A DNA stretch of 64,000 nucleotides, from contig NZ_CP032418.1 of assembly GCF_003595195.1 (NCBI RefSeq), forward strand, positions 818,501-882,500, written 5' to 3'. Positions within the stretch are counted from its first letter, which is position 1. Each line of letters opens with the position of its first letter. The notes under the pieces are model-generated. The model was given only the letters and a program-made list of their open reading frames with translations, made no database searches and had not been told where the DNA came from. Both the position numbers and the translations under genes were made by a program. This document shows, piece after piece, positions 1-64,000 of the stretch. The stretch is from Paenisporosarcina cavernae (GTDB lineage Bacteria > Bacillota > Bacilli > Bacillales_A > Planococcaceae).

Positions 1-389
1 TGACAAAAGCAGATTTAGTCGGATCGAAACCGACACTTATTCACTTTTGGTCCATTAGTTGCGGGTTATGTAAAGAAGCAATGCCAGAAGTGAATGCTTT
101 TCGAGATCAATACAAACAAGATTTAAATGTTATCGCAGTTCATATGCCACGTTCTGAAAAAGACATGGACATCGATGAAATTGAACGTGTAGCAGCAGCT
201 CACGATATCACCCAACCCATTTTTGTTGATAATGAAATGTCCTTAACAGACGCATTCGACAATCAATATGTCCCAGCTTATTATGTATTTGATAAAGATG
301 GGCAGCTGCGACACTTCCAAGCAGGTGGAAGTGGTATGAAAATGCTCGAAAAACGTGTGAATCGTGTACTAGACGAAATGAAAAAATAA
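1..389 (+). CDS. Thioredoxin-like thiol-disulfide oxidoreductase (5' end cut or exactly at window edge)
   Basis: The open frame enters from the left edge (first full codon at base 3, preceded by 'tg', so a start codon may be cut by the edge) and ends at a TAA at 387-389. It encodes about 128 residues with a Cys-Gly-Leu-Cys motif at bases 60-71, just after an F-W-S-I-S stretch, as in TlpA/ResA-type thioredoxin folds. A cis-Pro-like V-P-A-Y-Y segment follows further along. The family reduces or transfers disulfides on extracytoplasmic or cytoplasmic partners. No signal peptide can be judged because the N terminus may be missing. A terminator follows directly, so this is the last gene of its transcript. 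The exact partner is not deducible. Confidence 0.8.
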   Translation, partial: TKADLVGSKPTLIHFWSISCGLCKEAMPEVNAFRDQYKQDLNVIAVHMPRSEKDMDIDEIERVAAAHDITQPIFVDNEMSLTDAFDNQYVPAYYVFDKDGQLRHFQAGGSGMKMLEKRVNRVLDEMKK

Positions 390-398
390 TTTCTAAAG

Positions 399-429
399 CT
401 CTTTCCAGTGAATTGGAGAGAGTTTTTTT
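399..429 (+). terminator. Rho-independent terminator of the thioredoxin-like gene
   Basis: A 9-bp stem (399-407 with 414-422, one G-T pair) closes a 6-nt loop and is followed by seven T residues. It lies 10 nt after the stop codon. Confidence 0.8.
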
Positions 430-542
430 GTTCAAGAGAAGCCGAGTAACCTTTTGAGGAGCTCGTGGAGACTTGTGAACGTCGTTACAGGACTTATTTT
501 ATATGATTTTAATGTCGAAAATTTCGGATGTCGAACAATTTG

Positions 543-554
543 AGACTATAGTCT
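543..554. promoter_or_regulatory. Perfect 12-bp palindrome upstream of the ABC exporter genes
   Basis: AGACTATAGTCT is identical to its reverse complement. It lies 62 bp upstream of the likely TTG start of the exporter operon, and a possible -10 (TATAGT, 579-584) lies just downstream. It may be an operator for a drug-responsive repressor, but no regulator gene is visible next to it. The 390-616 gap holds nothing else that I can name. Confidence 0.3.
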
Positions 555-616
555 GACGTAATTACTAAAGTCCTAGTTTATAGTAAGTGTTATGTTTGTT
601 TGAAGGGGGTATTATC

Positions 617-2362
617 TTGGAAGTTTTCAAAAAATTGAAAGAATATTATTGGCCATACAAACGGTTATTTTGCGTTGCAATCGGGATGTTAATTGTGACA
701 TTAATCATTACCGTAAGTTATCCAATTATTCTTCAACAAACCATTGACCGTGTTATTACTGGTGGAGAATATCAATTAGCCGTTCCACTTGCGATGACGT
801 TTATTGGTTTAATGGTAATAAAAGGCGTTGCCACGTATATCGGTCAATACGCTGGCGATATGTTTGGGATTAAATCGGTATTTGAACTTCGAAATTCGTT
901 GTACTCAAAATTACAACGTTTGCCGTTTTCTTATTATGATAATGCGAAAACAGGCGATTTAATGTCACGCTTAACTGCCGATGTAGAAGGGTTTCGATTC
1001 TTTTTATCCTTTGGATTTGTCGAGTTAAGCCGGATCGTCTTTTTAGTGACAGTTAGTATTGGCGTTATGTTGTATTACTCCGTTTCTTTAACCATAGTGT
1101 CGTTATTGTCTATGCCACTACTAGTCGTGGCTGTTATGCGATTTGAAAAACTGGTACATCCAGCATTTCGAGGGATTCGGAAATCGTTTGGAAAATTAAA
1201 TACAAATGTGCAGGAAAATATTAGTGGTATCAATACGGTAAAGTCGTTATCTCGTGAATCGTTTCAGACAGATAAGTTTAACGATTCTAATGGGAATTAT
1301 CGCGATAATTACTTAGATACGACAATGATATGGGCAAAGTACTTCCCGTTAATGGAATTCTTAGGAAATGTAAGTATCGTGTTTTTGTTCGGCTATGGCG
1401 GTTACTTAGTGATGAACGACACTCTTGCAGTCGGGGAATTGGTCGCTTTTTATAGCCTATTAAGCTACATAATTTTCCCTATTATGAATTTAGGATTTAC
1501 GGTGAATTTATTCTCCCAATCGAAAGCTTCTGGTGAGCGACTACTCGAAATTTTGGAAGCTCCTGAGCCTATTAAAACGAAGGAGCATGCAATAGACGTT
1601 GAGTCTATGGAAGGAGAAGTTCTTTTCGATGACGTGACGATGCAATATCGTGAAGAGGATGATGTAGCGCTTGAGAACCTATCTCTTCATGTAACCGCAG
1701 GCAAAAAAGTAGGTATTATCGGTGCGACTGGATCCGGGAAAACAACATTTACTCAGTTACTGAGCCGATTTTATGAACCAACGGATGGAACTATTTTGAT
1801 TGACGGAAAACCATTAGCTGATTATTCCTTAAACACATTACGCCGATCTATTGGATATGTGTTACAAGAGTCATTCTTGTTCTCTTCTTCGATTAAAGCG
1901 AACATTTCTTATGGCAGACCTGAAGCAACGCTGGAAGAGATTATCGAATCAGCAAAGCGTGCAAACGCGCATGACTTTATCATGGAATTGCCAAAAGGAT
2001 ATGACACGATGTTGGGAGAAAGAGGTCTAGGGCTTTCTGGTGGTCAAAAGCAACGGATCGCTATAGCACGAGCTCTTTGCCAAAATCCAACGATTCTCGT
2101 ATTGGACGACGCAACTAGCGCAGTGGATATGAAGACAGAAAGACATATTCAACAAGCGCTAGAAGAGGTCATGAAGGGTAGAACGACTTTCATCATTGCT
2201 CATCGTATTTCCTCCGTAAAACATGCGGATGAAATTATTGTTCTCGATAATGGGAAAATGGTGGCAAAAGGCACCCATGAATCGTTAATACCTCAAGAAG
2301 GACTATATAAACGAATTTATGAAATTCAATATAAGGACCAATTATCCGCAGTAAACAGGTAA
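617..2362 (+). CDS. ABC exporter half-transporter, degenerate-site subunit (YknU/YfiB type)
   Basis: About 581 residues. An N-terminal exporter-type membrane domain (five or six hydrophobic segments, residues ~15-300) is fused to an ATPase domain. Visible are Walker A GATGSGKT (369-376), signature LSGGQ (~473) and Walker B ILVLDDATSAVD, in which Asp498 replaces the usual catalytic Glu. That substitution marks the non-hydrolysing site of heterodimeric exporters such as BmrCD or TM287/288. I chose TTG at 617 because GGGGG lies 7 nt upstream; a GTG at 587 has no SD. The next gene follows after 13 nt and supplies the partner. Likely an efflux pump or lipid/peptide exporter; substrate unknown. Confidence 0.88.
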   Translation: MEVFKKLKEYYWPYKRLFCVAIGMLIVTLIITVSYPIILQQTIDRVITGGEYQLAVPLAMTFIGLMVIKGVATYIGQYAGDMFGIKSVFELRNSLYSKLQRLPFSYYDNAKTGDLMSRLTADVEGFRFFLSFGFVELSRIVFLVTVSIGVMLYYSVSLTIVSLLSMPLLVVAVMRFEKLVHPAFRGIRKSFGKLNTNVQENISGINTVKSLSRESFQTDKFNDSNGNYRDNYLDTTMIWAKYFPLMEFLGNVSIVFLFGYGGYLVMNDTLAVGELVAFYSLLSYIIFPIMNLGFTVNLFSQSKASGERLLEILEAPEPIKTKEHAIDVESMEGEVLFDDVTMQYREEDDVALENLSLHVTAGKKVGIIGATGSGKTTFTQLLSRFYEPTDGTILIDGKPLADYSLNTLRRSIGYVLQESFLFSSSIKANISYGRPEATLEEIIESAKRANAHDFIMELPKGYDTMLGERGLGLSGGQKQRIAIARALCQNPTILVLDDATSAVDMKTERHIQQALEEVMKGRTTFIIAHRISSVKHADEIIVLDNGKMVAKGTHESLIPQEGLYKRIYEIQYKDQLSAVNR

Positions 2363-2375
2363 GGGGGGAGTAACA

Positions 2376-4184
2376 TTGACAAAACAAGTACATCCAACAG
2401 TACTGCAACGATTCCGCTATTCGACAGATGAAGCAATCGATGCACCATTTAACTGGAAACAACTGATGCGGTTATTTACGTATATGAAAGCCTATTCCAA
2501 AACGCTTTTGCCAAAAGCAATAATCGCTGTTCTATTAACAACCGCGATTCGACTAGCAATCCCCATAATGATCGGGGTATATGTGATTAACCAAGCTCTA
2601 CAACAAAAAGATGTAAAAATGCTTACAATTCTCGTGTCGTCAATCGCTGTTCTTTTTATCATTAACACGATTGCGAATAGGTACCGGATTGAATGGATGA
2701 ATGAACTTGGACAAAATGTGATTTATGATTTACGAAAGCATTTATTCACCCACGTGCAAGGATTATCCCATCGCTTTTTCGATCAGCGATCCGCTGGTTC
2801 CATTCTTGTTCGAATCATGAATGATATTAATTCGTTACAAGAGCTTTTTACAAATGGTGTTATTAACCTTTTAATGGATATGTTAATGCTCGTCGGCATC
2901 ACCGTGATTTTATTCACTTTGAGTCCACCTCTAGCATTGGCTGTTCTCGTCATTCTTCCGATCATGTTTTGGATTTCTACAAAACTGCGAAAAAATATTC
3001 GACGGTCTTGGCAAGATGTGCGATTAAAACAGGCAAAGATTAATTCCCATTTAAATGAAAGTATTCAAGGAATGAGAATTACACAAGCATTTACGCAGGA
3101 AAATGAGAACATGGCATTTTTCCACGGGATTAACGAGGAAAGCTATGAGTCATGGAAAACTGCCACAAAGAAAAACTCCATGTTCCGTCCGTTTGTGGAA
3201 ATGACAAATGCTGTAGGGTCTGCCGTGCTTATTATTTTTGGTGCGTATTTAATTAGCAGAAATGGTTTAGATCTGGGAGAGTTCGTCTCTTTCGCGTTCT
3301 ATTTAGGGATGTTTTGGGAGCCAATTTCAAGACTTGGTCAAGTGTACAATCAATTATTAATGGGGATGGCCTCGTCAGAACGAATTTTTGAATTCTTAGA
3401 TGAGAAACCTCTAGTGGATGAAAAAGAAGATGCAATTGAGCTAGAAGAGATGAAAGGCGAAGTTGTATTCACTGACGTGGAATTTGGCTACGAAGCGAAT
3501 CGACTTGCTTTAAAGGGTATCTCCCTTAAAATGCATGCAGGAGAAACAATCGCTTTAGTTGGGCATACAGGCTCTGGTAAAACGACGATTGCGAATTTAG
3601 TTGCTCGTTTTTATGACGCTACTGCAGGGGAAGTAAGAATCGATGGAATTCCGATTCGAGACATTTCACTTTCTTCGCTCCGCTCAAAAATTAGTATTGT
3701 CTTGCAGGAAACATTTATCTTTTCAGGGACAATAATGGAAAACATACGATTTGGAAATCCAGCTGCAACCGATGAGGAAGTCATTCGAGCTGCCGAAGCT
3801 GTTGGGGCAGATCGGTTTATTGCCAAACTTCCAAATGGCTATGGAACAGAAGTGGAAGAACGAGGGAATATTCTTTCCGTTGGAGAACGTCAACTTCTTT
3901 CCTTCGCACGAGCATTACTAGCAGACCCAAGAATTCTTATTTTAGATGAAGCAACAGCTTCTATTGATACAGAAACCGAAATTCAAATTCAAGAAGCATT
4001 AAAAACGTTACTTAAAGATCGCACAGCGATCATGATTGCCCATCGTCTTTCCACTATTCGTGAAGCGGATCAAATTGTCGTATTAGAGCATGGGACGATT
4101 TTAGAATCAGGTACGCACGAATCCTTAATGGAAAACAAGGGGCATTACCACAAACTTGTGTTATCTCAATTTGCCGAAGAATGA
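2376..4184 (+). CDS. ABC exporter half-transporter, catalytic subunit (YknV/YfiC type)
   Basis: 602 residues with an exporter membrane domain followed by an ATPase domain. Walker A is GHTGSGKT (396-403) and Walker B is ILILDEATASID with the catalytic Glu525 present. The signature is LSVGE (500-504) instead of LSGGQ. The normal Glu here plus the altered signature complement the partner's Asp498 plus normal LSGGQ: one composite ATP site is canonical and the other degenerate, the hallmark of a heterodimer. TTG start with GGGGGGAG 5 nt upstream, beginning right after the partner's stop. The ~604-residue length matches YknV/YfiC. Substrate unknown. Confidence 0.88.
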   Translation: MTKQVHPTVLQRFRYSTDEAIDAPFNWKQLMRLFTYMKAYSKTLLPKAIIAVLLTTAIRLAIPIMIGVYVINQALQQKDVKMLTILVSSIAVLFIINTIANRYRIEWMNELGQNVIYDLRKHLFTHVQGLSHRFFDQRSAGSILVRIMNDINSLQELFTNGVINLLMDMLMLVGITVILFTLSPPLALAVLVILPIMFWISTKLRKNIRRSWQDVRLKQAKINSHLNESIQGMRITQAFTQENENMAFFHGINEESYESWKTATKKNSMFRPFVEMTNAVGSAVLIIFGAYLISRNGLDLGEFVSFAFYLGMFWEPISRLGQVYNQLLMGMASSERIFEFLDEKPLVDEKEDAIELEEMKGEVVFTDVEFGYEANRLALKGISLKMHAGETIALVGHTGSGKTTIANLVARFYDATAGEVRIDGIPIRDISLSSLRSKISIVLQETFIFSGTIMENIRFGNPAATDEEVIRAAEAVGADRFIAKLPNGYGTEVEERGNILSVGERQLLSFARALLADPRILILDEATASIDTETEIQIQEALKTLLKDRTAIMIAHRLSTIREADQIVVLEHGTILESGTHESLMENKGHYHKLVLSQFAEE

Positions 4185-4246
4185 GGTAGGCGTTTTCTAT
4201 CAAGTTATGGTAAACTAACTCCATTCCGAAAATGCGGAGGGAACGT

Positions 4247-4906
4247 ATGAAAAAAGAATTTGTAGTTATAGGACTAGGACGATTTGGTGGAAGTATCGTG
4301 CGTGAGCTAATCTCTCAAGGTGGAGATGTTATGGCGATTGATAAATTCCCAGATCGTGTTGATGAATTTGCATCAATCGCGACACAAGCGGTCGTGGCAG
4401 ATACCACAGATGAGTCCGTGTTAAAATCACTCGGAATCCGTAATTTTGATCACGTAATTGTTGCGATCGGTGAAGACATTCAATCCAGTATTTTAACCAC
4501 ATTAATGTTGAAAGAAATTGGTGTAAATAAAATCACGGTCAAGGCGCAAAACGACTACCATGAAAAAGTGTTGCGCAAAATAGGTGCGGACCAAGTTGTC
4601 CATCCCGAACGTGATATGGGTATTCGTATTGCAAACAATATCATGTCGAACAACGTTTTAGATTATTTAGAGTTATCAGATGAACATTCCATTATGGAGA
4701 TCAAAGCGAATGAACTACTCGCGGGATCCACTATTTTGGATTTAGACATCCGTGCGAAATATGGAATTAATATCGTGGCAATTAAGCGTGGAGAAGACAT
4801 TATCGTTTCTCCGCAAGCAGATGAACCAATTCAACTACATGACATCATGATTGTCATAGGTGCTGATGCAGATATCATCCGCTTTGAAAAGAAAGCATTA
4901 AACTAA
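4247..4906 (+). CDS. ktrC: KtrC/KtrA-type K+ channel regulatory (RCK) subunit
   Basis: 219 residues. The N-terminal TrkA-N (Rossmann) domain begins with GLGRFGGSI (residues 9-17), the nucleotide-binding glycine motif. An acidic residue follows at the end of beta-2 (A-I-D-K), and a TrkA-C domain occupies the last ~75 residues. Such octameric rings bind ATP/ADP or c-di-AMP and gate the KtrB/KtrD membrane channel, which is not in this window. The ATG at 4247 is preceded by CGGAGGG; an in-frame ATG at 4232 overlaps that SD and is unlikely. In B. subtilis ktrC (ykqB) is also a neighbour of rnjA, which supports KtrC over KtrA. Confidence 0.88.
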   Translation: MKKEFVVIGLGRFGGSIVRELISQGGDVMAIDKFPDRVDEFASIATQAVVADTTDESVLKSLGIRNFDHVIVAIGEDIQSSILTTLMLKEIGVNKITVKAQNDYHEKVLRKIGADQVVHPERDMGIRIANNIMSNNVLDYLELSDEHSIMEIKANELLAGSTILDLDIRAKYGINIVAIKRGEDIIVSPQADEPIQLHDIMIVIGADADIIRFEKKALN

Positions 4907-4910
4907 ATGA

Positions 4911-4945
4911 AGCCGTTGGGACACTCGTTGTTCCAACGGTTTTTA
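4911..4945 (+). terminator. Terminator after ktrC
   Basis: CCGTTGG (4913-4919) pairs with CCAACGG (4933-4939), followed by a T-rich tail. It lies just after the ktrC stop codon. Confidence 0.8.
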
Positions 4946-4998
4946 TTATGCATGTTTCAGGAGATTTTGGCACATGAAATAGAGGGAAGTGGTAAGCG

Positions 4999-5103
4999 AG
5001 GGTTGCACGGATAGAAGTCGCGTTTGCGCTAATAGAAAACGTGCCACCGCTGATAGAATGTCATTGGAGTTGATAGAGAATTGGCCACCGCTAATAGAAG
5101 GAG
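4999..5103 (+). repeat. Array A: ~21-bp tandem repeat, 5 units (GATAGAA/AATAGAA core)
   Basis: Cores GATAGAA, AATAGAA, GATAGAA, GATAGAG and AATAGAA start at 5010, 5031, 5052, 5072 and 5093, giving spacings of 21, 21, 20 and 21. Three of the cores are preceded directly by CGCT. The array fills the 360-bp gap between the convergent genes ktrC and rnjA, inside the two terminators. No plausible coding. The same unit recurs near 24292. Confidence 0.85.
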
Positions 5104-5220
5104 AGTTGTGTTAACTAATCATTGAGCTCGGTAAATTTTTGACTGGCTATTTACAAGCAAAAAGAACGATTGAAATCGTTGGGGATTTAATACTTTCTTT
5201 TGTTAAATGCCAGAGCAATA

Positions 5221-5262
5221 AAAAAACTGTAAACAAGTGAATTTCTTCACTCATTTACAGTT
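5221..5262 (-). terminator. Terminator after rnjA
   Basis: Read on the minus strand, AACTGTAAA (plus the inner TGAGTGA) pairs with TTTACAGTT around a short loop and is followed by TTTTTT. It lies right after the rnjA stop codon. Confidence 0.8.
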
Positions 5263-5266
5263 TCGA

Positions 5267-6934
5267 TTAAACTTCCATAATGACCGGTAAAATCATTGGA
5301 CGACGTTTTGTTTTTTCAAACAAATAAGGACTTAGCGTTTCAATGATTTCTGTTTTCCATTCACTTAAAGGTGTATCAGCTGATTTAGCTGTTTGCTTTA
5401 AATGACGAGATAACATTGATTGTGCTTCATGAATCATCGCACCTGACTCTCTCATATAAACAAACCCACGGGAGATTATATCTGGACCTGAGACGATTTT
5501 TCCTTTTTTCGCATCATAGCTTACTACCACGATCACGAGACCTTCTTCCGATAAAATCCGTCGATCACGAAGAACGATATTGCCGATATCTCCAATTCCA
5601 CTACCATCGATGTAAACATCCCCAGAAGGAATGCGTCCTGCGACAGAAGCTTCATTTTGACTTAAAGCTAAAACGTCTCCATTTTCCATAATAAATGTAT
5701 TATCCGGATTTACATCACAATCGACAGCAAGTTCGGTATGCATTTTCAACATACGATATTCACCGTGGATTGGCATGAAAAATTTCGGTTTCATTAATCG
5801 TAACATTAACTTTTGTTCTTCCTGCGATCCGTGACCAGAAGTATGAATGTTATTTAACGATCCATGAATTACTTCCGCTCCTGCACGGAAAAGTAAATTG
5901 ATTGTCTTGTTAACACTCATTCGGTTGCCAGGGATTGGGGAAGAAGAGAAAATCACTGTATCACCAGGCTGAATTTGAATCTGGCGATGCGTTCCATTCG
6001 CAATCCGAGAAAGTGCAGCCATTGGTTCCCCTTGGCTACCAGTACATAAAATCATGACTTCATTCGCCGGTAAACGGTTTAATGTTTGTGCGTCAATGAA
6101 TGTTTCTTTAGGAGCAGTAATATATCCTAGCTCACGACCAATCGTGATGGCATTGTCCATACTACGTCCAAATACCGCAATTTTACGATTAAACTTTACC
6201 GCTGCATCCGTCACTTGTTGTAGACGGTGAATGTTTGATGCAAACGTTGCAAAGATAATTCGTGTATTTACTTTCCGGAAAATTTCGTTTAAGCTTTCGC
6301 CAACTTTTCGTTCTGACATAGTAAAATTCGGAACTTCTGCATTTGTACTATCAGATAATAAGCATAATACGCCTTCTTTTCCGATTTCGGCCATTTTCGT
6401 TAAGTTCGCTGGTTCACCAACAGGGGTGAAATCGAACTTAAAGTCACCAGTATGCACGATATTTCCTGGAGGTGTTTTAACGACAACTCCAAAGGCATCC
6501 GGAATACTGTGGGTTGTGCGATAAAATGACACAGACGTTTTACGGAATTTAATCACTTCATCTTCCGTAATTTCTGTCATTTTCGTTGTGCGTAATAAAC
6601 CATGTTCTTCTAATTTATTGCGAAGCAAACCTAATGCTAGCTTGCCGCCGTAAACAGGAACATTTAATTGCTTTAATAAATAAGGAATTCCACCAATGTG
6701 ATCCTCGTGACCATGCGTGATAAATAGACCTTTAATCTTATCTACGTTTTTCACGAGGTACGTGTAATCTGGAATGACGTAGTCAATTCCAAGCAGATCA
6801 TCATCAGGGAATTTAATGCCAGCGTCAATCAAAATGATTTCATCTTGAAATTGAACACCGTATGTGTTTTTGCCGATTTCGCCCAGTCCGCCGAGTGCGA
6901 AAACCGCTGTTTGATCGTTCTTAACAAATTTCAT
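5267..6934 (-). CDS. rnjA: Ribonuclease J1
   Basis: 555 residues, the usual RNase J1 length. The metallo-beta-lactamase metal-binding motif H-G-H-E-D-H is at residues 74-79, followed by the beta-CASP domain and a C-terminal domain after residue ~450. The enzyme has 5'-to-3' exonuclease and endonuclease activity in mRNA turnover and 16S rRNA maturation, and acts in the cytoplasm as a J1/J2 complex. It starts 5 nt after the stop of rpoY on the same strand, so the two are probably cotranscribed and translationally coupled; a GGAG lies ~15 nt upstream within the end of rpoY. The pairing rpoY-rnjA is conserved in Bacillales. Confidence 0.97.
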
Positions 6935-6939
6935 ACAGG

Positions 6940-7149
6940 TTATGCTTTCTCCACATTGAAATTGACACTAGCTTGCTCATATTCCAAATGGCTACCTTCT
7001 AATTTTTGTACTAACTCAATGTTGTACTTACGATCTTTCAAAGCGAAACGTACTTCACGCTCTGAGTCCGCTTCCATATAAAGCGTTTTTGTGTTTTCGC
7101 GAACTGGTACTTCTAACATGTTTTCTTGATAATAAACTTTGTAAATCAT
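6940..7149 (-). CDS. rpoY: DNA-directed RNA polymerase epsilon subunit
   Basis: 69 residues, matching the YkzG/RpoY family in length and in its start M-I-Y-K-V-Y-Y-Q. This small acidic subunit binds the RNA polymerase core in Firmicutes; its fold resembles phage Gp2. A GGAGAG Shine-Dalgarno lies ~6 nt upstream of the ATG. It is first in an operon with rnjA, as in B. subtilis. Confidence 0.95.
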
Positions 7150-7218
7150 TCTTACTCTCCTTTTTTCACGTGCATAATAACATCACTTTCCTTATAATAA
7201 CATGCACGCCTTTTAAAT

Positions 7219-7249
7219 AAAAGAAAAGCCCCACTAAAAATAGTGAGGC
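7219..7249 (-). terminator. Terminator of the small peptide gene
   Basis: On the minus strand GCCTCACT pairs with AGTGGGGC (one G-T) around ATTTTT and is followed by TTTTCTTTT. It lies 8 nt after the stop of the 23-codon ORF and separates it from rpoY. Confidence 0.8.
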
Positions 7250-7257
7250 AAAAAACA

Positions 7258-7329
7258 CTACGCAATGGATTTTTTCCCGAGTATGCCGCCTAATCGTCTA
7301 AGTATTTTCTTCTTGAGACGTTTTAACAT
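7258..7329 (-). CDS. Small basic amphipathic peptide, 23 residues (candidate)
   Basis: This ORF is too short for standard ORF calling. The ATG at 7329 is preceded by AGGGAGTG about 7 nt upstream. The 23 codons run to TAG and include nine Lys/Arg (positions 3, 4, 6, 7, 8, 11, 12, 19, 20), with Leu/Ile at 2, 5, 9, 10, 13, 16 and 17, a spacing that fits a positively charged amphipathic helix. A near-consensus sigma-A promoter lies upstream and a terminator directly downstream, so it forms a complete monocistronic unit of roughly 125 nt. It is not a family I can name. Alternatives: a small regulatory RNA whose ORF is incidental, or a leader peptide for rpoY-rnjA. Confidence 0.6.
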   Translation of the reverse strand: MLKRLKKKILRRLGGILGKKSIA

Positions 7330-7351
7330 GGCAAATCACTCCCTATACACT

Positions 7352-7380
7352 ATTATACGGAATTTTGCAAGTTTTGTAAA
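7352..7380 (-). promoter_or_regulatory. Sigma-A promoter of the small basic peptide gene
   Basis: On the minus strand TTTACA (7380-7375) is followed after exactly 17 bp by TATAAT (7357-7352). Predicted transcription begins near 7344, only ~15 nt before the ATG, leaving just enough leader for the SD. Confidence 0.75.
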
Positions 7381-7422
7381 GGTTACCCTACTTCTAAACA
7401 CACTATACTTGGAGGATTACAG

Positions 7423-8193
7423 ATGAAAAAATATTTATTTTTCGATATAGACGGGACGCTCTATAATTCGAAAAAACAGCTTTCAGAAAAAACGATTCAT
7501 TCCATTCAAAAAGCGAAAGAAAAGGGAAGCGAGATCTTTATCGCGACTGGCCGTGCCCCATTTATGATTCGTCCTGTGTTGGAAAAACTGCAAATAGATT
7601 CTTATGTTTGTTTTAATGGCCAATACGTTGTGTATAAAAACGACGTATTTCATACAGAAGCCATATCAAACGAAAAGTTGCAAGCGTTACAGCTGTTCGC
7701 ATCCAACCGCCAACACCCAATTGTCGTAATGAATGAAGAGAAGATGATTGCGAACAAAGAAAATCATCCATTTATTGATCAAGCTATAAGTAGCCTTCAT
7801 TTTCCGTATCCAGAAGTGGACAATGCGATCATTGGTCAGAACGATATTTATCAAGCGCTTGTATTTTGTCAGGAGGGGGAAGAAGAAGAATATAAGCGAA
7901 GCTTTCCTCATTTAAAATTTGTCCGTTGGCATGACTACTCGGTGGATGTGTTGCCAGGGGGCGGCTCGAAAGCAAATGCGATAGAAGCATTGAGAGAGAA
8001 ATTAGGAGTAAATGTGGAAGACATCATTGCATTCGGAGACGGTTTAAATGATGTGGAAATGATTAAAGCAGCAGGAATTGGGGTTGTGATGGGGAATGGG
8101 CATCGAGAAACAATTGCAGTGGCAGATCACGTAACGGGTCATGTAGATGAAGAAGGATTAACGGAAGCGATGGAAAAATTAGGATTGATTTAA
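7423..8193 (+). CDS. ykrA: Cof-type HAD-superfamily hydrolase YkrA
   Basis: 256 residues. HAD motif I D-I-D-G-T at residues 8-12 supplies the nucleophile Asp8 and acid/base Asp10. Motif IV G-D-G-L-N-D lies near residue 205, and a C2-type cap lies between. Cof-like members dephosphorylate sugar phosphates, FMN or related metabolites; the substrate here is unknown. GGAGG lies 7 nt before the ATG. Its place between rpoY-rnjA and def matches ykrA of B. subtilis. Confidence 0.88.
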   Translation: MKKYLFFDIDGTLYNSKKQLSEKTIHSIQKAKEKGSEIFIATGRAPFMIRPVLEKLQIDSYVCFNGQYVVYKNDVFHTEAISNEKLQALQLFASNRQHPIVVMNEEKMIANKENHPFIDQAISSLHFPYPEVDNAIIGQNDIYQALVFCQEGEEEEYKRSFPHLKFVRWHDYSVDVLPGGGSKANAIEALREKLGVNVEDIIAFGDGLNDVEMIKAAGIGVVMGNGHRETIAVADHVTGHVDEEGLTEAMEKLGLI

Positions 8194-8286
8194 TCGACAG
8201 AGAGGAAAATGCCACCTGGAGGTTGAATATATTGGGGTGGAGCGCTTTATGACTCCAATTATTCGAATGAAATAGGGGGAGACAGG

Positions 8287-8808
8287 TTGAAACGTTCTTA
8301 CATTGTCTGGACACTACTGCTTACGATAATACTCATTAGTGCTGTCCTCCTCTTTTCACCGGACTCCATCGAAGAGGCTCTCTCTGAAGAGGGTTATTTT
8401 CATCAGTATGTAGTGGCTGCTGAATTAGATAAGAGTAAGTTGCTTTTTCTGGAAAGCGATACACAAGAAATTCAAATTGTAGAACTTACCCAAAACTTTT
8501 TTCGAAAATACAATGTAAAAGATTTTGGCTCAGTTTCATCAAACAAGGGTACAGAAGGATTCACTGGAATGTCTTGGACGGGAACTGGAGAAGGAAACCC
8601 TCTAGCAAATTATCATCTTATCATCTCGACTGACGAAAATATTTCCAATGTAACCTATCAATCATTTCACGATGCAAAAGAAATTCCCTTGAAGTATCAC
8701 GCCTTTAATGGAGGAACGACTATTTATTACACCACGGATATAACAAATGCCTCTAAGACCATTTTCAGAGCATATGATCAGTCGAACAATCTCTTATATG
8801 AACATTAA
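8287..8808 (+). CDS. Hypothetical membrane-anchored protein, 173 aa
   Basis: TTG start with AGGGGGA upstream. Residues 2-5 are basic, then residues ~6-24 form one hydrophobic segment (W-T-L-L-L-T-I-I-L-I), so this is a secreted or single-pass protein with an outer domain of about 145 residues. That domain is Thr/Ser/Asn-rich with alternating hydrophobics, suggesting beta structure. It lacks a lipobox, since no Cys follows the hydrophobic stretch. Not recognised. It lies after ykrA but with an ~90-bp gap, so cotranscription is uncertain. Confidence 0.7.
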   Translation: MKRSYIVWTLLLTIILISAVLLFSPDSIEEALSEEGYFHQYVVAAELDKSKLLFLESDTQEIQIVELTQNFFRKYNVKDFGSVSSNKGTEGFTGMSWTGTGEGNPLANYHLIISTDENISNVTYQSFHDAKEIPLKYHAFNGGTTIYYTTDITNASKTIFRAYDQSNNLLYEH

Positions 8809-8910
8809 CTACTTTTTTTAATCTCCATTGCTTAGAGAAAAGTCGATTGGGAGACGTCAATTGAAGCATAATAACTGTCACACTGACTACTTTTTTTCCT
8901 ATATGCTTGT

Positions 8911-9020
8911 TCAAATGAAAGTTAATCACCGCAAATGAAAGTTAACATACACAAATGAAAGTTAACATACGCAAATGAAAGTTAACATACGCAAATGAAA
9001 GTTAATCACCGCAAATTGCA
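8911..9020 (+). repeat. Array B: exact 20-bp tandem repeat, 5 full units plus a partial
   Basis: The core CAAATGAAAGTTAA starts at 8912, 8932, 8952, 8972 and 8992, with a degenerate sixth at 9012; the period is exactly 20 bp. Units differ mainly at the last positions (ATCACCG or ACATACG). It lies between a + strand gene and def, which converge. Near-identity of the units suggests recent local expansion. Confidence 0.95.
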
Positions 9021-9040
9021 GTACTTTGAAACCAGTACGA

Positions 9041-9088
9041 TAAAAAAGCATCCTGAAAGCGATTTGATTCGCCTACAAGATGCTTTCT
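9041..9088 (-). terminator. Terminator after def
   Basis: On the minus strand AGCATCTT pairs with AGGATGCT (one G-T), with an inner GCGA/TCGC helix, followed by TTTTTTAT. Confidence 0.75.
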
Positions 9089-9089
9089 T

Positions 9090-9656
9090 TTATTCTTCTG
9101 AATCATCTCGATCTAATGCCTTCGCATTTGGAATTTCTGCAAAAGGATCTTTTTCGTTAATACGATCATAGAACATGACACCATTTAAGTGATCCAGTTC
9201 GTGCTGAAACGCAATAGCAGTTAATCCATCTAACCGCATTTTAAATGCTTCCCCAGTTGGATAAAATCCAGTGACGGTAACCCGTGCATAGCGTGGAACG
9301 TATCCTGGTACTTCTCGATCCACAGATAAGCAGCCCTCACCAGAGGCTAAATACGTTTTTTCTACGGAGTGGCTCACGATTTTAGGATTAATTGCAACGA
9401 AACTGACGTCACCATCTTCCTCTTCGATATGAAGCGCGAACATACGCTTTGAAACATTAATTTGAGGAGCAGCAATCCCAATTCCAGGGCGTATATCATA
9501 CTTTTCAGCTAATTCATCGTCTTGACTATTCACCACATATTCTAATAAATCATGGGCAAGTTGTTTGTCTTCATCAGAGAGAGGGAGTACTACTTCTTTC
9601 GCTTTTTCGCGGAGAGTAGGGTGCCCTTCACGAATTATATCTTTCATTAAAATCAT
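9090..9656 (-). CDS. def: Peptide deformylase
   Basis: 188 residues. All three deformylase motifs are visible: G-I-G-I-A-A-P-Q (residue ~59 on), E-G-C-L-S-V with the metal-binding Cys, and Q-H-E-L-D-H-L-N-G with the two metal His and the catalytic Glu. The enzyme removes formyl from nascent Met in the cytoplasm. Length and the insertion around residues 45-75 fit the type 2 (Gram-positive) class. SD AAAGGA lies 8-9 nt before the ATG. A second in-frame ATG at codon 4 is a less likely start. Neighbours match the def copy near ykrA and ykyA in B. subtilis. Confidence 0.96.
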
Positions 9657-9743
9657 TTCGAGCAGTCCTTTCGTTCACAGTTCTTCGTTAAGTATATCGA
9701 AGTCACACTTCGTTGCAAATAAAAAACCACGACTTTTAGAATG

Positions 9744-9772
9744 TTGAATTTTCTTCGCTTCCTCGCTATAGT
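9744..9772 (+). promoter_or_regulatory. Sigma-A promoter of ykyA
   Basis: TTGAAT (9744-9749), 17-bp spacer, TATAGT (9767-9772), 23 bp upstream of the ykyA ATG. Confidence 0.7.
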
Positions 9773-9794
9773 AGGAAGAGTCTTAGGGGGTTAG

Positions 9795-10442
9795 ATGATG
9801 AAAAAAGTAATAATTAGTGGGGCGATCGTATCCTCCTTGTTATTAGCTGGTTGTACACTTGGTAATTCGGTCGAAGATCAAGTAACCGAAGTGTTAGAAG
9901 CTACATATGAAAAAGAACAAGGGTACCGTGATGCTCAAGAAAAATTAGCCAAATCGGAATCCGAAGAATCTGCGTTATTTAATGAAGTGATGGCCCTTAC
10001 GCAAGAAGAACTAGAAGCAGTAAAAGAAAAAACATCCAAACTTCAAGCTTCTCTAAAAGATCGCACGTCCTTCATGAAAAAAGAAAATCAATCGATGGAA
10101 GATGCTGAAAAAGAACTAATAGCCCTTCAAGATATTGTGAAAGAATCGAAGGACGAAGCATACGCAGCCGATCTTTCTGCTTTAGAACAAGCGTTTTCCG
10201 AGCGATACACATTACATGATGAGGTTAATACGGCTTACTCGAAGTTGTTGACGCTTACAGAAGAAATGTATGCGATGTTACCCGATGATAAAACAGAACA
10301 AGCTACTTTAGAAGAGAAAGTAAAGCAAGTAAATGAACAAAATGATGTTGTAAAAAAAGCTGTGGAAGCTTTTAATGCATCTACTAAAGAAGTAAATACG
10401 AGGAAAGAAAAACTATATAACAGTTTGGAATCAAACAAGTAA
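9795..10442 (+). CDS. ykyA: YkyA-family lipoprotein
   Basis: 215 residues. A signal peptide with lipobox L-L-A-G-C places the lipidated cysteine at residue 20. The mature part is almost entirely charged heptad-like helix (Glu/Lys-rich, residues ~25-210), consistent with a coiled-coil surface lipoprotein of the putative cell-wall-binding YkyA family. AGGGGG precedes two adjacent ATGs; either can serve. Monocistronic with its own promoter and terminator, just before pdhA as in B. subtilis. Function unknown. Confidence 0.88.
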   Translation: MMKKVIISGAIVSSLLLAGCTLGNSVEDQVTEVLEATYEKEQGYRDAQEKLAKSESEESALFNEVMALTQEELEAVKEKTSKLQASLKDRTSFMKKENQSMEDAEKELIALQDIVKESKDEAYAADLSALEQAFSERYTLHDEVNTAYSKLLTLTEEMYAMLPDDKTEQATLEEKVKQVNEQNDVVKKAVEAFNASTKEVNTRKEKLYNSLESNK

Positions 10443-10466
10443 ACGACCTTGAGAAAGGTCGTTTTC
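10441..10466 (+). terminator. Terminator after ykyA
   Basis: AACGACCTT pairs with AAGGTCGTT around a short loop, followed by TTTT-C-T, starting at the stop codon. Confidence 0.8.
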
Positions 10467-10536
10467 TGTATGTATAAAGGTTTTTTTGTCATCTACTATT
10501 ATAGTACAGCACCTCGCAAACACTATAACAGTTTGA

Positions 10537-10551
10537 AATTCTTTGAAAATT
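10537..10551. promoter_or_regulatory. CodY-box-like sequence upstream of pdhA
   Basis: AATTCTTTGAAAATT matches 13 of 15 positions of the CodY consensus AATTTTCWGAAAATT. It is 42 bp upstream of the predicted pdhA -35. CodY sites with two mismatches are common, but AT-rich DNA gives chance matches. Confidence 0.35.
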
Positions 10552-10586
10552 TATTATATTAATAAATTAATAAACACTAGTGTTTA
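10548..10586. promoter_or_regulatory. Two inverted repeats upstream of the pdh promoter
   Basis: AATTTATTA / TAATAAATT (10548-10556 and 10560-10568) are perfect 9-bp arms around TAT. TAAACACTAGTGTTTA (10571-10586) is a perfect 16-bp palindrome ending 7 bp before the -35. The second lacks the central CG of CcpA sites, and I cannot assign it to a known regulator. Confidence 0.45.
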
Positions 10587-10592
10587 CAATGT

Positions 10593-10621
10593 TTGACCAC
10601 CTATTGTCCATCAAGTATACT
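10593..10621 (+). promoter_or_regulatory. Sigma-A promoter of the pdhABCD operon
   Basis: TTGACC (10593-10598), 17-bp spacer, TATACT (10616-10621). It leaves a leader of about 65 nt before the pdhA ATG. Confidence 0.75.
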
Positions 10622-10676
10622 TGTAAAGTAAACGTGTTGTATTACTACAAAATCAACGTCATTTTAATACAGTTAA

Positions 10677-11813
<1,137 letters not shown>

Positions 11814-11816
11814 CCG

Positions 11817-12794
11817 ATGGCACAAATGACGATGATTCAAGCGATTACGGATGCACTCCGTGTCGAACTAAAAAATGATGAAAATGTACTTGTCTTCGGA
11901 GAAGACGTAGGAGTAAATGGAGGAGTTTTCCGTGCAACGGAAGGTCTTCAAAAAGAATTCGGTGTTGATCGTGTATTCGATACGCCGTTAGCAGAATCTG
12001 GAATCGGTGGCCTTGCAATAGGTTTAGCATTAACAGGGTACCGTCCAGTCCCTGAAATCCAATTCTTTGGATTCGTTTACGAAGTAATGGACTCGATTAG
12101 TGGACAACTTGCTCGTATGCGCTACCGTAGCGGCGGCTCTTACTCAGCACCTGTCACAATCCGTTCTCCATTTGGTGGTGGCGTTCACACACCTGAAATG
12201 CATGCGGACAGCTTAGAAGGTTTAATGACATCACAACCAGGGTTAAAGGTAGTTATTCCTTCTTCTCCTTACGATGCGAAAGGTTTACTTATTTCTTCTA
12301 TTCGTGATAACGATCCAGTTATCTTCTTAGAGCATATGAAATTATACCGTTCATTCCGTGAAGAAGTGCCGGAAGAAGAATACACAATTCCATTAGGAAA
12401 AGCGGCTGTAAAACGTGAAGGATCCGATTTATCGATTATCACTTATGGCGCTATGGTGCAAGAAAGTATGAAAGCAGCGGAAGCACTTGAAAAAGAAGGG
12501 CATTCTGTAGAAGTAATTGACCTTCGTACTGTGCAACCGTTAGATATTGAAACGATTATTGCATCCGTTGAAAAAACAGGTCGCTCAATTGTCGTACAAG
12601 AAGCACAGAAACAAGCAGGTATCGCAGCGAACGTCGTTTCAGAAATTAACGAACGTGCCATCCTAAGCTTAGAAGCTCCTGTACTTCGAGTAACTGCACC
12701 GGACACTGTATTCCCATTCTCACAAGCAGAAGGTGTATGGTTACCAAACGCAGATGACATCATCGCAACAGCGAAAAAAGTTCTAGAATTCTAA
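11817..12794 (+). CDS. pdhB: Pyruvate dehydrogenase E1 component, beta subunit
   Basis: 325 residues, the standard length. It carries the transketolase pyrimidine-binding domain ([16 protein letters not shown] near residues 26-41, with the cofactor-activating Glu nearby at ~60) and the C-terminal transketolase domain. It completes the E1 heterotetramer. It starts 3 nt after pdhA; the GGAG needed for translation lies in the end of pdhA. Confidence 0.97.
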
Positions 12795-12812
12795 TTCGAA
12801 AGGGTGAATTTT

Positions 12813-14195
12813 GTGGCATTTGAATTTCGATTACCCGATATCGGGGAAGGAATCCACGAAGGCGAAATCGTCAAATGGTTCGTAAAAGCAGGCGACACAG
12901 TCGCAGAAGACGATATTTTATGTGAAGTTCAAAACGACAAAGCAGTTGTTGAAATTCCATCTCCAGTAGCTGGGAAAGTGGAAGAAGTGCTAGTAGAAGA
13001 AGGTACTGTCGCAACAGTAGGACAAGTTCTTATTCGTTTAGATGCGCCTGGCTACGAAGATATTCAATTCAAAGGTGGTCACGAAGACGCACCTAAAGGC
13101 GAGGAAAAAGCAGAAGAACAAGTGCAAGCTACAGCTGAAAAAGGTCAAGATGTTGATAAAGCTCCAGCAAAAGAACCACAAGCCGAAGCACCTAAAAACG
13201 ATCAAGCACCAAAAGCTGACGCTGAGAAGGCAGTTCCTTCCTCACCAGATCCAAATGGTCGCGTTATTGCGATGCCATCGGTTCGTAAATTTGCGCGCGA
13301 TAACGAAGTGGACATTAAAGCAGTAAATGGCTCAGGTAAGAATGGCCGTATACTGAAAGAAGATGTTGAAGCATTCATGAATGGCGGTCAAGACTCTACA
13401 CCACAACAAAGTGCACAAACAGATAGTTCAGCTGCTGAGCAAGAACAAACAGAACAAGATGCACCAGCTAAACAAGTTATTCCTGAAGGGGAATTCCCTG
13501 AAACACGAGAAAAAATGTCAGGAATTCGACGTGCAATTGCGAAGGCTATGGTTCATTCAAAACACACGGCTCCGCACGTAACATTGATGGATGAAGTGGA
13601 CGTGTCAGAACTTGTCGCACATCGTAAAAAATTCAAAGAAATCGCAGCACAAAAAGAAATCAAATTAACATACTTACCGTATGTCGTGAAGGCGTTAGTC
13701 AGCACACTACGTGAATTCCCAGCATTAAATACATCATTCGATGATGAAACAAATGAAGTAATTCACAAACATTACTTCAATATTGGGATTGCAGCGGACA
13801 CGGATAAAGGATTATTAGTACCAGTTATTAAGAATGCTGATCGAAAATCTGTTTTTGCGATTTCGGATGAAATTAACCAATTAGCTACAAAAGCCCGTGA
13901 TGGTAAATTAGCTCCTGCAGAAATGAAAGGCGCTTCTTGTTCTATTACAAATATCGGTTCAGCTGGCGGTCAATGGTTTACACCTGTTATCAACCATCCA
14001 GAAGTCGCGATTCTTGGAATTGGCCGTATTGCGGAAAAACCTGTAATTAAAAATGGTGAAATCGTAGCAGCACCTGTGTTAGCATTATCATTGAGCTTTG
14101 ATCACCGTATGATTGATGGAGCAACTGCTCAGCATGCGTTGAATCACATCAAAACATTATTAAGCAATCCAGAACTTTTATTAATGGAGGCGTAA
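12813..14195 (+). CDS. pdhC: Pyruvate dehydrogenase E2, dihydrolipoyllysine acetyltransferase
   Basis: 460 residues. One lipoyl domain (1-80) has the modified Lys43 in N-D-K-A. An Ala/Pro/Glu/Gln-rich linker follows, then the E1/E3-binding domain (~150-187, M-P-S-V-R-K-F-A-R), a second linker, and the catalytic domain with His431 and Asp435 in D-H-R-M-I-D-G. It forms the core of the complex. GTG at 12813 is the chosen start (AGGG 9 nt upstream); a GTG at 12804 overlaps the SD. Two runs of repeated K/A/P/E codons in the linkers explain spurious overlapping frames. Confidence 0.96.
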
Positions 14196-14199
14196 AAAC

Positions 14200-15612
14200 A
14201 TGGTAGTTGGAGATTTCCCAATTGAAACAGATACACTCGTCATTGGTTCAGGTCCAGGAGGTTACGTGGCTGCAATTCGTGCCGCTCAACTTGGTCAAAA
14301 AGTGACAATCGTAGAACGCGAAGAAATTGGCGGCGTTTGTCTAAATGTTGGATGTATTCCTTCAAAAGCACTTATCTCTGTAGGTCATCGTTTCGAACAA
14401 GCGAAACATTCGGATGATATGGGGATTACGGCAAACGATGTCACACTTGATTTCTCAAAAGCACAAGCGTTTAAAGAAAGCGTTGTGAAAAAGTTAACAG
14501 GTGGAGTAGAAGGATTATTAAAAGGCAACAAAGTAGAGTTAGTACGTGGAGAAGCATACTTTGTTGATGGAAACACAGTGAAAGTGATGGATGAAAAATC
14601 ATCACAAACGTATACATTCAAACATGCAATTATTGCGACTGGATCTCGTCCAGTGGAGATTCCATCGTTTAAATTTTCAAAACGTGTACTAAGTTCAACG
14701 GGAGCTTTAAACTTACAAGAACTTCCGAAGAAATTAGTCGTTATTGGTGGCGGATATATCGGAACAGAGCTTGGAACAGCGTATGCTAATTTAGGCTCTG
14801 AAGTAACAATTATCGAAGGCGCTGACGACATTTTAGCAGGATTTGAAAAACAAATGACAACGATCGTGAAAAAAGGATTGAAGAAAAAAGGCGTAGAAGT
14901 TGTCGTAAAAGCATCTGCAAAAGGTGTAGAAGAAACAGATTCTGGCGTAACTGTAACTTATGAGGCTGGCGGAGAAGAGAAGAAAGCCGAAGCTGATTAC
15001 GTATTAGTAACTGTTGGCCGTCGTCCGAATACAGACGAAATGGGTCTTGAAGAATTAGGATTAAAAATGGCAGACCGCGGGTTAATTGACGTAAACGAAC
15101 AATGTCGCACAAGTGTCGACAATATTTTCGCAATTGGTGACGTTGTATCGGGACCACAACTTGCCCATAAAGCATCTTACGAAGGAAAAGTAGCAGCTGA
15201 AGTTATTGGTGGTCAAACGTCTATCGTAGACTACATGGCAATTCCTGCAGTTTGTTTCACAGATCCAGAACTAGCAACGGTTGGTTTATCTGAAGAGCAA
15301 GCGAAAAAAGAAGGGTATGAAGTTGCTGCTGGGAAATTCCCATTCGGAGCAAATGGTCGTGCATTAGCATTAAATGCTACAGAAGGTTTCGTGAAATTAG
15401 TTTCTCGTAAATCAGATGGTTTATTGCTAGGTGCTCAAATTGTTGGTCAAGGTGCGTCAGACATGATTGCAGAACTTGGTTTAGCAATTGAAGCTGGAAT
15501 GACAGTGGAAGACATCGCAATGACAATTCACGCACACCCTACTTTGGGAGAAATCGCGATGGAAGCAGCAGAAGTTGTGATGGGTCATCCGATTCATATT
15601 TTATCAAAATAA
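14200..15612 (+). CDS. pdhD: Dihydrolipoyl dehydrogenase (E3)
   Basis: 470 residues. FAD-binding G-S-G-P-G-G (16-21), redox disulfide Cys47/Cys52 in C-L-N-V-G-C, NAD-binding G-G-G-Y-I-G near residue 184, and the C-terminal dimerisation domain with H-x4-E (H-P-T-L-G-E). It reoxidises dihydrolipoamide of E2 with NAD+. It may also serve 2-oxoglutarate dehydrogenase, as in B. subtilis. It starts 4 nt after pdhC with GGAGG upstream. A terminator follows, ending the operon. Confidence 0.97.
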
Positions 15613-15618
15613 ATATTA

Positions 15619-15651
15619 GAAAACGTGTGGATTCGTCCATGCGTTTTTTTT
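15619..15651 (+). terminator. Terminator of the pdh operon
   Basis: AAAACGTGTGGA pairs with TCCATGCGTTTT (two wobble pairs) around TTCG, followed by a T run. Confidence 0.8.
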
Positions 15652-15691
15652 ATTGCCATGGTAAAATGGCATACGAAAGGGATGTGACAGC

Positions 15692-16531
15692 ATGACATAC
15701 ATACGAAATACCGCTATTTTAGGTGCGTTGCTACTAGCGTTATCCGGTTGCGGAGAAGACAATGCTTCAACAGGAGCAACGAAGGATAAAGAAACTGTCG
15801 AACCACCAGTATCAGAAGAAACACCGTCCTCTGAAGTCAAAGAAGACACAGTAGAAGTTCCAGAAGAGGATGTGGAGGAAACTCCAGAAGAAATTACGTC
15901 ACAGTATGAATTAAGTGAAGCAAATTGGACATTGAAACCAATTGCCGATGCACCAGAGAAGGCAGTACTTGTTACAATAGATGATGCTCCGGACAAGCAT
16001 GCACTTGAGATGGCGACAAAACTAAAAGAATTAGAAGTACCAGCCATTTTCTTTGTAAATGGTCACTTCCTTGATTCAGATGAAGAAAAAGAAGTCGTGA
16101 AAGCGATCCATGAGATGGGATTCCCAATTGGTAACCATACTCAAACACATGCAAACTTAAAACAACTTTCAGAAGAAGAGCAAAAACAAGAAATCTTAGC
16201 AGTAAGCGATGCAGTTGAAGCAATAATAGGAGAACGTCCGATATTCTTCCGTGCGCCATTTGGTTCTAACACGGACTACTCGAAACAATTAGTAAAAGAA
16301 GAAGGCATGCTTGCGATGAACTGGACGTACGGGTACGACTGGGAAAAAGCATACATGGATGCAGCAGCATTATCGGACATCATGATCAATACACCATACT
16401 TAGTCAATGGTGCGAACTTACTTATGCATGATCGCGATTGGACGAATGAAGCACTTCCAACCATCATTCAAGGATTCCGCGATAAAGGCTACGGTTTTGT
16501 TGATCCCGCAACAATTCAAGGTGTTCAATAA
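15692..16531 (+). CDS. Polysaccharide deacetylase lipoprotein (NodB/CE4 domain)
   Basis: 279 residues. Lipoprotein signal with L-S-G-C (Cys ~20), then an acidic Glu/Val/Pro/Ser-rich linker (to ~75) and a NodB domain. Visible CE4 motifs: T-I-D-D (Asp97/Asp98; TFDD in most), H-T-Q-T-H (metal His pair, ~148-153), R-A-P-F-G (~187), D-W (~213) and L-M-H-D near the end. Members remove N-acetyl groups from peptidoglycan or other wall glycans at the outer membrane face. It lies between pdhD and speA with its own terminator, unlike B. subtilis. Substrate unproved. Confidence 0.88.
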   Translation: MTYIRNTAILGALLLALSGCGEDNASTGATKDKETVEPPVSEETPSSEVKEDTVEVPEEDVEETPEEITSQYELSEANWTLKPIADAPEKAVLVTIDDAPDKHALEMATKLKELEVPAIFFVNGHFLDSDEEKEVVKAIHEMGFPIGNHTQTHANLKQLSEEEQKQEILAVSDAVEAIIGERPIFFRAPFGSNTDYSKQLVKEEGMLAMNWTYGYDWEKAYMDAAALSDIMINTPYLVNGANLLMHDRDWTNEALPTIIQGFRDKGYGFVDPATIQGVQ

Positions 16532-16535
16532 GATG

Positions 16536-16565
16536 AAGAGGAGCTGATTCAGCTGCTCTTTTTTT
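16536..16565 (+). terminator. Terminator after the deacetylase gene
   Basis: AAGAGGAGCTGA pairs with AGCTGCTCTT around TTC with one mismatch, followed by seven T residues. Confidence 0.75.
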
Positions 16566-16618
16566 GGGAGTGAAATTTTTAGGCGAAATAATAGATTCTA
16601 ACTTTTAAAAAAGAGTTA

Positions 16619-16704
16619 CAAGCGATTTCGCTCATTTTATAAGCGGTTCCAAGAAGTTTTCGAGCGCTTTCACTATTTTGAGAAAGCGACAAATCCTCGA
16701 AATT
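16619..16704. repeat. Array G: four ~21-bp units anchored by AGCG (CGCT on the minus strand)
   Basis: AGCG occurs at 16621, 16642, 16663 and 16685 (spacing 21, 21, 22), followed each time by T/C-rich sequence. On the minus strand one unit reads CGCT-TATAAAATGAGCG, close to the CGCT-NATAGAA of arrays A and C. It fills the gap between the convergent deacetylase and speA genes. Confidence 0.65.
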
Positions 16705-16747
16705 CTCTTTGAGATAACTTCAATCCAATCAAAATTTCATGCAATTT

Positions 16748-16790
16748 AAAAACACGTATTCCAGTCATTCGGAATACGTGTTTTTTTTTA
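16748..16790. terminator. Bidirectional terminator between the deacetylase and speA
   Basis: AACACGTATTCC pairs perfectly with GGAATACGTGTT around a 7-nt loop. A T run follows on the + side and an A run precedes it, so it can stop transcripts from both directions. It abuts the speA stop codon. Confidence 0.85.
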
Positions 16791-18257
16791 ATAAAATGCT
16801 TGGTGTTCTTTAATCACATGTAGTTTTTTCAATTGGTCATCTTCCGGTCCTTGAACTGGTAGTCCTGCTTCGATATTCAATCGGATGTAGTCAATATTAT
16901 CCTGTGTAATTATTTCCCCTGGAATAAAAATCGGAATACCTGGTGGATATACCATTATAAATTCAGCCGAAATTCGTCCAACCGATTCATCTAGATCAAC
17001 GATTTCCGTCGTTGCATAAAATGCATCACGAGGTGTCATGGCAAGACGTGGAATGTCAGGAACAGTTACAGACGATTCGACGACTGTTGCTTCTGTTTCG
17101 AATTCTTTTGCCATTCGTGCAAGCGCATTGACAAGTATATTCAACTCTTTTTTAGTATCACCTAACGTTACGATACATAAAATGTTGTATAAATCGGATA
17201 GTTCCACTTCAATATTCGCTTTTTCACGTAGCCATTCTTCCGCATCATGACCAGATATTCCTAAGTTTTTCACGCTAATTAATAATTTTGTTGGGTCCAT
17301 ATCAAACGTGGCAGAGGTGCCGAGTATTTCCTTCCCCACGCAACGCAAATGAGGAATTTGGTTGATGCGTTTACGAGCATCTTTTGCAAGACGGATTGTC
17401 TCGGTTAACATTTCTTCTCCGTGAATAGCTAATTGTCTTCTAGCAGTATCCAGCGATGCTAAAATCGGATAAGACGTTGAAGTGGTGGTTAACATCGACA
17501 AAATCGATTGCACACGTTTCGGTGAAACAAGTCCTTCTTTGACATTTAAGACGGAGCTTTGTGTCATGGATCCACCTAGCTTGTGTACAGATGTTGCGGC
17601 CATATCGGCACCAGCTTGCATGGCAGATACGGGTAAGGATTCATGAAATTTAATATGAACGCCATGCGCTTCGTCTACCACGACAGGAATATCGCGAGCG
17701 TGAGCAAGATCTACAATTCGTTTTAAATCCGCAGCGACACCAAAATAGGTTGGGTTAATGACAAGAACTGCTTTTGCATCTGGATTTGCCTCTAATGCTT
17801 TTTCAACGGATTCTGCAGAAATTCCGTGTGAAATTCCAAGTTCAATATCCACTTCTGGGTGAATGAAAACAGGGACTGCGCCAGCAAATACAATGGCGGA
17901 CATAATCGATTTATGGACATTTCGAGGGACGATAATTTTATCTCCCGGTCCAACAACTGTTAGAATCATGGTCATAATCGCTCCACTTGTTCCTTGAACG
18001 GAAAAGAAAGTGTGATCTGCACCAAACGCTTCAGCTGCTAATTCTTGTGCTTTTTTAATTGCCCCTTTTGGCGAATGAAGATCGTCAAGTGGCGCAATAT
18101 TGATTAAATCTATGGAGAGGATATTGTCCCCTACAAAATCACGAAAAGCAGGGTCGATGCCTGCTCCTTTTTTATGTCCAGGTATATGAAATTGAACAGG
18201 ATGACGGTTTCGGTGTTTTAATAAAACATCAAATAGTGGTGTTTCTAATTGTGACAA
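16788..18257 (-). CDS. speA: Arginine decarboxylase (Orn/Lys/Arg decarboxylase family)
   Basis: 489 residues, close to B. subtilis SpeA (490). PLP-dependent fold-type I enzyme with the Schiff-base Lys226 in S-V-H-K-L-G-G and a PLP-binding Asp in D-E-A-H-G-V-H-I. The N-terminal Q-F-H-I-P-G-H-K-K-G-A-G and S-I-D-L-I-N-I segments are almost identical to SpeA as I recall it. It starts polyamine synthesis via agmatine. I place the start at TTG 18257 because AGTGGGGG lies ~9 nt upstream; the frame extends 17 codons further without an SD. Lysine decarboxylase is the main alternative. Confidence 0.9.
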   Translation of the reverse strand: MSQLETPLFDVLLKHRNRHPVQFHIPGHKKGAGIDPAFRDFVGDNILSIDLINIAPLDDLHSPKGAIKKAQELAAEAFGADHTFFSVQGTSGAIMTMILTVVGPGDKIIVPRNVHKSIMSAIVFAGAVPVFIHPEVDIELGISHGISAESVEKALEANPDAKAVLVINPTYFGVAADLKRIVDLAHARDIPVVVDEAHGVHIKFHESLPVSAMQAGADMAATSVHKLGGSMTQSSVLNVKEGLVSPKRVQSILSMLTTTSTSYPILASLDTARRQLAIHGEEMLTETIRLAKDARKRINQIPHLRCVGKEILGTSATFDMDPTKLLISVKNLGISGHDAEEWLREKANIEVELSDLYNILCIVTLGDTKKELNILVNALARMAKEFETEATVVESSVTVPDIPRLAMTPRDAFYATTEIVDLDESVGRISAEFIMVYPPGIPIFIPGEIITQDNIDYIRLNIEAGLPVQGPEDDQLKKLHVIKEHQAFY

Positions 18258-18296
18258 GGTATTAAACCCCCACTTCCTAAAGTAAAAAACAAATGA

Positions 18297-18326
18297 ATTA
18301 TAGCACATCTCACTTCATGTTAAAAT
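18297..18326. promoter_or_regulatory. Overlapping divergent promoters of speA and the nitronate monooxygenase gene
   Basis: Minus strand: TTTTAA (18325-18320), 17 bp, TATAAT (18302-18297) with an extended TG. Plus strand: TG-T-TAAAAT at 18318-18326 with only a weak -35. The two nearly coincide, so transcription of one may interfere with the other. Confidence 0.5.
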
Positions 18327-18346
18327 GAAAAAAGGAGGTGGTAGGC

Positions 18347-19312
18347 ATGAATTATTCAACACGTGTGACAGATTTATTGGGAATTAAGTATCCCATTATT
18401 CAAGGGGGACTTGCTTATTTAGCATATGCAGATCTTGCTGCTGCAGTTTCAAATGCCGGTGGTCTAGGACAAATTACAGCAATGAGTTTAGATAATCCGG
18501 AAAGTTTACGACAAGAAATACATAAAGTGCGTACTTTGACAGATCAACCATTTGGCGTAAATTTTGCGATTGGAAACCATGGACGTGCATTTTTGGACAT
18601 GTTACAAGTAGCGATTGATGAGAAAGTTCCTGTGATTTCGATGACGGGAGGCAATCCTGCCCCGATTTTTGAACAACTTAAAGGAACGGCATGTAAAACT
18701 CTCGTGTTAGTGGCTGCTGTTAGACAAGCGCAGAAAGCGGAAGCCCTAGGAGCAGATGCAGTTATGGTAGTAGGACAAGAAGGAGGAGGGCACCTTGGAA
18801 GAGATGATGTAGGAACATTTGTCTTAATTCCAAGAGTAGTAGATGCAGTCAAGATTCCTGTCATCGCTTCAGGAGGGATTGGAGATGGGAGAGGATTCAT
18901 GGCGGCACTCGCTTTAGGTGCAGAAGGTATAGAAATGGGAACTCGTTTTATTGCCACAAAAGAGTGTGTCCACGCATCGGAAGCATATAAACACCATTTA
19001 CTTCAAGCGACGGAAACAGATACGACGGTGATTAAGCGATCAATCGGTGCACCAGCAAGGGCATTAACGAATGCATGGACAGATACTATTCTCTCTATTG
19101 AAGAAAAAACACCTTCCTATGAAGCCTTAAAAACGTATATAAGTGGCGAAGCAAATAAAAAATATATATACGATGGGGATGCTTCAAATGGATTTGGCTG
19201 GGCTGGACAAGTTACCGGTTTAATACAAGATATCCCAAGTGTCCAAGAACTATTTGATCGAATAATTAGTCAAGGAGATTCGATTCGGATGAAATGGAAC
19301 GTACAAATTTAG
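18347..19312 (+). CDS. Nitronate monooxygenase / 2-nitropropane dioxygenase family
   Basis: 321 residues, FMN-dependent TIM barrel. Visible: P-I-I-Q-G-G near the N terminus, the Q-E-G-G-G-H segment (~142), and the phosphate-binding I-A-S-G-G-I-G-D-G-R (~172) followed by G-A-E-G-I-E-M-G-T-R-F. Members oxidise nitronates; related FabK proteins are enoyl-ACP reductases, so a FabK-like role is an alternative. ATG at 18347 has AAAGGAGG 8 nt upstream, better than the earlier in-frame GTG. Divergent from speA and close to yktA (15 nt). Confidence 0.85.
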   Translation: MNYSTRVTDLLGIKYPIIQGGLAYLAYADLAAAVSNAGGLGQITAMSLDNPESLRQEIHKVRTLTDQPFGVNFAIGNHGRAFLDMLQVAIDEKVPVISMTGGNPAPIFEQLKGTACKTLVLVAAVRQAQKAEALGADAVMVVGQEGGGHLGRDDVGTFVLIPRVVDAVKIPVIASGGIGDGRGFMAALALGAEGIEMGTRFIATKECVHASEAYKHHLLQATETDTTVIKRSIGAPARALTNAWTDTILSIEEKTPSYEALKTYISGEANKKYIYDGDASNGFGWAGQVTGLIQDIPSVQELFDRIISQGDSIRMKWNVQI

Positions 19313-19333
19313 ACGTAGAAAGTAGGAATGAAC

Positions 19334-19612
19334 ATGAACTATTCGTATCCTTTTTCAAGTGATTGGAAAACGGAAGAAATCGTAACGGTTGTTGAATTTT
19401 TTCAAGCAATTGAACAAGCGTTTGAAGGAGGAATTAAGAAAGAAACGTTACTTTCAAAGTATCGAGCATTTCAATCTGTTATTCCGTCAAAAGCAGAAGA
19501 AAAAACACTTTTCCGAGAGTTTGAAAAAGAAAGTGGCTACGCCTCTTTTGAAGCAGTGAAAAAATTAAAAGACGCGAAAGATGGAGCGATTATTCGTGGG
19601 GGTAGAGATTAA
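19334..19612 (+). CDS. yktA: UPF0223 family protein YktA
   Basis: 92 residues, small and rich in Lys/Glu with alpha-helical character. Y-S-Y-P-F-S-S-D-W near the start is typical of UPF0223. Function unknown. The second of two near ATGs (19334) is 6 nt from AGGA; the first (19328) touches it. It follows the nitronate monooxygenase by 21 nt, so it is probably cotranscribed with it. Order yktA-yktB-ykzI-suhB matches B. subtilis. Confidence 0.85.
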   Translation: MNYSYPFSSDWKTEEIVTVVEFFQAIEQAFEGGIKKETLLSKYRAFQSVIPSKAEEKTLFREFEKESGYASFEAVKKLKDAKDGAIIRGGRD

Positions 19613-19651
19613 CGAGTTTGTTTTTACGAATAAAGTGGATAGCACAATATG

Positions 19652-19687
19652 ACCATGAGCGATTATTCATTAGTTCATGGTTTTTTG
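19652..19687 (+). terminator. Terminator after yktA
   Basis: ACCATGA pairs with TTCATGGT around a 15-nt loop, followed by TTTTTT. Confidence 0.6.
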
Positions 19688-19743
19688 TATGTACGGTATA
19701 AAAAGAAGTCATGGATCGTAGGGCTAAAATGAATAAGTATTCT

Positions 19744-19782
19744 AAAAAAATAGCCTCATGAAGCTGACGCACTTCATGAGGC
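19744..19782 (-). terminator. Terminator after yktB
   Basis: GCCTCATGAAG and CTTCATGAGGC are perfect 11-bp arms. On the minus strand they are followed by TATTTTTTT. Confidence 0.85.
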
Positions 19783-19789
19783 ACTCTGT

Positions 19790-20416
19790 TCACTTTACTC
19801 CATTCAATATGTTGTAAACGGGAAGTAGTTTTTCGAATGTCTCTTCTATGAGCTTCGCAAACTCTTCATCGCTCATTGTGATAGCTTCTTCTCTAGGGAT
19901 GTGTCTTCCAATCACAAATTCACCTTTTTTCACATCACGTAACCGAACGAGCAAACTTTCCAGAATTTCTTTTTTTGCATCTTTTAATGTTACACCTTCT
20001 GGTGACATATGATCTCCGGATACAACAAAATCTGCGGGCAATTTTTTTAACGTCGGGAGCTTTTTCAATAGACGTTCGGCCATAAGAGATTTATCTTTTG
20101 CTTCATAAATAACTGCCAGAATGATGAATGCATGAGAACCCCATAAGCCAATTTGAAAATGAGGAATTGCTTTATATCCACGTTTGTTGGGAGCTAGTGC
20201 TACCCAGGAATCTTTCGGAGGATTGACAGTTCTCCGAAGGTGTTTTGCAATATGTACATGAAATTCGTTGCCAAAACTTTCCGTAAAATAAGTTTTATAA
20301 CGATCTCCAAATTGCTGGAATTTAGGGCGTACTATCTCTGTTAGTGCTTGCATACGTTGTTCTAATCCGTCTACTTCGAATACCTCAAAGTCGGATTTCG
20401 TAAAAGCTGGAATCAT
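19790..20416 (-). CDS. yktB: UPF0637 family protein YktB
   Basis: 208 residues, starting M-I-P-A-F-T-K-S-D-F. It is a soluble alpha/beta protein of the UPF0637 (DUF1054) family with conserved W-V-A-L-A-P-N-K-R-G-Y-K and H-F-Q-I-G-L-W-G segments. Biochemical function unknown. SD AAAGGAG lies upstream. Convergent with yktA, and placed as in B. subtilis. Confidence 0.88.
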   Translation of the reverse strand: MIPAFTKSDFEVFEVDGLEQRMQALTEIVRPKFQQFGDRYKTYFTESFGNEFHVHIAKHLRRTVNPPKDSWVALAPNKRGYKAIPHFQIGLWGSHAFIILAVIYEAKDKSLMAERLLKKLPTLKKLPADFVVSGDHMSPEGVTLKDAKKEILESLLVRLRDVKKGEFVIGRHIPREEAITMSDEEFAKLIEETFEKLLPVYNILNGVK

Positions 20417-20559
20417 ATTTATCTCCTTTCCACATTTCCTACGTTTAGTTTAATGAAAAGATGGGAAAAAATCATGTAAGAAAGATTAAAAGCTTGCATA
20501 TACTTATAATAAAAAATCGGAATATTCCGATATATACAAAAAGAAAAGGGGTGTACATC

Positions 20560-20760
20560 ATGAAACAAGTCGTGCATATTATTCGAAAAGATGAATTAGA
20601 GAGAAAACAATCTTATGCGCTTCGATTAGAGCAAGATTATGAATTAGCTAGTCTTTTCGATGCCATGCAACGTGGAGATGAAGTAGAAAAGGAAAAGAGT
20701 ATTCTACGTTTGAAACAGATTCACGAAGAATTGGAGGCTCTCCATGTACTCGTTCAATAA
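20560..20760 (+). CDS. ykzI: Small conserved protein, YkzI-like
   Basis: 66 residues, highly charged, predicted helical (E-L-E-R-K-Q-S-Y-A-L-R-L-E-Q-D-Y, then L-F-D-A-M-Q). The start is the ATG at 20560 with AAAAGGGG 8-9 nt upstream; the frame is open back to 20461 but lacks another SD. It sits just before suhB, where ykzI lies in B. subtilis; the symbol rests on position and on my memory of the family. Function unknown. Confidence 0.65.
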   Translation: MKQVVHIIRKDELERKQSYALRLEQDYELASLFDAMQRGDEVEKEKSILRLKQIHEELEALHVLVQ

Positions 20761-20777
20761 CTTCACCTTATACAGGT

Positions 20778-20818
20778 AATGCACCGATTGTCCACTTGCG
20801 ACAAGAGGTGCATTTTTT
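20778..20818 (+). terminator. Terminator between ykzI and suhB
   Basis: AATGCACC pairs with GGTGCATT, with an inner TTGTC/GACAA helix, followed by TTTTTT. Confidence 0.8.
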
Positions 20819-20852
20819 CGTTATACTAGAAGCAATTGAAGGAGTGGTACTT

Positions 20853-21644
20853 TTGACAACGGACACAATACAGTCATTCGCTAGAATGCTAATCATAGAA
20901 GCAGGTAGTAAAATTCGTGCATCCTTAGACGGGGATATCTGGATCTCTTCTAAGTCGAACGTAAATGATTTAGTGACGAACATCGATCAAGATATTGAGA
21001 AGTTTTTCATTCAACGAATAAAAGAATCATATCCTACCCATCGAGTGATGGGTGAGGAAGGTTTTGGAGACAGCGTGGAATCGCTTGAAGGTGTCGTATG
21101 GATTTTAGATCCGATTGATGGCACGATGAATTTTATCCATCAAAAAAGGAATTTCGCCATTTCACTAGGTATCTACATGGATGGAAAACCAGCATTTGGG
21201 TTTGTGTTTGATGTTATGTTAGAGGAGCTTTACGAAGCAGAAAAAGGACAAGGTGCTTATTTAAATGGCAAACCCATCCCTCCCCTTGAAGAAGCGCATC
21301 TTTCTGAAGCGCTAGTTGGAATGAATGCTAGTTGGTCCATTCCAAATAAGCGTATTGAGCACGATGGGATGATTCAACTTGTTCGAGATGTAAGGGGAAT
21401 TCGTTCCTATGGTTCTGCAGCCTTAGAAACGGTGTATGTAGCCACGGGGAGATTAGATGCTTATATGTCGATGCGATTAAATCCTTGGGATATCGCAGGT
21501 GGAAGAATTATTGCAGAAGAAGTAGGTGCTGTGGTAACAAACCTTCGTGGAAATGAGTTGACGATGGTCGACAAAGATACGTTTTTCATTGCCAACAAAA
21601 GTATTCATCGTCAAATTATTGAAAAGTACATTCGTTTAAAATAA
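20853..21644 (+). CDS. suhB: Inositol monophosphatase family protein
   Basis: 263 residues. The metal-binding motifs are G-E-E-G (~66), D-P-I-D-G-T (~87) and the C-terminal W-D-I-A-G-G (~209). This Mg2+-dependent phosphatase family includes inositol monophosphatase and YktC of B. subtilis; true substrates could include inositol phosphate, NADP or PAP. TTG at 20853 has GAAGGAGTG ~7 nt upstream; longer in-frame versions would run into the preceding terminator. Context (ykzI before, typA after) matches yktC. Confidence 0.88.
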   Translation: MTTDTIQSFARMLIIEAGSKIRASLDGDIWISSKSNVNDLVTNIDQDIEKFFIQRIKESYPTHRVMGEEGFGDSVESLEGVVWILDPIDGTMNFIHQKRNFAISLGIYMDGKPAFGFVFDVMLEELYEAEKGQGAYLNGKPIPPLEEAHLSEALVGMNASWSIPNKRIEHDGMIQLVRDVRGIRSYGSAALETVYVATGRLDAYMSMRLNPWDIAGGRIIAEEVGAVVTNLRGNELTMVDKDTFFIANKSIHRQIIEKYIRLK

Positions 21645-21682
21645 AAAAACGGTCGCTCTAGAAAAAAGAGTGACCGTTTTGT
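21644..21682. terminator. Bidirectional terminator between suhB and ylaF
   Basis: AAAACGGTCGCTCT pairs with AGAGTGACCGTTTT (one wobble) around AGAAAAA, with T/A runs on both sides. It separates two convergent genes 41 bp apart. Confidence 0.85.
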
Positions 21683-21685
21683 CTT

Positions 21686-21871
21686 TTACAGTGTTCCGTC
21701 GTCGCGCATCTTTTTCTTCGTCTTAAATCCAAATCCCATGATTAGAATTAGAAGTAAAATACTGAACAGAACACCAGGAATAGAACGTAAACCTACGAAT
21801 ACTCCAATCGCAAACATTGAAATTAATGCACCGAGTGAATACAGTACAAATACCCATTTAATCGACTTCAT
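21686..21871 (-). CDS. ylaF: Small membrane protein YlaF (DUF5325)
   Basis: 61 residues with two hydrophobic segments (~5-24 and ~31-48) and a short basic tail (K-T-K-K-K-M-R). It matches the DUF5325/YlaF family in size, topology and place beside typA. Integral membrane protein of unknown role. AGGGAG lies ~9 nt upstream of the ATG. Confidence 0.8.
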   Translation of the reverse strand: MKSIKWVFVLYSLGALISMFAIGVFVGLRSIPGVLFSILLLILIMGFGFKTKKKMRDDGTL

Positions 21872-21936
21872 ATTAGTTGCTCCCTACTTGTGAAATAAAC
21901 TGTTTATTATAAATAAAGATAATTATTGTAAATCTG

Positions 21937-21945
21937 TGCTATAAT
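21937..21945 (+). promoter_or_regulatory. Extended -10 promoter of typA
   Basis: TG-C-TATAAT (21937-21945) lies ~41 bp upstream of the typA ATG. The -35 region is weak, which fits an extended -10 promoter. Confidence 0.6.
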
Positions 21946-21986
21946 ATCACAGTTATGGACTCGAAAAAAGAAGATGGAGTGAAACA

Positions 21987-23837
21987 ATGACAAATTTACG
22001 TCAAGACTTAAGAAATATTGCAATCATTGCCCACGTTGACCACGGAAAAACAACATTAGTTGACCAATTACTGAAGCAATCTGGAATTTTCCGTTCCAAT
22101 GAACAAGTAGACGAACGTGCAATGGACTCGAACGACATTGAACGCGAACGTGGTATTACTATTCTAGCAAAAAATACTGCAATTCAATATAAAGATGTAA
22201 AAATTAATATTTTGGATACGCCTGGACATGCTGACTTCGGAGGCGAAGTAGAACGAATCATGAAAATGGTAGATGGTGTTCTACTAGTAGTAGATGCGTA
22301 TGAAGGATGTATGCCTCAAACTCGTTTTGTATTGAAAAAAGCGTTAGAACAAAATTTACAACCAATCGTAGTTGTAAACAAAATTGACCGTGACTTTGCT
22401 CGTCCTGAAGAAGTTGTAGACGAAGTACTGGAACTTTTCATTGAGTTAGAAGCAAATGATGATCAATTAGAGTTCCCAGTAATTTACGCTTCTGGTATTA
22501 ACGGCACTGCGAGTTTATCTCCAGATCCAGCTGACCAAGAAGAAACGATGCAAGTAATTTACGATGCAATTATCGATAAAATTCCTGCACCAATTGACAA
22601 CAGTGAAGAAGGATTACAATTCCAAGTATCGCTTTTAGATTACAACGATTATGTAGGTCGTATTGGGATTGGACGTATTTTCCGCGGAACAATGTCAGTA
22701 GGACAACAAGTTTCTCTTATGAAGCTTGATGGCAAAGTGAAAAACTTCCGTGTGACGAAAATGTTTGGTTTCATGGGACTTAAACGTATCGAAATTCAAG
22801 AAGCCAAAGCTGGAGATCTAGTAGCGGTATCTGGAATGGAAGATATCAACGTTGGGGAAACAGTTTGTCCAACAGAACAACCAGAAGCATTGCCAATTTT
22901 ACGTATTGATGAGCCAACACTTCAAATGACATTCTTAGTAAACAATAGTCCGTTTGCTGGTCGTGAAGGGAAATGGGTAACTGCTCGTAAAATTGATGAG
23001 CGTCTTCAAGCACAATTAGAAACAGATGTATCGTTGCGTGTTGACCCAACCGATTCACCGGATGCATGGATTGTTTCTGGTCGTGGCGAGTTGCATTTAT
23101 CGATTTTAATTGAAAACATGCGCCGTGAAGGTTTTGAACTTCAAGTGTCTAAACCGGAAGTAATCGTTCGTGAGATTGATGGAGTACGCTGCGAGCCAGT
23201 AGAACGCGTTCAAATTGATATTCCAGAAGAACATGTTGGATCGATTATTGAATCAATGGGTGAGCGTAAAGGTGAAATGCTTGATATGGTGAACAATGGT
23301 TCTGGTCAAGTACGTTTAACGTTTATGGTGCCTGCACGTGGATTAATCGGGTATACGACAGATTTCTTAACACTTACTCGTGGTTACGGAATTATCAACC
23401 ATACGTTTGATAGCTACCAACCAATGGCACAAGGTCGTGTTGGTGGACGTTCGAAGGGTGTACTTGTTTCCATGGAAACTGGTAAAGCTTCCGAATACGG
23501 AATTTTAGGTGTAGAAGATCGTGGAACGATTTTCGTAGAGCCAGCGACAGATATTTATGAAGGAATGATCGTTGGAGAGCATACGCGTGATAATGACTTA
23601 ACCGTTAATATTACGAAAGTAAAAGCAGCGAACAACATTCGTTCTGCGAATAAAGAAGCGACAACTACTCGTAAAAAACCACGTATTATGACGCTTGAAG
23701 AAGCATTAGAATACCTGAATGATGATGAGTACTGTGAAATTACGCCACAATCGATTCGTTTACGTAAAAAGATTTTAGATAAAAACGAACGTGAACGTCT
23801 TGCGAAGAAAAAGAAATACGCAGAACAAGACGCATAA
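21987..23837 (+). CDS. typA: Ribosome-binding GTPase TypA/BipA
   Basis: 616 residues. Translation-factor GTPase with G1 A-H-V-D-H-G-K-T-T (~14-22), G3 D-T-P-G-H (~74) and G4 N-K-I-D (~128), then EF-G-like domains and the BipA C-terminal domain (Y-T-T-D-F-L-T, R-G-Y-G). It binds the ribosome and assists large-subunit assembly, especially at low temperature. The C terminus is rich in Lys/Arg. SD GATGGAGTG precedes the ATG. Confidence 0.97.
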
Positions 23838-23853
23838 GAAAGGGGTAGGCTAA

Positions 23854-24177
23854 ATGGAAGAGCAACAGTTTGTGTATGAACATATGTATCCCATAGCCCG
23901 CTCGATTTATGAATTTATGCCAAACTACGATGTAGCTGGGTACGTATTGTTTGCGCTGATCTTTTTACTTTCCGCATTAGTGTATAAATTAGGATTTGCG
24001 AAAAAGTTACCTCTACGACAAAATGTGATCATCTACACATTCTTATTTGTAGGTTGTTTGGTCCTTACATTCTTGGCATTCTTTTTGCCAGTGGTAGAAG
24101 GATTAATCATCGCAGCATTGATCCTTATTCTATATAAAATCCGATTGCGAAATGAAAAGAAACAAGGAATGATTTAA
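23854..24177 (+). CDS. ylaH: YlaH-like membrane protein
   Basis: 107 residues with three hydrophobic segments (~27-46, ~58-76 and ~79-95). Size and location directly after typA (16 nt) match B. subtilis YlaH (105 aa). Probably cotranscribed with typA. Function unknown. Confidence 0.82.
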   Translation: MEEQQFVYEHMYPIARSIYEFMPNYDVAGYVLFALIFLLSALVYKLGFAKKLPLRQNVIIYTFLFVGCLVLTFLAFFLPVVEGLIIAALILILYKIRLRNEKKQGMI

Positions 24178-24181
24178 CGAT

Positions 24182-24221
24182 AGAAGACCTACACGAGTCA
24201 GTTGACTTGAGTAGGTCTTTT
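24182..24221 (+). terminator. Terminator after ylaH
   Basis: AAGACCTAC pairs with GTAGGTCTT; an inner GTCA/TGAC may extend the stem. A T run follows. Confidence 0.75.
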
Positions 24222-24280
24222 TATTGAACTGAATTTGTCGCTATTGAGAGTTGGTATATTCTCTAAAGAGGGTTTTTAGA

Positions 24281-24341
24281 CTCGGTGCACCGATAGAATG
24301 GGGTTCTGCGCTGATAGAATGCTGATGACCGCTTATAGAGG
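24281..24341 (+). repeat. Array C: three ~21-bp units (GATAGAA core)
   Basis: GATAGAA, GATAGAA and TATAGAG begin at 24292, 24313 and 24334, exactly 21 bp apart; the second is preceded by GCGCT and the third by CGCT. Same unit as array A 19 kb away. It lies between the convergent ylaH and 147-aa membrane protein genes. Confidence 0.75.
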
Positions 24342-24464
24342 CCACTTTCTAATACAATTCCGGTAGTCATGATATTTTTTTATCGACAAAAATAGATTTA
24401 AATAATTTGTCGTTTAGGCAACATAAAAAAGCCCCAGCTCACAAAAAGTGTGCTGGGGTTCAGT

Positions 24465-24908
24465 TTATTGTTTTGGTAGCAACCTTGTCAGGACTGGTAA
24501 TGAGAAAATATAAAGTATATGTATCAATGACCACCAAAAAAATGCAGCATAATCATCCCACGATGGAACGTCTTTTATTGCTAAGAAGCTTAGTGGAAAG
24601 TACAAGAAAATAGTTGGAAAACCTAGAACAACTGCAACTAACAGGAGAGAACGAAACCGTTCCAGCTCTAGTCTCCCTCGTAAATACATGTACACTATTC
24701 CAATTACTACGGCAATAATGAGATGAAAAGCAAACTCTATGACTTCATTCCATTGAACGGAACCAATAATGGGAATGAAGTCTACGTTTAGCAATAATGT
24801 ATACACATTAAGGTTAGTTGTAACTTCAACCATCTTTAATCCAAGTCCAAGTATTGTCCCGCTAAGCAAACCAGTAAGTGTGCCTTCCCTTACGACACGG
24901 CTAGACAT
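24465..24908 (-). CDS. Hypothetical four-helix membrane protein, 147 aa
   Basis: Four hydrophobic segments (~10-30, ~56-80, ~86-108 and ~122-140) with short loops; the C terminus is R-L-L-P-K-Q. Not a family I can name. The gene overlaps the ylaI stop by one base and is the third gene of a minus-strand set (166-aa gene, ylaI, this gene), so probably cotranscribed. Its place beside ylaI differs from what I recall of B. subtilis. Confidence 0.7.
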   Translation of the reverse strand: MSSRVVREGTLTGLLSGTILGLGLKMVEVTTNLNVYTLLLNVDFIPIIGSVQWNEVIEFAFHLIIAVVIGIVYMYLRGRLELERFRSLLLVAVVLGFPTIFLYFPLSFLAIKDVPSWDDYAAFFWWSLIHILYIFSLPVLTRLLPKQ

Positions 24909-25111
24909 TAGAAATCCTCTTCAATTCGTCTGGAACTTTTATAAAAACGAAATGTTCCAGTTGCTAATCGTTTGTTTGTTTTTTCGGCGATTCGGTCGTG
25001 GCATGTTTCACACATGAATGTGTGGATGGGACGATTTCGCAATTTTTTTGCATATGGTGTGTCATCACCAAGTTGTTCGATTGTATCACAAATCACACAC
25101 TTTACTCGCAT
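24908..25111 (-). CDS. ylaI: YlaI family zinc-ribbon-like protein
   Basis: 67 residues. Two Cys pairs, C-V-I-C (~5-8) and C-E-T-C (~34-37), suggest a zinc ribbon. Otherwise basic; R-P-I-H-T-F-M-C is characteristic of YlaI (DUF2197). Function unknown. GGAGGAAATCAT precedes the ATG. It lies 11 nt after the upstream 166-aa gene on the same strand. Confidence 0.85.
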   Translation of the reverse strand: MRVKCVICDTIEQLGDDTPYAKKLRNRPIHTFMCETCHDRIAEKTNKRLATGTFRFYKSSRRIEEDF

Positions 25112-25122
25112 ATGATTTCCTC

Positions 25123-25623
25123 CTATTCCACACGGATAGCTGAAACATTTTTAATGGGATTGTTTCGGTTGGAACCATCTGTTTTCAATACATAAACGGG
25201 ACCATCCTCATTTAACGGTTTTCCCTCTAAACTATATTGTAACAAAATCGTATTCAAATCTTGAAATGCAAAGGCGTGATCAATTCCATCCGTTGTTTCG
25301 AAAATAAGTTGTGTTGCATCAGCTGCTGGTTCTGCGTTTTTGATAAACGGTTCTAACAGTATTCCGAAAGTACCTGTTAACATTTTTGTTTTTTCGTATT
25401 TCTTTTCCGTTTTTAACGTCGGAGGGACAGTTGCACCTTCCATGATTTCACGTGACCAGTGAGCCGACATATCTTTTGTATATGCTAGATTGGGATCGAT
25501 TTCCACACGTTCTTCCACAAAATACGTAGTTAAATCAATTTTACGGTCATCGAAAATCCACACCGTTGGATCAAGAGTGATGGTATATTTGACGTTTCCT
25601 TTTATCGGTATAATTCTTTCCAT
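25123..25623 (-). CDS. Conserved hypothetical soluble protein, 166 aa
   Basis: Starts M-E-R-I-I-P-I-K-G-N-V with GGAGGAG upstream. No signal peptide or membrane segment. Pattern of beta-strands with acidic loops (T-L-D-P-T-V-W-I-F-D-D near residue 20). First gene of the minus-strand set with ylaI and a membrane protein. I do not recognise the family with confidence and assign no function. Confidence 0.72.
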   Translation of the reverse strand: MERIIPIKGNVKYTITLDPTVWIFDDRKIDLTTYFVEERVEIDPNLAYTKDMSAHWSREIMEGATVPPTLKTEKKYEKTKMLTGTFGILLEPFIKNAEPAADATQLIFETTDGIDHAFAFQDLNTILLQYSLEGKPLNEDGPVYVLKTDGSNRNNPIKNVSAIRVE

Positions 25624-25694
25624 TTGTTTCTCCTCCTATTAAAACCTTTATGTACTATAGTTAGTATAACGCTTCCTTGTAACAGAAGCGACAC

Positions 25695-25723
25695 TTGCAA
25701 TTTCGTTGCTACAAAGATACACT
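25695..25723 (+). promoter_or_regulatory. Probable sigma-A promoter of ylaN
   Basis: TTGCAA (25695-25700), 17-bp spacer, TACACT (25718-25723), 35 bp upstream of the ylaN ATG. Confidence 0.55.
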
Positions 25724-25757
25724 TTAAAGAGAATCTAGAAGGTATGGGGGCGTCCTC

Positions 25758-26039
25758 ATGGAAATTAAATCGGCTCAGACGTATCAGGAAGCGGCCATGC
25801 AATTACTTATGGAAGATGCAGAGAAAATTGCTAAACTGATCAAAGTCCAAATGGACCATTTAACAATGCCACAATGTCCTCTATATGAGGAAGTCTTAGA
25901 TACACAAATGTTTGGCTTATCAAAAGAAATAGATTTTGCTGTAAAGCTTGGTTTAATCGAACGAGAGCAAGGGAAAAATCTCTTAAGTAGTTTAGAAAAA
26001 GAACTTTCCATTTTACACGAGGCTTACACAGACAAATAG
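25758..26039 (+). CDS. ylaN: YlaN, Fur-interacting iron-homeostasis protein (UPF0358)
   Basis: 93 residues, all-helical, matching YlaN in length and sequence feel ([12 protein letters not shown] near the start, F-G-L-S-K-E-I-D-F in the middle). Recent work on B. subtilis and S. aureus homologues describes YlaN as an Fe(II)-binding protein that counters Fur repression. ATGGGGG lies 7 nt before the ATG. It has its own promoter and terminator and sits before ftsW, as in B. subtilis. Confidence 0.9.
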
Positions 26040-26041
26040 AT

Positions 26042-26076
26042 TGAAACTCAAACTTTTTTCTGTTTGAGTTTTTTTC
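26042..26076 (+). terminator. Terminator after ylaN
   Basis: AACTCAAAC pairs perfectly with GTTTGAGTT around an 8-nt loop, followed by seven T residues. Confidence 0.85.
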
Positions 26077-26107
26077 ATACAGACATCTTTCAAATGAGGT
26101 TCTTTTC

Positions 26108-27271
26108 ATGCATACATATTTAAAACGTTACATGCAACATTTTGATTACCCTTTGTTTATCACGTTCGTTGGCCTCTGCCTATTTGGACTGGTGATGATT
26201 TATTCCGCTAGTATGGTTTGGGCAATGAATGTGTATGACTATGCACCGGATCATTTCTACAAACGTCAGTTACTCAATCTCGGTGTGTCTATACCAGTTT
26301 TTTTATTGGGGGCGTTTATTCCGTACAAGCATTATCGTCGAAAATCGATGATGGGATTAATGCTATTAGTGATGTTCACGCTCCTTTTTGGTGTGCATTT
26401 TATCGGTGATGAAGTGAATGGCGCTAAGTCGTGGATTGTTTTAGGTCCTCTACGTTTACAACCTTCTGAGTTGGCCAAAATTATTATGATTCTTTACTTC
26501 TCAGCTGTATTTGCAAATAAGGAATCGAAAGGTACGCTCAATCAATTAAACGAATCAATTTATCCGCCGATTGCCGTTTTGCTCCTTGCATTTTTTTCTG
26601 TTTTCACAGAAGTCGATTTAGGTTCAGCGGGAATTATTCTATTCGTGACGCTATCAATTTTGCTTGCAAGTGGGATTAAAGGGAAAACATTCGCCAAGCT
26701 ATTTGGTGTTATCTTTGCATTAATTGCTGTGGCATCTCCTATTTTATATTTAATACGAGATACGTTCATTACGGAAAAGAGAATCGAACGTCTTGAAGCG
26801 TTTCTCCATCCTTTTGATTATGCACAAAGCTCTGGATTTCAAATTGTGAATGGCTATTTAGCAATTGGAGCAGGAGGTTTAAAGGGACTAGGATTAGGTC
26901 AGTCTGTCCAAAAGCTTGGATACTTACCTGAACCACAAACAGATTTTATCATGGCGATTATCGCAGAAGAACTTGGACTTGCGGGTACACTAATCGTTAT
27001 AGGTGGAATAGGTTTCATCGTGCTTCGTGCACTTTCTATAGCAATGAAAGCAAAAGATACACAGGCTCGAATGATTGCTGCGGGTATTGGCAGTCTTATC
27101 GGATTTCAGACGTTTATCAACTTGGGAGGATTGCTTGGTTTGATCCCCCTTACAGGTGTTCCATTACCATTCATTAGTTATGGTGGTACTTCCGTGGTGT
27201 TATTATCCCTCGCAATGGGGATTTTAATAAATGTAGCAATGTTTGTGAAAGTCGAAAATTCTCGTAGCTAG
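26108..27271 (+). CDS. ftsW: FtsW, septal peptidoglycan glycosyltransferase (SEDS)
   Basis: 387 residues with about ten hydrophobic segments. SEDS features are visible: F-T-E-V-D-L-G-S-A in the middle, the catalytic-Asp region, and the C-terminal P-L-P-F-I-S-Y-G-G-T-S. FtsW polymerises lipid II at the division septum together with PBP 2B (pbpB, at the end of this window). RodA and SpoVE are paralogues, but position before pycA matches ylaO/ftsW. SD TGAGG upstream. pycA follows after 14 nt. Confidence 0.9.
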   Translation: MHTYLKRYMQHFDYPLFITFVGLCLFGLVMIYSASMVWAMNVYDYAPDHFYKRQLLNLGVSIPVFLLGAFIPYKHYRRKSMMGLMLLVMFTLLFGVHFIGDEVNGAKSWIVLGPLRLQPSELAKIIMILYFSAVFANKESKGTLNQLNESIYPPIAVLLLAFFSVFTEVDLGSAGIILFVTLSILLASGIKGKTFAKLFGVIFALIAVASPILYLIRDTFITEKRIERLEAFLHPFDYAQSSGFQIVNGYLAIGAGGLKGLGLGQSVQKLGYLPEPQTDFIMAIIAEELGLAGTLIVIGGIGFIVLRALSIAMKAKDTQARMIAAGIGSLIGFQTFINLGGLLGLIPLTGVPLPFISYGGTSVVLLSLAMGILINVAMFVKVENSRS

Positions 27272-27285
27272 GGGTGCTAGAAAAG

Positions 27286-30200
27286 ATGAAAACCATTCAA
27301 AAGATTTTAGTTGCAAACCGCGGAGAAATTGCCATTCGGATTTTCCGTGCTTGTACAGAATTGAAAGTGAAAACGGTAGGTATTTATTCAAAAGAGGATC
27401 AGTCGTCGTTTCATCGCTACAAAGCCGATGAATCGTATCTCGTAGGGGAAGGGAAAAAACCGATTGATGCTTACTTGGATATTGAAGGAATTATTGCAAT
27501 TGCGAAGAAAAGCGGGGCAAATGCGATTCATCCTGGATACGGGTTTTTATCGGAGAACTTAGAGTTTGCTAAACGATGTGAAGAAGAGGGCATTATTTTT
27601 ATAGGGCCGACATCCACTCATTTAGACATGTTTGGAGACAAAGTAAAAGCAAGGCAGCAAGCAGTTGCCGCTAATATTCCTGTTATACCTGGTAGTGATG
27701 GTCCAATCTCATCTGTAGACGATGTCAAAGCTTTTGGGAATGAATTCGGATACCCACTCATGATCAAGGCTGCTCTAGGTGGTGGTGGACGTGGAATGCG
27801 GATTGTGCCTTCGGAATCGGAAGTAGAAGAAGCGGTTGAACGAGCACAATCGGAAGCGAAGGCAGCGTTTGGCTCAGATGAAGTGTATGTAGAAAAATTT
27901 GTGGATAAACCAAAGCATATTGAAGTCCAAATTATAGGGGACAAGCATGGGAACATTGTGCATTTGTATGAAAGGGACTGTTCAATTCAACGTCGACATC
28001 AAAAGGTCGTGGAAATTGCTCCCTCTAATTCGTTGGATCCAGCACTTCGTGACAAAATTTGTGAAGCTGCTGTAGCGCTTGCGAAAAATGTTGGCTACAT
28101 CAATGCTGGAACAGTAGAATTTTTAGTTCAGGGAGATCAGTTTTATTTCATTGAAGTAAATCCGCGTATACAAGTAGAGCACACGATTACAGAAATGGTC
28201 ACCGGAATCGATATTGTACATACGCAAATTCTGATTGCCGATGGGGAAATGATCTTTGGAGATGCAATTGGAATCCCTTCGCAAGAGAAGATTCCACTAC
28301 TCGGCTTCGCGATTCAGTCTCGAGTGACGACAGAAGATCCGTTAAATCAGTTTATGCCCGACACAGGTAAATTAATGGTTTACCGTTCTGGAGGCGGTTT
28401 CGGCGTTCGATTAGATGCTGGAAATGGGTATCAAGGAGCGATTATTACGCCGTTTTATGACTCCTTGCTTGTGAAAGTTTCGACATGGGGGAAGACGTTT
28501 AAAGAAGCGGCAGCGAAAATGGATCGAAATTTACAAGAATTTCGTATTCGAGGAATAAAAACAAATATTCCATTTTTAGAAAATGTCGTCAAACATCCGA
28601 ACTTTTTATCCGGTGATTTTAATACGAGCTTTATAGACTCAACGCCGCAGTTGTTTTTATTCCCAACAAGAAAAGACCGGGGAACCAAATTACTCACGTA
28701 TATCGGAAATGTGACCGTAAATGGTTTTCCAGGAATTGAACGCACGGAAAAGCCTTCTTTTGCGAAACCAAGAATTCCGGAAATTGCGAATGTGACACCA
28801 ACAAGCGGAACGAAACAGTTATTAGATCAGCTTGGTCCTGAAGGATTAGTAAAATGGATAAAAGATCAAAATGACGTCTTAATAACGGATACTACAATGC
28901 GTGATGCACATCAATCATTGTTGGCGACTCGCGTTCGTTCGCATGATATGTTCAAGATCGCTGAACAATCGGCGCATGGATTACATGATGCATTTTCTTT
29001 TGAAATGTGGGGCGGAGCGACATTTGATGTTGCGTATCGATTCTTGAAAGAAAATCCATGGGATCGTTTAATAACGTTGCGTGAAAAGATGCCAAATGTC
29101 TTGTTGCAAATGTTAGTTCGCGGAGCGAATGCAGTTGGTTATACGAACTATCCAGATAATGTCATTCGTGAATTCATCTTGAAATCTGCTCAAGCAGGAG
29201 TGGATGTTTTCCGTATATTTGATAGCTTAAACTGGATTAAAGGAATGGAAGTTGCAATTGATGCGACACGCCAATCTGGAAAAATTGCAGAAGCGGCTAT
29301 TTGTTACACTGGAGATATTTTAGATGATTCACGTGCGAAGTATACGGTGCAATATTATAAAGATATGGCAAAAGAGTTAGAAGCTACTGGTGCTCATATT
29401 TTAGCTATTAAAGATATGGCCGGATTACTTAAACCAGAAGCAGCGTACCGACTTATTAGTGAATTGAAAGACTCCATTTCTTTACCGATTCATTTGCATA
29501 CGCATGATACTAGTGGGAACGGAATCTATATGTATAGCCGTGCAATTGATGCAGGTGTCGATATCGTAGATACAGCCCTTGGTACTATGGCTGGCTTAAC
29601 ATCTCAACCGAGTGCAAATACACTCTACTATGCGTTAAGTGGGAAAGAACGAGCATTAAGAGCTGATATTAACGAAATCGAGAAGCTTTCAAACTATTGG
29701 GAAGACGTGCGCAAGTATTACAGTGACTTTGAATCAGGGATGATGAGCCCACATACTGAAATTTATGTGCACGAAATGCCAGGTGGTCAATACTCGAATT
29801 TACAACAACAAGCGAAAGCAGTTGGATTAGGAAATCGTTTTGAGGAAGTAAAAGACATGTATTCCCGCGTTAACTTACTATTTGGAGATGTAGTGAAAGT
29901 GACTCCATCTTCAAAAGTAGTAGGGGACATGGCGTTATTTATGGTACAAAATGATTTAGACGAAAGAAGCGTTTTAGAAAAGGGAAAAACGATCGATTTC
30001 CCAGACTCTGTGATCGAATTCTTCCAAGGCTATATCGGGCAACCATATGGTGGCTTCCCAGAAGAATTACAGAAAGTAATCTTAAAAGATCGGAAAGCGA
30101 TTACTATTCGGCCAGGAGAACTGCTTGAGCCAGTTGATTTTGAGAGTTTGAAAGAACAGTTATTTAATAAGTGGAACCGTCCAATTAGTAGTCATGAAGT

Positions 30201-30723
30201 GTTAGCTTATTCCCTTTATCCAAAAGTATTCGACGAATTTATGGAAACGACAAAACAATTCGGAGATGTGTCTGTTCTTGATACACCAACCTTTTTATAT
30301 GGAATGAAGCTTGGGGAAGAGTTAGAAGTAGAAATCGAAACAGGAAAGACACTTTTAGTGAAACTAGTTTCGATTGGTCAAGCACAAGCGGATGGGAAGC
30401 GTACGTTGTACTTTGAACTAAATGGACAACCACGAGAAATTGATATTCAAGATGTCACGGTAGAAAGCACTGGACCAGTAAAAGCGAAAGCGGATGCAGG
30501 AAATCCACAACATATTGGTGCGACAATGCCTGGAACGGTTCTGAAAGTGTTAGTAGACGTTGGAAGTAAAGTGAAACGTGGAGAACATTTACTTATTACC
30601 GAAGCAATGAAGATGGAAACAACTGTCCAAGCGCCATATGATGGAATTGTGAAACAAATCCATGTATCTGCTGGCAGTTCGATTGCGACGGGAGAATTAT
30701 TGATTGAAATGGAAAAAATGTAA
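27286..30723 (+). CDS. pycA: Pyruvate carboxylase
   Basis: 1145 residues (B. subtilis PycA 1148). Biotin carboxylase domain (1-450, ATP-grasp with G-G-G-G-R-G-M), carboxyltransferase TIM barrel (~530-800, D-T-T-M-R-D-A-H-Q-S), PC tetramerisation domain, and a biotinyl domain with Lys1109 in E-A-M-K-M-E. It converts pyruvate to oxaloacetate and is usually activated by acetyl-CoA. ATG at 27286 is 11 nt from AGGGG; a GTG at 27274 overlaps the SD. Second gene after ftsW. Confidence 0.97.
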   Translation: MKTIQKILVANRGEIAIRIFRACTELKVKTVGIYSKEDQSSFHRYKADESYLVGEGKKPIDAYLDIEGIIAIAKKSGANAIHPGYGFLSENLEFAKRCEEEGIIFIGPTSTHLDMFGDKVKARQQAVAANIPVIPGSDGPISSVDDVKAFGNEFGYPLMIKAALGGGGRGMRIVPSESEVEEAVERAQSEAKAAFGSDEVYVEKFVDKPKHIEVQIIGDKHGNIVHLYERDCSIQRRHQKVVEIAPSNSLDPALRDKICEAAVALAKNVGYINAGTVEFLVQGDQFYFIEVNPRIQVEHTITEMVTGIDIVHTQILIADGEMIFGDAIGIPSQEKIPLLGFAIQSRVTTEDPLNQFMPDTGKLMVYRSGGGFGVRLDAGNGYQGAIITPFYDSLLVKVSTWGKTFKEAAAKMDRNLQEFRIRGIKTNIPFLENVVKHPNFLSGDFNTSFIDSTPQLFLFPTRKDRGTKLLTYIGNVTVNGFPGIERTEKPSFAKPRIPEIANVTPTSGTKQLLDQLGPEGLVKWIKDQNDVLITDTTMRDAHQSLLATRVRSHDMFKIAEQSAHGLHDAFSFEMWGGATFDVAYRFLKENPWDRLITLREKMPNVLLQMLVRGANAVGYTNYPDNVIREFILKSAQAGVDVFRIFDSLNWIKGMEVAIDATRQSGKIAEAAICYTGDILDDSRAKYTVQYYKDMAKELEATGAHILAIKDMAGLLKPEAAYRLISELKDSISLPIHLHTHDTSGNGIYMYSRAIDAGVDIVDTALGTMAGLTSQPSANTLYYALSGKERALRADINEIEKLSNYWEDVRKYYSDFESGMMSPHTEIYVHEMPGGQYSNLQQQAKAVGLGNRFEEVKDMYSRVNLLFGDVVKVTPSSKVVGDMALFMVQNDLDERSVLEKGKTIDFPDSVIEFFQGYIGQPYGGFPEELQKVILKDRKAITIRPGELLEPVDFESLKEQLFNKWNRPISSHEVLAYSLYPKVFDEFMETTKQFGDVSVLDTPTFLYGMKLGEELEVEIETGKTLLVKLVSIGQAQADGKRTLYFELNGQPREIDIQDVTVESTGPVKAKADAGNPQHIGATMPGTVLKVLVDVGSKVKRGEHLLITEAMKMETTVQAPYDGIVKQIHVSAGSSIATGELLIEMEKM

Positions 30724-30751
30724 ATAAGAAACTAACATGTTTCATTCAACT

Positions 30752-30803
30752 AAAAAACTGACTTCTAGACAACTCAATCGTGTCTTAGAAGTCAGTTTTT
30801 TGC
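30752..30803. terminator. Bidirectional terminator shared by pycA and ctaA, overlapping the ctaA stop
   Basis: AAAACTGACTTCTAGACA pairs with TGTCTTAGAAGTCAGTTTT, with one bulge. T runs occur on both sides. The last four codons and stop of ctaA form one arm. Confidence 0.85.
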
Positions 30804-31705
30804 TTACTACTACGTGAAATTAATAGAACCATGTAACAAAGTAACCCGAAAAGTAAGGAAATAAAGAGGGAATGTAGCAAAGCCACGTAAAGATTAAGAC
30901 TTGTTAATACAACAAACATTCCAGACGTCACTTGAAGTGAGACGATGATGAAAGCAATGAGCCAACCTTTCACGAGAACTTTTTCATTTCGGTAATGTTT
31001 CATCACGTGCCAGAGGATTAAACCGATCCAAATGAAAATTAACGCCGCTGCAGTTCGGTGCCCCATTTGAATCCATTGGTACATGTTAGATGGGAGACTA
31101 AAATCTCCATTGTTGCACAATGGCCAGTCCAAACAAACAAGACTTGAATCTGTATGTCGAACGAGTGCACCTGTATAAATAACAATATAGGAATACAATG
31201 CCACACCAATGGTGTTTTTTCGCAACGCGGAACTTATGGCTAGTTGGTCCGCCTTAAATTTACGATCTACTTCAAAGATTAATAAAGTTAAGAGTAAAAC
31301 AGAAGCAAATGAAATTAAGGAGATACCAAAATGTAAAGCTAAGATGAAATCTCCTTGTCCCCAAAGCACTTGAGCTGCACCAACTAAAGCTTGGAGAACT
31401 AAGAAAAAGATAGCGGAAATAGAAAGTAGTTTTGTTTCCCTAATGTGCCCAATCCACCGCCATGCAAAAATAGCGAGTAAGACAATTAAGATACTAACGG
31501 AGCCAGTGACGACACGATGTGAAAATTCGATCAACACTTCTGGAGTGATGACACTCGGAATTAATTCTCCATTACATCCTGGCCAGTGACGACCGCATCC
31601 CATTCCACTACCCGTCTTTGTAACGAGTGCTCCACCTAGTAAAATGAGTAACATACCTAAAGTAGAAGCAACGGATAAAATTTTTAAAATTCGTGTTTTA
31701 AGCAC
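30785..31705 (-). CDS. ctaA: Heme A synthase
   Basis: 306 residues, same as B. subtilis CtaA, with eight hydrophobic segments. Visible: the Cys pair in C-G-R-H-W-P-G-C (external loop), heme-ligand His in E-F-S-H-R-V, H-F-G-I-S-L, a second Cys pair in C-L-D-W-P-L-C, and H-R-T-A-A-A. It oxidises the heme O methyl to formyl to make heme A for the caa3 oxidase. GTG at 31705 has GAAGGTG 5 nt upstream; the 31 extra codons further up lack an SD and include a Cys/Tyr-rich stretch, so I reject them. Divergent from ctaB, as usual. Confidence 0.95.
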   Translation of the reverse strand: MLKTRILKILSVASTLGMLLILLGGALVTKTGSGMGCGRHWPGCNGELIPSVITPEVLIEFSHRVVTGSVSILIVLLAIFAWRWIGHIRETKLLSISAIFFLVLQALVGAAQVLWGQGDFILALHFGISLISFASVLLLTLLIFEVDRKFKADQLAISSALRKNTIGVALYSYIVIYTGALVRHTDSSLVCLDWPLCNNGDFSLPSNMYQWIQMGHRTAAALIFIWIGLILWHVMKHYRNEKVLVKGWLIAFIIVSLQVTSGMFVVLTSLNLYVALLHSLFISLLFGLLCYMVLLISRSSKQKTDF

Positions 31706-31930
31706 ATGTTCACCTTCTTTTAATACGACAATTGGGATTACATCCCTGCTTGTTTGATAATAGCGAAGATAACAGGAAAAAACAATGTGCAGAGGCAATC
31801 AACTCCTAGATAGAAGGGACTAGCTTCACAAATTGTTCATAAAAATCCCCTTTTAGCATAGAAAAACCCATCAATTTTCGATATAGTAAGGATAGCGGAA
31901 TATGCTTAGAAACTCGAAGGGAGGAGTTAT

Positions 31931-32848
31931 ATGTCAAACGGGCGAAGTATGGTTGTAGCTGAAGGATCAAATTCAGATACAAAAACACTTATAGCAGATT
32001 TTTTGGCACTTATTAAAATTGGAATCGTCAATTCCAATCTCATTACTGCTTTCACTGGATTATGGTTGGCTTTTCAATTTACAGACCGTCATTTTTTAGC
32101 TGAACTTGACGTGTTAATTTTGACAATGTTCGGAACAGCTTTTATCATAGCCGGTTCTGCAGCGATGAATAATTTTATTGATCGTGATATTGATCCGTTT
32201 ATGGCGAGCAAAAAAGCTAGGCCGACAGTGACAGGTCGTTTTAAACCAAGTACCGTTTTGTCGATTGCCCTCATCTTTCTTGTGATAGGCGAGATTTTGT
32301 TATTTTCGGTTAACTTATCAGCCGGAATATGGGGATTAGCTGGTATCATTAGTTACGTTGTACTTTATACAATGTGGTCCAAACGAAAGCATGTAAGCAA
32401 CACTATAGTAGGAAGTATCTCTGGTGCAATTCCTCCAGTAATTGGTTGGGCAGCGGTAGAACCATCTTTAGGTTTTGGCGCAATTGCACTTTTCCTCATC
32501 ATGTTTGCTTGGCAGCCGCCTCATTTTTATGCGTTAGCGATGAAACGAACAGAGGAGTATCGCGCAGCTGGAATTCCAATGTTGCCGGTAATCAAAGGAT
32601 TTAAGCGGACAAAAGTATCCATGCTTGGTTGGATCTTACTTTTATTCCCTCTGCCATTTTTATTGGCGAAGCTTGGTATTGTTTTTTTAATACTTGCAAC
32701 CGCATTAAATATCGGTTGGTTGTTACTTGCAATCAAAGGATTTAAAGTAGATGATGATTTAAAGTGGGCAAAAGGAATGTTCATTTATTCACTAAACTAT
32801 ATGACCATTTTGTTTGTATCCATGATTATCTTCTCGATTTTCAGCTAA
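31931..32848 (+). CDS. ctaB: Protoheme IX farnesyltransferase (heme O synthase)
   Basis: 305 residues. UbiA prenyltransferase with N-N-F-I-D-R-D-I-D (first Asp-rich, Mg-diphosphate motif, ~77-85) and nine hydrophobic segments; W-Q-P-P-H-F is the conserved second motif. It adds farnesyl to heme B to give heme O, the substrate of CtaA. GGGAGGAG 7 nt upstream. Starts the run ctaB-C-D-E-F. The 225-bp space to ctaA is a divergent regulatory region in which I see no convincing ResD site. Confidence 0.95.
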   Translation: MSNGRSMVVAEGSNSDTKTLIADFLALIKIGIVNSNLITAFTGLWLAFQFTDRHFLAELDVLILTMFGTAFIIAGSAAMNNFIDRDIDPFMASKKARPTVTGRFKPSTVLSIALIFLVIGEILLFSVNLSAGIWGLAGIISYVVLYTMWSKRKHVSNTIVGSISGAIPPVIGWAAVEPSLGFGAIALFLIMFAWQPPHFYALAMKRTEEYRAAGIPMLPVIKGFKRTKVSMLGWILLLFPLPFLLAKLGIVFLILATALNIGWLLLAIKGFKVDDDLKWAKGMFIYSLNYMTILFVSMIIFSIFS

Positions 32849-32905
32849 TTTTTTACACCATTTTTACATTACATTTCAACTACGAAAGAGGGGTTTGATT
32901 AAGCT

Positions 32906-33997
32906 ATGATGAAAGGGCTTAAAAAGTGGCGTCTTTTCTCCATTCTTGCCGCGTTAACAGTATTTCTTTCCGCTTGTGGTAAAGAACAACTTTCTACCTT
33001 AACGCCTGCTGGTGAAGTAGGAAAAGAGCAATTGGATTTAATGATCCTATCTACAGGGATTATGGTGCTTGTAATCGTGGTTGTTATTGCCATTTATGCA
33101 ATTGCAATTGTGAAGTTCCGTCGTTCTAAAGTTGGCGAAAACCATATGCCTAAACAAGTAGAAGGAAGTCACACGTTAGAAATCATTTGGACTATTATTC
33201 CGATTATCTTGTTATTAATTCTTGCAGTACCTACAGTTGTTTCCACATACAATCTTGCGGATGTAAAAGGAATGACTGCAAAAGACCAAGAAGGTAATGC
33301 GAAAAACTTAACGGTAAATGTTACAGCTAAATTATATTGGTGGGAATTTGAATATCCAGACTTAGGAGTAGTAACTTCTCAAGAATTGGTTGTTCCTACT
33401 GGTGAAAAAGTGTACTTCAATATTAAAGCATCTGACGTAAAACACTCGTTCTGGGTTCCAGCAATTGGTGGTAAATTAGATGCGAATACAGATAACTTAA
33501 ACACATTCTATTTAACTTTTGATGAAAAATCAGAAGGATTAGAAGATGGTGTATTTTACGGGAAATGTGCGGAGCTTTGCGGACCTTCCCATGCTTTGAT
33601 GGATTTCAAAGTAAAATCCATGGATCGTGATAGTTTCAATACTTGGGTAGATAGCATGAAAGCTACTGGTGAAGAAACAGCTTCTGCAGAAGGTGCTACA
33701 GCATCTCAAGGACAAGAACTATTCGAAGCTAGCTGTATGTCATGTCACGCTGTCTCAGGTGCTGGATCAGGTGGCGGAATTGCACCTAACTTAACAACGT
33801 TTGGTGATCGCAACCGTGTTGCTGGTTTCTTACCACACGACGAAGAAAATATTAAAGCGTGGATTAATGATCCACAATATTTCAAACCAGGTAACAAAAT
33901 GCCACAACCTGAAACAATTAATAATGGTAAGAAATTTACAGATGAAGAGTTAAGTGCTCTAGCAGAATACTTACTAGGACTATCTGTTGAAAAATAA
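32906..33997 (+). CDS. ctaC: caa3 cytochrome c oxidase subunit II (with cytochrome c domain)
   Basis: 363 residues. Lipoprotein-type signal ending L-S-A-C (~25), two membrane segments (~45-70 and ~88-110), a CuA domain with Cys221, Cys225 and His229 in C-A-E-L-C-G-P-S-H, then a C-terminal cytochrome c domain: heme site C277-M-S-C-H281 and axial Met in N-K-M-P-Q. The covalent heme makes this the caa3 type. It delivers electrons from cytochrome c to CtaD. Confidence 0.96.
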   Translation: MMKGLKKWRLFSILAALTVFLSACGKEQLSTLTPAGEVGKEQLDLMILSTGIMVLVIVVVIAIYAIAIVKFRRSKVGENHMPKQVEGSHTLEIIWTIIPIILLLILAVPTVVSTYNLADVKGMTAKDQEGNAKNLTVNVTAKLYWWEFEYPDLGVVTSQELVVPTGEKVYFNIKASDVKHSFWVPAIGGKLDANTDNLNTFYLTFDEKSEGLEDGVFYGKCAELCGPSHALMDFKVKSMDRDSFNTWVDSMKATGEETASAEGATASQGQELFEASCMSCHAVSGAGSGGGIAPNLTTFGDRNRVAGFLPHDEENIKAWINDPQYFKPGNKMPQPETINNGKKFTDEELSALAEYLLGLSVEK

Positions 33998-34025
33998 TTT
34001 TTCTTGAACGAAGGAGGTTAAAATT

Positions 34026-35897
34026 GTGAGTTCGATTGCTCAAAAGCGTGGATTTGGCGCAACTTTATGGGAATACTTAACGACAATTGACCATAAAAAA
34101 ATTGCCATTTTATATTTATTGTCCGGCGGACTTTTCTTCGTAGTCGGCGGTATCGAGGCAATGCTAATCCGTATTCAATTAGCGCAGCCTGACAATGACT
34201 TTGTCAGTGCAGGACTGTTTAATCAGATTATTACGATGCATGGTACGACTATGATTTTCCTTGCGGCCATGCCGTTACTTTTCGGATTCATGAATGCCGT
34301 GGTACCACTTCAAATTGGTGCACGTGACGTAGCGTTCCCGTTCTTAAACTCATTAGGTTTCTGGTTATTCTTCTTCGGAGGAGTTTTCCTTAACTTATCA
34401 TGGTTCCTAGGTGGAGCTCCTGATGCAGGGTGGACATCTTATGCATCCCTTTCTATTTATTCACCAGGACATGGTATTGACTTTTATGCATTAGGACTTC
34501 AAATTTCCGGTGCAGGAACATTAATTGCGGGGATTAACTTCCTTGTGACAATTATTAATATGAGAGCACCAGGTATGACTTACATGCGTATGCCATTATT
34601 TACATGGACAACGTTTGTAGCATCTGCTCTTATCTTATTTGCTTTCCCTCCATTAACAATCGGTTTATTCTTAATGATTTTTGACCGCATGTTTGGAGCA
34701 AATTTCTTTGATCACACAATGGGTGGTAATACGATCATTTGGGAACATCTTTTCTGGATTTTCGGACATCCTGAAGTGTATATCTTAGTATTACCTGCAT
34801 TTGGTATTTTCTCTGAGATTTTCCCTATTTTCTCTCGTAAACGTTTATTCGGTTACTCTTCTATGGTTTTTGCAACTGTATTGATCGGTTTCTTAGGCTT
34901 CATGGTTTGGGCTCACCATATGTTTACAACTGGTTTGGGTGCAACAGCCAATGCGATCTTCGCAGTAGCTACAATGGCAATTGCAGTACCAACTGGTGTG
35001 AAAATCTTTAACTGGCTTTTAACAATGTGGGGCGGGAACATTCGCTTTGCAACACCAATGATTTATGCTGTAGCTTTCATTCCAACATTCGTTGCAGGTG
35101 GGGTTACTGGTGTTATGCAAGCTGCTGCACCACTTGATTATCAATTACATGATTCGTATTTCATCGTTGCCCATTTCCATTACGTAATCGTAGGTGGAGT
35201 AGTGCTCGCTTTATTAGCAGGACTACATTTATATTGGCCAATTATGACGAACAAATTACTTAGCGAAACAATGGGTAAATGGACTTTCTGGTTATTCTTT
35301 ATTGGTTTCCATTTAACATTCTTCATCCAACATTTCTTAGGATTACTTGGTATGCCACGTCGTGTATTTACGTATGGAGCAGATCAAGGTTGGGATACGT
35401 TTAACTTAATTAGTTCATCTGGAGCTGTATTAATGGCTGCTGGTGTAATTATCTTGTTAGTGAATATTGTTATGAGCTTAATGAGCAAGGATTATGTTGG
35501 ACGCGATCCATGGGGAGACGGACGTACTCTTGAGTGGGCGATTCCACAACCAGTTCCTTTCTATAACTTTGAAAAAACACCATTAGTTCGTGGTTTAGAC
35601 ACGTTCTGGATAGAAAAGCAAGAAGGAAACGAAGAAGGCATGGTATATGCAGAGCCACTTGGTGATATTCATATGCCGAACAATTCCATCATTCCTTTAA
35701 TTATGGCATTTGGATTGTTTGTAGCTGCTTTTGGAGCAATGTATCATCAAGATGAAGGAAAAGGTTGGACACTTATTTTCCTTATCATTGGGTTATTAAT
35801 TACGTTAGGTTCTATGGCTGTTCGTTCATTGAAAGATGATCTTGGATACCATGTGCACAAAGAAGATTTACCATCTTACAAAGGGGGTAATGAGTAA
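34026..35897 (+). CDS. ctaD: caa3 cytochrome c oxidase subunit I
   Basis: 623 residues, at least 12 hydrophobic segments. Metal ligands visible: H of T-M-H-G-T-T-M-I (low-spin heme a), H-P-E-V-Y-I-L-V (CuB His and cross-linked Tyr), A-H-H-M-F (CuB His pair) and H-F-H-Y-V (heme a3/a). Catalytic core that reduces O2 to water and pumps protons. GTG start with AAGGAGG 8 nt upstream. Its TAA overlaps the ctaE ATG by one base. Confidence 0.97.
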   Translation: MSSIAQKRGFGATLWEYLTTIDHKKIAILYLLSGGLFFVVGGIEAMLIRIQLAQPDNDFVSAGLFNQIITMHGTTMIFLAAMPLLFGFMNAVVPLQIGARDVAFPFLNSLGFWLFFFGGVFLNLSWFLGGAPDAGWTSYASLSIYSPGHGIDFYALGLQISGAGTLIAGINFLVTIINMRAPGMTYMRMPLFTWTTFVASALILFAFPPLTIGLFLMIFDRMFGANFFDHTMGGNTIIWEHLFWIFGHPEVYILVLPAFGIFSEIFPIFSRKRLFGYSSMVFATVLIGFLGFMVWAHHMFTTGLGATANAIFAVATMAIAVPTGVKIFNWLLTMWGGNIRFATPMIYAVAFIPTFVAGGVTGVMQAAAPLDYQLHDSYFIVAHFHYVIVGGVVLALLAGLHLYWPIMTNKLLSETMGKWTFWLFFIGFHLTFFIQHFLGLLGMPRRVFTYGADQGWDTFNLISSSGAVLMAAGVIILLVNIVMSLMSKDYVGRDPWGDGRTLEWAIPQPVPFYNFEKTPLVRGLDTFWIEKQEGNEEGMVYAEPLGDIHMPNNSIIPLIMAFGLFVAAFGAMYHQDEGKGWTLIFLIIGLLITLGSMAVRSLKDDLGYHVHKEDLPSYKGGNE

Positions 35898-36523
35898 TGG
35901 ATCTTAATACAAAATACTCCCCTCAGTCTTGGCCGGATCATCCTGAAACGGCAACGCTTGAAGGTAAAAACAAGTTTGTAGGTTTCTGGCTATTTCTTGG
36001 TGGAGAAACTGTTTTATTCGCAAGTTTATTCGCAACGTATTTGGCACTTAAAAATAGAGGACCAGCTACGAGTGAATTTACAACGACGTCATTATTTGAA
36101 TTGCCACTAGCATTCATTATGACAATGTTACTTTTAACTTCTTCATTAACAAGTGTTTACGCTATGTATCACATGAAGAATTACAACTTTAAGGCAATGC
36201 AAGCTTGGTTAGCAATTACAGTACTGCTAGGTCTTGGATTCTTAGGGTTCGAGATTTACGAGTTCTATCATTATGTTCATATCGGCTTTGGCTACACGCA
36301 CAGTGCATTTAGTTCCGCGTTCTTTACGTTAGTTGGAACACACGGACTCCACGTTATTGTAGGTTTAGGCTGGATTTCATTATTAATGTTGCGAAATGCA
36401 AAACGCGGATTTAATCTTTACAATGCACCGAAGTTCTATGTTGCTTCCTTGTATTGGCATTTCATTGACGTAGTATGGGTATTCATCTTCACAGTTGTTT
36501 ACTTGATGGGAGTGATGGGTTAA
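35897..36523 (+). CDS. ctaE: caa3 cytochrome c oxidase subunit III
   Basis: 208 residues with five hydrophobic segments, the short form of heme-copper oxidase subunit III. Conserved G-G-E-T-V-L-F and T-H-G-L-H-V (~148), typical of the family. ATG overlaps the ctaD stop (TAATG). Structural subunit near the proton entry of CtaD. Confidence 0.95.
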   Translation: MDLNTKYSPQSWPDHPETATLEGKNKFVGFWLFLGGETVLFASLFATYLALKNRGPATSEFTTTSLFELPLAFIMTMLLLTSSLTSVYAMYHMKNYNFKAMQAWLAITVLLGLGFLGFEIYEFYHYVHIGFGYTHSAFSSAFFTLVGTHGLHVIVGLGWISLLMLRNAKRGFNLYNAPKFYVASLYWHFIDVVWVFIFTVVYLMGVMG

Positions 36524-36524
36524 G

Positions 36525-36857
36525 ATGGCACACGACGTACACACTCATGTGAAAACACAAACTCAATATGAATATAGCCGCCGTAAAGCCAAAAATGAGA
36601 TGCAAGGTCAGGTAACAACTTTCGCTATCATGATCTTCTTAACATTAATTGCCTTTACAATGGTTCATGCAGGATTCTCGTCCTTGTTAGTTACACCGAT
36701 TATCTTGTTATTGGCTGCAGTGCAAGTAGTATTACAACTTTACTATTTCATGCACATGAGTCACAAAGGTCATGGAACTGCTCAATTCTTCATTTTTAGT
36801 GGAGCATTGGTTGCATTTATCACTGTTCTTACTTTTGTTACAATTATTTGGTGGTAA
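36525..36857 (+). CDS. ctaF: caa3 cytochrome c oxidase subunit IV
   Basis: 110 residues with three hydrophobic segments after a charged N terminus. Cytochrome C oxidase subunit IV (CyoD-type) with Q-V-V-L-Q-L-Y-Y-F-M-H-M in the second helix. It starts 1 nt after the ctaE stop. Last gene before a strong terminator. Confidence 0.93.
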   Translation: MAHDVHTHVKTQTQYEYSRRKAKNEMQGQVTTFAIMIFLTLIAFTMVHAGFSSLLVTPIILLLAAVQVVLQLYYFMHMSHKGHGTAQFFIFSGALVAFITVLTFVTIIWW

Positions 36858-36867
36858 TAATGAAAGT

Positions 36868-36931
36868 AGAAGGGTAACCTTCTATCAGACTGTAGACACT
36901 CATTTACATGGAGTTGTCTACAGTCTTTTTT
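36868..36931 (+). terminator. Tandem hairpins ending the ctaB-F transcript
   Basis: A small AGAAGG/CCTTCT hairpin is followed by a strong stem (AGACTGTAGACA with TGTCTACAGTCT) and seven T residues. Confidence 0.85.
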
Positions 36932-37048
36932 GTTGTAAGAATAGCTCAGGATTCGGGGGGAAATCGTACTAGGATGCGGCGTTTAATAAGGTGGAGACAT
37001 CTTATGCAATTGTAGTGAATATGTGAGACATTTGGAAATTCTTCACGC

Positions 37049-37192
37049 GGTTGAAACGATCGTCTGCGCTCGAGAATCGATCACCTATGCCCGAGAATCG
37101 ATCGCCATTGCTGAAGAATCAATCGTCTATGATAGAGAATCGATCACCTATGCCCGAGAATCGATCGTCAATTCCGGGGAATCTATTTCCTA
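37049..37192 (+). repeat. Array D: seven 21-bp units (GAGAATCGATC core)
   Basis: AGAATC-type cores occur at 37052 (degenerate), 37073, 37094, 37115, 37136, 37157 and ~37178, all 21 bp apart. Units differ mainly in the 5-8 bases before the core. The array fills most of the 550-bp gap between ctaF and ctaG. Because 21 is a multiple of 3, one frame stays open for 76 codons and encodes a heptapeptide-like repeat (A-R-E-S-I-T-Y), which I take to be a by-product. Confidence 0.9.
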
Positions 37193-37411
37193 CAATAGCG
37201 GTGACTCATCATTATTCTTTCAATTGAAATATTCAAGACGCATGACGGACTAATCTATTTACTTTTCCCAACCTGTTGTACTTCCGCAAAGAATAGTTTC
37301 ATTTCTATCTTTCCTAAACGTGCTCCCGCCAGTAATTGTCACTTTCCGTTCATTGATGTCGCATTAGTTACAAGCTATAATGAACATACATGAGGAAGGG
37401 AGGCAGTCTCC

Positions 37412-38329
37412 GTGCCATTATCGATTTTTGGCTTTCAAGCATTATGGAGTCCGTATTTACTCGTTTTTTGTATTGCTATTATACTTTTGTATTTATATAT
37501 TGTTTTCAAGAAATACTCAGCTTTTGAAAATGGAGAGAAAGCGACGAGGAAACAGGTGATACAGTTTTCAATCGCTATGGTCATTTTCTACGCGATTAAG
37601 GGTTCGCCTCTAGACCTCCTTGGTCATATATTGTTCTTTGTTCATATGATCCAAATGGCGTTACTATTATTTTTAGTTTCACCTTTGGTTATTATGGGAA
37701 TTCCAGGATGGTTGTGGGAGCGAGTTTTGAAAGTGAAGGTCATTCGTTTCTTATTTAATTTGTTCGCGAATCCTTTGGTGGCATTAATATTATTTAGTGC
37801 ATTATTCTCGATTTATCATATTCCGCTACTATTTGATACGGTAAAGCAAAATGAGATTCTTCATATTATCATGACAGCAAATTTATTTTTTGCTTCTTTG
37901 TTTTTATGGTGGCCGCTATTTAATAATGTCCCTGGTGAACCTCAAATTAGTGGATTGAAACAAGTGGGTTATATCATTGGTAGTGCCATATTAATTACCC
38001 CAGCTTGTGCACTCATTATCTTTAATGACAATGCGATGTACGAAACATATTCTAGTGGTGCAGCATGGTTAAAAGCGATGGAATTGTGTGTTCCTGACGG
38101 AAAACTCGCTTCGCTTGGAATATCCGGACCTGAGTTATTTACAAACATGCCAGTAGTGGAAGATCAGCAATTAGGTGGTATTGTAATGAAGGTCGTGCAA
38201 GAAATAATTTACGGGGTATTTTTAGCGATGGTGTTCTTTAAATGGTTCCGAAGTGAACAAGAAAATGCCGATGCAATTACAGATAAAGCACTAAGAGATC
38301 GCCAAGCTTTACAAAGTAACTCTATTTAA
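37412..38329 (+). CDS. ctaG: CtaG, caa3 oxidase assembly factor
   Basis: 305 residues with seven or more hydrophobic segments, the caa3_CtaG family. Conserved H-M-I-Q-M (~88) and several membrane-facing His residues. It is needed for copper insertion or assembly of caa3 oxidase. GTG start with GGGAGGC ~8 nt upstream. It stands apart from ctaF by a 550-bp repeat-bearing gap, so it may have its own promoter; a DUF420 gene follows after 22 nt. Confidence 0.93.
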   Translation: MPLSIFGFQALWSPYLLVFCIAIILLYLYIVFKKYSAFENGEKATRKQVIQFSIAMVIFYAIKGSPLDLLGHILFFVHMIQMALLLFLVSPLVIMGIPGWLWERVLKVKVIRFLFNLFANPLVALILFSALFSIYHIPLLFDTVKQNEILHIIMTANLFFASLFLWWPLFNNVPGEPQISGLKQVGYIIGSAILITPACALIIFNDNAMYETYSSGAAWLKAMELCVPDGKLASLGISGPELFTNMPVVEDQQLGGIVMKVVQEIIYGVFLAMVFFKWFRSEQENADAITDKALRDRQALQSNSI

Positions 38330-38351
38330 CTGTTGAATTAGGAGAATGATG

Positions 38352-38813
38352 ATGAACTTACCTTTACTACCAACAATAAGTACATTTTTTATCGTCTTGA
38401 GCGCTGTTTTAGTTGCAATTGGTTGGGTGCTCATTAGTAAGAAGAAAGTAGAAGCACATAAGAAAACAATGTTAGCAGCTGGTATTTCGGCATTAACTTT
38501 CTTTATAATTTACATGTCCCGTACCATTTTCATCGGTAATACAGCATTTGGTGGACCAGCTGATATGAAGATTTTTTATACGGTATTTTTAGTTTTTCAT
38601 ATTTTCTTGGCAACTAGTGGAGGAGTATTTGGCTTAGTTTCCATATACACTGGATATAAAAACAACTTAGTACGTCATCGGAAAATTGGACCAATTACGA
38701 GTATTATTTGGTTTTTTACCGCGATTACAGGAGTCATCGTCTACTCACTATTATATGTGGTTTACCAAGGCGGAGAAACGACCTCAGTTTTCAAAGCAAT
38801 CTTAGGTTTTTAA
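38352..38813 (+). CDS. DUF420 membrane protein (YozB-like)
   Basis: 153 residues from the third of three consecutive ATGs (38346, 38349, 38352), the one best spaced from GGAG (7 nt). Four hydrophobic segments with conserved His residues (A-H-K-K-T-M and V-F-H-I-F-L-A), typical of DUF420, which usually neighbours cytochrome oxidase genes and may bind metal or heme. Follows ctaG by 22 nt and ends at a terminator. Confidence 0.82.
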   Translation: MNLPLLPTISTFFIVLSAVLVAIGWVLISKKKVEAHKKTMLAAGISALTFFIIYMSRTIFIGNTAFGGPADMKIFYTVFLVFHIFLATSGGVFGLVSIYTGYKNNLVRHRKIGPITSIIWFFTAITGVIVYSLLYVVYQGGETTSVFKAILGF

Positions 38814-38865
38814 TTACATTATCGTTTCGTTCTTTTGGAACTACCATCACGCCTTGAAATAAAGA

Positions 38866-38906
38866 AAGACGCAGTCACAATTTACGTTGTGGTTGCGTCT
38901 TTTTGA
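38866..38906. terminator. Bidirectional terminator between the DUF420 and AI-2E permease genes
   Basis: AGACGCAGTCACAA pairs with TTGTGGTTGCGTCT (two wobbles) around a short loop, with A and T runs outside. Confidence 0.85.
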
Positions 38907-39965
38907 TTATAATTTGAAATTAGTTTTAATGATGCCTGCTTCTTTTGCAGTGGTAAAAATGATGACGACCAATGGACCGATAAAGAAACCTAAGAAGCCA
39001 AATAATTTGAGACCAATAAACATCGCAATTAATGTTGCGAGTGGTGAGAGACCAATTTGTGAACCCATCACTTTTGGTTCAACCGTTCGACGAATGATTA
39101 AAAGTATCGCAGCAAATATTGCAAGTTTCGTGCCCATTACTGCATCTCCGGTAGCGTATTGATAAATCGCCCAAGGAGCTACGATAATAATTGAACCAAG
39201 TATAGGAATAACGTCAACTATCCAAATAATCAAGGACATCACAATTGCGTATTTCGGTGCAATGATCCATAAACCAATTAAACTGGCTGCTAATATAATG
39301 AAACTAACAAGAATTTGTGCTTTCATGAAACCGAAAACAACTGAATTCAATCTACTCATCATGAATCGCATTTTTTCTGCTGATGCGGGTGAAAGATGAC
39401 GGAAAACTGTTTTCTTTAATTCCGTTAAATCAAGCATAAACAAAAAGAGAGCGATGAGAAAGACGATGAAGCTGACTAAGAAATTTGGAATTTCTGTTAC
39501 CAATGTTGTAATAGAATCATTGCTAATCAGATTCGATATTCCGCCTTGTAAGTCTTTTACTAAGTCATTCATCTGGTCCTTCATCGCAGTTACAACTTCA
39601 GGAGGCATATCTCGAGCTAGATAAAGTAACCTTGCTTGAATGGTATCCCATGCAGTTGCTAAAGATTTAAAGTAATCTGGAATGACTTTTGCTAATTGGA
39701 TGATTTGTGCTACGAGTTGTGTTATCGCCCAATAAACCAACAATGAAACGATGATTAAAAATGAGATGAATACGAGTATTACCGCCGGTTTACGATTCCA
39801 CTTGAACGTTTTCTTCGCCAATTTTACTAATGGTTCTAATAAAAAGGAGGTTAACAATGCTAAAATGATTGGAATTGCTAACGGAAGAATGAAAACAACT
39901 AACAAAATTGCGATTATTATAATTGATAAAATAATGAGTAACTTTTTGTTGAACCATTTTGGCAT
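38907..39965 (-). CDS. AI-2E family permease, YtvI-like
   Basis: 352 residues, about eight hydrophobic segments with a large soluble loop (~95-150) after the third. The C-terminal R-R-T-V-E-P-K-V-M-G and L-A-T-L-I-A-M-F-I-G-L-K motifs are typical of the AI-2E/PerM family and closest, by eye, to the sporulation membrane protein YtvI. Actual substrate unknown; some members are Na+/H+ antiporters. GATGGGGTG lies 5 nt before the ATG. Own promoter upstream. Confidence 0.8.
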   Translation of the reverse strand: MPKWFNKKLLIILSIIIIAILLVVFILPLAIPIILALLTSFLLEPLVKLAKKTFKWNRKPAVILVFISFLIIVSLLVYWAITQLVAQIIQLAKVIPDYFKSLATAWDTIQARLLYLARDMPPEVVTAMKDQMNDLVKDLQGGISNLISNDSITTLVTEIPNFLVSFIVFLIALFLFMLDLTELKKTVFRHLSPASAEKMRFMMSRLNSVVFGFMKAQILVSFIILAASLIGLWIIAPKYAIVMSLIIWIVDVIPILGSIIIVAPWAIYQYATGDAVMGTKLAIFAAILLIIRRTVEPKVMGSQIGLSPLATLIAMFIGLKLFGFLGFFIGPLVVIIFTTAKEAGIIKTNFKL

Positions 39966-40002
39966 ATACGCACCCCATCAAAGTGAAAGCTTCTTTCTTT
40001 TA

Positions 40003-40031
40003 AGTATAGACATTTATCCGATAATTGAAAA
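40003..40031 (-). promoter_or_regulatory. Promoter of the AI-2E permease gene
   Basis: On the minus strand TTTTCA (40031-40026), 17 bp, TATACT (40008-40003), 38 bp before the ATG. Confidence 0.5.
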
Positions 40032-40063
40032 TGAAAAAACGTCGAAGAAAAACTTCGACGTTT
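40032..40063 (-). terminator. Terminator after ylbA
   Basis: AAACGTCGAAG and CTTCGACGTTT are perfect 11-bp arms around AAAAA. On the minus strand TTTT follows. Confidence 0.85.
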
Positions 40064-40427
40064 ACGCGTGAATTTCAAATGCATTTAAGTCAGCTTTGAC
40101 AGCTGCAAGTGTTTGTTCACAGCTTTTTAATAAATGAGCTGGGAAATGCTCTTCTTCACCGTATTCAACACCATGTGGGTAATAGTGCTTTCCAACAACT
40201 GGTTTCATCAGTGTAATTATTGCATCATGTGCACCTACATCACCATCTTTTGTGAAACCAAATACACGAAGATAGAATGTGCCTTCTTTAATAACATATT
40301 TTTTGTCATACGTTACACGCTCATAATCCCATTGTCCTTCACGAACTAAACCGTGTTTTAACATAATGTCATCTAATAGGTTTAAATCAGCAGCTGCATT
40401 TTCAAGCCCAGTATTTTCGAAATACAT
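40062..40427 (-). CDS. ylbA: YugN-like family protein YlbA
   Basis: 121 residues, soluble. N-terminal M-Y-F-E-N-T-G-L-E-N and Y-Y-P-H-G-V-E-Y-G motif of the YugN family. B. subtilis has a member, YlbA, at this exact place between ctaG and ylbC. Function unknown. AAGGAGG upstream of the ATG. Confidence 0.85.
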   Translation of the reverse strand: MYFENTGLENAAADLNLLDDIMLKHGLVREGQWDYERVTYDKKYVIKEGTFYLRVFGFTKDGDVGAHDAIITLMKPVVGKHYYPHGVEYGEEEHFPAHLLKSCEQTLAAVKADLNAFEIHA

Positions 40428-40476
40428 AAAGAAACCCTCCTTATTTACTTCCTATATCCATCTTTCTTTCCATTTT

Positions 40477-40505
40477 ATCATAGTCTAAATTAGTCATGGA
40501 TGCAA
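40477..40505 (-). promoter_or_regulatory. Sigma-A promoter of ylbA
   Basis: On the minus strand TTGCAT (40505-40500), 17 bp, TATGAT (40482-40477). Confidence 0.65.
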
Positions 40506-40513
40506 TGACAACA

Positions 40514-40543
40514 TTGTGTCGAAAGCGTTGAAACGGTTATACT
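40514..40543 (+). promoter_or_regulatory. Probable promoter of ylbC
   Basis: TTGTGT (40514-40519), 18 bp, TATACT (40538-40543), 31 bp before the TTG start. Confidence 0.45.
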
Positions 40544-40574
40544 TGTAGTATGACGTTCGGAAGGAGTATTCCAT

Positions 40575-41666
40575 TTGAAAAATTTGTTTCGCATTTTAGT
40601 CGTACTTGGAATCATTGGTGTTATTTTCATTCTGACGAATTCAAATGTAAAAGAAAATAATGTCTTGCAAGCTCCTACATCTGGTAACGTAGCAATCCCA
40701 GAATCAAATTTAATCACTCCGGTAGATGAAGAAAATGTTCCTCGTCCGAAAGAAGGACTATCGACATACATTGGCAAGGATGTATCTAGCTTCGAAAAAA
40801 TGTTTGGTAAACCGGATCGAGTAGACCCTTCTGCATACGGTTATTCTTGGTGGGTGTATAACCAATCGATGGAATACATGATGATTGGTGTAAAAGATAA
40901 AAAAATCGTGCAAGTGTATATAGCTGGCGATGGTTTAAATGCATCACCTTTTCAAGTTGGGCAAACAATAGAGGATTTATATCGCACCACGATAATTGAG
41001 TCGGAGATTTCAGTTTCTATTGGAAACAATACGTATACATTTACGTTGTTAGAAGATGATTTGAAAAATCGTATTTTAGTTAAAATGACGGATGTTTTGG
41101 CTCAAGTCTATGTGGATGAAGAGGATGAAGTAGTGGAAGCGATTCGATTTATGGATGCCGAAACACTTGTCCTACATCAACCTTACGAAATGATGTATGC
41201 TGGGGATTATTTAGCACCAGCCGTTCCGTCTACGGCAAAGCAAATTTCGATTGATCGGGCAAATGAAAAACAATTGTTTGCGCTGACAAATATCTATCGA
41301 GTAAAGCATGGACTTGACGAATTAACGTATGATTATTTTATTTCCAAAACAGCTCGACAGCATAGTGAAGAAATGGTGATTCAACATTACTTCTCTTCTG
41401 AATCTCCTGGTTACGGCGATTTGCAATCACGATTAAGTACGGAAAAAATTGACTACAAAAAAGCTGCAGAGAACATCGCGGAAAACTATTATGATGCTGC
41501 AGAAGTGGTTCATGGTTGGTTGAATTCAGACGATCATCGGGACACGTTATTGGACGAAGATATGACGAATGCCGGCGTTGGAGTATTTGGTCGGATGTAC
41601 ACGGAGACCTATGTTTCAAGAGAGCTGGGAGAAGATTCCTCGTCTAATACACCAGCTAAAGAGTGA
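40575..41666 (+). CDS. ylbC: CAP-domain protein YlbC
   Basis: 363 residues. N-terminal membrane segment or signal (~5-21), a CAP-associated domain (~63-200, G-K-D-V-S-S-F-E-K-M-F-G-K-P-D) and a C-terminal CAP/SCP domain (~230-350) with H-S-E-E-M, A-A-E-N-I-A and W-L-N-S-D-D-H-R. Secreted or membrane-anchored; biochemical activity of bacterial CAP proteins is largely unknown. TTG start with GGAAGGAG 7 nt upstream. Matches ylbC in place and domain order. Confidence 0.88.
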   Translation: MKNLFRILVVLGIIGVIFILTNSNVKENNVLQAPTSGNVAIPESNLITPVDEENVPRPKEGLSTYIGKDVSSFEKMFGKPDRVDPSAYGYSWWVYNQSMEYMMIGVKDKKIVQVYIAGDGLNASPFQVGQTIEDLYRTTIIESEISVSIGNNTYTFTLLEDDLKNRILVKMTDVLAQVYVDEEDEVVEAIRFMDAETLVLHQPYEMMYAGDYLAPAVPSTAKQISIDRANEKQLFALTNIYRVKHGLDELTYDYFISKTARQHSEEMVIQHYFSSESPGYGDLQSRLSTEKIDYKKAAENIAENYYDAAEVVHGWLNSDDHRDTLLDEDMTNAGVGVFGRMYTETYVSRELGEDSSSNTPAKE

Positions 41667-41670
41667 TAGT

Positions 41671-41711
41671 AAAAAAGGAACCATCACATTTCAACGATGG
41701 TTCCTTTTTTT
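41671..41711. terminator. Bidirectional terminator between ylbC and the aspartokinase-like gene
   Basis: AAGGAACCATC pairs perfectly with GATGGTTCCTT, with A and T runs outside. The last codons of the minus-strand gene lie within it. Confidence 0.9.
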
Positions 41712-42397
41712 GCTTCATAAAATGATGTGATTTCTAACGGTATACGCCATTGTTTAGCCAAAGTAGTTGCTTTGGAATGAATGATGGGTTTATCACACGC
41801 GCAAATTTCTTCAAGTTGCTCATATGATAGAAAATCAAACATCTCTCCATGTTTGTTTAAAACTCCTGGAACATCTTTATAAAAAATTACTTTTTGTGCA
41901 TTTACCATCTCTGCTACGTAAATTGCGCTTAAGTCGCTTCCACCTCTTCCAAGTGTCGTGATTTTTCCTTCTAATGTCGTTCCCTGAAACCCAGCAATAA
42001 TTAAGCATTCGACCTTCTCTAGTGCTTCTAATAACTTTTCTTTTTCTAATTGTATGACGGTTGCTTGACCAAATTGGTTATCCGTACGTATACCTATCAT
42101 GTTTCCATAACACAAGGAACACTTGATGCCTTTCTGTTCTAACAATTGTTGAAAAATAGCAATCGATATTAATTCTCCGCAACTACTGATTAAGTCGCTG
42201 GCTTCTGTCTGTGATTCCTTTTTCGGTAATAAGGAAAGTAAAGAGTCTGTGGCATATGGATCTGGAGATCTCCCTATAGCAGATAGGACAACAGCTGTCT
42301 TCGAATGCTCGGTGACTGCATCGATAACTTTTTGAACACACATTTCTCTATGCGAAGCGGTTTGCATAGCAATACCACCAAATTTTTGAACAATCAT
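41684..42397 (-). CDS. Aspartokinase-like amino acid kinase without ACT domains
   Basis: 237 residues. Starts I-V-Q-K-F-G-G, the aspartokinase N-terminal motif, with S-A-I-G-R-S-P-D-P-Y-A-T-D (as in DapG), S-C-G-E and G-R-G-G-S-D-L-S-A. It then stops where normal enzymes (~400 aa) continue into two ACT domains. No ACT remnant lies downstream; a terminator begins at the stop. Known aspartokinases use ACT domains for feedback by Lys, Thr or DAP, so this one may be unregulated. AAAGGGG lies ~8 nt before the ATG. Divergent from a MurE-family gene (100 bp). Whether it phosphorylates aspartate is unproved. Confidence 0.75.
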   Translation of the reverse strand: MIVQKFGGIAMQTASHREMCVQKVIDAVTEHSKTAVVLSAIGRSPDPYATDSLLSLLPKKESQTEASDLISSCGELISIAIFQQLLEQKGIKCSLCYGNMIGIRTDNQFGQATVIQLEKEKLLEALEKVECLIIAGFQGTTLEGKITTLGRGGSDLSAIYVAEMVNAQKVIFYKDVPGVLNKHGEMFDFLSYEQLEEICACDKPIIHSKATTLAKQWRIPLEITSFYEAKKGTIVEM

Positions 42398-42422
42398 TTA
42401 TCTACCCCTTTAGACGATAGTG

Positions 42423-42450
42423 ACCCTTTGCACGCAAATTTCATATGGTA
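42423..42450 (+). promoter_or_regulatory. Sigma-K-like promoter candidate before the MurE-family gene
   Basis: GACC (AC at 42423-42424) followed 16 bp later by CATATGGTA (42442-42450), matching the sigma-K pattern ACm-N16-CATAnnnTA. I see no convincing sigma-A hexamers in the 100-bp divergent space. Short motif, so chance is possible. Confidence 0.35.
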
Positions 42451-42497
42451 CATTAACCTGTTTCTAGATTATGCAAGCAAATTTTCGAAGGTGTGGG

Positions 42498-43955
42498 GTG
42501 GAAATCGTTTTTATTTCCGAGCTGTTAAAGAATTGGCCATGTGACTGGAAGCAAGGGAACTATCGTCAAGAGGTAAATCGTATTTGTAGCGATTCTAGAG
42601 ATGTCCAAAAAGGCGATATGTTTGTAGCGATTGATGGAAAAAAGGTAGATGGGCACGATTTTGTACACGAGGCGATTGTAAATGGGGCTGACTGTATTGT
42701 TGTTGAAAAAGAATTAGCGGTCGAGTTCTTCCAAAACGAAGAAGTGGCTGTATGCATTGTTCCAAATACAAAGAAATTTTACGCATATGCATGTGCTGCT
42801 GTTCGCAATTTCCCATCGCAAAAGGTAAAAGTCATTGCGGTAACAGGAACAAATGGGAAAACGACTACTTGCGCATTCATTTCCCAATTATTAACCCAAT
42901 TAGGTGTATCAAATGCCACTATTGGTACGAATGGTTGTTATGTAAATCAGCAAAAACTATCCGACGCTCCAAAGCACATGACAACTTGGGATGCTAATGA
43001 ATTGCAACAAATGATTAGTGTCTGTGTGGATCGTGGAATTGCTGTACTCATTATGGAAGCTTCCTCGATTGGGTTAGAAAATTATCGATTGGACGGTTGT
43101 GACATCGATATTGGAGTTGGGTTAGCCATAAATCATGATCATATCGATGAACATGGTTCAATCGAAAAGTACATCCATGCAAAATTACGACTTTTAGAGT
43201 TAGCCACTACATGTGTCGTTGATTTCAATGATAATACATGGTTTCAAGCGTCACAAAACAAAGGAAAAGATGTCCGTTTTTTTCGGGTAGAAGACTACGA
43301 AATGATTTCTGAAGAACTGACAAATATGACGTTTGTTCATCTCGATTCCAAAGTGAAACTAAACTGTCGTTTCAGTGGGGAACATTTAACATATGATGTC
43401 ATTGCGGCAATTTCCGCCTTAAAGGCACTAGGTTATTCGTTAGAGGAAATTGGCTGTTTCACTCCCACCCTTGCGTTACCAGAGGGAAGAAGTACGACCC
43501 AAGAGGTGAATGGGGTATATGTGGTTATCGATTATGCCCATACCCCGAAAGCGTTACAAGAAACGCTCAAATGGTGCGCAAAAAATTGTCAGGGTAAATT
43601 AATTACTGTTTTTGGTTGTGGTGGTGATCGAGACAGACAAAAACGCGCCATGATGGGGGAAATCGGCTGTTATTATAGTCAATATTTAATCATCACTTCC
43701 GATAATCCGCGTACAGAGGACCCAATGGTTATCTGTCAGGAAATTGTCGGTACACTTCCTTCAACCAATCGAATTGAAATTATCGTTGATCGAAAGACTG
43801 CTATTGAGAGAGCGTTAAAATTGGCAAATGAAAATGACGTTGTGGTGGTAGCAGGAAAAGGACACGAAATGTATCAACAAATTGGGGTTGAAAAAATACC
43901 ATTTTCAGACTTTCAAGTAGTCGAGGACTTTAAAAAGAATCATTTTCTGTTATGA
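42498..43955 (+). CDS. MurE-family UDP-MurNAc-tripeptide ligase paralogue (meso-DAP-type motif)
   Basis: 485 residues in three Mur ligase domains. ATP loop G-T-N-G-K-T-T (117-123, Lys121), carbamylated Lys229 in H-A-K-L-R-L, D-Y-A-H-T-P, F-G-C-G-G-D-R-D-R, then D402-N-P-R405 and G-K-G-H-E457. In E. coli MurE the corresponding Asn and Arg of DNPR and the Glu of GKGHE contact meso-DAP. Departures from the norm: E-A-S-S-I-G-L (Ile191 where MurE usually has His) and T-T-W-D. Normal murE sits in the pbpB cluster; this copy is between ylbC and ricF. GTG at 42498 is chosen because GAAGGTG precedes it. Likely adds an amino acid to UDP-MurNAc-dipeptide. Confidence 0.82.
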   Translation: MEIVFISELLKNWPCDWKQGNYRQEVNRICSDSRDVQKGDMFVAIDGKKVDGHDFVHEAIVNGADCIVVEKELAVEFFQNEEVAVCIVPNTKKFYAYACAAVRNFPSQKVKVIAVTGTNGKTTTCAFISQLLTQLGVSNATIGTNGCYVNQQKLSDAPKHMTTWDANELQQMISVCVDRGIAVLIMEASSIGLENYRLDGCDIDIGVGLAINHDHIDEHGSIEKYIHAKLRLLELATTCVVDFNDNTWFQASQNKGKDVRFFRVEDYEMISEELTNMTFVHLDSKVKLNCRFSGEHLTYDVIAAISALKALGYSLEEIGCFTPTLALPEGRSTTQEVNGVYVVIDYAHTPKALQETLKWCAKNCQGKLITVFGCGGDRDRQKRAMMGEIGCYYSQYLIITSDNPRTEDPMVICQEIVGTLPSTNRIEIIVDRKTAIERALKLANENDVVVVAGKGHEMYQQIGVEKIPFSDFQVVEDFKKNHFLL

Positions 43956-43980
43956 TTAGAATGGATTGGAGGGATGATCC

Positions 43981-44427
43981 ATGATGATGACCTCAGAGTG
44001 GGCATTGATAATGGATGAAGCCGATCTGTTAACCGAGATGATTCTTTCATCAGAGGTCGTTAAAGCTTATTTCAACGCATATGAAAAGGTATATGAAAAT
44101 CCAGTGCTTGTTGATAAGCTTAGACGCTTTATCAAGATGAAAGAGCTTTATGAAGAAGTTCAAAGGTTCGGCAGATATCATCCAAATTATCAAGAAACAA
44201 TGAAGGAGATTCGTGTTTTAAAACGCGAGTTAGATATAGATGAGCATATTGCTGCACTAAAAGTGGCAGAAAATGACGTTCAAGACTTACTTGATGAAGT
44301 CAGTTTATTAGTTGGGAAGACTGTCTCTGATTCCGTAAAAGTGCCAGTTTCAAATCCGTTTTTTGCAACGGATTCTAGTTGTGGTAGCAGCTGTGGAACC
44401 GGTGGGAGTTGTTCTTGCTCGGCTTAG
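43981..44427 (+). CDS. ricF: RicF (YlbF), subunit of the RicA-RicF-RicT complex
   Basis: 148 residues. Helical YlbF/YmcA domain (1-~115), then a flexible tail with four Cys (134, 138, 144, 146) in a Gly/Ser context. In B. subtilis the RicAFT (Y-)complex carries 4Fe-4S clusters and aids RNase Y-dependent mRNA maturation, competence, biofilm formation and sporulation; the tail Cys take part. GGAGGGATG lies ~5 nt upstream of the first ATG. It follows the MurE-family gene by 25 nt. Confidence 0.9.
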   Translation: MMMTSEWALIMDEADLLTEMILSSEVVKAYFNAYEKVYENPVLVDKLRRFIKMKELYEEVQRFGRYHPNYQETMKEIRVLKRELDIDEHIAALKVAENDVQDLLDEVSLLVGKTVSDSVKVPVSNPFFATDSSCGSSCGTGGSCSCSA

Positions 44428-44436
44428 TGGCAGATG

Positions 44437-44474
44437 ATAAGTATCTCGATTCATTCGGGATACTTATTTTTTTG
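44437..44474 (+). terminator. Terminator after ricF
   Basis: AAGTATC pairs with GGATACTT around TCGATTCATTCG, followed by ATTTTTTT. Confidence 0.7.
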
Positions 44475-44520
44475 TCCTATTCTAGATTTTATTTCGTGTA
44501 AGACTCAACGCGTAAAACAA

Positions 44521-44582
44521 TAAAAATCCGACCAATTTCGCTACATTACGTTGAATGTCGAAGAATCGATCGGATTTTTTGA
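44521..44582 (-). terminator. Terminator after the GDPD gene
   Basis: On the minus strand AAAAAATCCGATCG pairs with GGTCGGATTTTT (a long-loop hairpin), followed by an AT-rich tail, 35-95 nt after the stop. Confidence 0.55.
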
Positions 44583-44616
44583 ATGTGTTATTCCTGATAG
44601 TGGTTGTTCAAAGTCA

Positions 44617-45531
44617 TTAAGAAGTTGGTTCTATATCCTTTAGCAGTTCCATTGCGACATCGGGACGATCCGTAATGATACCTTTTGCGCCTGAAGCGAT
44701 CAACTGTTTCATTGCTTCAGGCTCGTCTATTGTCCAATAATGTACCGGAACTTGCAGTTTGTCTAGGAAATGAATGAAACCTGGACGATCTAGCTGGAAG
44801 ACTCCGTGTTTTACAGGAATTTGAATTACGTCTGCTCGAGGTGAATACAAATGCCCGAATTGACTCGTATATGCGGAGAATGCCTTGCGTACTTCATTCT
44901 CTCCAGCACCTAACGCAATAGAGTTTTGTGCGTATAAGTTAAAACGATCGATTTGTTCATCGTAGAAACTGCTAACGACTACTCGATTATGCGAAGAAGT
45001 TTCCTCTATTAAGCGCCATAATTTAGAAGGGATAAGGCTGCCTTCATATGCCTCAGGAGAGTCTTTCATGTCAATATTGATCAATTGCAGGGGGAATTCT
45101 TCTAATAATTGTTTTAACGTGATGATTTTTTCGCCTTTTCCACGATACGTATACTGTCCGTTTTCGTTGGAAAAATGATACCCAAGATCAAACTGTTGAA
45201 GTTCTTCTAATGTATAGTTAGCTACTTTTCCTGAACCGTCCGTAGTGCGATCGATATATTCATCATGGAAAACGATAATCTCTTCATCTTTCGTTAAGCG
45301 AATGTCAATTTCAAATCCATGCACACCTAATTCAGCAGCTTGTTGAAACGCTGATAAGGAACTCTCAGGAGCAATTTTAGATCCACCACGATGTGCCATC
45401 ACAATCGGTGTGTCGTAATTGAGTGCATCTTTTTTATCTCTTGGTTTTGGTTTCGTTAGTGCTTTCGAGCTAGCCCATGCTGCAGCACTAGCAGCAGCGA
45501 TTGCAACAGCTACTTTCGTCTTCTTACCCAT
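44617..45531 (-). CDS. Glycerophosphodiester phosphodiesterase family protein
   Basis: 304 residues. An N-terminal hydrophobic Ala-rich segment (~6-24) suggests export or membrane anchoring. The GDPD domain follows: A-H-R-G-G (~47), the catalytic His and metal-binding Glu in F-E-I-D-I-R, V-F-H-D-E (~88), and W-T-I-D near the end. Such enzymes release sn-glycerol-3-phosphate from phospholipid or teichoic-acid head groups. GGAGGAACG upstream. Not in this place in B. subtilis as I recall. Confidence 0.88.
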   Translation of the reverse strand: MGKKTKVAVAIAAASAAAWASSKALTKPKPRDKKDALNYDTPIVMAHRGGSKIAPESSLSAFQQAAELGVHGFEIDIRLTKDEEIIVFHDEYIDRTTDGSGKVANYTLEELQQFDLGYHFSNENGQYTYRGKGEKIITLKQLLEEFPLQLINIDMKDSPEAYEGSLIPSKLWRLIEETSSHNRVVVSSFYDEQIDRFNLYAQNSIALGAGENEVRKAFSAYTSQFGHLYSPRADVIQIPVKHGVFQLDRPGFIHFLDKLQVPVHYWTIDEPEAMKQLIASGAKGIITDRPDVAMELLKDIEPTS

Positions 45532-45566
45532 AATTCGTTCCTCCTAAATATGATGGAATAAGTTGA

Positions 45567-45597
45567 TTATAACGGAAATTGTTCGAATAGAACAATG
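45567..45597 (-). promoter_or_regulatory. Promoter and inverted repeat upstream of the GDPD gene
   Basis: On the minus strand TTGTTC is followed after 18 bp by TATAAT. An inverted repeat with arms ATTGTTC/GAACAAT and a 5-nt centre (45578-45596) overlaps the -35 and could be an operator. Confidence 0.45.
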
Positions 45598-45662
45598 TAA
45601 GAGCGGTTGCGTGATTTTTTCTTGCTATGGTATTCTTGAAAGGAAGAAATGAGGCGAAATAT

Positions 45663-45935
45663 ATGGTAGATCGACAAGGTTTAATTGTCTATGTACACCA
45701 CTTAAAACAAGCAAAATCTTTACGGAAATACGGTCATGTTCAATTCATTTCCCGGAGAATGAAATACGTGGTTATGTACACTGATCGCGAACAAATTGAA
45801 TTTCTCACGGAAAAACTGCGCAAATTACCTTTTGTAAAGGATGTAAAAGCGTCTATGCGTCCATTTATTAAATCGGAATACGAGAACTCGAAACCAGATA
45901 AAGCGAAAGAATATGATTATAAAATTGGGTTATAG
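45663..45935 (+). CDS. ylbG: YlbG (DUF2129/UPF0298 family)
   Basis: 90 residues, the exact usual length. Starts [14 protein letters not shown], with the basic [15 protein letters not shown] motif of UPF0298. Cytoplasmic, function unknown. The ATG at 45663 has GAGGCG 7 nt upstream; the longer open frame has none. Neighbour of ricF as in B. subtilis. Confidence 0.9.
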
Positions 45936-45952
45936 GTTGGAGGTTGCGTAAA

Positions 45953-47383
45953 TTGAAATTTACCGCCGGCTTTGTGTTGTTATTACTATTTTTAAATACG
46001 TTCCTTCTTTTTTTTCAGTATCAAGCGTATTCAACGGATATTGGAAGTGATGGAGCGTCTATTACATATGAGCAAGAAATTACACTGACGCTCCGTGGTG
46101 AGCGTTTTTTCATTACTCAACGTTTTTTCAACCTTCCAGACCATGACATTACGATTAGTTGGCCAATGCAAAGTGAAAATCGCGCGTGTGTTGTGGATGA
46201 AACGACAAGCTGTGAACGGTTGACAGAAGACATGAAACAATTTAATAAGGGCGTACCAAATTCTCAAGGACTATCCTATGAAATTCCAATCACAGAAGCT
46301 CTTACGAGTGAAACATTGTGGAAAGGAATGTTTATTCAATTAAAAAATGGAGAACCTTCTCATACGAAAATACATTTGTCGGACGAGCGTAAATTAGGTG
46401 GGCTCTGGTTGACTGGACTGCCGGCAATTGGGCGGAAATCAATGGACTTGATCGATTATGTGTATTTCGATGGAAAAGGTGTAGTGGAAGACTTATATTT
46501 CCAGCCTACCTACGTGCCTGCAGTGTATAAAGATGATACGGTTTCCATCTATTCCTCTAAAACTATTTCGGAGGAAGAGAAAACACAATTAGAAAGTGCC
46601 GAAATTCTCGCATCGGAACATTTAGCCATTTTAGAGACTTCCTTTGTTCCAAAGGTAGAGCAATCGAAGCGAATCCTTTTTGTACAACCAAATGACAATC
46701 AAAAACTTTCATCTGCTATCTTGGAAGGAAGCGTTAATAACCTTTTTGTTTTTTCCGCTGAGACAACGTTTACAAAAGATGTTGTGACGTCATTTTTACT
46801 AAATGAGCCGATTGGGTCCACTAAATCGAAAGAGATGTACCAGCAATTAAATGGTTATTTCACAGAGCAACAAAAATCTAACTTCACGACACTTTTACAA
46901 CAATTAAAGCACCAACCTTTGAGTGCCTCTTTGTTAGATAAAAAAATAAGTGAAATGTTAGGGCAAAAAACTACTTTTTTTGCAACCAACGAGAAGATAA
47001 GAGATGCGGTATTTCCATTAGTATTTGAAGACTCGCGGAAGATTTTTTTCAACCAGTTGGAACAAGAGTCGATGAAAACTATTTTTCATAATGGACGAGT
47101 CCTATACAGTGTCGAACCGTTACTATCGTTAATGGGTTACGACGCACGAGTAGGTCAGAATGGTTATTATGTAACGAACGCAGCTCGAGCATTCCGTTTT
47201 CCATTGGATGAAGATTTCTATGTATTTAATGAGCGAAAGTATGACATATTCACACAGCCTATTGAACAAGTAGGAGACGAATTTTTCATTGAAGAAACAT
47301 GGCTCATGCGATTGTTTTTGCTTGAAATCGAAAAGCAAGAGAACCGGATTAACATTGTGCCAACGGCCATTTTCGAGGAGTGA
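45953..47383 (+). CDS. Hypothetical secreted protein with stalk-like C terminus, 476 aa
   Basis: TTG at 45953 is 9 nt from GGAGG; the TTG at 45944 touches it. The N-terminal L-K-F-T-A-G-F-V-L-L-L-L-F-L signal (first 25 residues) has no lipobox. The body lacks recognisable catalytic motifs. The last ~90 residues (G-R-V-L-Y-S-V-E-P-L-L, then F-F-I-E-E-T-W-L) resemble the copper-amine-oxidase N-like 'stalk' fold common in Firmicute wall proteins, judged by eye. It lies between ylbG and rsmD, only 4 nt before rsmD, so is cotranscribed with it. I assign no function. Confidence 0.72.
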   Translation: MKFTAGFVLLLLFLNTFLLFFQYQAYSTDIGSDGASITYEQEITLTLRGERFFITQRFFNLPDHDITISWPMQSENRACVVDETTSCERLTEDMKQFNKGVPNSQGLSYEIPITEALTSETLWKGMFIQLKNGEPSHTKIHLSDERKLGGLWLTGLPAIGRKSMDLIDYVYFDGKGVVEDLYFQPTYVPAVYKDDTVSIYSSKTISEEEKTQLESAEILASEHLAILETSFVPKVEQSKRILFVQPNDNQKLSSAILEGSVNNLFVFSAETTFTKDVVTSFLLNEPIGSTKSKEMYQQLNGYFTEQQKSNFTTLLQQLKHQPLSASLLDKKISEMLGQKTTFFATNEKIRDAVFPLVFEDSRKIFFNQLEQESMKTIFHNGRVLYSVEPLLSLMGYDARVGQNGYYVTNAARAFRFPLDEDFYVFNERKYDIFTQPIEQVGDEFFIEETWLMRLFLLEIEKQENRINIVPTAIFEE

Positions 47384-47387
47384 AGTA

Positions 47388-47945
47388 ATGCGAGTAATTT
47401 CGGGAGATTGTAAGGGAATACCATTACGAGCCGTTCCAGGAACAAACACTCGTCCAACAACAGATAAAGTGAAGGAATCCATGTTTAATATCATTGGACC
47501 TTATTTTGATGGAGGATTTGTAGTGGATTTGTTTGCGGGAAGTGGTTCATTAGGAATTGAAGCTCTTAGTCGTGGAATGGATCATGGTTACTTCGTGGAT
47601 CGAGATAGAAAAGCTGTACAAACCATTCAACAAAATTTGGAAAAATGTCGACTTTTAGAACGTGCGACAATTCTTCCACTAGATGCGAAAAAAGCGGTTG
47701 AGCGATTAGCGGAAATCGAGGAGAAAATCGATTTATTATTCGTCGATCCGCCATATAAAGAACTTCGCTTTTATACGCTCGTAGAAAAATTAGATGAATT
47801 AGCATTATTATCTGAAAGGACAACAGTTGTTTGTGAACATGATAAAGGAAATACGTTACCGCTGACATTTGGAAATTTTAGATGTACACGAACCGAAATA
47901 TATGGTCAAATTGCGTTGAGTTTTTACCACCATGAGGAGAATTAA
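47388..47945 (+). CDS. rsmD: 16S rRNA (guanine(966)-N2)-methyltransferase RsmD
   Basis: 185 residues. M-R-V-I-S-G at the start, SAM-binding V-V-D-L-F-A-G-S-G-S-L-G-I-E-A (~44-58) and the N6/N2-methylase motif D-P-P-Y (~123). It methylates G966-equivalent in 16S rRNA. ATG at 47388 has GAGGAGTG 5 nt upstream, so the 33-codon extension within the preceding gene is rejected. coaD follows after 3 nt, a conserved pair. Confidence 0.94.
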   Translation: MRVISGDCKGIPLRAVPGTNTRPTTDKVKESMFNIIGPYFDGGFVVDLFAGSGSLGIEALSRGMDHGYFVDRDRKAVQTIQQNLEKCRLLERATILPLDAKKAVERLAEIEEKIDLLFVDPPYKELRFYTLVEKLDELALLSERTTVVCEHDKGNTLPLTFGNFRCTRTEIYGQIALSFYHHEEN

Positions 47946-48431
<486 letters not shown>

Positions 48432-48438
48432 AACGAAC

Positions 48439-48501
48439 ATTGTAACTAGTCGGTTTCAGGGAAGATTTTTTCTTGGAAAGATGGCTAGTTACAATTTTTA
48501 T
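48439..48501. terminator. Bidirectional terminator between coaD and ylbJ
   Basis: ATTGTAACTAG pairs perfectly with CTAGTTACAAT over a ~35-nt loop, with a T run on the + side. It overlaps the ylbJ stop codon. Confidence 0.65.
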
Positions 48502-49379
48502 TTAAGGAATAAAATACAGATAACAAACACAAGCATACTATGAGCAATACGATAAAAAAGATAATGTTTCACGCGAAGTGACATGCTTTTTGCTAGAACA
48601 TACACTTGCATATGAATACTCCAACCATTCCACAGGATGATTACGATAATGATGATAATGGAAACACTCATATGATGAGCTACTTCTAACCCTGCTGTCA
48701 TTTCAAACAAACTATAGATGGCTAATTGCATACTTTCTGTAAAAGGTATAGAGGAAGTTTTCCAAGCTTGGATCAGATTCTGACTAACGGCAGTAAAAAA
48801 AATCACGGTAGCACCTACAATTAGCATCGTTTGTGCGGACTTTGTTACACTAGATGCAAAGGATTCCTTCTTCATGTTTGAAGGTAATAACGAGGTATTC
48901 GACGAATCGTATAGAAATGTTTTCCAACTAAATACAAGCAGGACAAGGTTTGCTACATGAAAAATCACAAGTAATAGAAGTGCTTGTTGGAAAGAATGTA
49001 AAATTTCTGCTCCAACATAGCCAATGATGAAAATAGGACTGGGAGCATGTACAATACCTAGCAAATGATTCGCTTGGGGTTTAGAGATAACCTCGCTCTC
49101 TGCTAGGTGCACAATGGTTGCTGCTCCGCTTGGATACCCTCCTAATGCCCCGATTAAATACAACTGGCAATAAAAGAAAAAATTCTTTCGCACAGGTGAA
49201 TGTTGGAACAATATCGACATAAACCATTTCGAGACGATCAAATATGGCAACAAATAGGGAAGAAGTTTCGTCGTAAACAATTGCATACCAAAATTCGCTC
49301 CATCATAGGTTGCAGAGGGTTGTACTAAAAAAAGTGCCAGTAAAAAGCCAATGAAAAATAGCGTTACCACTCGTTGCAA
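48498..49379 (-). CDS. ylbJ: YlbJ-like sporulation integral membrane protein (short form)
   Basis: 293 residues with about seven hydrophobic segments. G-G-Y-P-S-G-A (~79) is the conserved YlbJ segment; the family also resembles nucleoside-recognition (Gate) domains. B. subtilis YlbJ is ~408 residues, so this is about 115 shorter, the difference being mostly C-terminal. TTG at 49379 has GAGGTG 5 nt upstream, preferred to the TTG at 49403. Divergent from ylbL, as in B. subtilis. Role: membrane protein of the sporulating mother cell, by family. Confidence 0.75.
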   Translation of the reverse strand: MQRVVTLFFIGFLLALFLVQPSATYDGANFGMQLFTTKLLPYLLPYLIVSKWFMSILFQHSPVRKNFFFYCQLYLIGALGGYPSGAATIVHLAESEVISKPQANHLLGIVHAPSPIFIIGYVGAEILHSFQQALLLLVIFHVANLVLLVFSWKTFLYDSSNTSLLPSNMKKESFASSVTKSAQTMLIVGATVIFFTAVSQNLIQAWKTSSIPFTESMQLAIYSLFEMTAGLEVAHHMSVSIIIIIVIILWNGWSIHMQVYVLAKSMSLRVKHYLFYRIAHSMLVFVICILFLK

Positions 49380-49447
49380 TCGAACACCTCGTTTTATTGT
49401 CAATGAGAATAAATAGTAAAACAGAATGAGAACGTGGGGGAAAAATA

Positions 49448-50500
49448 GTGCAAAGTAAAAAAATAGTTGGATATGGATTTCTCATTTTACTTATTTTATT
49501 CGGTTCTTACTTTCCTCTTAATATGTATATTATGAAACCTGGTGGCGCATACCCGTTGAGTCCATTAGTACACGTGGAAAATGCTGATGAAGACGACACT
49601 GGGGAACTCCATTTGATGACAGTTGCCGTCGCAAAGGCAACTCCGCTCAATTATGTGTGGTCGAAAGTGACAAATAACGGAAGAATCGTGGAGACGAACC
49701 AAATTCGAAATCCGGATGAAACAGAAGAGGAATACGATCTTCGACAACTAAAACTGATGTCTTCTTCTCAAAACAATGCGGTTATTGTTGCTTTCGATCG
49801 TGCGGGACTTGATTACAAAATTACCTCTAAGGGGTTATATGTCGTGAATGTGGTGGGCGAATCTGCTGCAGATGGAAAGTTAAAAGCGGGAGATTCTATC
49901 CGTCAAATTGATCAACTGAGCGAAGTAACCTTACAAGAAGTACTTTCTTACTTAGCGTCCAAAAAAGAAGGAGACACAATCGAATTAACAATTTTGCGTG
50001 ACGGGAAAAAAATGACACAAAAAATCACCTTGGATAAAATCCCCGGTGAAGATGGAAGAGTTGGATTAGGCGTCGCATTTATGGAAGATAAAACGGTGAA
50101 AACAAACCGAGAAGTAACTATTAAATCTGAACAAATTGGTGGTCCTTCCGCTGGAATGATGTTTACATTACAATTGCTAAATGAGTTAGAGGACGAAAAT
50201 TTGGCAAAAGGATACCAAGTTGCGGGTACAGGAGAAATTTTCCCAGATGGCACGGTTGGAAGAATTGGCGGTATCGATTTAAAAATAATCGCTGCAGCGG
50301 ACCAAGGAATGGAAATCTTTTTTGCACCAGATGATGAACTTCCAGCAGCTGTTAAAGAAAAATATCCTGATTTAGTGTCCAACTATCAAGAGGCACTTGC
50401 AACAGCTAAAAAAATTGGAACAGATATGAAAATTGTTCCAGTGAAGACTGTTGACGATGCCATTACTTATTTGGAACAGCTTGAAGAAAAGAAATCATGA
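49448..50500 (+). CDS. ylbL: SepPDZ/YlbL, PDZ-containing Lon-type serine protease
   Basis: 350 residues. One N-terminal membrane segment (~6-26), a PDZ domain (~125-195) and a C-terminal S16 (Lon-like) protease domain with Ser234 in G-G-P-S-A-G and Lys279 in G-G-I-D-L-K, the catalytic dyad. The same residue numbers are known for B. subtilis YlbL. It degrades membrane proteins such as the cell-division inhibitor YneA outside the membrane. GTG start with GGGGG upstream. Confidence 0.93.
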   Translation: MQSKKIVGYGFLILLILFGSYFPLNMYIMKPGGAYPLSPLVHVENADEDDTGELHLMTVAVAKATPLNYVWSKVTNNGRIVETNQIRNPDETEEEYDLRQLKLMSSSQNNAVIVAFDRAGLDYKITSKGLYVVNVVGESAADGKLKAGDSIRQIDQLSEVTLQEVLSYLASKKEGDTIELTILRDGKKMTQKITLDKIPGEDGRVGLGVAFMEDKTVKTNREVTIKSEQIGGPSAGMMFTLQLLNELEDENLAKGYQVAGTGEIFPDGTVGRIGGIDLKIIAAADQGMEIFFAPDDELPAAVKEKYPDLVSNYQEALATAKKIGTDMKIVPVKTVDDAITYLEQLEEKKS

Positions 50501-50501
50501 T

Positions 50502-50538
50502 AAAAGACAAACTCCAGAAAATTGGAGTTTGTCTTTTT
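50502..50538 (+). terminator. Terminator after ylbL
   Basis: AAAAGACAAACTCCA and TGGAGTTTGTCTTTT pair perfectly around a 6-nt loop. Confidence 0.9.
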
Positions 50539-50621
50539 GCGATTTAATCCTATTTCATACATATCGGTTGATATCGTGCTAAATTTTATATTAACATCTC
50601 AAAGAAGTAGTGGTAAAGACG

Positions 50622-50684
50622 TTCTTTCAGCGCGGGAGGCACTTTTATCAGCGCAGAAAGCATATCAATTGGCGCGAATGTCTC
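50622..50684 (+). repeat. Array E: three 21-bp units (CAGCGCG core)
   Basis: CAGCGCG, CAGCGCA and TGGCGCG start at 50628, 50649 and 50670, each 21 bp apart; weaker echoes may continue to ~50720. Between the convergent ylbL and tmcAL genes. One frame is open by virtue of the 21-bp period (S-A-R-E-A-L-L-type heptads); I do not call it a gene. Confidence 0.65.
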
Positions 50685-50747
50685 TACTCAGTCATATTGC
50701 GAGTAAGAATATGATGACTAAGAGAAAAGCCCGTAGTTAGTCCCACG

Positions 50748-51959
50748 CTATAAAATAATTGGTGGTGTTTTCCAATCTAGTTGCAACGCTTGGGGGTGAC
50801 TTCCGTTCGTTAATAAACTCATATAGATGTCAGTTGTTTGACAGTCTAAGAGGAGCATTGGATCGGTCGTTTTTCCAACTTTGCTGATAACCGGCAACGG
50901 TACATCACTTTTTATGGCATTAAGATAGTCTTGCCCAGTTGAATTCATTCCTAGTAACCGAATGTACGATGGAGTAGTTAGTTGGTGTAAGTCATCCCAA
51001 GTAAAACCAGTTAAAATGTGTGTCAGCATACGCTGAATACGCGTCCATGTAAATCGTTTCGATTTGATGCGTTCCATGAAGTCATGAAACGCTGTGGTTT
51101 CTTTTGCCGCTCGTGCGATTGCATGCTCCATGCCTTCCGTAACTTCGGCAAACGTTTTTAGTTCATCTTTAGATAATCGAAGTATAGAGTAGCGTAAGTA
51201 AGGCCAGAATAATTCCCAGTTTGCAAATAGTCCCCATTCTTGTTCCCAACCTTGAAGAAGCTTAGCTGTGGAATCAGGGACATAATCATGAATATCTGCC
51301 GTTGAATCTGGATCAAACAGCGCTTTTCGGATACCTGTCGCACTAGCGATATTCACGCCTTCTTCTATATCATCGTGATATCCTGCAATGATACGTTGAA
51401 TGGTGAGTGGTTTCATCGAACTGTTACGTGCTACAGCAGCTTCCATATAGTGATATCCTAAAATATTGTTCGGTTTTGATAAATCAACTAATTTCTTTTC
51501 TGTTTTTTGTTGAATGAAATGAAAAGCTTTGTTTAATGCATTCGGGTAACTTACTCCGTCTTGCATGTGTCGGTGGATTTCGGCATTGTACTCGCCTTTA
51601 TGTAGGTCGAGAATGTGCAATGTTTCTAGAAAGGTAGCGGTGTTTCCTTCTTCACTTCCAAAGCAGAAGCTTTCACATTTCAAGGAATCGAGTAATGTAA
51701 TTGCTCCACGCGCGAATTCACTTGCTTGGGCTGTAGCAAAAACATATGGCAATTCGATGACAATATCAGCTCCACCATTTAGGGCCATTTCTGTTCGAGA
51801 CCACTTATTTACTAAGGCAGGTTCTCCACGTTGCAAAAAATTCCCGCTCATTACAGCAATTACAACGTCGCATCCTGTTATTTCGCGCGTTTCTTTGATA
51901 TGATGTAAATGTCCATTGTGAAATGGATTGTGTTCCACAACAATTCCAGCTGCACGCAA
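50748..51959 (-). CDS. tmcAL: tRNA(Met) cytidine acetate ligase TmcAL (YlbM)
   Basis: 403 residues. Nucleotidyltransferase-like motif G-I-V-V-E-H-N-P-F-H-N-G-H (~5-17) near the start. The family uses ATP and acetate to make N4-acetylcytidine at the wobble position of elongator tRNA-Met. TTG start with GGGGG ~9 nt upstream. Position between ylbL and ylbN matches B. subtilis. Confidence 0.92.
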   Translation of the reverse strand: MRAAGIVVEHNPFHNGHLHHIKETREITGCDVVIAVMSGNFLQRGEPALVNKWSRTEMALNGGADIVIELPYVFATAQASEFARGAITLLDSLKCESFCFGSEEGNTATFLETLHILDLHKGEYNAEIHRHMQDGVSYPNALNKAFHFIQQKTEKKLVDLSKPNNILGYHYMEAAVARNSSMKPLTIQRIIAGYHDDIEEGVNIASATGIRKALFDPDSTADIHDYVPDSTAKLLQGWEQEWGLFANWELFWPYLRYSILRLSKDELKTFAEVTEGMEHAIARAAKETTAFHDFMERIKSKRFTWTRIQRMLTHILTGFTWDDLHQLTTPSYIRLLGMNSTGQDYLNAIKSDVPLPVISKVGKTTDPMLLLDCQTTDIYMSLLTNGSHPQALQLDWKTPPIIL

Positions 51960-52027
51960 TTTTTCGTTCCCCCTACATCTTTTTGCTTAAGTATACGGGG
52001 ATTTGAAAAGAGTGACAAGAAATTATC

Positions 52028-52056
52028 TTGACATCTATTTTTCTGCATTATATAAT
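52028..52056 (+). promoter_or_regulatory. Perfect-consensus sigma-A promoter of ylbN-rpmF
   Basis: TTGACA (52028-52033), exactly 17 bp, TATAAT (52051-52056). All 12 consensus bases match, as fits a gene for an abundant ribosomal protein. Confidence 0.9.
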
Positions 52057-52085
52057 CAACTTTGTTGTCTTGAGGTGATCATCGT

Positions 52086-52616
52086 ATGAAATGGAGTATT
52101 CATCAATTAGCTAAATATCGTCAATCTGCGATGCCAGTTGATGAGGTTGTTCAAATGGACAATGTGATGAAGCGAAATCCGGATATCCGAGAGATTTCAC
52201 CCGTACATGTAAAAGGGCATTGCACGGTTCGTGCAGCTCAATTAACTTGTCATTTTCGATTAACTGGAAAGATGATTCTGCCGTGTGCTAGAACATGGGA
52301 GGATGTCGAATACCCGTTTGATATTACATTAAATGAGATATTCAGTTGGTCCGATCAACCTGTGGATGAAACAAGTGAAATTCATCAAGTAGAGGGTGAA
52401 GTCATCGACATTGACCCAATCATTGAAGAATCGATCTTGCTGGAAGTCCCAATGCAAGTGTTTAAAGAAGGAACTTCTGAAAACGCAATTGCGGGAGGGA
52501 AAGATTGGTCGTATATGGTGGATGAAGATCTTGCCAAAGAAGACGAAGATGATACAAAAAAATTGGATCCAAGACTTGCTGAATTGGCAAAGTATTTTGA
52601 TCAAACAGACGAATAG
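52086..52616 (+). CDS. ylbN: YlbN, DUF177/YceD family protein
   Basis: 176 residues. Conserved C-T-V-R-A-A-Q-L-T-C-H-F-R and L-P-C-A-R-T stretch of the YceD family, with an acidic C-terminal tail (E-D-E-D-D). In plants and bacteria the family is linked to 23S rRNA accumulation; it almost always precedes rpmF. TGAGGTG upstream. rpmF begins 24 nt later, same promoter. Confidence 0.92.
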   Translation: MKWSIHQLAKYRQSAMPVDEVVQMDNVMKRNPDIREISPVHVKGHCTVRAAQLTCHFRLTGKMILPCARTWEDVEYPFDITLNEIFSWSDQPVDETSEIHQVEGEVIDIDPIIEESILLEVPMQVFKEGTSENAIAGGKDWSYMVDEDLAKEDEDDTKKLDPRLAELAKYFDQTDE

Positions 52617-52640
52617 ACGATCTGTAAGGAGGTGCCACCA

Positions 52641-52814
52641 ATGGCTGTACCGTTTAGAAGAACTTCTAAAACTGCGAAAAGAAAGCGTCGTACGCATTTC
52701 AAATTATCTGTACCTGGTATGGTAGCATGCCCAAACTGTGGTGAAGCAAAATTGGCTCACCGCGTTTGTAAATCATGCGGTCATTACAAAGGGAAAGAAG
52801 TAGTGAGCAAATAA
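52641..52814 (+). CDS. rpmF: 50S ribosomal protein L32 (zinc-binding form)
   Basis: 57 residues: [11 protein letters not shown] start, basic, with C-P-N-C and C-K-S-C zinc pairs (~30-46), so the C+ (zinc) form rather than the zinc-free paralogue. AAGGAGGTG 7 nt before the ATG; an in-frame GTG at 52632 lies inside the SD and is rejected. Confidence 0.97.
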
Positions 52815-52830
52815 TTCAGTATTTGTTCTA

Positions 52831-52877
52831 TAAAAAGGCTGCTAGAGAGACCATGGCTCTCTAGTGGCCTTTTTCTC
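52831..52877 (+). terminator. Terminator after rpmF
   Basis: AAAAAGGCTGCTAGAGAG pairs with CTCTCTAGTGGCCTTTTT (one mismatch), followed by CTC. Confidence 0.9.
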
Positions 52878-52902
52878 TATTTATTTTTAGGGGGTATTAG
52901 GA

Positions 52903-53667
52903 ATGAGTTATTCGATTTCAACCATACATAATTGTTTACTATTTACCATCCAAAGAGAGGAACGACGGAACGCAATTGATTTCGACGTAATGGAAGGTCT
53001 TCGCGAATTTGCGCTGCGATTACACGAAGATACAAGAATTTCCGCTGGCATTATAACTGGCTCGGGAAATCAAGCTTTCTGTTCTGGGGGAGATCTACAA
53101 GTATTTCATGCATTAGAAACGGAAGCCGAAGCACGTAGCATGCTTCAACCTATGTCAGAAATATTAGTACAACTTGCCATTGTACCTGTACCAACCATCG
53201 CTTTAGTCAACGGACATGCTGTTGGCGGTGGATGTGAAATCGCTACGATGTGCGATTTTCGAGTGATGCACGAAACTGCAAAAGCTGGTTTTATTCAAGG
53301 TTCACTTGCGATCACGACAGGCTGGGGCGGAGCTACCTATCTTTTTGACAAGCTTGCTGATCCACAAAAAGCATTTAAGGTGCTTTTGGAAGCCAAGCCG
53401 TATGATGCCAAAACGCTTCATGCAATTGGATGGGCAAATGACCTCTATACGGGAGAAAAAGAAGAGGCGTTGGAACGAATCGTTCGTCAATATGTTAGTT
53501 CCCACCCGTCCGTTATGCGAGCATACAAGTCGAGAAGGTTGGATCAACTAAATATCCAGACGTTAAAAGGACAAATTGAAAGGGAAGTCAATGATTGTGC
53601 GCGGCTATGGGAACAGCCTGCACACCATGAAGCAGTTGCGAAATTTTTATCAAAAAAGTCTAAGTAG
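52903..53667 (+). CDS. Crotonase-family protein, possibly a methylmalonyl/ethylmalonyl-CoA decarboxylase-like enzyme
   Basis: 254 residues. Oxyanion-hole motifs F-C-S-G-G-D-L (~63) and G-G-G-C-E-I-A (~108) define the enoyl-CoA hydratase fold. The usual catalytic Glu region reads F-I-Q-G-S-L-A-I-T-T-G-W-G-G, lacking the second Glu. By memory it resembles the ethylmalonyl-CoA decarboxylase ECHDC1 (W-G-G-x-T, K-V-L) more than hydratases. AGGGGG lies ~10 nt upstream of the ATG. It precedes a CcpA-site-bearing acyl-CoA carboxylase operon, so could clear side products of it. Hydratase activity remains an alternative. Confidence 0.75.
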   Translation: MSYSISTIHNCLLFTIQREERRNAIDFDVMEGLREFALRLHEDTRISAGIITGSGNQAFCSGGDLQVFHALETEAEARSMLQPMSEILVQLAIVPVPTIALVNGHAVGGGCEIATMCDFRVMHETAKAGFIQGSLAITTGWGGATYLFDKLADPQKAFKVLLEAKPYDAKTLHAIGWANDLYTGEKEEALERIVRQYVSSHPSVMRAYKSRRLDQLNIQTLKGQIEREVNDCARLWEQPAHHEAVAKFLSKKSK

Positions 53668-53700
53668 GAAGAGTAGTTTGACTATTTCCGCAGTAAACGC

Positions 53701-53728
53701 TTGAAATCGTTTTCATGTATCGTATAGA
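53701..53728 (+). promoter_or_regulatory. Promoter of the acyl-CoA carboxylase operon
   Basis: TTGAAA (53701-53706), 16 bp, TATAGA (53723-53728), ~45 bp upstream of the biotin carboxylase ATG. Confidence 0.6.
53702..53715. promoter_or_regulatory. CcpA cre site at the acyl-CoA carboxylase promoter
   Basis: TGAAATCGTTTTCA fits TGWAANCGNTNWCA at every defined position. It overlaps the predicted -35, as in repressed CcpA targets. Confidence 0.7.
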
Positions 53729-53773
53729 CTAGAAAAGATGGAAGATTTGTCTCGTACATCTTAGGGGGTACAT

Positions 53774-55114
53774 ATGAAAAAGATATTGATTGCAAATCGT
53801 GGCGAAATCGCGCGAAGAATTATTCAGACATGTAAACGTTTAGGAGTTCAAACAGTAGCGGTCTACTCAGAAGCAGATGCAGAGCTACCTTTTGTGAAAG
53901 AAGCAGATGAAGCTTTCCTTATTGGTCCAGCAGCTGTAAATGCATCATACTTAAATGTGGATGAAATTTTACGAGTTGCACAAGAAACCAAGGTGGATGG
54001 AATACATCCTGGATATGGGTTGCTTTCTGAAAATGCAACGTTTGCGAAACGGGTAAAAGAAGCTGGTATCTCGTTTATTGGACCTGCTCCAGAAACAATG
54101 GATTTAATGGGAGATAAGATTGGCTCTCGTAAAACAATGATTGCAGCAGGAGTACCTGTCGTTCCAGGAACGGAAGAAGGGGTAGCTTCTTTAGAAGAAG
54201 CAATTGTTGAAGCCGAAAAAATTGGGTACCCATTAATGCTAAAAGCTAGTAGTGGTGGTGGCGGTATCGGTATGGTGAAATGTGAAAATGAGCAAGCGCT
54301 CAGTCAACATTTCGAATCGATTAAAAAGCGCGCCCAAAGTTATTTTGGAGACGATAAAGTATTTCTAGAGAAGTTCATTGAAAATGGACGACATATAGAA
54401 GTGCAGGTTTTCGGCGATACACATGGTAACGTCGTCCATTTGTATGAACGAAATTGCTCAGTACAGCGTCGAAATCAAAAAGTGATTGAAGAATCTCCTT
54501 CACCTAATTTTCCGAAAGAAGCGGCCGAAAAGCTTTGGCACGCCGCTGTAGAAGCTGCAAAAGCGGTGAATTACAAAAACGCTGGAACAGTTGAATTTAT
54601 CGTGGATGCGAATCATGCATTTTATTTCTTAGAAATGAACACGCGTCTTCAAGTGGAGCATCCTGTGACGGAGAGTATTACCGGTCAAGATCTGGTGGAG
54701 TGGCAATTAAAAATTGCAAGTGGAGAAGAATTGCCGATTAAAAACCAAGCGGACATACCGCGTTCTGGGCATGCAATGGAATTCCGTATTTACGCGGAGG
54801 ATCCAAAAACATTTTTCCCGTCTCCAGGAACGATTTCCACATTAAAATGGGGAACGGAAAATGTTCGAATTGATAGCGGGTTTGAAGAAGGAAATACAGT
54901 GACACCTTATTACGATCCGATGATTGCAAAAGTCATTGTAGAGAGCGATTCTCGTGAAGATGTGCTAGCGAAAGCGAAGGGATTTTTCGACCAAACGGAT
55001 ATTCAAGGACTAAAAACAAATGTACCGTTTTTCCAACATTTTTTTGAAAATGAACGATTCCAATCAGGCGACTATACAACAAAAGTAATTCCCGATTGGC
55101 TAGCACAAAAATAA
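53774..55114 (+). CDS. Biotin carboxylase subunit of an acyl-CoA carboxylase
   Basis: 446 residues, AccC-type ATP-grasp enzyme. N-terminal I-A-N-R-G-E-I-A-R-R-I, Gly-rich loop S-S-G-G-G-G-I-G-M (~160), catalytic E-M-N-T-R-L-Q-V-E-H-P-V-T-E (~286-299). It carboxylates biotin on the small carrier encoded next. AGGGGG lies 6 nt before the ATG. It is probably not the housekeeping accC (normally beside accB); the set resembles yngH-yngHB-yngE of B. subtilis. Likely repressed by CcpA. Confidence 0.92.
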   Translation: MKKILIANRGEIARRIIQTCKRLGVQTVAVYSEADAELPFVKEADEAFLIGPAAVNASYLNVDEILRVAQETKVDGIHPGYGLLSENATFAKRVKEAGISFIGPAPETMDLMGDKIGSRKTMIAAGVPVVPGTEEGVASLEEAIVEAEKIGYPLMLKASSGGGGIGMVKCENEQALSQHFESIKKRAQSYFGDDKVFLEKFIENGRHIEVQVFGDTHGNVVHLYERNCSVQRRNQKVIEESPSPNFPKEAAEKLWHAAVEAAKAVNYKNAGTVEFIVDANHAFYFLEMNTRLQVEHPVTESITGQDLVEWQLKIASGEELPIKNQADIPRSGHAMEFRIYAEDPKTFFPSPGTISTLKWGTENVRIDSGFEEGNTVTPYYDPMIAKVIVESDSREDVLAKAKGFFDQTDIQGLKTNVPFFQHFFENERFQSGDYTTKVIPDWLAQK

Positions 55115-55139
55115 TAAACACACTTAGGAGGAAATTCAC

Positions 55140-55352
55140 ATGAAACAACTACATTCAACAATGGCAGGTACTGTTTTCCAAGTAGTAGCGGCAGAAGGCG
55201 AAGAAGTAACAGTAGGTCAAACAATTATCGTTTTGGAGTCTATGAAAATGGAAATACCAGTAGATGCAGAACAAGCAGGTAAAATCATGACAATTCATGC
55301 ACAAGTGGGAGATTTCGTAAACGAAGGCGATTTACTCGTTTCGTTCGAATAA
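55140..55352 (+). CDS. Biotin carboxyl carrier protein (short, biotinyl-domain only)
   Basis: 70 residues comprising just a biotinyl domain with the biotinylated Lys36 in E-S-M-K-M-E. Comparable to YngHB (73 aa). GGAGG 8 nt before the ATG. Between the biotin carboxylase (25 nt) and carboxyltransferase (34 nt) genes, so part of the same complex. Confidence 0.93.
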   Translation: MKQLHSTMAGTVFQVVAAEGEEVTVGQTIIVLESMKMEIPVDAEQAGKIMTIHAQVGDFVNEGDLLVSFE

Positions 55353-55386
55353 GCAGCTAGAATCACGTTCAAAGGGGGAACTTTCG

Positions 55387-56928
55387 TTGACGGAAACAAA
55401 AGGATACAATCAACGTTTAGAAGAAAAGCTAACGACCATTTTTTCTGGTGGTGCGAGTAAATACCATGACAAATTAAAAGAACAAAACAAATTATTTGTT
55501 CGGGACCGTTTACAGCTACTTTTTGACGATGGAAAATATTTAGAAGATGGACGTTTTGCAAACTGTGAGGCAAATGATTTACCAGCAGATGGTGTTGTTA
55601 CTGCGATGGGTAAAATTGGTGGCCAGTCCGTTTGTGTCATGGCGAACGATTCTACTGTAAAAGCAGGTTCTTGGGGATCTCGTACGGTGGAGAAAATTAT
55701 TCGGATTCAAGAAATCGCTGAAAAGAATAGAATGCCTATTCTCTATTTAGTCGATTCAGCTGGAGCGCGTATTACGGATCAACTAGAGATGTTTCCAAAC
55801 CGTCGCGGAGCAGGTAAAATTTTCCACAATCAAGTACGTATGTCAGGATTTGTTCCACAAATTTGTTTATTATTCGGACCATCGGCTGCCGGTGGTGCGT
55901 ACATTCCGGCTTTTTGTGACATCGTCATCATGGTAGATGGAAATGCCTCCATGTATTTAGGATCGCCGCGTATGGCTGAAAAAGTAATTGGCGAGAAAGT
56001 GACCCTTGAAGAAATGGGTGGGGCACGCATGCATTGTACGGTAAGTGGAGTAGGAGATGTATTGGCTGCATCGGAAGAAGAAGCGATCTCTCTTGCAAAA
56101 GATTACCTAGCTTTCTTCCCGTCAAATTTCTTGGAAAAACCAAAAAAACGAGATACAAAAGCGGCTAAAGCGGGACGTACATTAGAAGAAATAATTCCTG
56201 AAAATCAAAATGCACCTTTTGATATGTATGAAGCGATCGACCAATTAATTGATGAAGATTCTTTCTTCGATATTAAAAAGTTATTCGCACCTGAAATCAT
56301 TACTGGTCTTGCTCGAATTGATGGTCAAGCAGTAGGAATTATTGCGAATCAGCCAAAGGCAAAAGGTGGAGTTTTGTTCGTGGATTCTGCGGATAAAGCA
56401 ACAAAATTCATCAATTTATGTGATGCGTTTGGAATCCCGTTACTTTTCTTAGCGGATGTTCCAGGATTTATGATTGGGACAAAAGTAGAGCGTGCTGGTA
56501 TTATTCGTCACGGAGCAAAATTGATTATGGCAATGAGTTCTGCGACAGTACCGAAAATTTCCGTTATCGTGCGTAAAGCATACGGTGCAGGGCTATATGC
56601 AATGGCTGGCCCGGCGTTTGAACCGGATGTGTGTATCGCGCTACCAACTGCTCAAATTGCCGTCATGGGTCCTGAAGCAGCTGTAAACGCTGTTTATTCG
56701 AATAAAATTGAAGCAATCGAAGATCCAAAAGAACGCTTAGCGTTTGTTCAGGAGAAACATCAAGAATATAAAGAAGAAATAGATATTTATAAACTTGCAT
56801 CTGAAATGGTTATCGATGAAATTGTCGCACCAAAGGATTTGCGTGATGTGCTTTCAGAACGCTTCGCATTTTATTCTACAAAAGAAATTGCGGAAGCTCC
56901 TCGAAAACATCCTGTGTATCCAGTATAA
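55387..56928 (+). CDS. Acyl-CoA carboxylase carboxyltransferase subunit
   Basis: 513 residues. Two crotonase-like carboxyltransferase halves: D-S-A-G-A-R (~122) and G-P-S-A-A-G-G-A-Y (~160) in the first, P-G-F-M-I-G-T (~359) and R-K-A-Y-G-A-G-L-Y-A-M (~398) in the second. TTG start, AAAGGGGG upstream. With the two preceding genes it makes a propionyl-CoA or methylcrotonyl-CoA carboxylase; motif evidence does not settle the substrate. No HMG-CoA lyase gene is adjacent, which argues against a complete leucine pathway here. Confidence 0.92.
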   Translation: MTETKGYNQRLEEKLTTIFSGGASKYHDKLKEQNKLFVRDRLQLLFDDGKYLEDGRFANCEANDLPADGVVTAMGKIGGQSVCVMANDSTVKAGSWGSRTVEKIIRIQEIAEKNRMPILYLVDSAGARITDQLEMFPNRRGAGKIFHNQVRMSGFVPQICLLFGPSAAGGAYIPAFCDIVIMVDGNASMYLGSPRMAEKVIGEKVTLEEMGGARMHCTVSGVGDVLAASEEEAISLAKDYLAFFPSNFLEKPKKRDTKAAKAGRTLEEIIPENQNAPFDMYEAIDQLIDEDSFFDIKKLFAPEIITGLARIDGQAVGIIANQPKAKGGVLFVDSADKATKFINLCDAFGIPLLFLADVPGFMIGTKVERAGIIRHGAKLIMAMSSATVPKISVIVRKAYGAGLYAMAGPAFEPDVCIALPTAQIAVMGPEAAVNAVYSNKIEAIEDPKERLAFVQEKHQEYKEEIDIYKLASEMVIDEIVAPKDLRDVLSERFAFYSTKEIAEAPRKHPVYPV

Positions 56929-56941
56929 TGAATGAATCACA

Positions 56942-56970
56942 AGGCCTACCCGTCGTGGTGGGTCTTTTTA
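56942..56970 (+). terminator. Terminator after the acyl-CoA carboxylase operon
   Basis: AGGCCTACC pairs with GGTGGGTCTT (wobble-rich) followed by TTTTT. Confidence 0.6.
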
Positions 56971-56998
56971 AGTAACAAAAGGTAAGGGGAGAGAAACA

Positions 56999-57901
56999 GT
57001 GCGCTTTGGAATCATCGGGGGAGGCTCTATTGGGCTGCTGTTAGCCTACATCTTGAAGGAAAATGGAACCAATGTAGAGATTATGACGAGAACGGCTCAA
57101 CAGGCAAAGGTATTAAGGAAAGAGGGATTACATGTTGTCTCCATAGAAGGAGAGAAAAAGAGCTACGACGTGGGAGCGATTCCACTAGAAAATGCGGATT
57201 GGAATGTCTATGATGGAGTATTTATCACAGTAAAATCATATGACTTATCGCAACTAAGCTCTTATGTTGCAAAGGCATCGAAAAAACTCCCAATTATTTT
57301 TACGCAAAATGGTTTGAGTCACTTTACTTTTGCGCAACAATTTCCAGACCATTTTCTGATTGCGATGACAATTGAACACGGGGCAATCCGGAAAAGTTTA
57401 CATACAGTGGAGCATAAAGGAGAAGGAAGTATACGAATAGCTTCCTTTACGAAGAAGGGTATACCTGACTCGGTAAAACAACTTGGGATTTCCTTTCAAG
57501 AAGAGAAGAACCCTTGGGAAATGCTGTTGCGGAAGGTGACATTAAACGCGTGTATCAATTTAGTCACAGCTCTATTAAAAATGCCAAATGGGGCTTTACT
57601 GGAAAATGCGAGTGCAAATCGATTGATGAAACAATTGTACGAAGAATTAGAAGCAGTTTTTCCAGAAATTAAAAGACTTCTTACTTTTACGGAAGTAGAA
57701 GCATTATGTGAAAAAACTTCTCGAAACACATCCTCCATGCTGCAAGATGTGATGGCAAATCGTCCTACAGAAGTGGATGCAATAGCTGGAGAGTTAGTAC
57801 GATTAGCGAAAGAAAAAGGAAAGTCACTTCCCACACTTCAAACGCTCGTATTATTGCTAGAGGCGGAGCAGATGGAAAAAGGAGTGACAACAAATGACTA
57901 G
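56999..57901 (+). CDS. panE: 2-dehydropantoate 2-reductase
   Basis: 300 residues. Rossmann motif G-I-I-G-G-G-S-I-G-L (3-12) and K-V-T-L-N-A-C-I-N-L-V-T (~179-190) containing the catalytic Lys and Asn of the ApbA/PanE family. NADPH reduction of ketopantoate for CoA synthesis. GTG start with AAGGGGAG upstream. ylbQ (panE) has the same place before bshC in B. subtilis. Confidence 0.9.
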   Translation: MRFGIIGGGSIGLLLAYILKENGTNVEIMTRTAQQAKVLRKEGLHVVSIEGEKKSYDVGAIPLENADWNVYDGVFITVKSYDLSQLSSYVAKASKKLPIIFTQNGLSHFTFAQQFPDHFLIAMTIEHGAIRKSLHTVEHKGEGSIRIASFTKKGIPDSVKQLGISFQEEKNPWEMLLRKVTLNACINLVTALLKMPNGALLENASANRLMKQLYEELEAVFPEIKRLLTFTEVEALCEKTSRNTSSMLQDVMANRPTEVDAIAGELVRLAKEKGKSLPTLQTLVLLLEAEQMEKGVTTND

Positions 57902-58280
57902 TATTTTATCAGCGCTCTCCATATTTGTTGCGTTCCCATTCCTATTATTCGTGATTGTGTATTTCCTAGCGAAAAAGGCGAAGAAGTCATCGATACGTGC
58001 ATTCGGAATTGCTTCAGATAGTACAACTATCTTGTTGATGATTGCAGTTCCAGTTACGTATCAATCTCTTTTCCATCATTCGATCCTCGCATGGGTCATT
58101 GTATTTATCTGCATAACTGCCATCGTTCTAACGACGATCGAATGGAAAACGAAAAAAGAAATCGATATTCAATCGTTGTTTCGACGGATTGCTCGTGTGT
58201 TATTTTTAGTTTTTAGTGTTTCGCTGATCATGATGTGGGTGGTTGGAATCATACGGACGATTCTTTATTATCAATCTTGA
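57894..58280 (+). CDS. DUF3397 membrane protein
   Basis: 128 residues with four hydrophobic segments (~6-24, ~45-58, ~66-82 and ~100-122). Matches DUF3397 in size and in location beside panE and bshC. The ATG overlaps the panE end by 8 bp, so translation is coupled. Function unknown. Confidence 0.82.
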   Translation: MTSILSALSIFVAFPFLLFVIVYFLAKKAKKSSIRAFGIASDSTTILLMIAVPVTYQSLFHHSILAWVIVFICITAIVLTTIEWKTKKEIDIQSLFRRIARVLFLVFSVSLIMMWVVGIIRTILYYQS

Positions 58281-58357
58281 AATCAAAATATTTTTGAAGG
58301 CGTGGAAGAAATGCTATACTCGGATTGTATTTTTTGACGGAAAAAGGAGCATTTTTT

Positions 58358-59962
58358 ATGAAACTCGAAGCAATAGATCTTCCGAATATCTCATCTTTTG
58401 TCCGTGATTATCAAGAAAATCCGAACAATTTAGAAGCTTATTTTGACTACTTTCCATCTACATCCGTTATGGATCGAGTCCATTTTGTTGAGCAACAAAC
58501 GTATCCTCGTGAGGAACTAGCAACATACATAGAGAACTATATGGCTAAAAAAGAACTTTCTAAAAAAACACGCGAAAATATTGAAGCACTCCGAAAGGAT
58601 GCCTTGGTTGTTATTGGCGGTCAACAAGCTGGTATACTAACTGGTCCTCTCTATTCGCTGCATAAAGCGATTCATGTGATTGCTTTATCTAAAAGTTACG
58701 AAAATGAGTTGAATCGACGAATTGTGCCTGTTTTTTGGATTGCTGGGGAAGATCATGATTTTGATGAAATAAGAGTATCGTATGGTCTGCAAAATGGTCA
58801 CTTAAAAAGACAAGTATATGTAGATCAAAAATTGATGAAAAAAATGGCGTCTGAAGCAGAGATGACATCTGAGAAGCTAGAAGCATTTCTTCGTCTTACA
58901 TTTCAATCGATGCCGGAAAGTGTGTACACATCGGAATTATGGCAAAAAGTAACACACATTTCCTCTGAAGTTTCATCCTTTAGTGAATTTTTCTTTGCGC
59001 TAATGCATGATTTATTTACAGAAGAAGGATTATTGTTTGTGGATTCTGCTGACCCAGAACTTCGGAAAATCGAAGCTCCATTTATGGCGAAGTTAATTGA
59101 ATCAGCACCTTCCATAACGCAAAAGACGATGCAGTTAGAAGCTTCTTTTAATGAAAGAGGATATGGTACTCCAATTCAGTTGGAAAAAGACAATGCGAAT
59201 TTGTTTTATGTGAAAGATGGAGAGCGATATTTACTGCGTATGGATCAGGACTGTTTTGTGAATGAACAACTTGGTCTTTCATTCACAAAAGAAGAATTAC
59301 TGACAGTAGCTTCCGATCAGCCGGAGCGTTTAAGCAATAACGTGGTAACACGACCACTCATGCAAGAAATGCTTTTCCCGACAATTGCTTTTGTCGGAGG
59401 AGCTGCAGAAGTCGCGTATTGGGGATTATTAAAAGACGCGTTTCATGAAATTGGTCTAAAAATGCCGATTATTCATCTTCGACAAGGTATCACATATGTA
59501 ACACCAAGAGCATCGAAATACTTACGTGAATTTAACTTACGTGTGGAAGATATTTGGGGCGGTAAGATTTCAGAAATGAAAGAAGAAATGGTGAAATCAC
59601 AGTTACCTACTGAGACATTCCAAGCAATTGATGAGTTATCCGAGTATGTCAAGCAACAATACGAAGTGATGGGGGAAAAAGAAACATGGATCGAACCATC
59701 TCTTCTTCAACGAAATCTTTCGTACCACAATCGTCAATTCACTTATTTAAAACAAAAAATGGAAGACGATATTTGGAAACGCAACGAACCAGTCTTGCGA
59801 AAACTTCGATATTTGGAAAATCTCCTCTATCCAAATGGAGGACTGCAAGAACGAGTTTTCCATCCTTACTTCATGATGAATGAAGCTGGGTACGATTTTG
59901 TGCAGGAGTTGCTGACATTATCCGAATCGCAATCTTCGAACCATGCGGTTGTTTACTTATAA
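58358..59962 (+). CDS. bshC: Bacillithiol biosynthesis cysteine-adding enzyme BshC
   Basis: 534 residues (B. subtilis BshC 539). Conserved G-G-Q-Q-A-G-I-L-T-G-P (~87), F-W-I-A-G-E-D-H-D-F-D-E (~128) and P-T-I-A-F-V-G-G-A-A-E-V-A-Y-W (~340). The C-terminal half has coiled-coil character. It adds Cys to GlcN-malate to finish bacillithiol. ATG at 58358 with AAAAGGAGC 8 nt upstream; the 11-codon extension to 58325 lacks an SD. Confidence 0.94.
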   Translation: MKLEAIDLPNISSFVRDYQENPNNLEAYFDYFPSTSVMDRVHFVEQQTYPREELATYIENYMAKKELSKKTRENIEALRKDALVVIGGQQAGILTGPLYSLHKAIHVIALSKSYENELNRRIVPVFWIAGEDHDFDEIRVSYGLQNGHLKRQVYVDQKLMKKMASEAEMTSEKLEAFLRLTFQSMPESVYTSELWQKVTHISSEVSSFSEFFFALMHDLFTEEGLLFVDSADPELRKIEAPFMAKLIESAPSITQKTMQLEASFNERGYGTPIQLEKDNANLFYVKDGERYLLRMDQDCFVNEQLGLSFTKEELLTVASDQPERLSNNVVTRPLMQEMLFPTIAFVGGAAEVAYWGLLKDAFHEIGLKMPIIHLRQGITYVTPRASKYLREFNLRVEDIWGGKISEMKEEMVKSQLPTETFQAIDELSEYVKQQYEVMGEKETWIEPSLLQRNLSYHNRQFTYLKQKMEDDIWKRNEPVLRKLRYLENLLYPNGGLQERVFHPYFMMNEAGYDFVQELLTLSESQSSNHAVVYL

Positions 59963-59985
59963 TTAAATCGCTGAGACAAAAGAAA

Positions 59986-60020
59986 GATGTTAGACCATAG
60001 AAATGGTCTAGCATTTTTTG
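59986..60020 (+). terminator. Terminator after bshC
   Basis: ATGTTAGACCAT pairs with ATGGTCTAGCAT (one G-T) around AGAA, followed by six T residues. Confidence 0.85.
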
Positions 60021-60107
60021 TTTTTTCCAAAGACATATAACAAAACGAATCAATAATTTCATTCAGTCCTCTTATTTCCATTTCGTACATTCGATTAAAC
60101 ACGAAAA

Positions 60108-60206
60108 GCTACGTTAATCACCGAATTCAAAAAGTTATTCTCCTAATCGTACACGTTAATCTACGCAAATCACCGTTAATCTCCCAATCGCTACACCAAA
60201 TCTCCC
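60108..60206 (+). repeat. Array F: about five ~21-bp units (CGTTAATC core)
   Basis: CGTTAATC-like cores start at 60112, 60133 (degenerate), 60154, 60174 and ~60194. The fragments CGCAAAT and GTTAATCACCG are shared with array B 51 kb away. It lies in the ~600-bp gap between bshC and mraZ. The rest of that gap (60210-60480) is AT-rich with only a weak hairpin near 60310-60340. Confidence 0.7.
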
Positions 60207-60500
60207 TAACTTTAGGACTTCACTTTCTCTTATTTCTCGCGCCAGTAACTACCATAATAGAATTCCTATCCATCACCTACACCACAATCCGTTGCACATA
60301 AATGAAGAAGACCCCCAACCACCTCAGATTGGATTTTTCATTTTTCCGAAAAGCACACTTTTACACAAGAAGGATTTGTGAAATGAATTAGAAAAACAAT
60401 CGTTTCCACTCCGTATGTAAATAGTAAGGTTAAAAGAGATAGTGGCTTACCAAAACTCATTTTGATGACAATTAGATTAAATTAAATAAATTTTTCAAAA

Positions 60501-60531
60501 AATGTGGTAGAAAGTGGGGGGATGTGGTACA
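60501..60531. promoter_or_regulatory. MraZ box: three GTGG repeats at 10-bp intervals
   Basis: GTGG begins at 60504, 60514 and 60524, i.e. once per helical turn, with a fourth GTGGGG in the SD at 60545. MraZ proteins bind such GTGG direct repeats in front of their own gene. I cannot place the -10/-35 with confidence. Confidence 0.75.
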
Positions 60532-60558
60532 TTGATTTTATAAAGTGGGGTGAGTTCC

Positions 60559-60990
60559 ATGTTCATGGGTGAATATCAACACAGTGTTGATGCGAAAGGT
60601 CGACTGATTATACCGTCTAAATTTCGTGATCATTTATCGGAGTCGTTTGTCATAACACGAGGTCTAGATAACTGTTTGTTTGGATATCCCATGGAAGAAT
60701 GGCGCAAACTAGAAGAAAAGCTTAAATCGTTACCAGTGACGAAAAAAGATGCTCGAGCATTTACTCGTTTCTTCTTTTCCGGAGCTGTAGAAGTTGAAAT
60801 TGATAAACAAGGCCGAATTAATATTCCTGCTGGATTACTCTCCCATGCACATGTAGAAAAAGAGTGTGTCATTCTTGGAGTTTCGAATCGCTTTGAAATT
60901 TGGGCGAAAGAAGCTTGGACTTCTTATTTTGAGGAGTCAGAAGAGTCCTTTAATGATTTAGCAGAAAATATGATTGGTTTTGATATTTGA
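60559..60990 (+). CDS. mraZ: Transcriptional regulator MraZ
   Basis: 143 residues. Two SpoVT/AbrB-like swapped-hairpin domains: [19 protein letters not shown] at the start and [11 protein letters not shown] in the second half. First gene of the division and cell-wall cluster and its own regulator; boxes lie upstream. ATG at 60559 with GTGGGGTGAG 4 nt upstream; an in-frame GTG at 60550 overlaps that SD. Confidence 0.96.
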
Positions 60991-61006
60991 GAGTGAGGCG
61001 AATCGG

Positions 61007-61945
61007 ATGTTCAACCATACAACTGTATTATTAAAAGAAACAGTGGATGGACTAAACATTCGTCCAGACGGAATTTATGTTGACTGCACATTAGGCGGTG
61101 CTGGTCATAGTGAATATTTAGTGTCGCAGTTATCAGATAAAGGGAGATTGTATTGTTTTGATCAAGATACAACTGCCATTGAACATGCGAAAGAACGATT
61201 ACACAATCATTTACATAAGGTTCATTTTATTCATGCGAATTTCCGTTATTTGAAAGAAGAATTAGAAAAATTATCAGTACATAAAGTAGACGGCATTCTT
61301 TATGACTTAGGCGTATCTTCGCCGCAATTAGATACGCCAGAACGTGGTTTTAGCTATCATCACGATGCACCTCTTGATATGAGGATGGATACTACGAGTG
61401 ATTTAACTGCTTATCATGTGGTGAATGAATGGACGTACGAGGATTTAGTTCGTATCTTCTTCCGTTACGGGGAAGAAAAATTTTCAAAGCAAATTGCTCG
61501 TAAAATAGAGGCAGCACGTGAAAATGCACCCATTGAAACAACCTTCCAATTAGTCGATTTGATAAAAGAAGGAATACCGGCACCTGCTAGAAGAAAAGGT
61601 GGCCACCCTGCAAAACGAATTTTTCAAGCCATTCGAATTGCAGTAAATGATGAATTAGGCGCAGCAGAAGCTTCGTTAGAGCAAGCCTTGGAGCTATTGT
61701 CTATTGGTGGCAGACTGAGTGTCATCACATTCCACTCATTGGAGGATCGGTTAACGAAGACGTTATTTAAAGAAGCGTCATCTCTACCAGAGTTACCACC
61801 TAATTTACCTATCATTCCAAAAGAAATGCAACCGAAAATGAAGTTAGTTACACGAAAACCAATTGTTCCATCGGAAGAAGAGTTGGAAGAAAACAATCGA
61901 GCACGTTCTGCAAAACTTCGAATTATCGAAAGAATACTAGATTAA
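61007..61945 (+). CDS. rsmH: 16S rRNA (cytosine(1402)-N4)-methyltransferase RsmH
   Basis: 312 residues. Starts [12 protein letters not shown] motif [10 protein letters not shown] (~27-36), then [10 protein letters not shown] and the C-terminal I-T-F-H-S-L-E-D-R. It methylates C1402 of 16S rRNA. The start at 61007 has TGAGGCG 6 nt upstream; the longer frame overlaps the end of mraZ. Confidence 0.96.
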
Positions 61946-61957
61946 GGAAGTGACATG

Positions 61958-62323
61958 ATGGCATTACACGCAAGAACATCACCTTACATAAAACAGCCTG
62001 CTGTTCAGCCAACTCCAACTGTCCAGCCTTCTAGAAAAGTTCGCCGTAAAACATACACAAAAGGAGAAGCTATTCTTTTTACAGCTTTTATCACAATTGC
62101 TGCGATTATGGCCGTTATTTCATTATCCATGCAAGCGCAGATACATTCTGCCACTCAAGAAATACAAGCTATTGAACAAAGCGTAGCCGAAACACAAAAA
62201 CAAAATACAGATTTGTCCATTCAAGTGAGTGAGCTTTCCACCTACGAACGTATTTGGGAGAAGGCACAAGCACTAGGTCTTACGTTAAATGAGAAAAATG
62301 TGAAAGTAGTACCTGGACAATGA
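61958..62323 (+). CDS. ftsL: Cell division protein FtsL
   Basis: 121 residues (122 from the adjacent ATG at 61955). Basic N-terminal cytoplasmic part, one membrane segment (~45-66), then a short coiled coil outside (A-T-Q-E-I-Q-A-I-E-Q-S-V), the typical FtsL layout. Septal complex with DivIC and PBP 2B. AAGGAAG upstream serves both ATGs. The stop overlaps the pbpB start (ATGA). Confidence 0.92.
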   Translation: MALHARTSPYIKQPAVQPTPTVQPSRKVRRKTYTKGEAILFTAFITIAAIMAVISLSMQAQIHSATQEIQAIEQSVAETQKQNTDLSIQVSELSTYERIWEKAQALGLTLNEKNVKVVPGQ

Positions 62324-64000
62324 AAAAGAAATTTCGATTTCAATGGGGAGCCTTTCTGATGTTTGTTTTTTATGGAGGGCTCTTTTTTCTATTATTGTCA
62401 CGGATGATTTTTATCCAAGCCACAGGAGAAGCGGACGGACAGGCACTTGCTGCAACGGCAGAGTCCAAGTATGAACGCGAACAAGTGTTAACTGCAAGTC
62501 GAGGAATGATTTTAGATCGAAATGGGGAAGTCATTGCAAAGGACACCTTAAGTTACAAGCTCATTGCTGTTCTAAGCCCGAAAGCAACAACTAATCCGGA
62601 GCATCCTCGTCATGTGAATGATAGTGAGAAGACTGCAGAAGTGTTGGCGAATTATCTTGATTTACCGCAGGAAAAAATTCTCTCTATTTTATCAAAAGAA
62701 AAAGCATATCAAGTGGAATTTGGAAAAGCAGGTAGAGATATTAATCATGAATTAATGTCAAAGATCAAAGCAGAAAATCTTCCTGGTATTGTTTTTGAAC
62801 GAGATTTGAAGCGTTTTTATCCGAACGGAGCCTTTGCTTCTCACTTAATTGGGTTTGCTCAAAAGCAAGAGATGGAAGATGGTTCTGTCAAAACAATCGG
62901 AAAAATGGGGCTTGAATATACGTATGACAAACAGTTAACAGGTATTAACGGAAAAATTCGATATAGTAGCGATATTTGGGGATATTTATTACCAAATTCA
63001 AAAGAGCAAATAGAGCCAGCGCAGGATGGGTTTAATATCGAGCTAACGATTGATAAAACAATTCAAAGCTTTTTAGATGATGCGATGACTCGCGTGGAAA
63101 AAGAATATACACCAGAAAAAATGATGGCAGTCATTGCTGATCCGAAGACTGGTAAAATTCTTGCCATGTCTCAGCGACCAACATTCGATCCAGAAACTCG
63201 GGAAGGGCTAAGCGACAACTGGTTAAATGAGAATGTGGAACAAACGATTGAACCCGGATCCACGATGAAGACGTTTACAGTTGCATCCGCAATGGAAGAA
63301 GGCAAATGGGCACCGAACGATTGGTATAAATCAGGTTCTTACAAACTCTTAGTCAATACAGTACGTGATCATAACCAAGTAGGTTGGGGGAATATCACGT
63401 TTTTAGAAGGGTTTCAACGATCTTCAAATGTTGCGATGGCCTATTTGTTAGAACGACTTGGTGACAAAACATTTTTGGAGTACTTAGAGAAATTTGGTTT
63501 TGGACACAAAACAGGAATCGACTTACCGGGTGAGGCGACAGGGAAAATTATTAGCAAATACCCGTTTGATCGTCTCGTATCTACTTTTGGACAAGGGTCT
63601 ACTGTGACGGTGATGCAGTTAATTCAAGCGGAAACCGCAATTGCAACAGATGGTACGATGAAACGTCCGTATGTCATCGAACAAATAGTCAATCCGAACA
63701 CAAAAGAAATCGTCAAAGATTCCAAGCCCAAAGAAGTAGGATCACCCATTTCAGCCGAGACTGCAAAAAAGATGCGCGAGTTGTTAGCATCAACTGTAAC
63801 GGCGGAACATGGAACAGCTAAGTCTTATGCACTTTCAGACTATACTGTTGCCGGAAAGACCGGAACCGCACAGATTCCAAATGAGTATGGGAGATATGAA
63901 TATGGTCCTGAAAATTATCTTTATTCCTTTTTAGGGATGGCTCCAGCAGAGGATCCTCAATTAATTGTGTATGTAGCTGTTCAAAAACCAAAGCTTCCTG
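62320..64000 (+). CDS. pbpB: Penicillin-binding protein 2B (septal transpeptidase), 3' end beyond window
   Basis: 560 codons are present and the frame is still open at the window end. N-terminal membrane segment (~10-30), PBP dimerisation domain (~60-230) and transpeptidase domain with S314-T-M-K317, S-S-N (368-370) and K513-T-G. Class B PBP that cross-links septal peptidoglycan, partner of FtsW. Starts in an ATGA overlap with ftsL, with no separate SD-rich gap. PASTA domains, if any, lie past the edge. Confidence 0.94.
   Translation, partial: MKKKFRFQWGAFLMFVFYGGLFFLLLSRMIFIQATGEADGQALAATAESKYEREQVLTASRGMILDRNGEVIAKDTLSYKLIAVLSPKATTNPEHPRHVNDSEKTAEVLANYLDLPQEKILSILSKEKAYQVEFGKAGRDINHELMSKIKAENLPGIVFERDLKRFYPNGAFASHLIGFAQKQEMEDGSVKTIGKMGLEYTYDKQLTGINGKIRYSSDIWGYLLPNSKEQIEPAQDGFNIELTIDKTIQSFLDDAMTRVEKEYTPEKMMAVIADPKTGKILAMSQRPTFDPETREGLSDNWLNENVEQTIEPGSTMKTFTVASAMEEGKWAPNDWYKSGSYKLLVNTVRDHNQVGWGNITFLEGFQRSSNVAMAYLLERLGDKTFLEYLEKFGFGHKTGIDLPGEATGKIISKYPFDRLVSTFGQGSTVTVMQLIQAETAIATDGTMKRPYVIEQIVNPNTKEIVKDSKPKEVGSPISAETAKKMRELLASTVTAEHGTAKSYALSDYTVAGKTGTAQIPNEYGRYEYGPENYLYSFLGMAPAEDPQLIVYVAVQKPKLP

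Follow-up and report, generated by a model that had tools for sequence, protein, structure and literature searches.

The described enzymes most comparable to the ligase considered here are the meso-diaminopimelate (DAP)-type MurE proteins of E. coli (1e8c) and M. tuberculosis (2wtz, 2xja), with which it shares its domain order and the motifs TGTNGKTT, GCGG.RD, DNPR and GKGHE. Unlike these proteins, the ligase, here called MurE2, lies outside the dcw cluster as an extra copy beside a lysine-type MurE encoded elsewhere in the genome, is fast-evolving, is found only in the spore-formers of one family, and carries EASS[M/L/Q/I] in place of EVSSH. The L-lysine ligase of S. aureus (4c12) belongs to the same enzyme family, and its closest relative in this genome is not MurE2 but the paralogue MurE1; the site that reads DNPR in MurE2 is DNPA in the S. 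aureus enzyme and DDPR in MurE1. For the aspartokinase encoded next to MurE2, the nearest described counterpart is DapG of the B. subtilis type (aspartokinase I, spoVF operon). The two have in common the best NCBIfam model, the closest outside homologs, most active-site motifs and a link to sporulation, whereas the kinase described here lacks the two C-terminal ACT domains, is encoded at another locus, has a GGIA loop and scores below the model cut-off.

The vegetative walls of the Planococcaceae are described as being of the lysine or ornithine type, and the spore cortex of Lysinibacillus sphaericus contains DAP. Tipper and Linnett are said to have found, in the 1970s, a sporulation-induced DAP-adding activity in extracts of Lysinibacillus (Bacillus) sphaericus; its activity and timing are those predicted for MurE2, although it is an activity of extracts. 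Among the matches listed, the titles and opening lines of abstracts of open-access PMC papers name neither a cortex-specific murE nor a gene for the L. sphaericus activity. The lysine/DAP switch itself is old biochemistry, and the assignment of a gene to it appears to be new. MurE2 is a candidate for the switch in wall chemistry by which a lysine-walled cell makes a DAP cortex, and the question of why the cortex needs DAP becomes approachable through one gene.

The locus was analysed within a 64-kb window of Paenisporosarcina cavernae, the window being the whole stretch of 64,000 nucleotides. A first-pass annotation had described a full-length MurE-family ligase divergent from an aspartokinase that ends before its ACT domains, had placed the pair between ylbC and ricF, and had proposed that, if the organism resembles L. 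sphaericus, the pair could supply and add DAP only in sporulation. Both reading frames were found where that annotation had placed them, between two flanking genes whose names are carried over from it:

40575..41666, plus strand: ylbC-like flank, conserved left neighbour
41668..41714, no strand assigned: inverted repeat between ylbC and the aspartokinase (-21.1 kcal/mol, z -7.4; T-run on both strands)
41684..42397, minus strand: aspartokinase of 237 aa, made up of the catalytic domain without ACT domains (PF00696, motifs, orthologs divergent from MurE2)
42471..43955, plus strand: MurE2, MurE-family ligase, predicted to add meso-DAP, sporulation-linked (domains, models, motifs, clade)
43981..44427, plus strand: ricF-like flank, conserved right neighbour

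The MurE2 frame is complete, with matches to all three domains (Mur_ligase, Mur_ligase_M and Mur_ligase_C), and alignment with relatives indicates that its true start is probably the GTG at 42498. The aspartokinase has no ACT domain and a single AA_kinase domain, which spans residues 1-224 of its 237. A gap of 17 bp lies between its stop codon and the ylbC terminus, and the final kinase codons fall inside the inverted repeat common to the ylbC side, which is probably a two-way terminator; this repeat is absent from the output of a terminator scan with a loop limit of 8. The ylbC-like flank matches a YkwD-type domain below cut-off, and the ricF-like flank has no NCBIfam match. In the spore-forming genera read, the pair or MurE2 occupies this same gap: the ylbC-like gene is present at 8 of 9 MurE2 loci (all but L159) and, where intact MurE2 is lacking, at 19 of the 20 loci read (all but L230), and the ricF-like gene at all nine MurE2 loci and in 20/20 genomes. 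Our preferred reading, to which we give a probability of about 0.8, is that in the mother cell MurE2 attaches meso-DAP to the precursors of the cortex, and that the kinase feeds cortex DAP, dipicolinate or both without ACT feedback.

MurE2, MurE1 and the predicted substrate

The genome search yielded three full-length MurE-like genes and no more, encoding MurE1, MurE2 and MurE3. None lies in the dcw cluster, where mraY comes straight after a spoVD-like gene, and the vegetative murE1 gene adjoins prfC. The first-pass annotation had expected a dcw copy lacking the Arg of the DNPR site; this expectation fails, as no such copy exists and MurE1 keeps the Arg. MurE1 and MurE2 form separate clades in a quick type of tree, from which 10 of 111 rows had been dropped as near-duplicates, truncated or odd; the MurE2 clade, including the focal copy, has an SH-aLRT value of 96. 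The focal copies are long-branched in both the MurE tree (0.99 changes per site) and the kinase tree (1.46). Outgroups were drawn from a scan of genome contigs dominated by other MurE proteins that kept 80 loci, in which one family MurE2 was recognised among the matches listed, that of Sporosarcina highlanderae (L067). It falls within the MurE2 clade, which points to the Planococcaceae as the family surveyed; 22 other loci were read, two of them dropped before the tree was made.

Profile models place MurE2 in the family. It scores 412 bits to TIGR01085 and 422 bits to NF001126 (cut-off 373), and the latter has no discriminating power because it is also passed by MurE1 (536 bits) and MurE3 (392 bits); this NCBIfam DAP-ligase model thus gives one name to lysine-type and DAP-type paralogues. 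MurE2 keeps GCGGDRD and TGTNGKTT as well as the DNPR and GKGHE noted in the first-pass annotation. GKGHE, present in 44/45 MurE2 rows including the focal one, is likewise uninformative, since MurE1 has it too (26/26). The DNPR site does separate the clades: its Arg is present in 45/45 MurE2 rows and its Asn in 44/45, and the equivalent in MurE1 is DDPR in 26/26, an Asn-to-Asp difference at the second position. Ile191, reported as a departure from the usual His, is real but not peculiar to the focal protein; the whole MurE2 clade has EASS[M/L/Q/I] (45/45), as against EVSSH in 26/26 MurE1.

Among solved structures, MurE1 scores highest against the L-lysine ligase of S. aureus, with 466 bits compared with 276 for the E. 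coli enzyme; for MurE2 the S. aureus ligase ranks tenth at 180 bits, the DAP ligases scoring 193-246. According to PMC3829189, the DNPR residues Asn and Arg contact the DAP carboxylate in the E. coli and M. tuberculosis enzymes, and an A409R substitution in S. aureus MurE conferred no DAP activity, so that DNPR alone does not set specificity. This last result, the departure of EASS[M/L/Q/I] from other MurE proteins, and the rank of the T. maritima lysine ligase as the second-best solved relative of MurE2 (242 bits) lend something to the idea that MurE2 is sporulation-specific but adds another residue, such as lysine or ornithine, and differs from MurE1 in timing only. We consider this improbable: the T. 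maritima enzyme carries DDPR, as MurE1 does, where MurE2 retains both Asn and Arg, and there is scant reason for spore-formers alone to keep a second lysine ligase. Under the preferred reading, MurE1 would be of the L-lysine type and the growing wall would carry lysine; MurE2, made in the mother cell, would join meso-DAP to UDP-MurNAc-L-Ala-D-Glu, and the cortex precursors would thereby carry DAP.

Distribution of the locus in spore-formers

The survey covered 121 genomes of the family, of which 89 have a SpoIVA that is not visibly broken; the other 32 comprise 29 with no SpoIVA match and three with a broken spoIVA. MurE2, with a reading frame no shorter than 436 aa, is present in 89/89 of the former, and an intact MurE2 in 0/32 of the latter, 12 of these being judged by search alone, among the matches listed. 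For 17 of the 29 SpoIVA-less genomes the locus itself was read, and the ylbC-ricF gap there holds no trace of MurE2 or kinase; a MurE2 as diverged as that of genome G020 would escape the search at E <= 1e-40. G020, with an intact SpoIVA, had itself been missed at this threshold and was rejected as an exception, as its locus encodes a diverged 436-aa MurE2 with DNPR and GKGNE next to a short kinase of unclear start. At genus level, with the mixed genus g2 left out, the association is 12/0 versus 0/6 (Fisher p = 5e-5, for lineages that are not independent). YpeB was matched in 88/89 of the MurE2 genomes and 0/32 of the others, in all cases below the curated cut-off of its model. The three genomes with broken spoIVA (G001, G038 and G054) retain only C-terminal pieces of MurE2 and kinase in the gap, the kinase remnant of G001 amounting to 25 residues.

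By presence and absence across the family genomes, MurE2 is sporulation-specific, and murE2 can serve as an easy genomic indicator of whether a member of the family forms spores. The link to sporulation claimed for the pair stands for MurE2, which tracks SpoIVA and decays with it, and not in full for the kinase, which is present in only 47/89. Neither of the two observations named in the first-pass annotation as contrary to its proposal was made, namely a DNPR-bearing dcw MurE together with DAP-type walls, or a pair equally frequent in non-spore-formers. Both enzymes belong to general pathways and vegetative use would still be compatible with the data, so the pair might be imagined as a housekeeping DAP/lysine module with no connection to spores; given that no intact copy was found among the 32 genomes lacking an intact SpoIVA, the co-decay in three of them, and a scan of the gap 42398-42497 that returned no sigma70-like site, we regard this as very improbable.

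Putative mother-cell promoters

Two promoter-like elements lie between the divergent genes:

42420..42450, plus strand: putative mother-cell promoter of murE2 (-35-like GTGACCCTT, -10-like TCATATGGTA; CATATGGTA at 42442-42450)
42465..42496, minus strand: putative aspartokinase promoter of sigmaK type (-10-like GCATAATCTA at 42465-42474, with CAC upstream)

Upstream of murE2, the pattern CATAnnnT[A/G] occurs in 28/28 distinct sequences from the genera that have the pair and in 20/20 regions from kinase-less genera (48/48), these 20 being the distinct sequences among 21 loci extracted of 23. It was found in 1/25 regions upstream of MurE1 and in about 8-10% of shuffled sequences; the pattern was picked after the alignment had been seen, and the MurE1 regions were measured from the earliest potential start codon, not necessarily the one used. 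The two kinase-less loci missed in the extraction (L153 of g13 and L155 of g19) also carry it, and spoIVA promoters show the same -10 pattern (18/18). A matrix trained on these 18 promoters (20 were fetched, two without a recognised start) placed 0/28 murE2 regions above the 95th percentile of shuffles, compared with 11/28 for the kinase strand and 3/25 for MurE1. Proof by matrix of a sigmaE promoter for murE2 is therefore rejected, there being no excess over shuffles, and since the matrix did not pick this promoter, the assignment to a sigma factor draws on the -10 block, its spacing and its conservation. On the kinase side, [CA]AC followed after 15-18 bp by G[AC]ATA occurs in 28/28 sequences and in 8% of shuffles, this pattern also being post hoc; the spacer is 18 bp in the window and 15-16 bp elsewhere.

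The short aspartokinase and the dipicolinate operon

The best NCBIfam model for the short kinase is PRK08210 (NF006068), which we take to be the model of the B. subtilis DapG type, at 220 bits against a cut-off of 474 for full-length proteins. An ortholog divergent from MurE2 was found in 46/46 genomes of g1, g3, g4, g5, g6 and g17, and also in G020. The ACT-less form is clade-wide: in the remaining 45 genomes of the six genera that have the pair, the kinase beside MurE2 has an open frame of 242-318 aa. The remaining 42 of the 89 MurE2 genomes have no short kinase, and it is therefore not the fixed partner of MurE2. Among 398 genomes of the class, nine relatives were found outside the family, with open frames of 406-473 aa; of the eight loci read, all contain dpaA, asd and dapA, and seven also dpaB. 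The nearest outside relatives of the short kinase are, by these comparisons, full-length DapG proteins of dipicolinate operons. Descent from DapG was not taken as proven, the kinase tree being unrooted.

The dipicolinate operon of P. cavernae itself, the one genome in which the operon was read for this gene, is dpaA-dpaB-asd-dapA and lacks dapG between asd and dapA. Its DpaA has diverged and scores 83 bits, with the cut-off at 320; its DpaB passes its own cut-off. Since dapG is missing from this operon, the kinase may work for dipicolinate no less than for cortex DAP. One could go further and suppose that it works mainly for dipicolinate, the task of dapG having moved here from spoVF, with the adjacency to murE2 reflecting only a shared mother-cell timing. 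The identity of the outside relatives is consistent with this, as is the upstream element, which fits the later factor sigmaK, if the putative assignment is right; PMC5629000 describes dipicolinate synthesis as a late event in the mother cell. On the other hand, the kinase adjoins murE2 and not dpaAB, and the 42 kinase-less MurE2 genomes also have no aspartokinase above the DapG-type cut-off, which none reached in any of the 121 family genomes; dipicolinate, if made in those 42, needs neither enzyme. We see a mainly dipicolinate role as quite possible, with the balance leaning against it. The P. cavernae genome also encodes a second, full-length aspartokinase of another subfamily (627 bits to PRK06635.1-5, 366 to the DapG-type model), which could supply both DAP and dipicolinate and is counted against our preferred reading.

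In that preferred reading, the short kinase would phosphorylate aspartate in the mother cell without ACT-mediated inhibition, and its product would feed asd and dapA, both of the dpaA-dpaB-asd-dapA operon, at the time when DAP and dipicolinate are both required. It would fill the role that DapG, encoded in the dipicolinate operon, has in other families of the class. The proposal that the pair supplies and adds DAP in sporulation gains, for MurE2, from the co-occurrence, the DNPR/DDPR difference and the promoter element, and loses, for the kinase, from its not being obligate and its possibly equal service to dipicolinate. A wider scenario, which we hold tentatively and at slightly under even odds, is a family-wide rewiring of the aspartate branch for sporulation. 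A cortex DAP ligase would have become fixed in the ylbC-ricF gap, dapG would have been lost from the dipicolinate operon, and an ACT-stripped kinase, driven by a late mother-cell promoter, would have come to lie divergent from the ligase, so that a divergent promoter region of ~100 bp would switch the third position from lysine to DAP and open an unregulated flux into both DAP and dipicolinate; the kinase would later have been dropped in one clade.

These roles presume an active enzyme. KFGG, Thr-Asp, CGE and GRGGSD are kept, and the first loop is changed from GGTS to a GGIA type throughout the clade. This change and the ERGGSD of the G020 copy could be signs of a catalytically dead protein or a regulatory relic. 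We think this unlikely, as GRGGSD is present in 29/30 short sequences and GE in 30/30, and the AA_kinase domain is complete. The short kinase is moreover under purifying selection, with dN/dS values of 0.05-0.12 in 10 congeneric pairs (two dS values exceed 1), and a naturally ACT-less aspartokinase maintained in this way bears on flux control by ACT domains and on lysine and dipicolinate production.

Composition of the murE2 locus and the MurE paralogues

The gap between ylbC and ricF (gene names from the first-pass annotation) is occupied by murE2, which encodes a MurE-family ligase predicted to add meso-DAP, and by a divergent short aspartokinase gene.

Features of the P. cavernae genome (window positions, or C1 for the genome's contig and L for loci extracted from it)
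42471-43955, + strand: MurE2 ligase, 494 aa, probably 485 aa from the GTG at 42498
41684-42397, - strand: short kinase, 237 aa
41668-41714: inverted repeat, probable two-way terminator, overlapping the last codons of the short kinase gene; -21 kcal/mol, z -7.4
C1:876001-896000 (L151), right end of the window: dcw cluster without murE
C1:1022145-1025551 (L305:2145-5551): dipicolinate operon dpaA-dpaB-asd-dapA

The first-pass annotation's complete ligase and aspartokinase without ACT (feedback) domains are both borne out, the former containing all three Mur ligase domains and the latter a complete amino-acid kinase domain with nothing further. The Ile reported in place of His in MurE2 is indeed present, but is no oddity of one copy, as EASS[M/L/Q/I] is found clade-wide (45/45). 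The short kinase gene and ylbC are 17 bp apart, and therefore there is no space for an ACT remnant; the inverted repeat at their 3' ends looks like a terminator serving both genes. Both focal proteins form long branches with respect to their own genus (about 42-45% identity), and the genome measures only 2.54 Mb; relaxed or altered constraint on the two proteins in P. cavernae is possible.

A search of this genome (2.54 Mb, one contig) recovered three full-length MurE-like genes and a fourth match spanning only 116 residues. All three paralogues passed the NCBIfam DAP-ligase model, and therefore annotation alone is unable to tell them apart. The murE gene that had been expected in the dcw cluster is absent: there, mraY comes immediately after a spoVD-like gene (633 bits vs a cut-off of 688), itself preceded by one of PBP2 type. 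The vegetative paralogue, MurE1 (C1:762305), predicted to be of the lysine type, lies instead between prfC (818 bits) and a gene identified by eye as a PAS histidine kinase. Among solved structures it scores highest against the S. aureus L-lysine ligase 4c12 (466 bits), ahead of T. maritima (303) and E. coli (276). The third paralogue, MurE3 (C1:554365; L008:5338-6849, 503 aa), has DHPG in place of DNPR, the motif at the DAP-carboxylate site, and lacks GKGHE. MurE3-like copies also occur in genera g8 and g12 of the comparison set.

A quick tree built from 101 MurE proteins puts MurE2 of the spore-forming genera into one clade (SH-aLRT 96) and MurE1 into a separate one (SH-aLRT 100); MurE3 and a fourth group lie apart, and the MurE2 copy of genome G020 (genus g2) is too diverged to be placed. 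At the DAP-carboxylate site MurE2 has Arg in 45/45 rows, Asn in 44/45 and the full DNPR in 39/45; the site reads DDPR in 26/26 MurE1 and DNPR in 20/22 outgroup MurE proteins. According to PMC3829189, DAP enzymes bind the free DAP carboxylate through the Asn and Arg of DNPR, and the motif alone does not fix specificity, S. aureus A409R being without DAP activity. The T. maritima lysine ligase carries DDPR, as MurE1 does; the best solved relatives of MurE2 are a bifunctional protein (246 bits) and then this ligase (242), that of S. aureus scoring 180. The fourth group (13 rows, L193-L196, L198-L203 and L208-L210, from genera g2, g8 and g12) has DD[L/R]N and GFRG.RD. The four g2 genomes have no MurE1-type copy among the matches read and seem to rely on the fourth-group enzyme.

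Co-occurrence of MurE2 with sporulation

The sporulation marker SpoIVA was matched in 92 of the 121 family genomes; it is broken or fragmentary in three (G001, G038 and G054, genus g2), and that of G099, interrupted by a contig end, was taken as intact. MurE2 searches matched 88 genomes, 77 at ≥295 bits and 11 (genus g5) at 218-256 bits, the latter accepted with the short kinase adjacent by match coordinates; an 89th, G020, was recognised by reading the locus. MurE2 is present in 89/89 genomes with SpoIVA not visibly broken, and intact copies were found in 0/32 others, where absence in 12 comes from searches alone, among the matches listed, and 17 loci without SpoIVA were inspected. The marker YpeB was matched, never above the curated cut-off, in 88 genomes, every one among the 89; the lone MurE2 genome without a match, G064, is a draft of about 160 contigs. 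At the genus level, excluding the mixed g2, the distribution is 12/12 vs 0/6 (p = 5e-5, a guide only, the genera being related).

No trace of MurE2 or the kinase was seen in the 17 inspected non-spore-former loci, ylbC being next door in 16. Non-spore-formers occupy at least four separate positions in the MurE1 tree, so several independent co-losses of MurE2 and sporulation are likely if that tree tracks the species. In G001, G038 and G054 the ylbC-ricF gap holds C-terminal MurE2 pieces (about 110-120 residues) and kinase remnants of 115 residues in two genomes and 25 in G001. Genus g2 is apparently in the process of losing sporulation, these three (L226-L228, L234-L236) having a broken spoIVA and no YpeB match; their sister G020 retains spoIVA, YpeB, murE2 and the kinase, the latter two diverged.

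Promoter-like elements and the proposed role

Upstream of murE2, CATAnnnT[A/G] occurs in 28/28 distinct sequences of pair-bearing genera and 20/20 of kinase-less genera, this pattern and that toward the kinase having been picked after viewing alignments of related sequences. Two kinase-less loci outside the extracted upstream set likewise contain it; controls gave 1/25 MurE1 upstream regions and about 8-10% of shuffles. The CATAnnnT[A/G] -10 pattern is likewise present in 18/18 spoIVA upstream regions from this family, with GCATGAA twelve bases earlier, which agrees with the sigmaE layout (8 nt, 12 +/- 1, 10 nt) given in PMC517825, where sigmaK spacing is 15 +/- 1. In the kinase direction, [CA]AC, 15 to 18 bp and G[AC]ATA are found in 28/28 (8% of shuffles), an arrangement that comes near the sigmaK layout. 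A spoIVA-trained matrix gave the sigmaE call no support (0/28 murE2 regions), and no sigma70-like site is listed in the gap between the two genes. From these upstream sequences we read murE2 and the kinase as being under mother-cell sigma control, by sigmaE or sigmaK.

Most likely, these factors would turn on murE2 in the mother cell, and MurE2 would load UDP-MurNAc-dipeptide with meso-DAP. The DAP precursors would build the cortex, the vegetative wall being made from lysine-type precursors. A kinase without ACT control would increase aspartyl phosphate for asd and dapA, supplying DAP and dipicolinate alike. In B. sphaericus, whose vegetative wall has lysine, a DAP-adding activity reportedly arises on sporulation (work of the 1970s), and a 1974 article by Guinand, Michel and Tipper is said, by its title, to describe a DAP-peptide hydrolase that appears during sporulation. 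The activity is a known one; MurE2 is the candidate gene proposed here. No gene for the DAP-adding enzyme is named in the open-access titles and abstract openings among the best matches listed, and earlier naming outside that literature is possible.

The short kinase and the dipicolinate operon

The short kinase lies divergent from MurE2, 74-194 bp off by match coordinates (median 105), in 46/46 genomes of six genera, and G020 also bears it beside MurE2. The searches found no short kinase in 42 MurE2 genomes; the MurE2 proteins of these form one subclade (SH-aLRT 99, 16 rows), and this would fit a single loss. Eight loci of kinase-less genera have MurE2 in the ylbC-ricF gap, some with an extra gene before ricF; one such locus, L159, has no ylbC match listed. 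Active-site motifs are retained in the short kinase except for GGTS, which has become GGIA, and dN/dS is 0.05-0.12 (ten pairs) for the kinase and 0.04-0.16 (five pairs) for MurE2.

Among 398 class-wide genomes, MurE2 was matched at E ≤ 1e-85 in 24, all within the family, and the kinase at E ≤ 1e-50 in 25: 16 in the family, all short, and nine outside it, all with open frames of 406-473 aa. In eight of these nine loci, those that were read, dpaA, asd, the kinase and dapA are consecutive (8/8), with dpaB in 7/8. In P. cavernae, by contrast, dapG, the full-length aspartokinase gene of such operons, is absent between asd (end L305:4639) and dapA (start 4649), which are 9 bp apart; DpaB, asd and dapA score above model cut-offs, and DpaA is diverged (83 bits vs 320). 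The DapG-type cut-off was reached in 0/121 family genomes. With dapG absent from the operon and no family genome reaching the DapG-type cut-off, the short kinase stands where DapG's work is missing. The kinase tree, being unrooted, does not prove the possible descent of the short kinase from a relocated, shortened DapG. The genome's other aspartokinase, full length and of another subfamily (627 bits on PRK06635.1-5, 366 bits on the DapG-type model), could serve as well.
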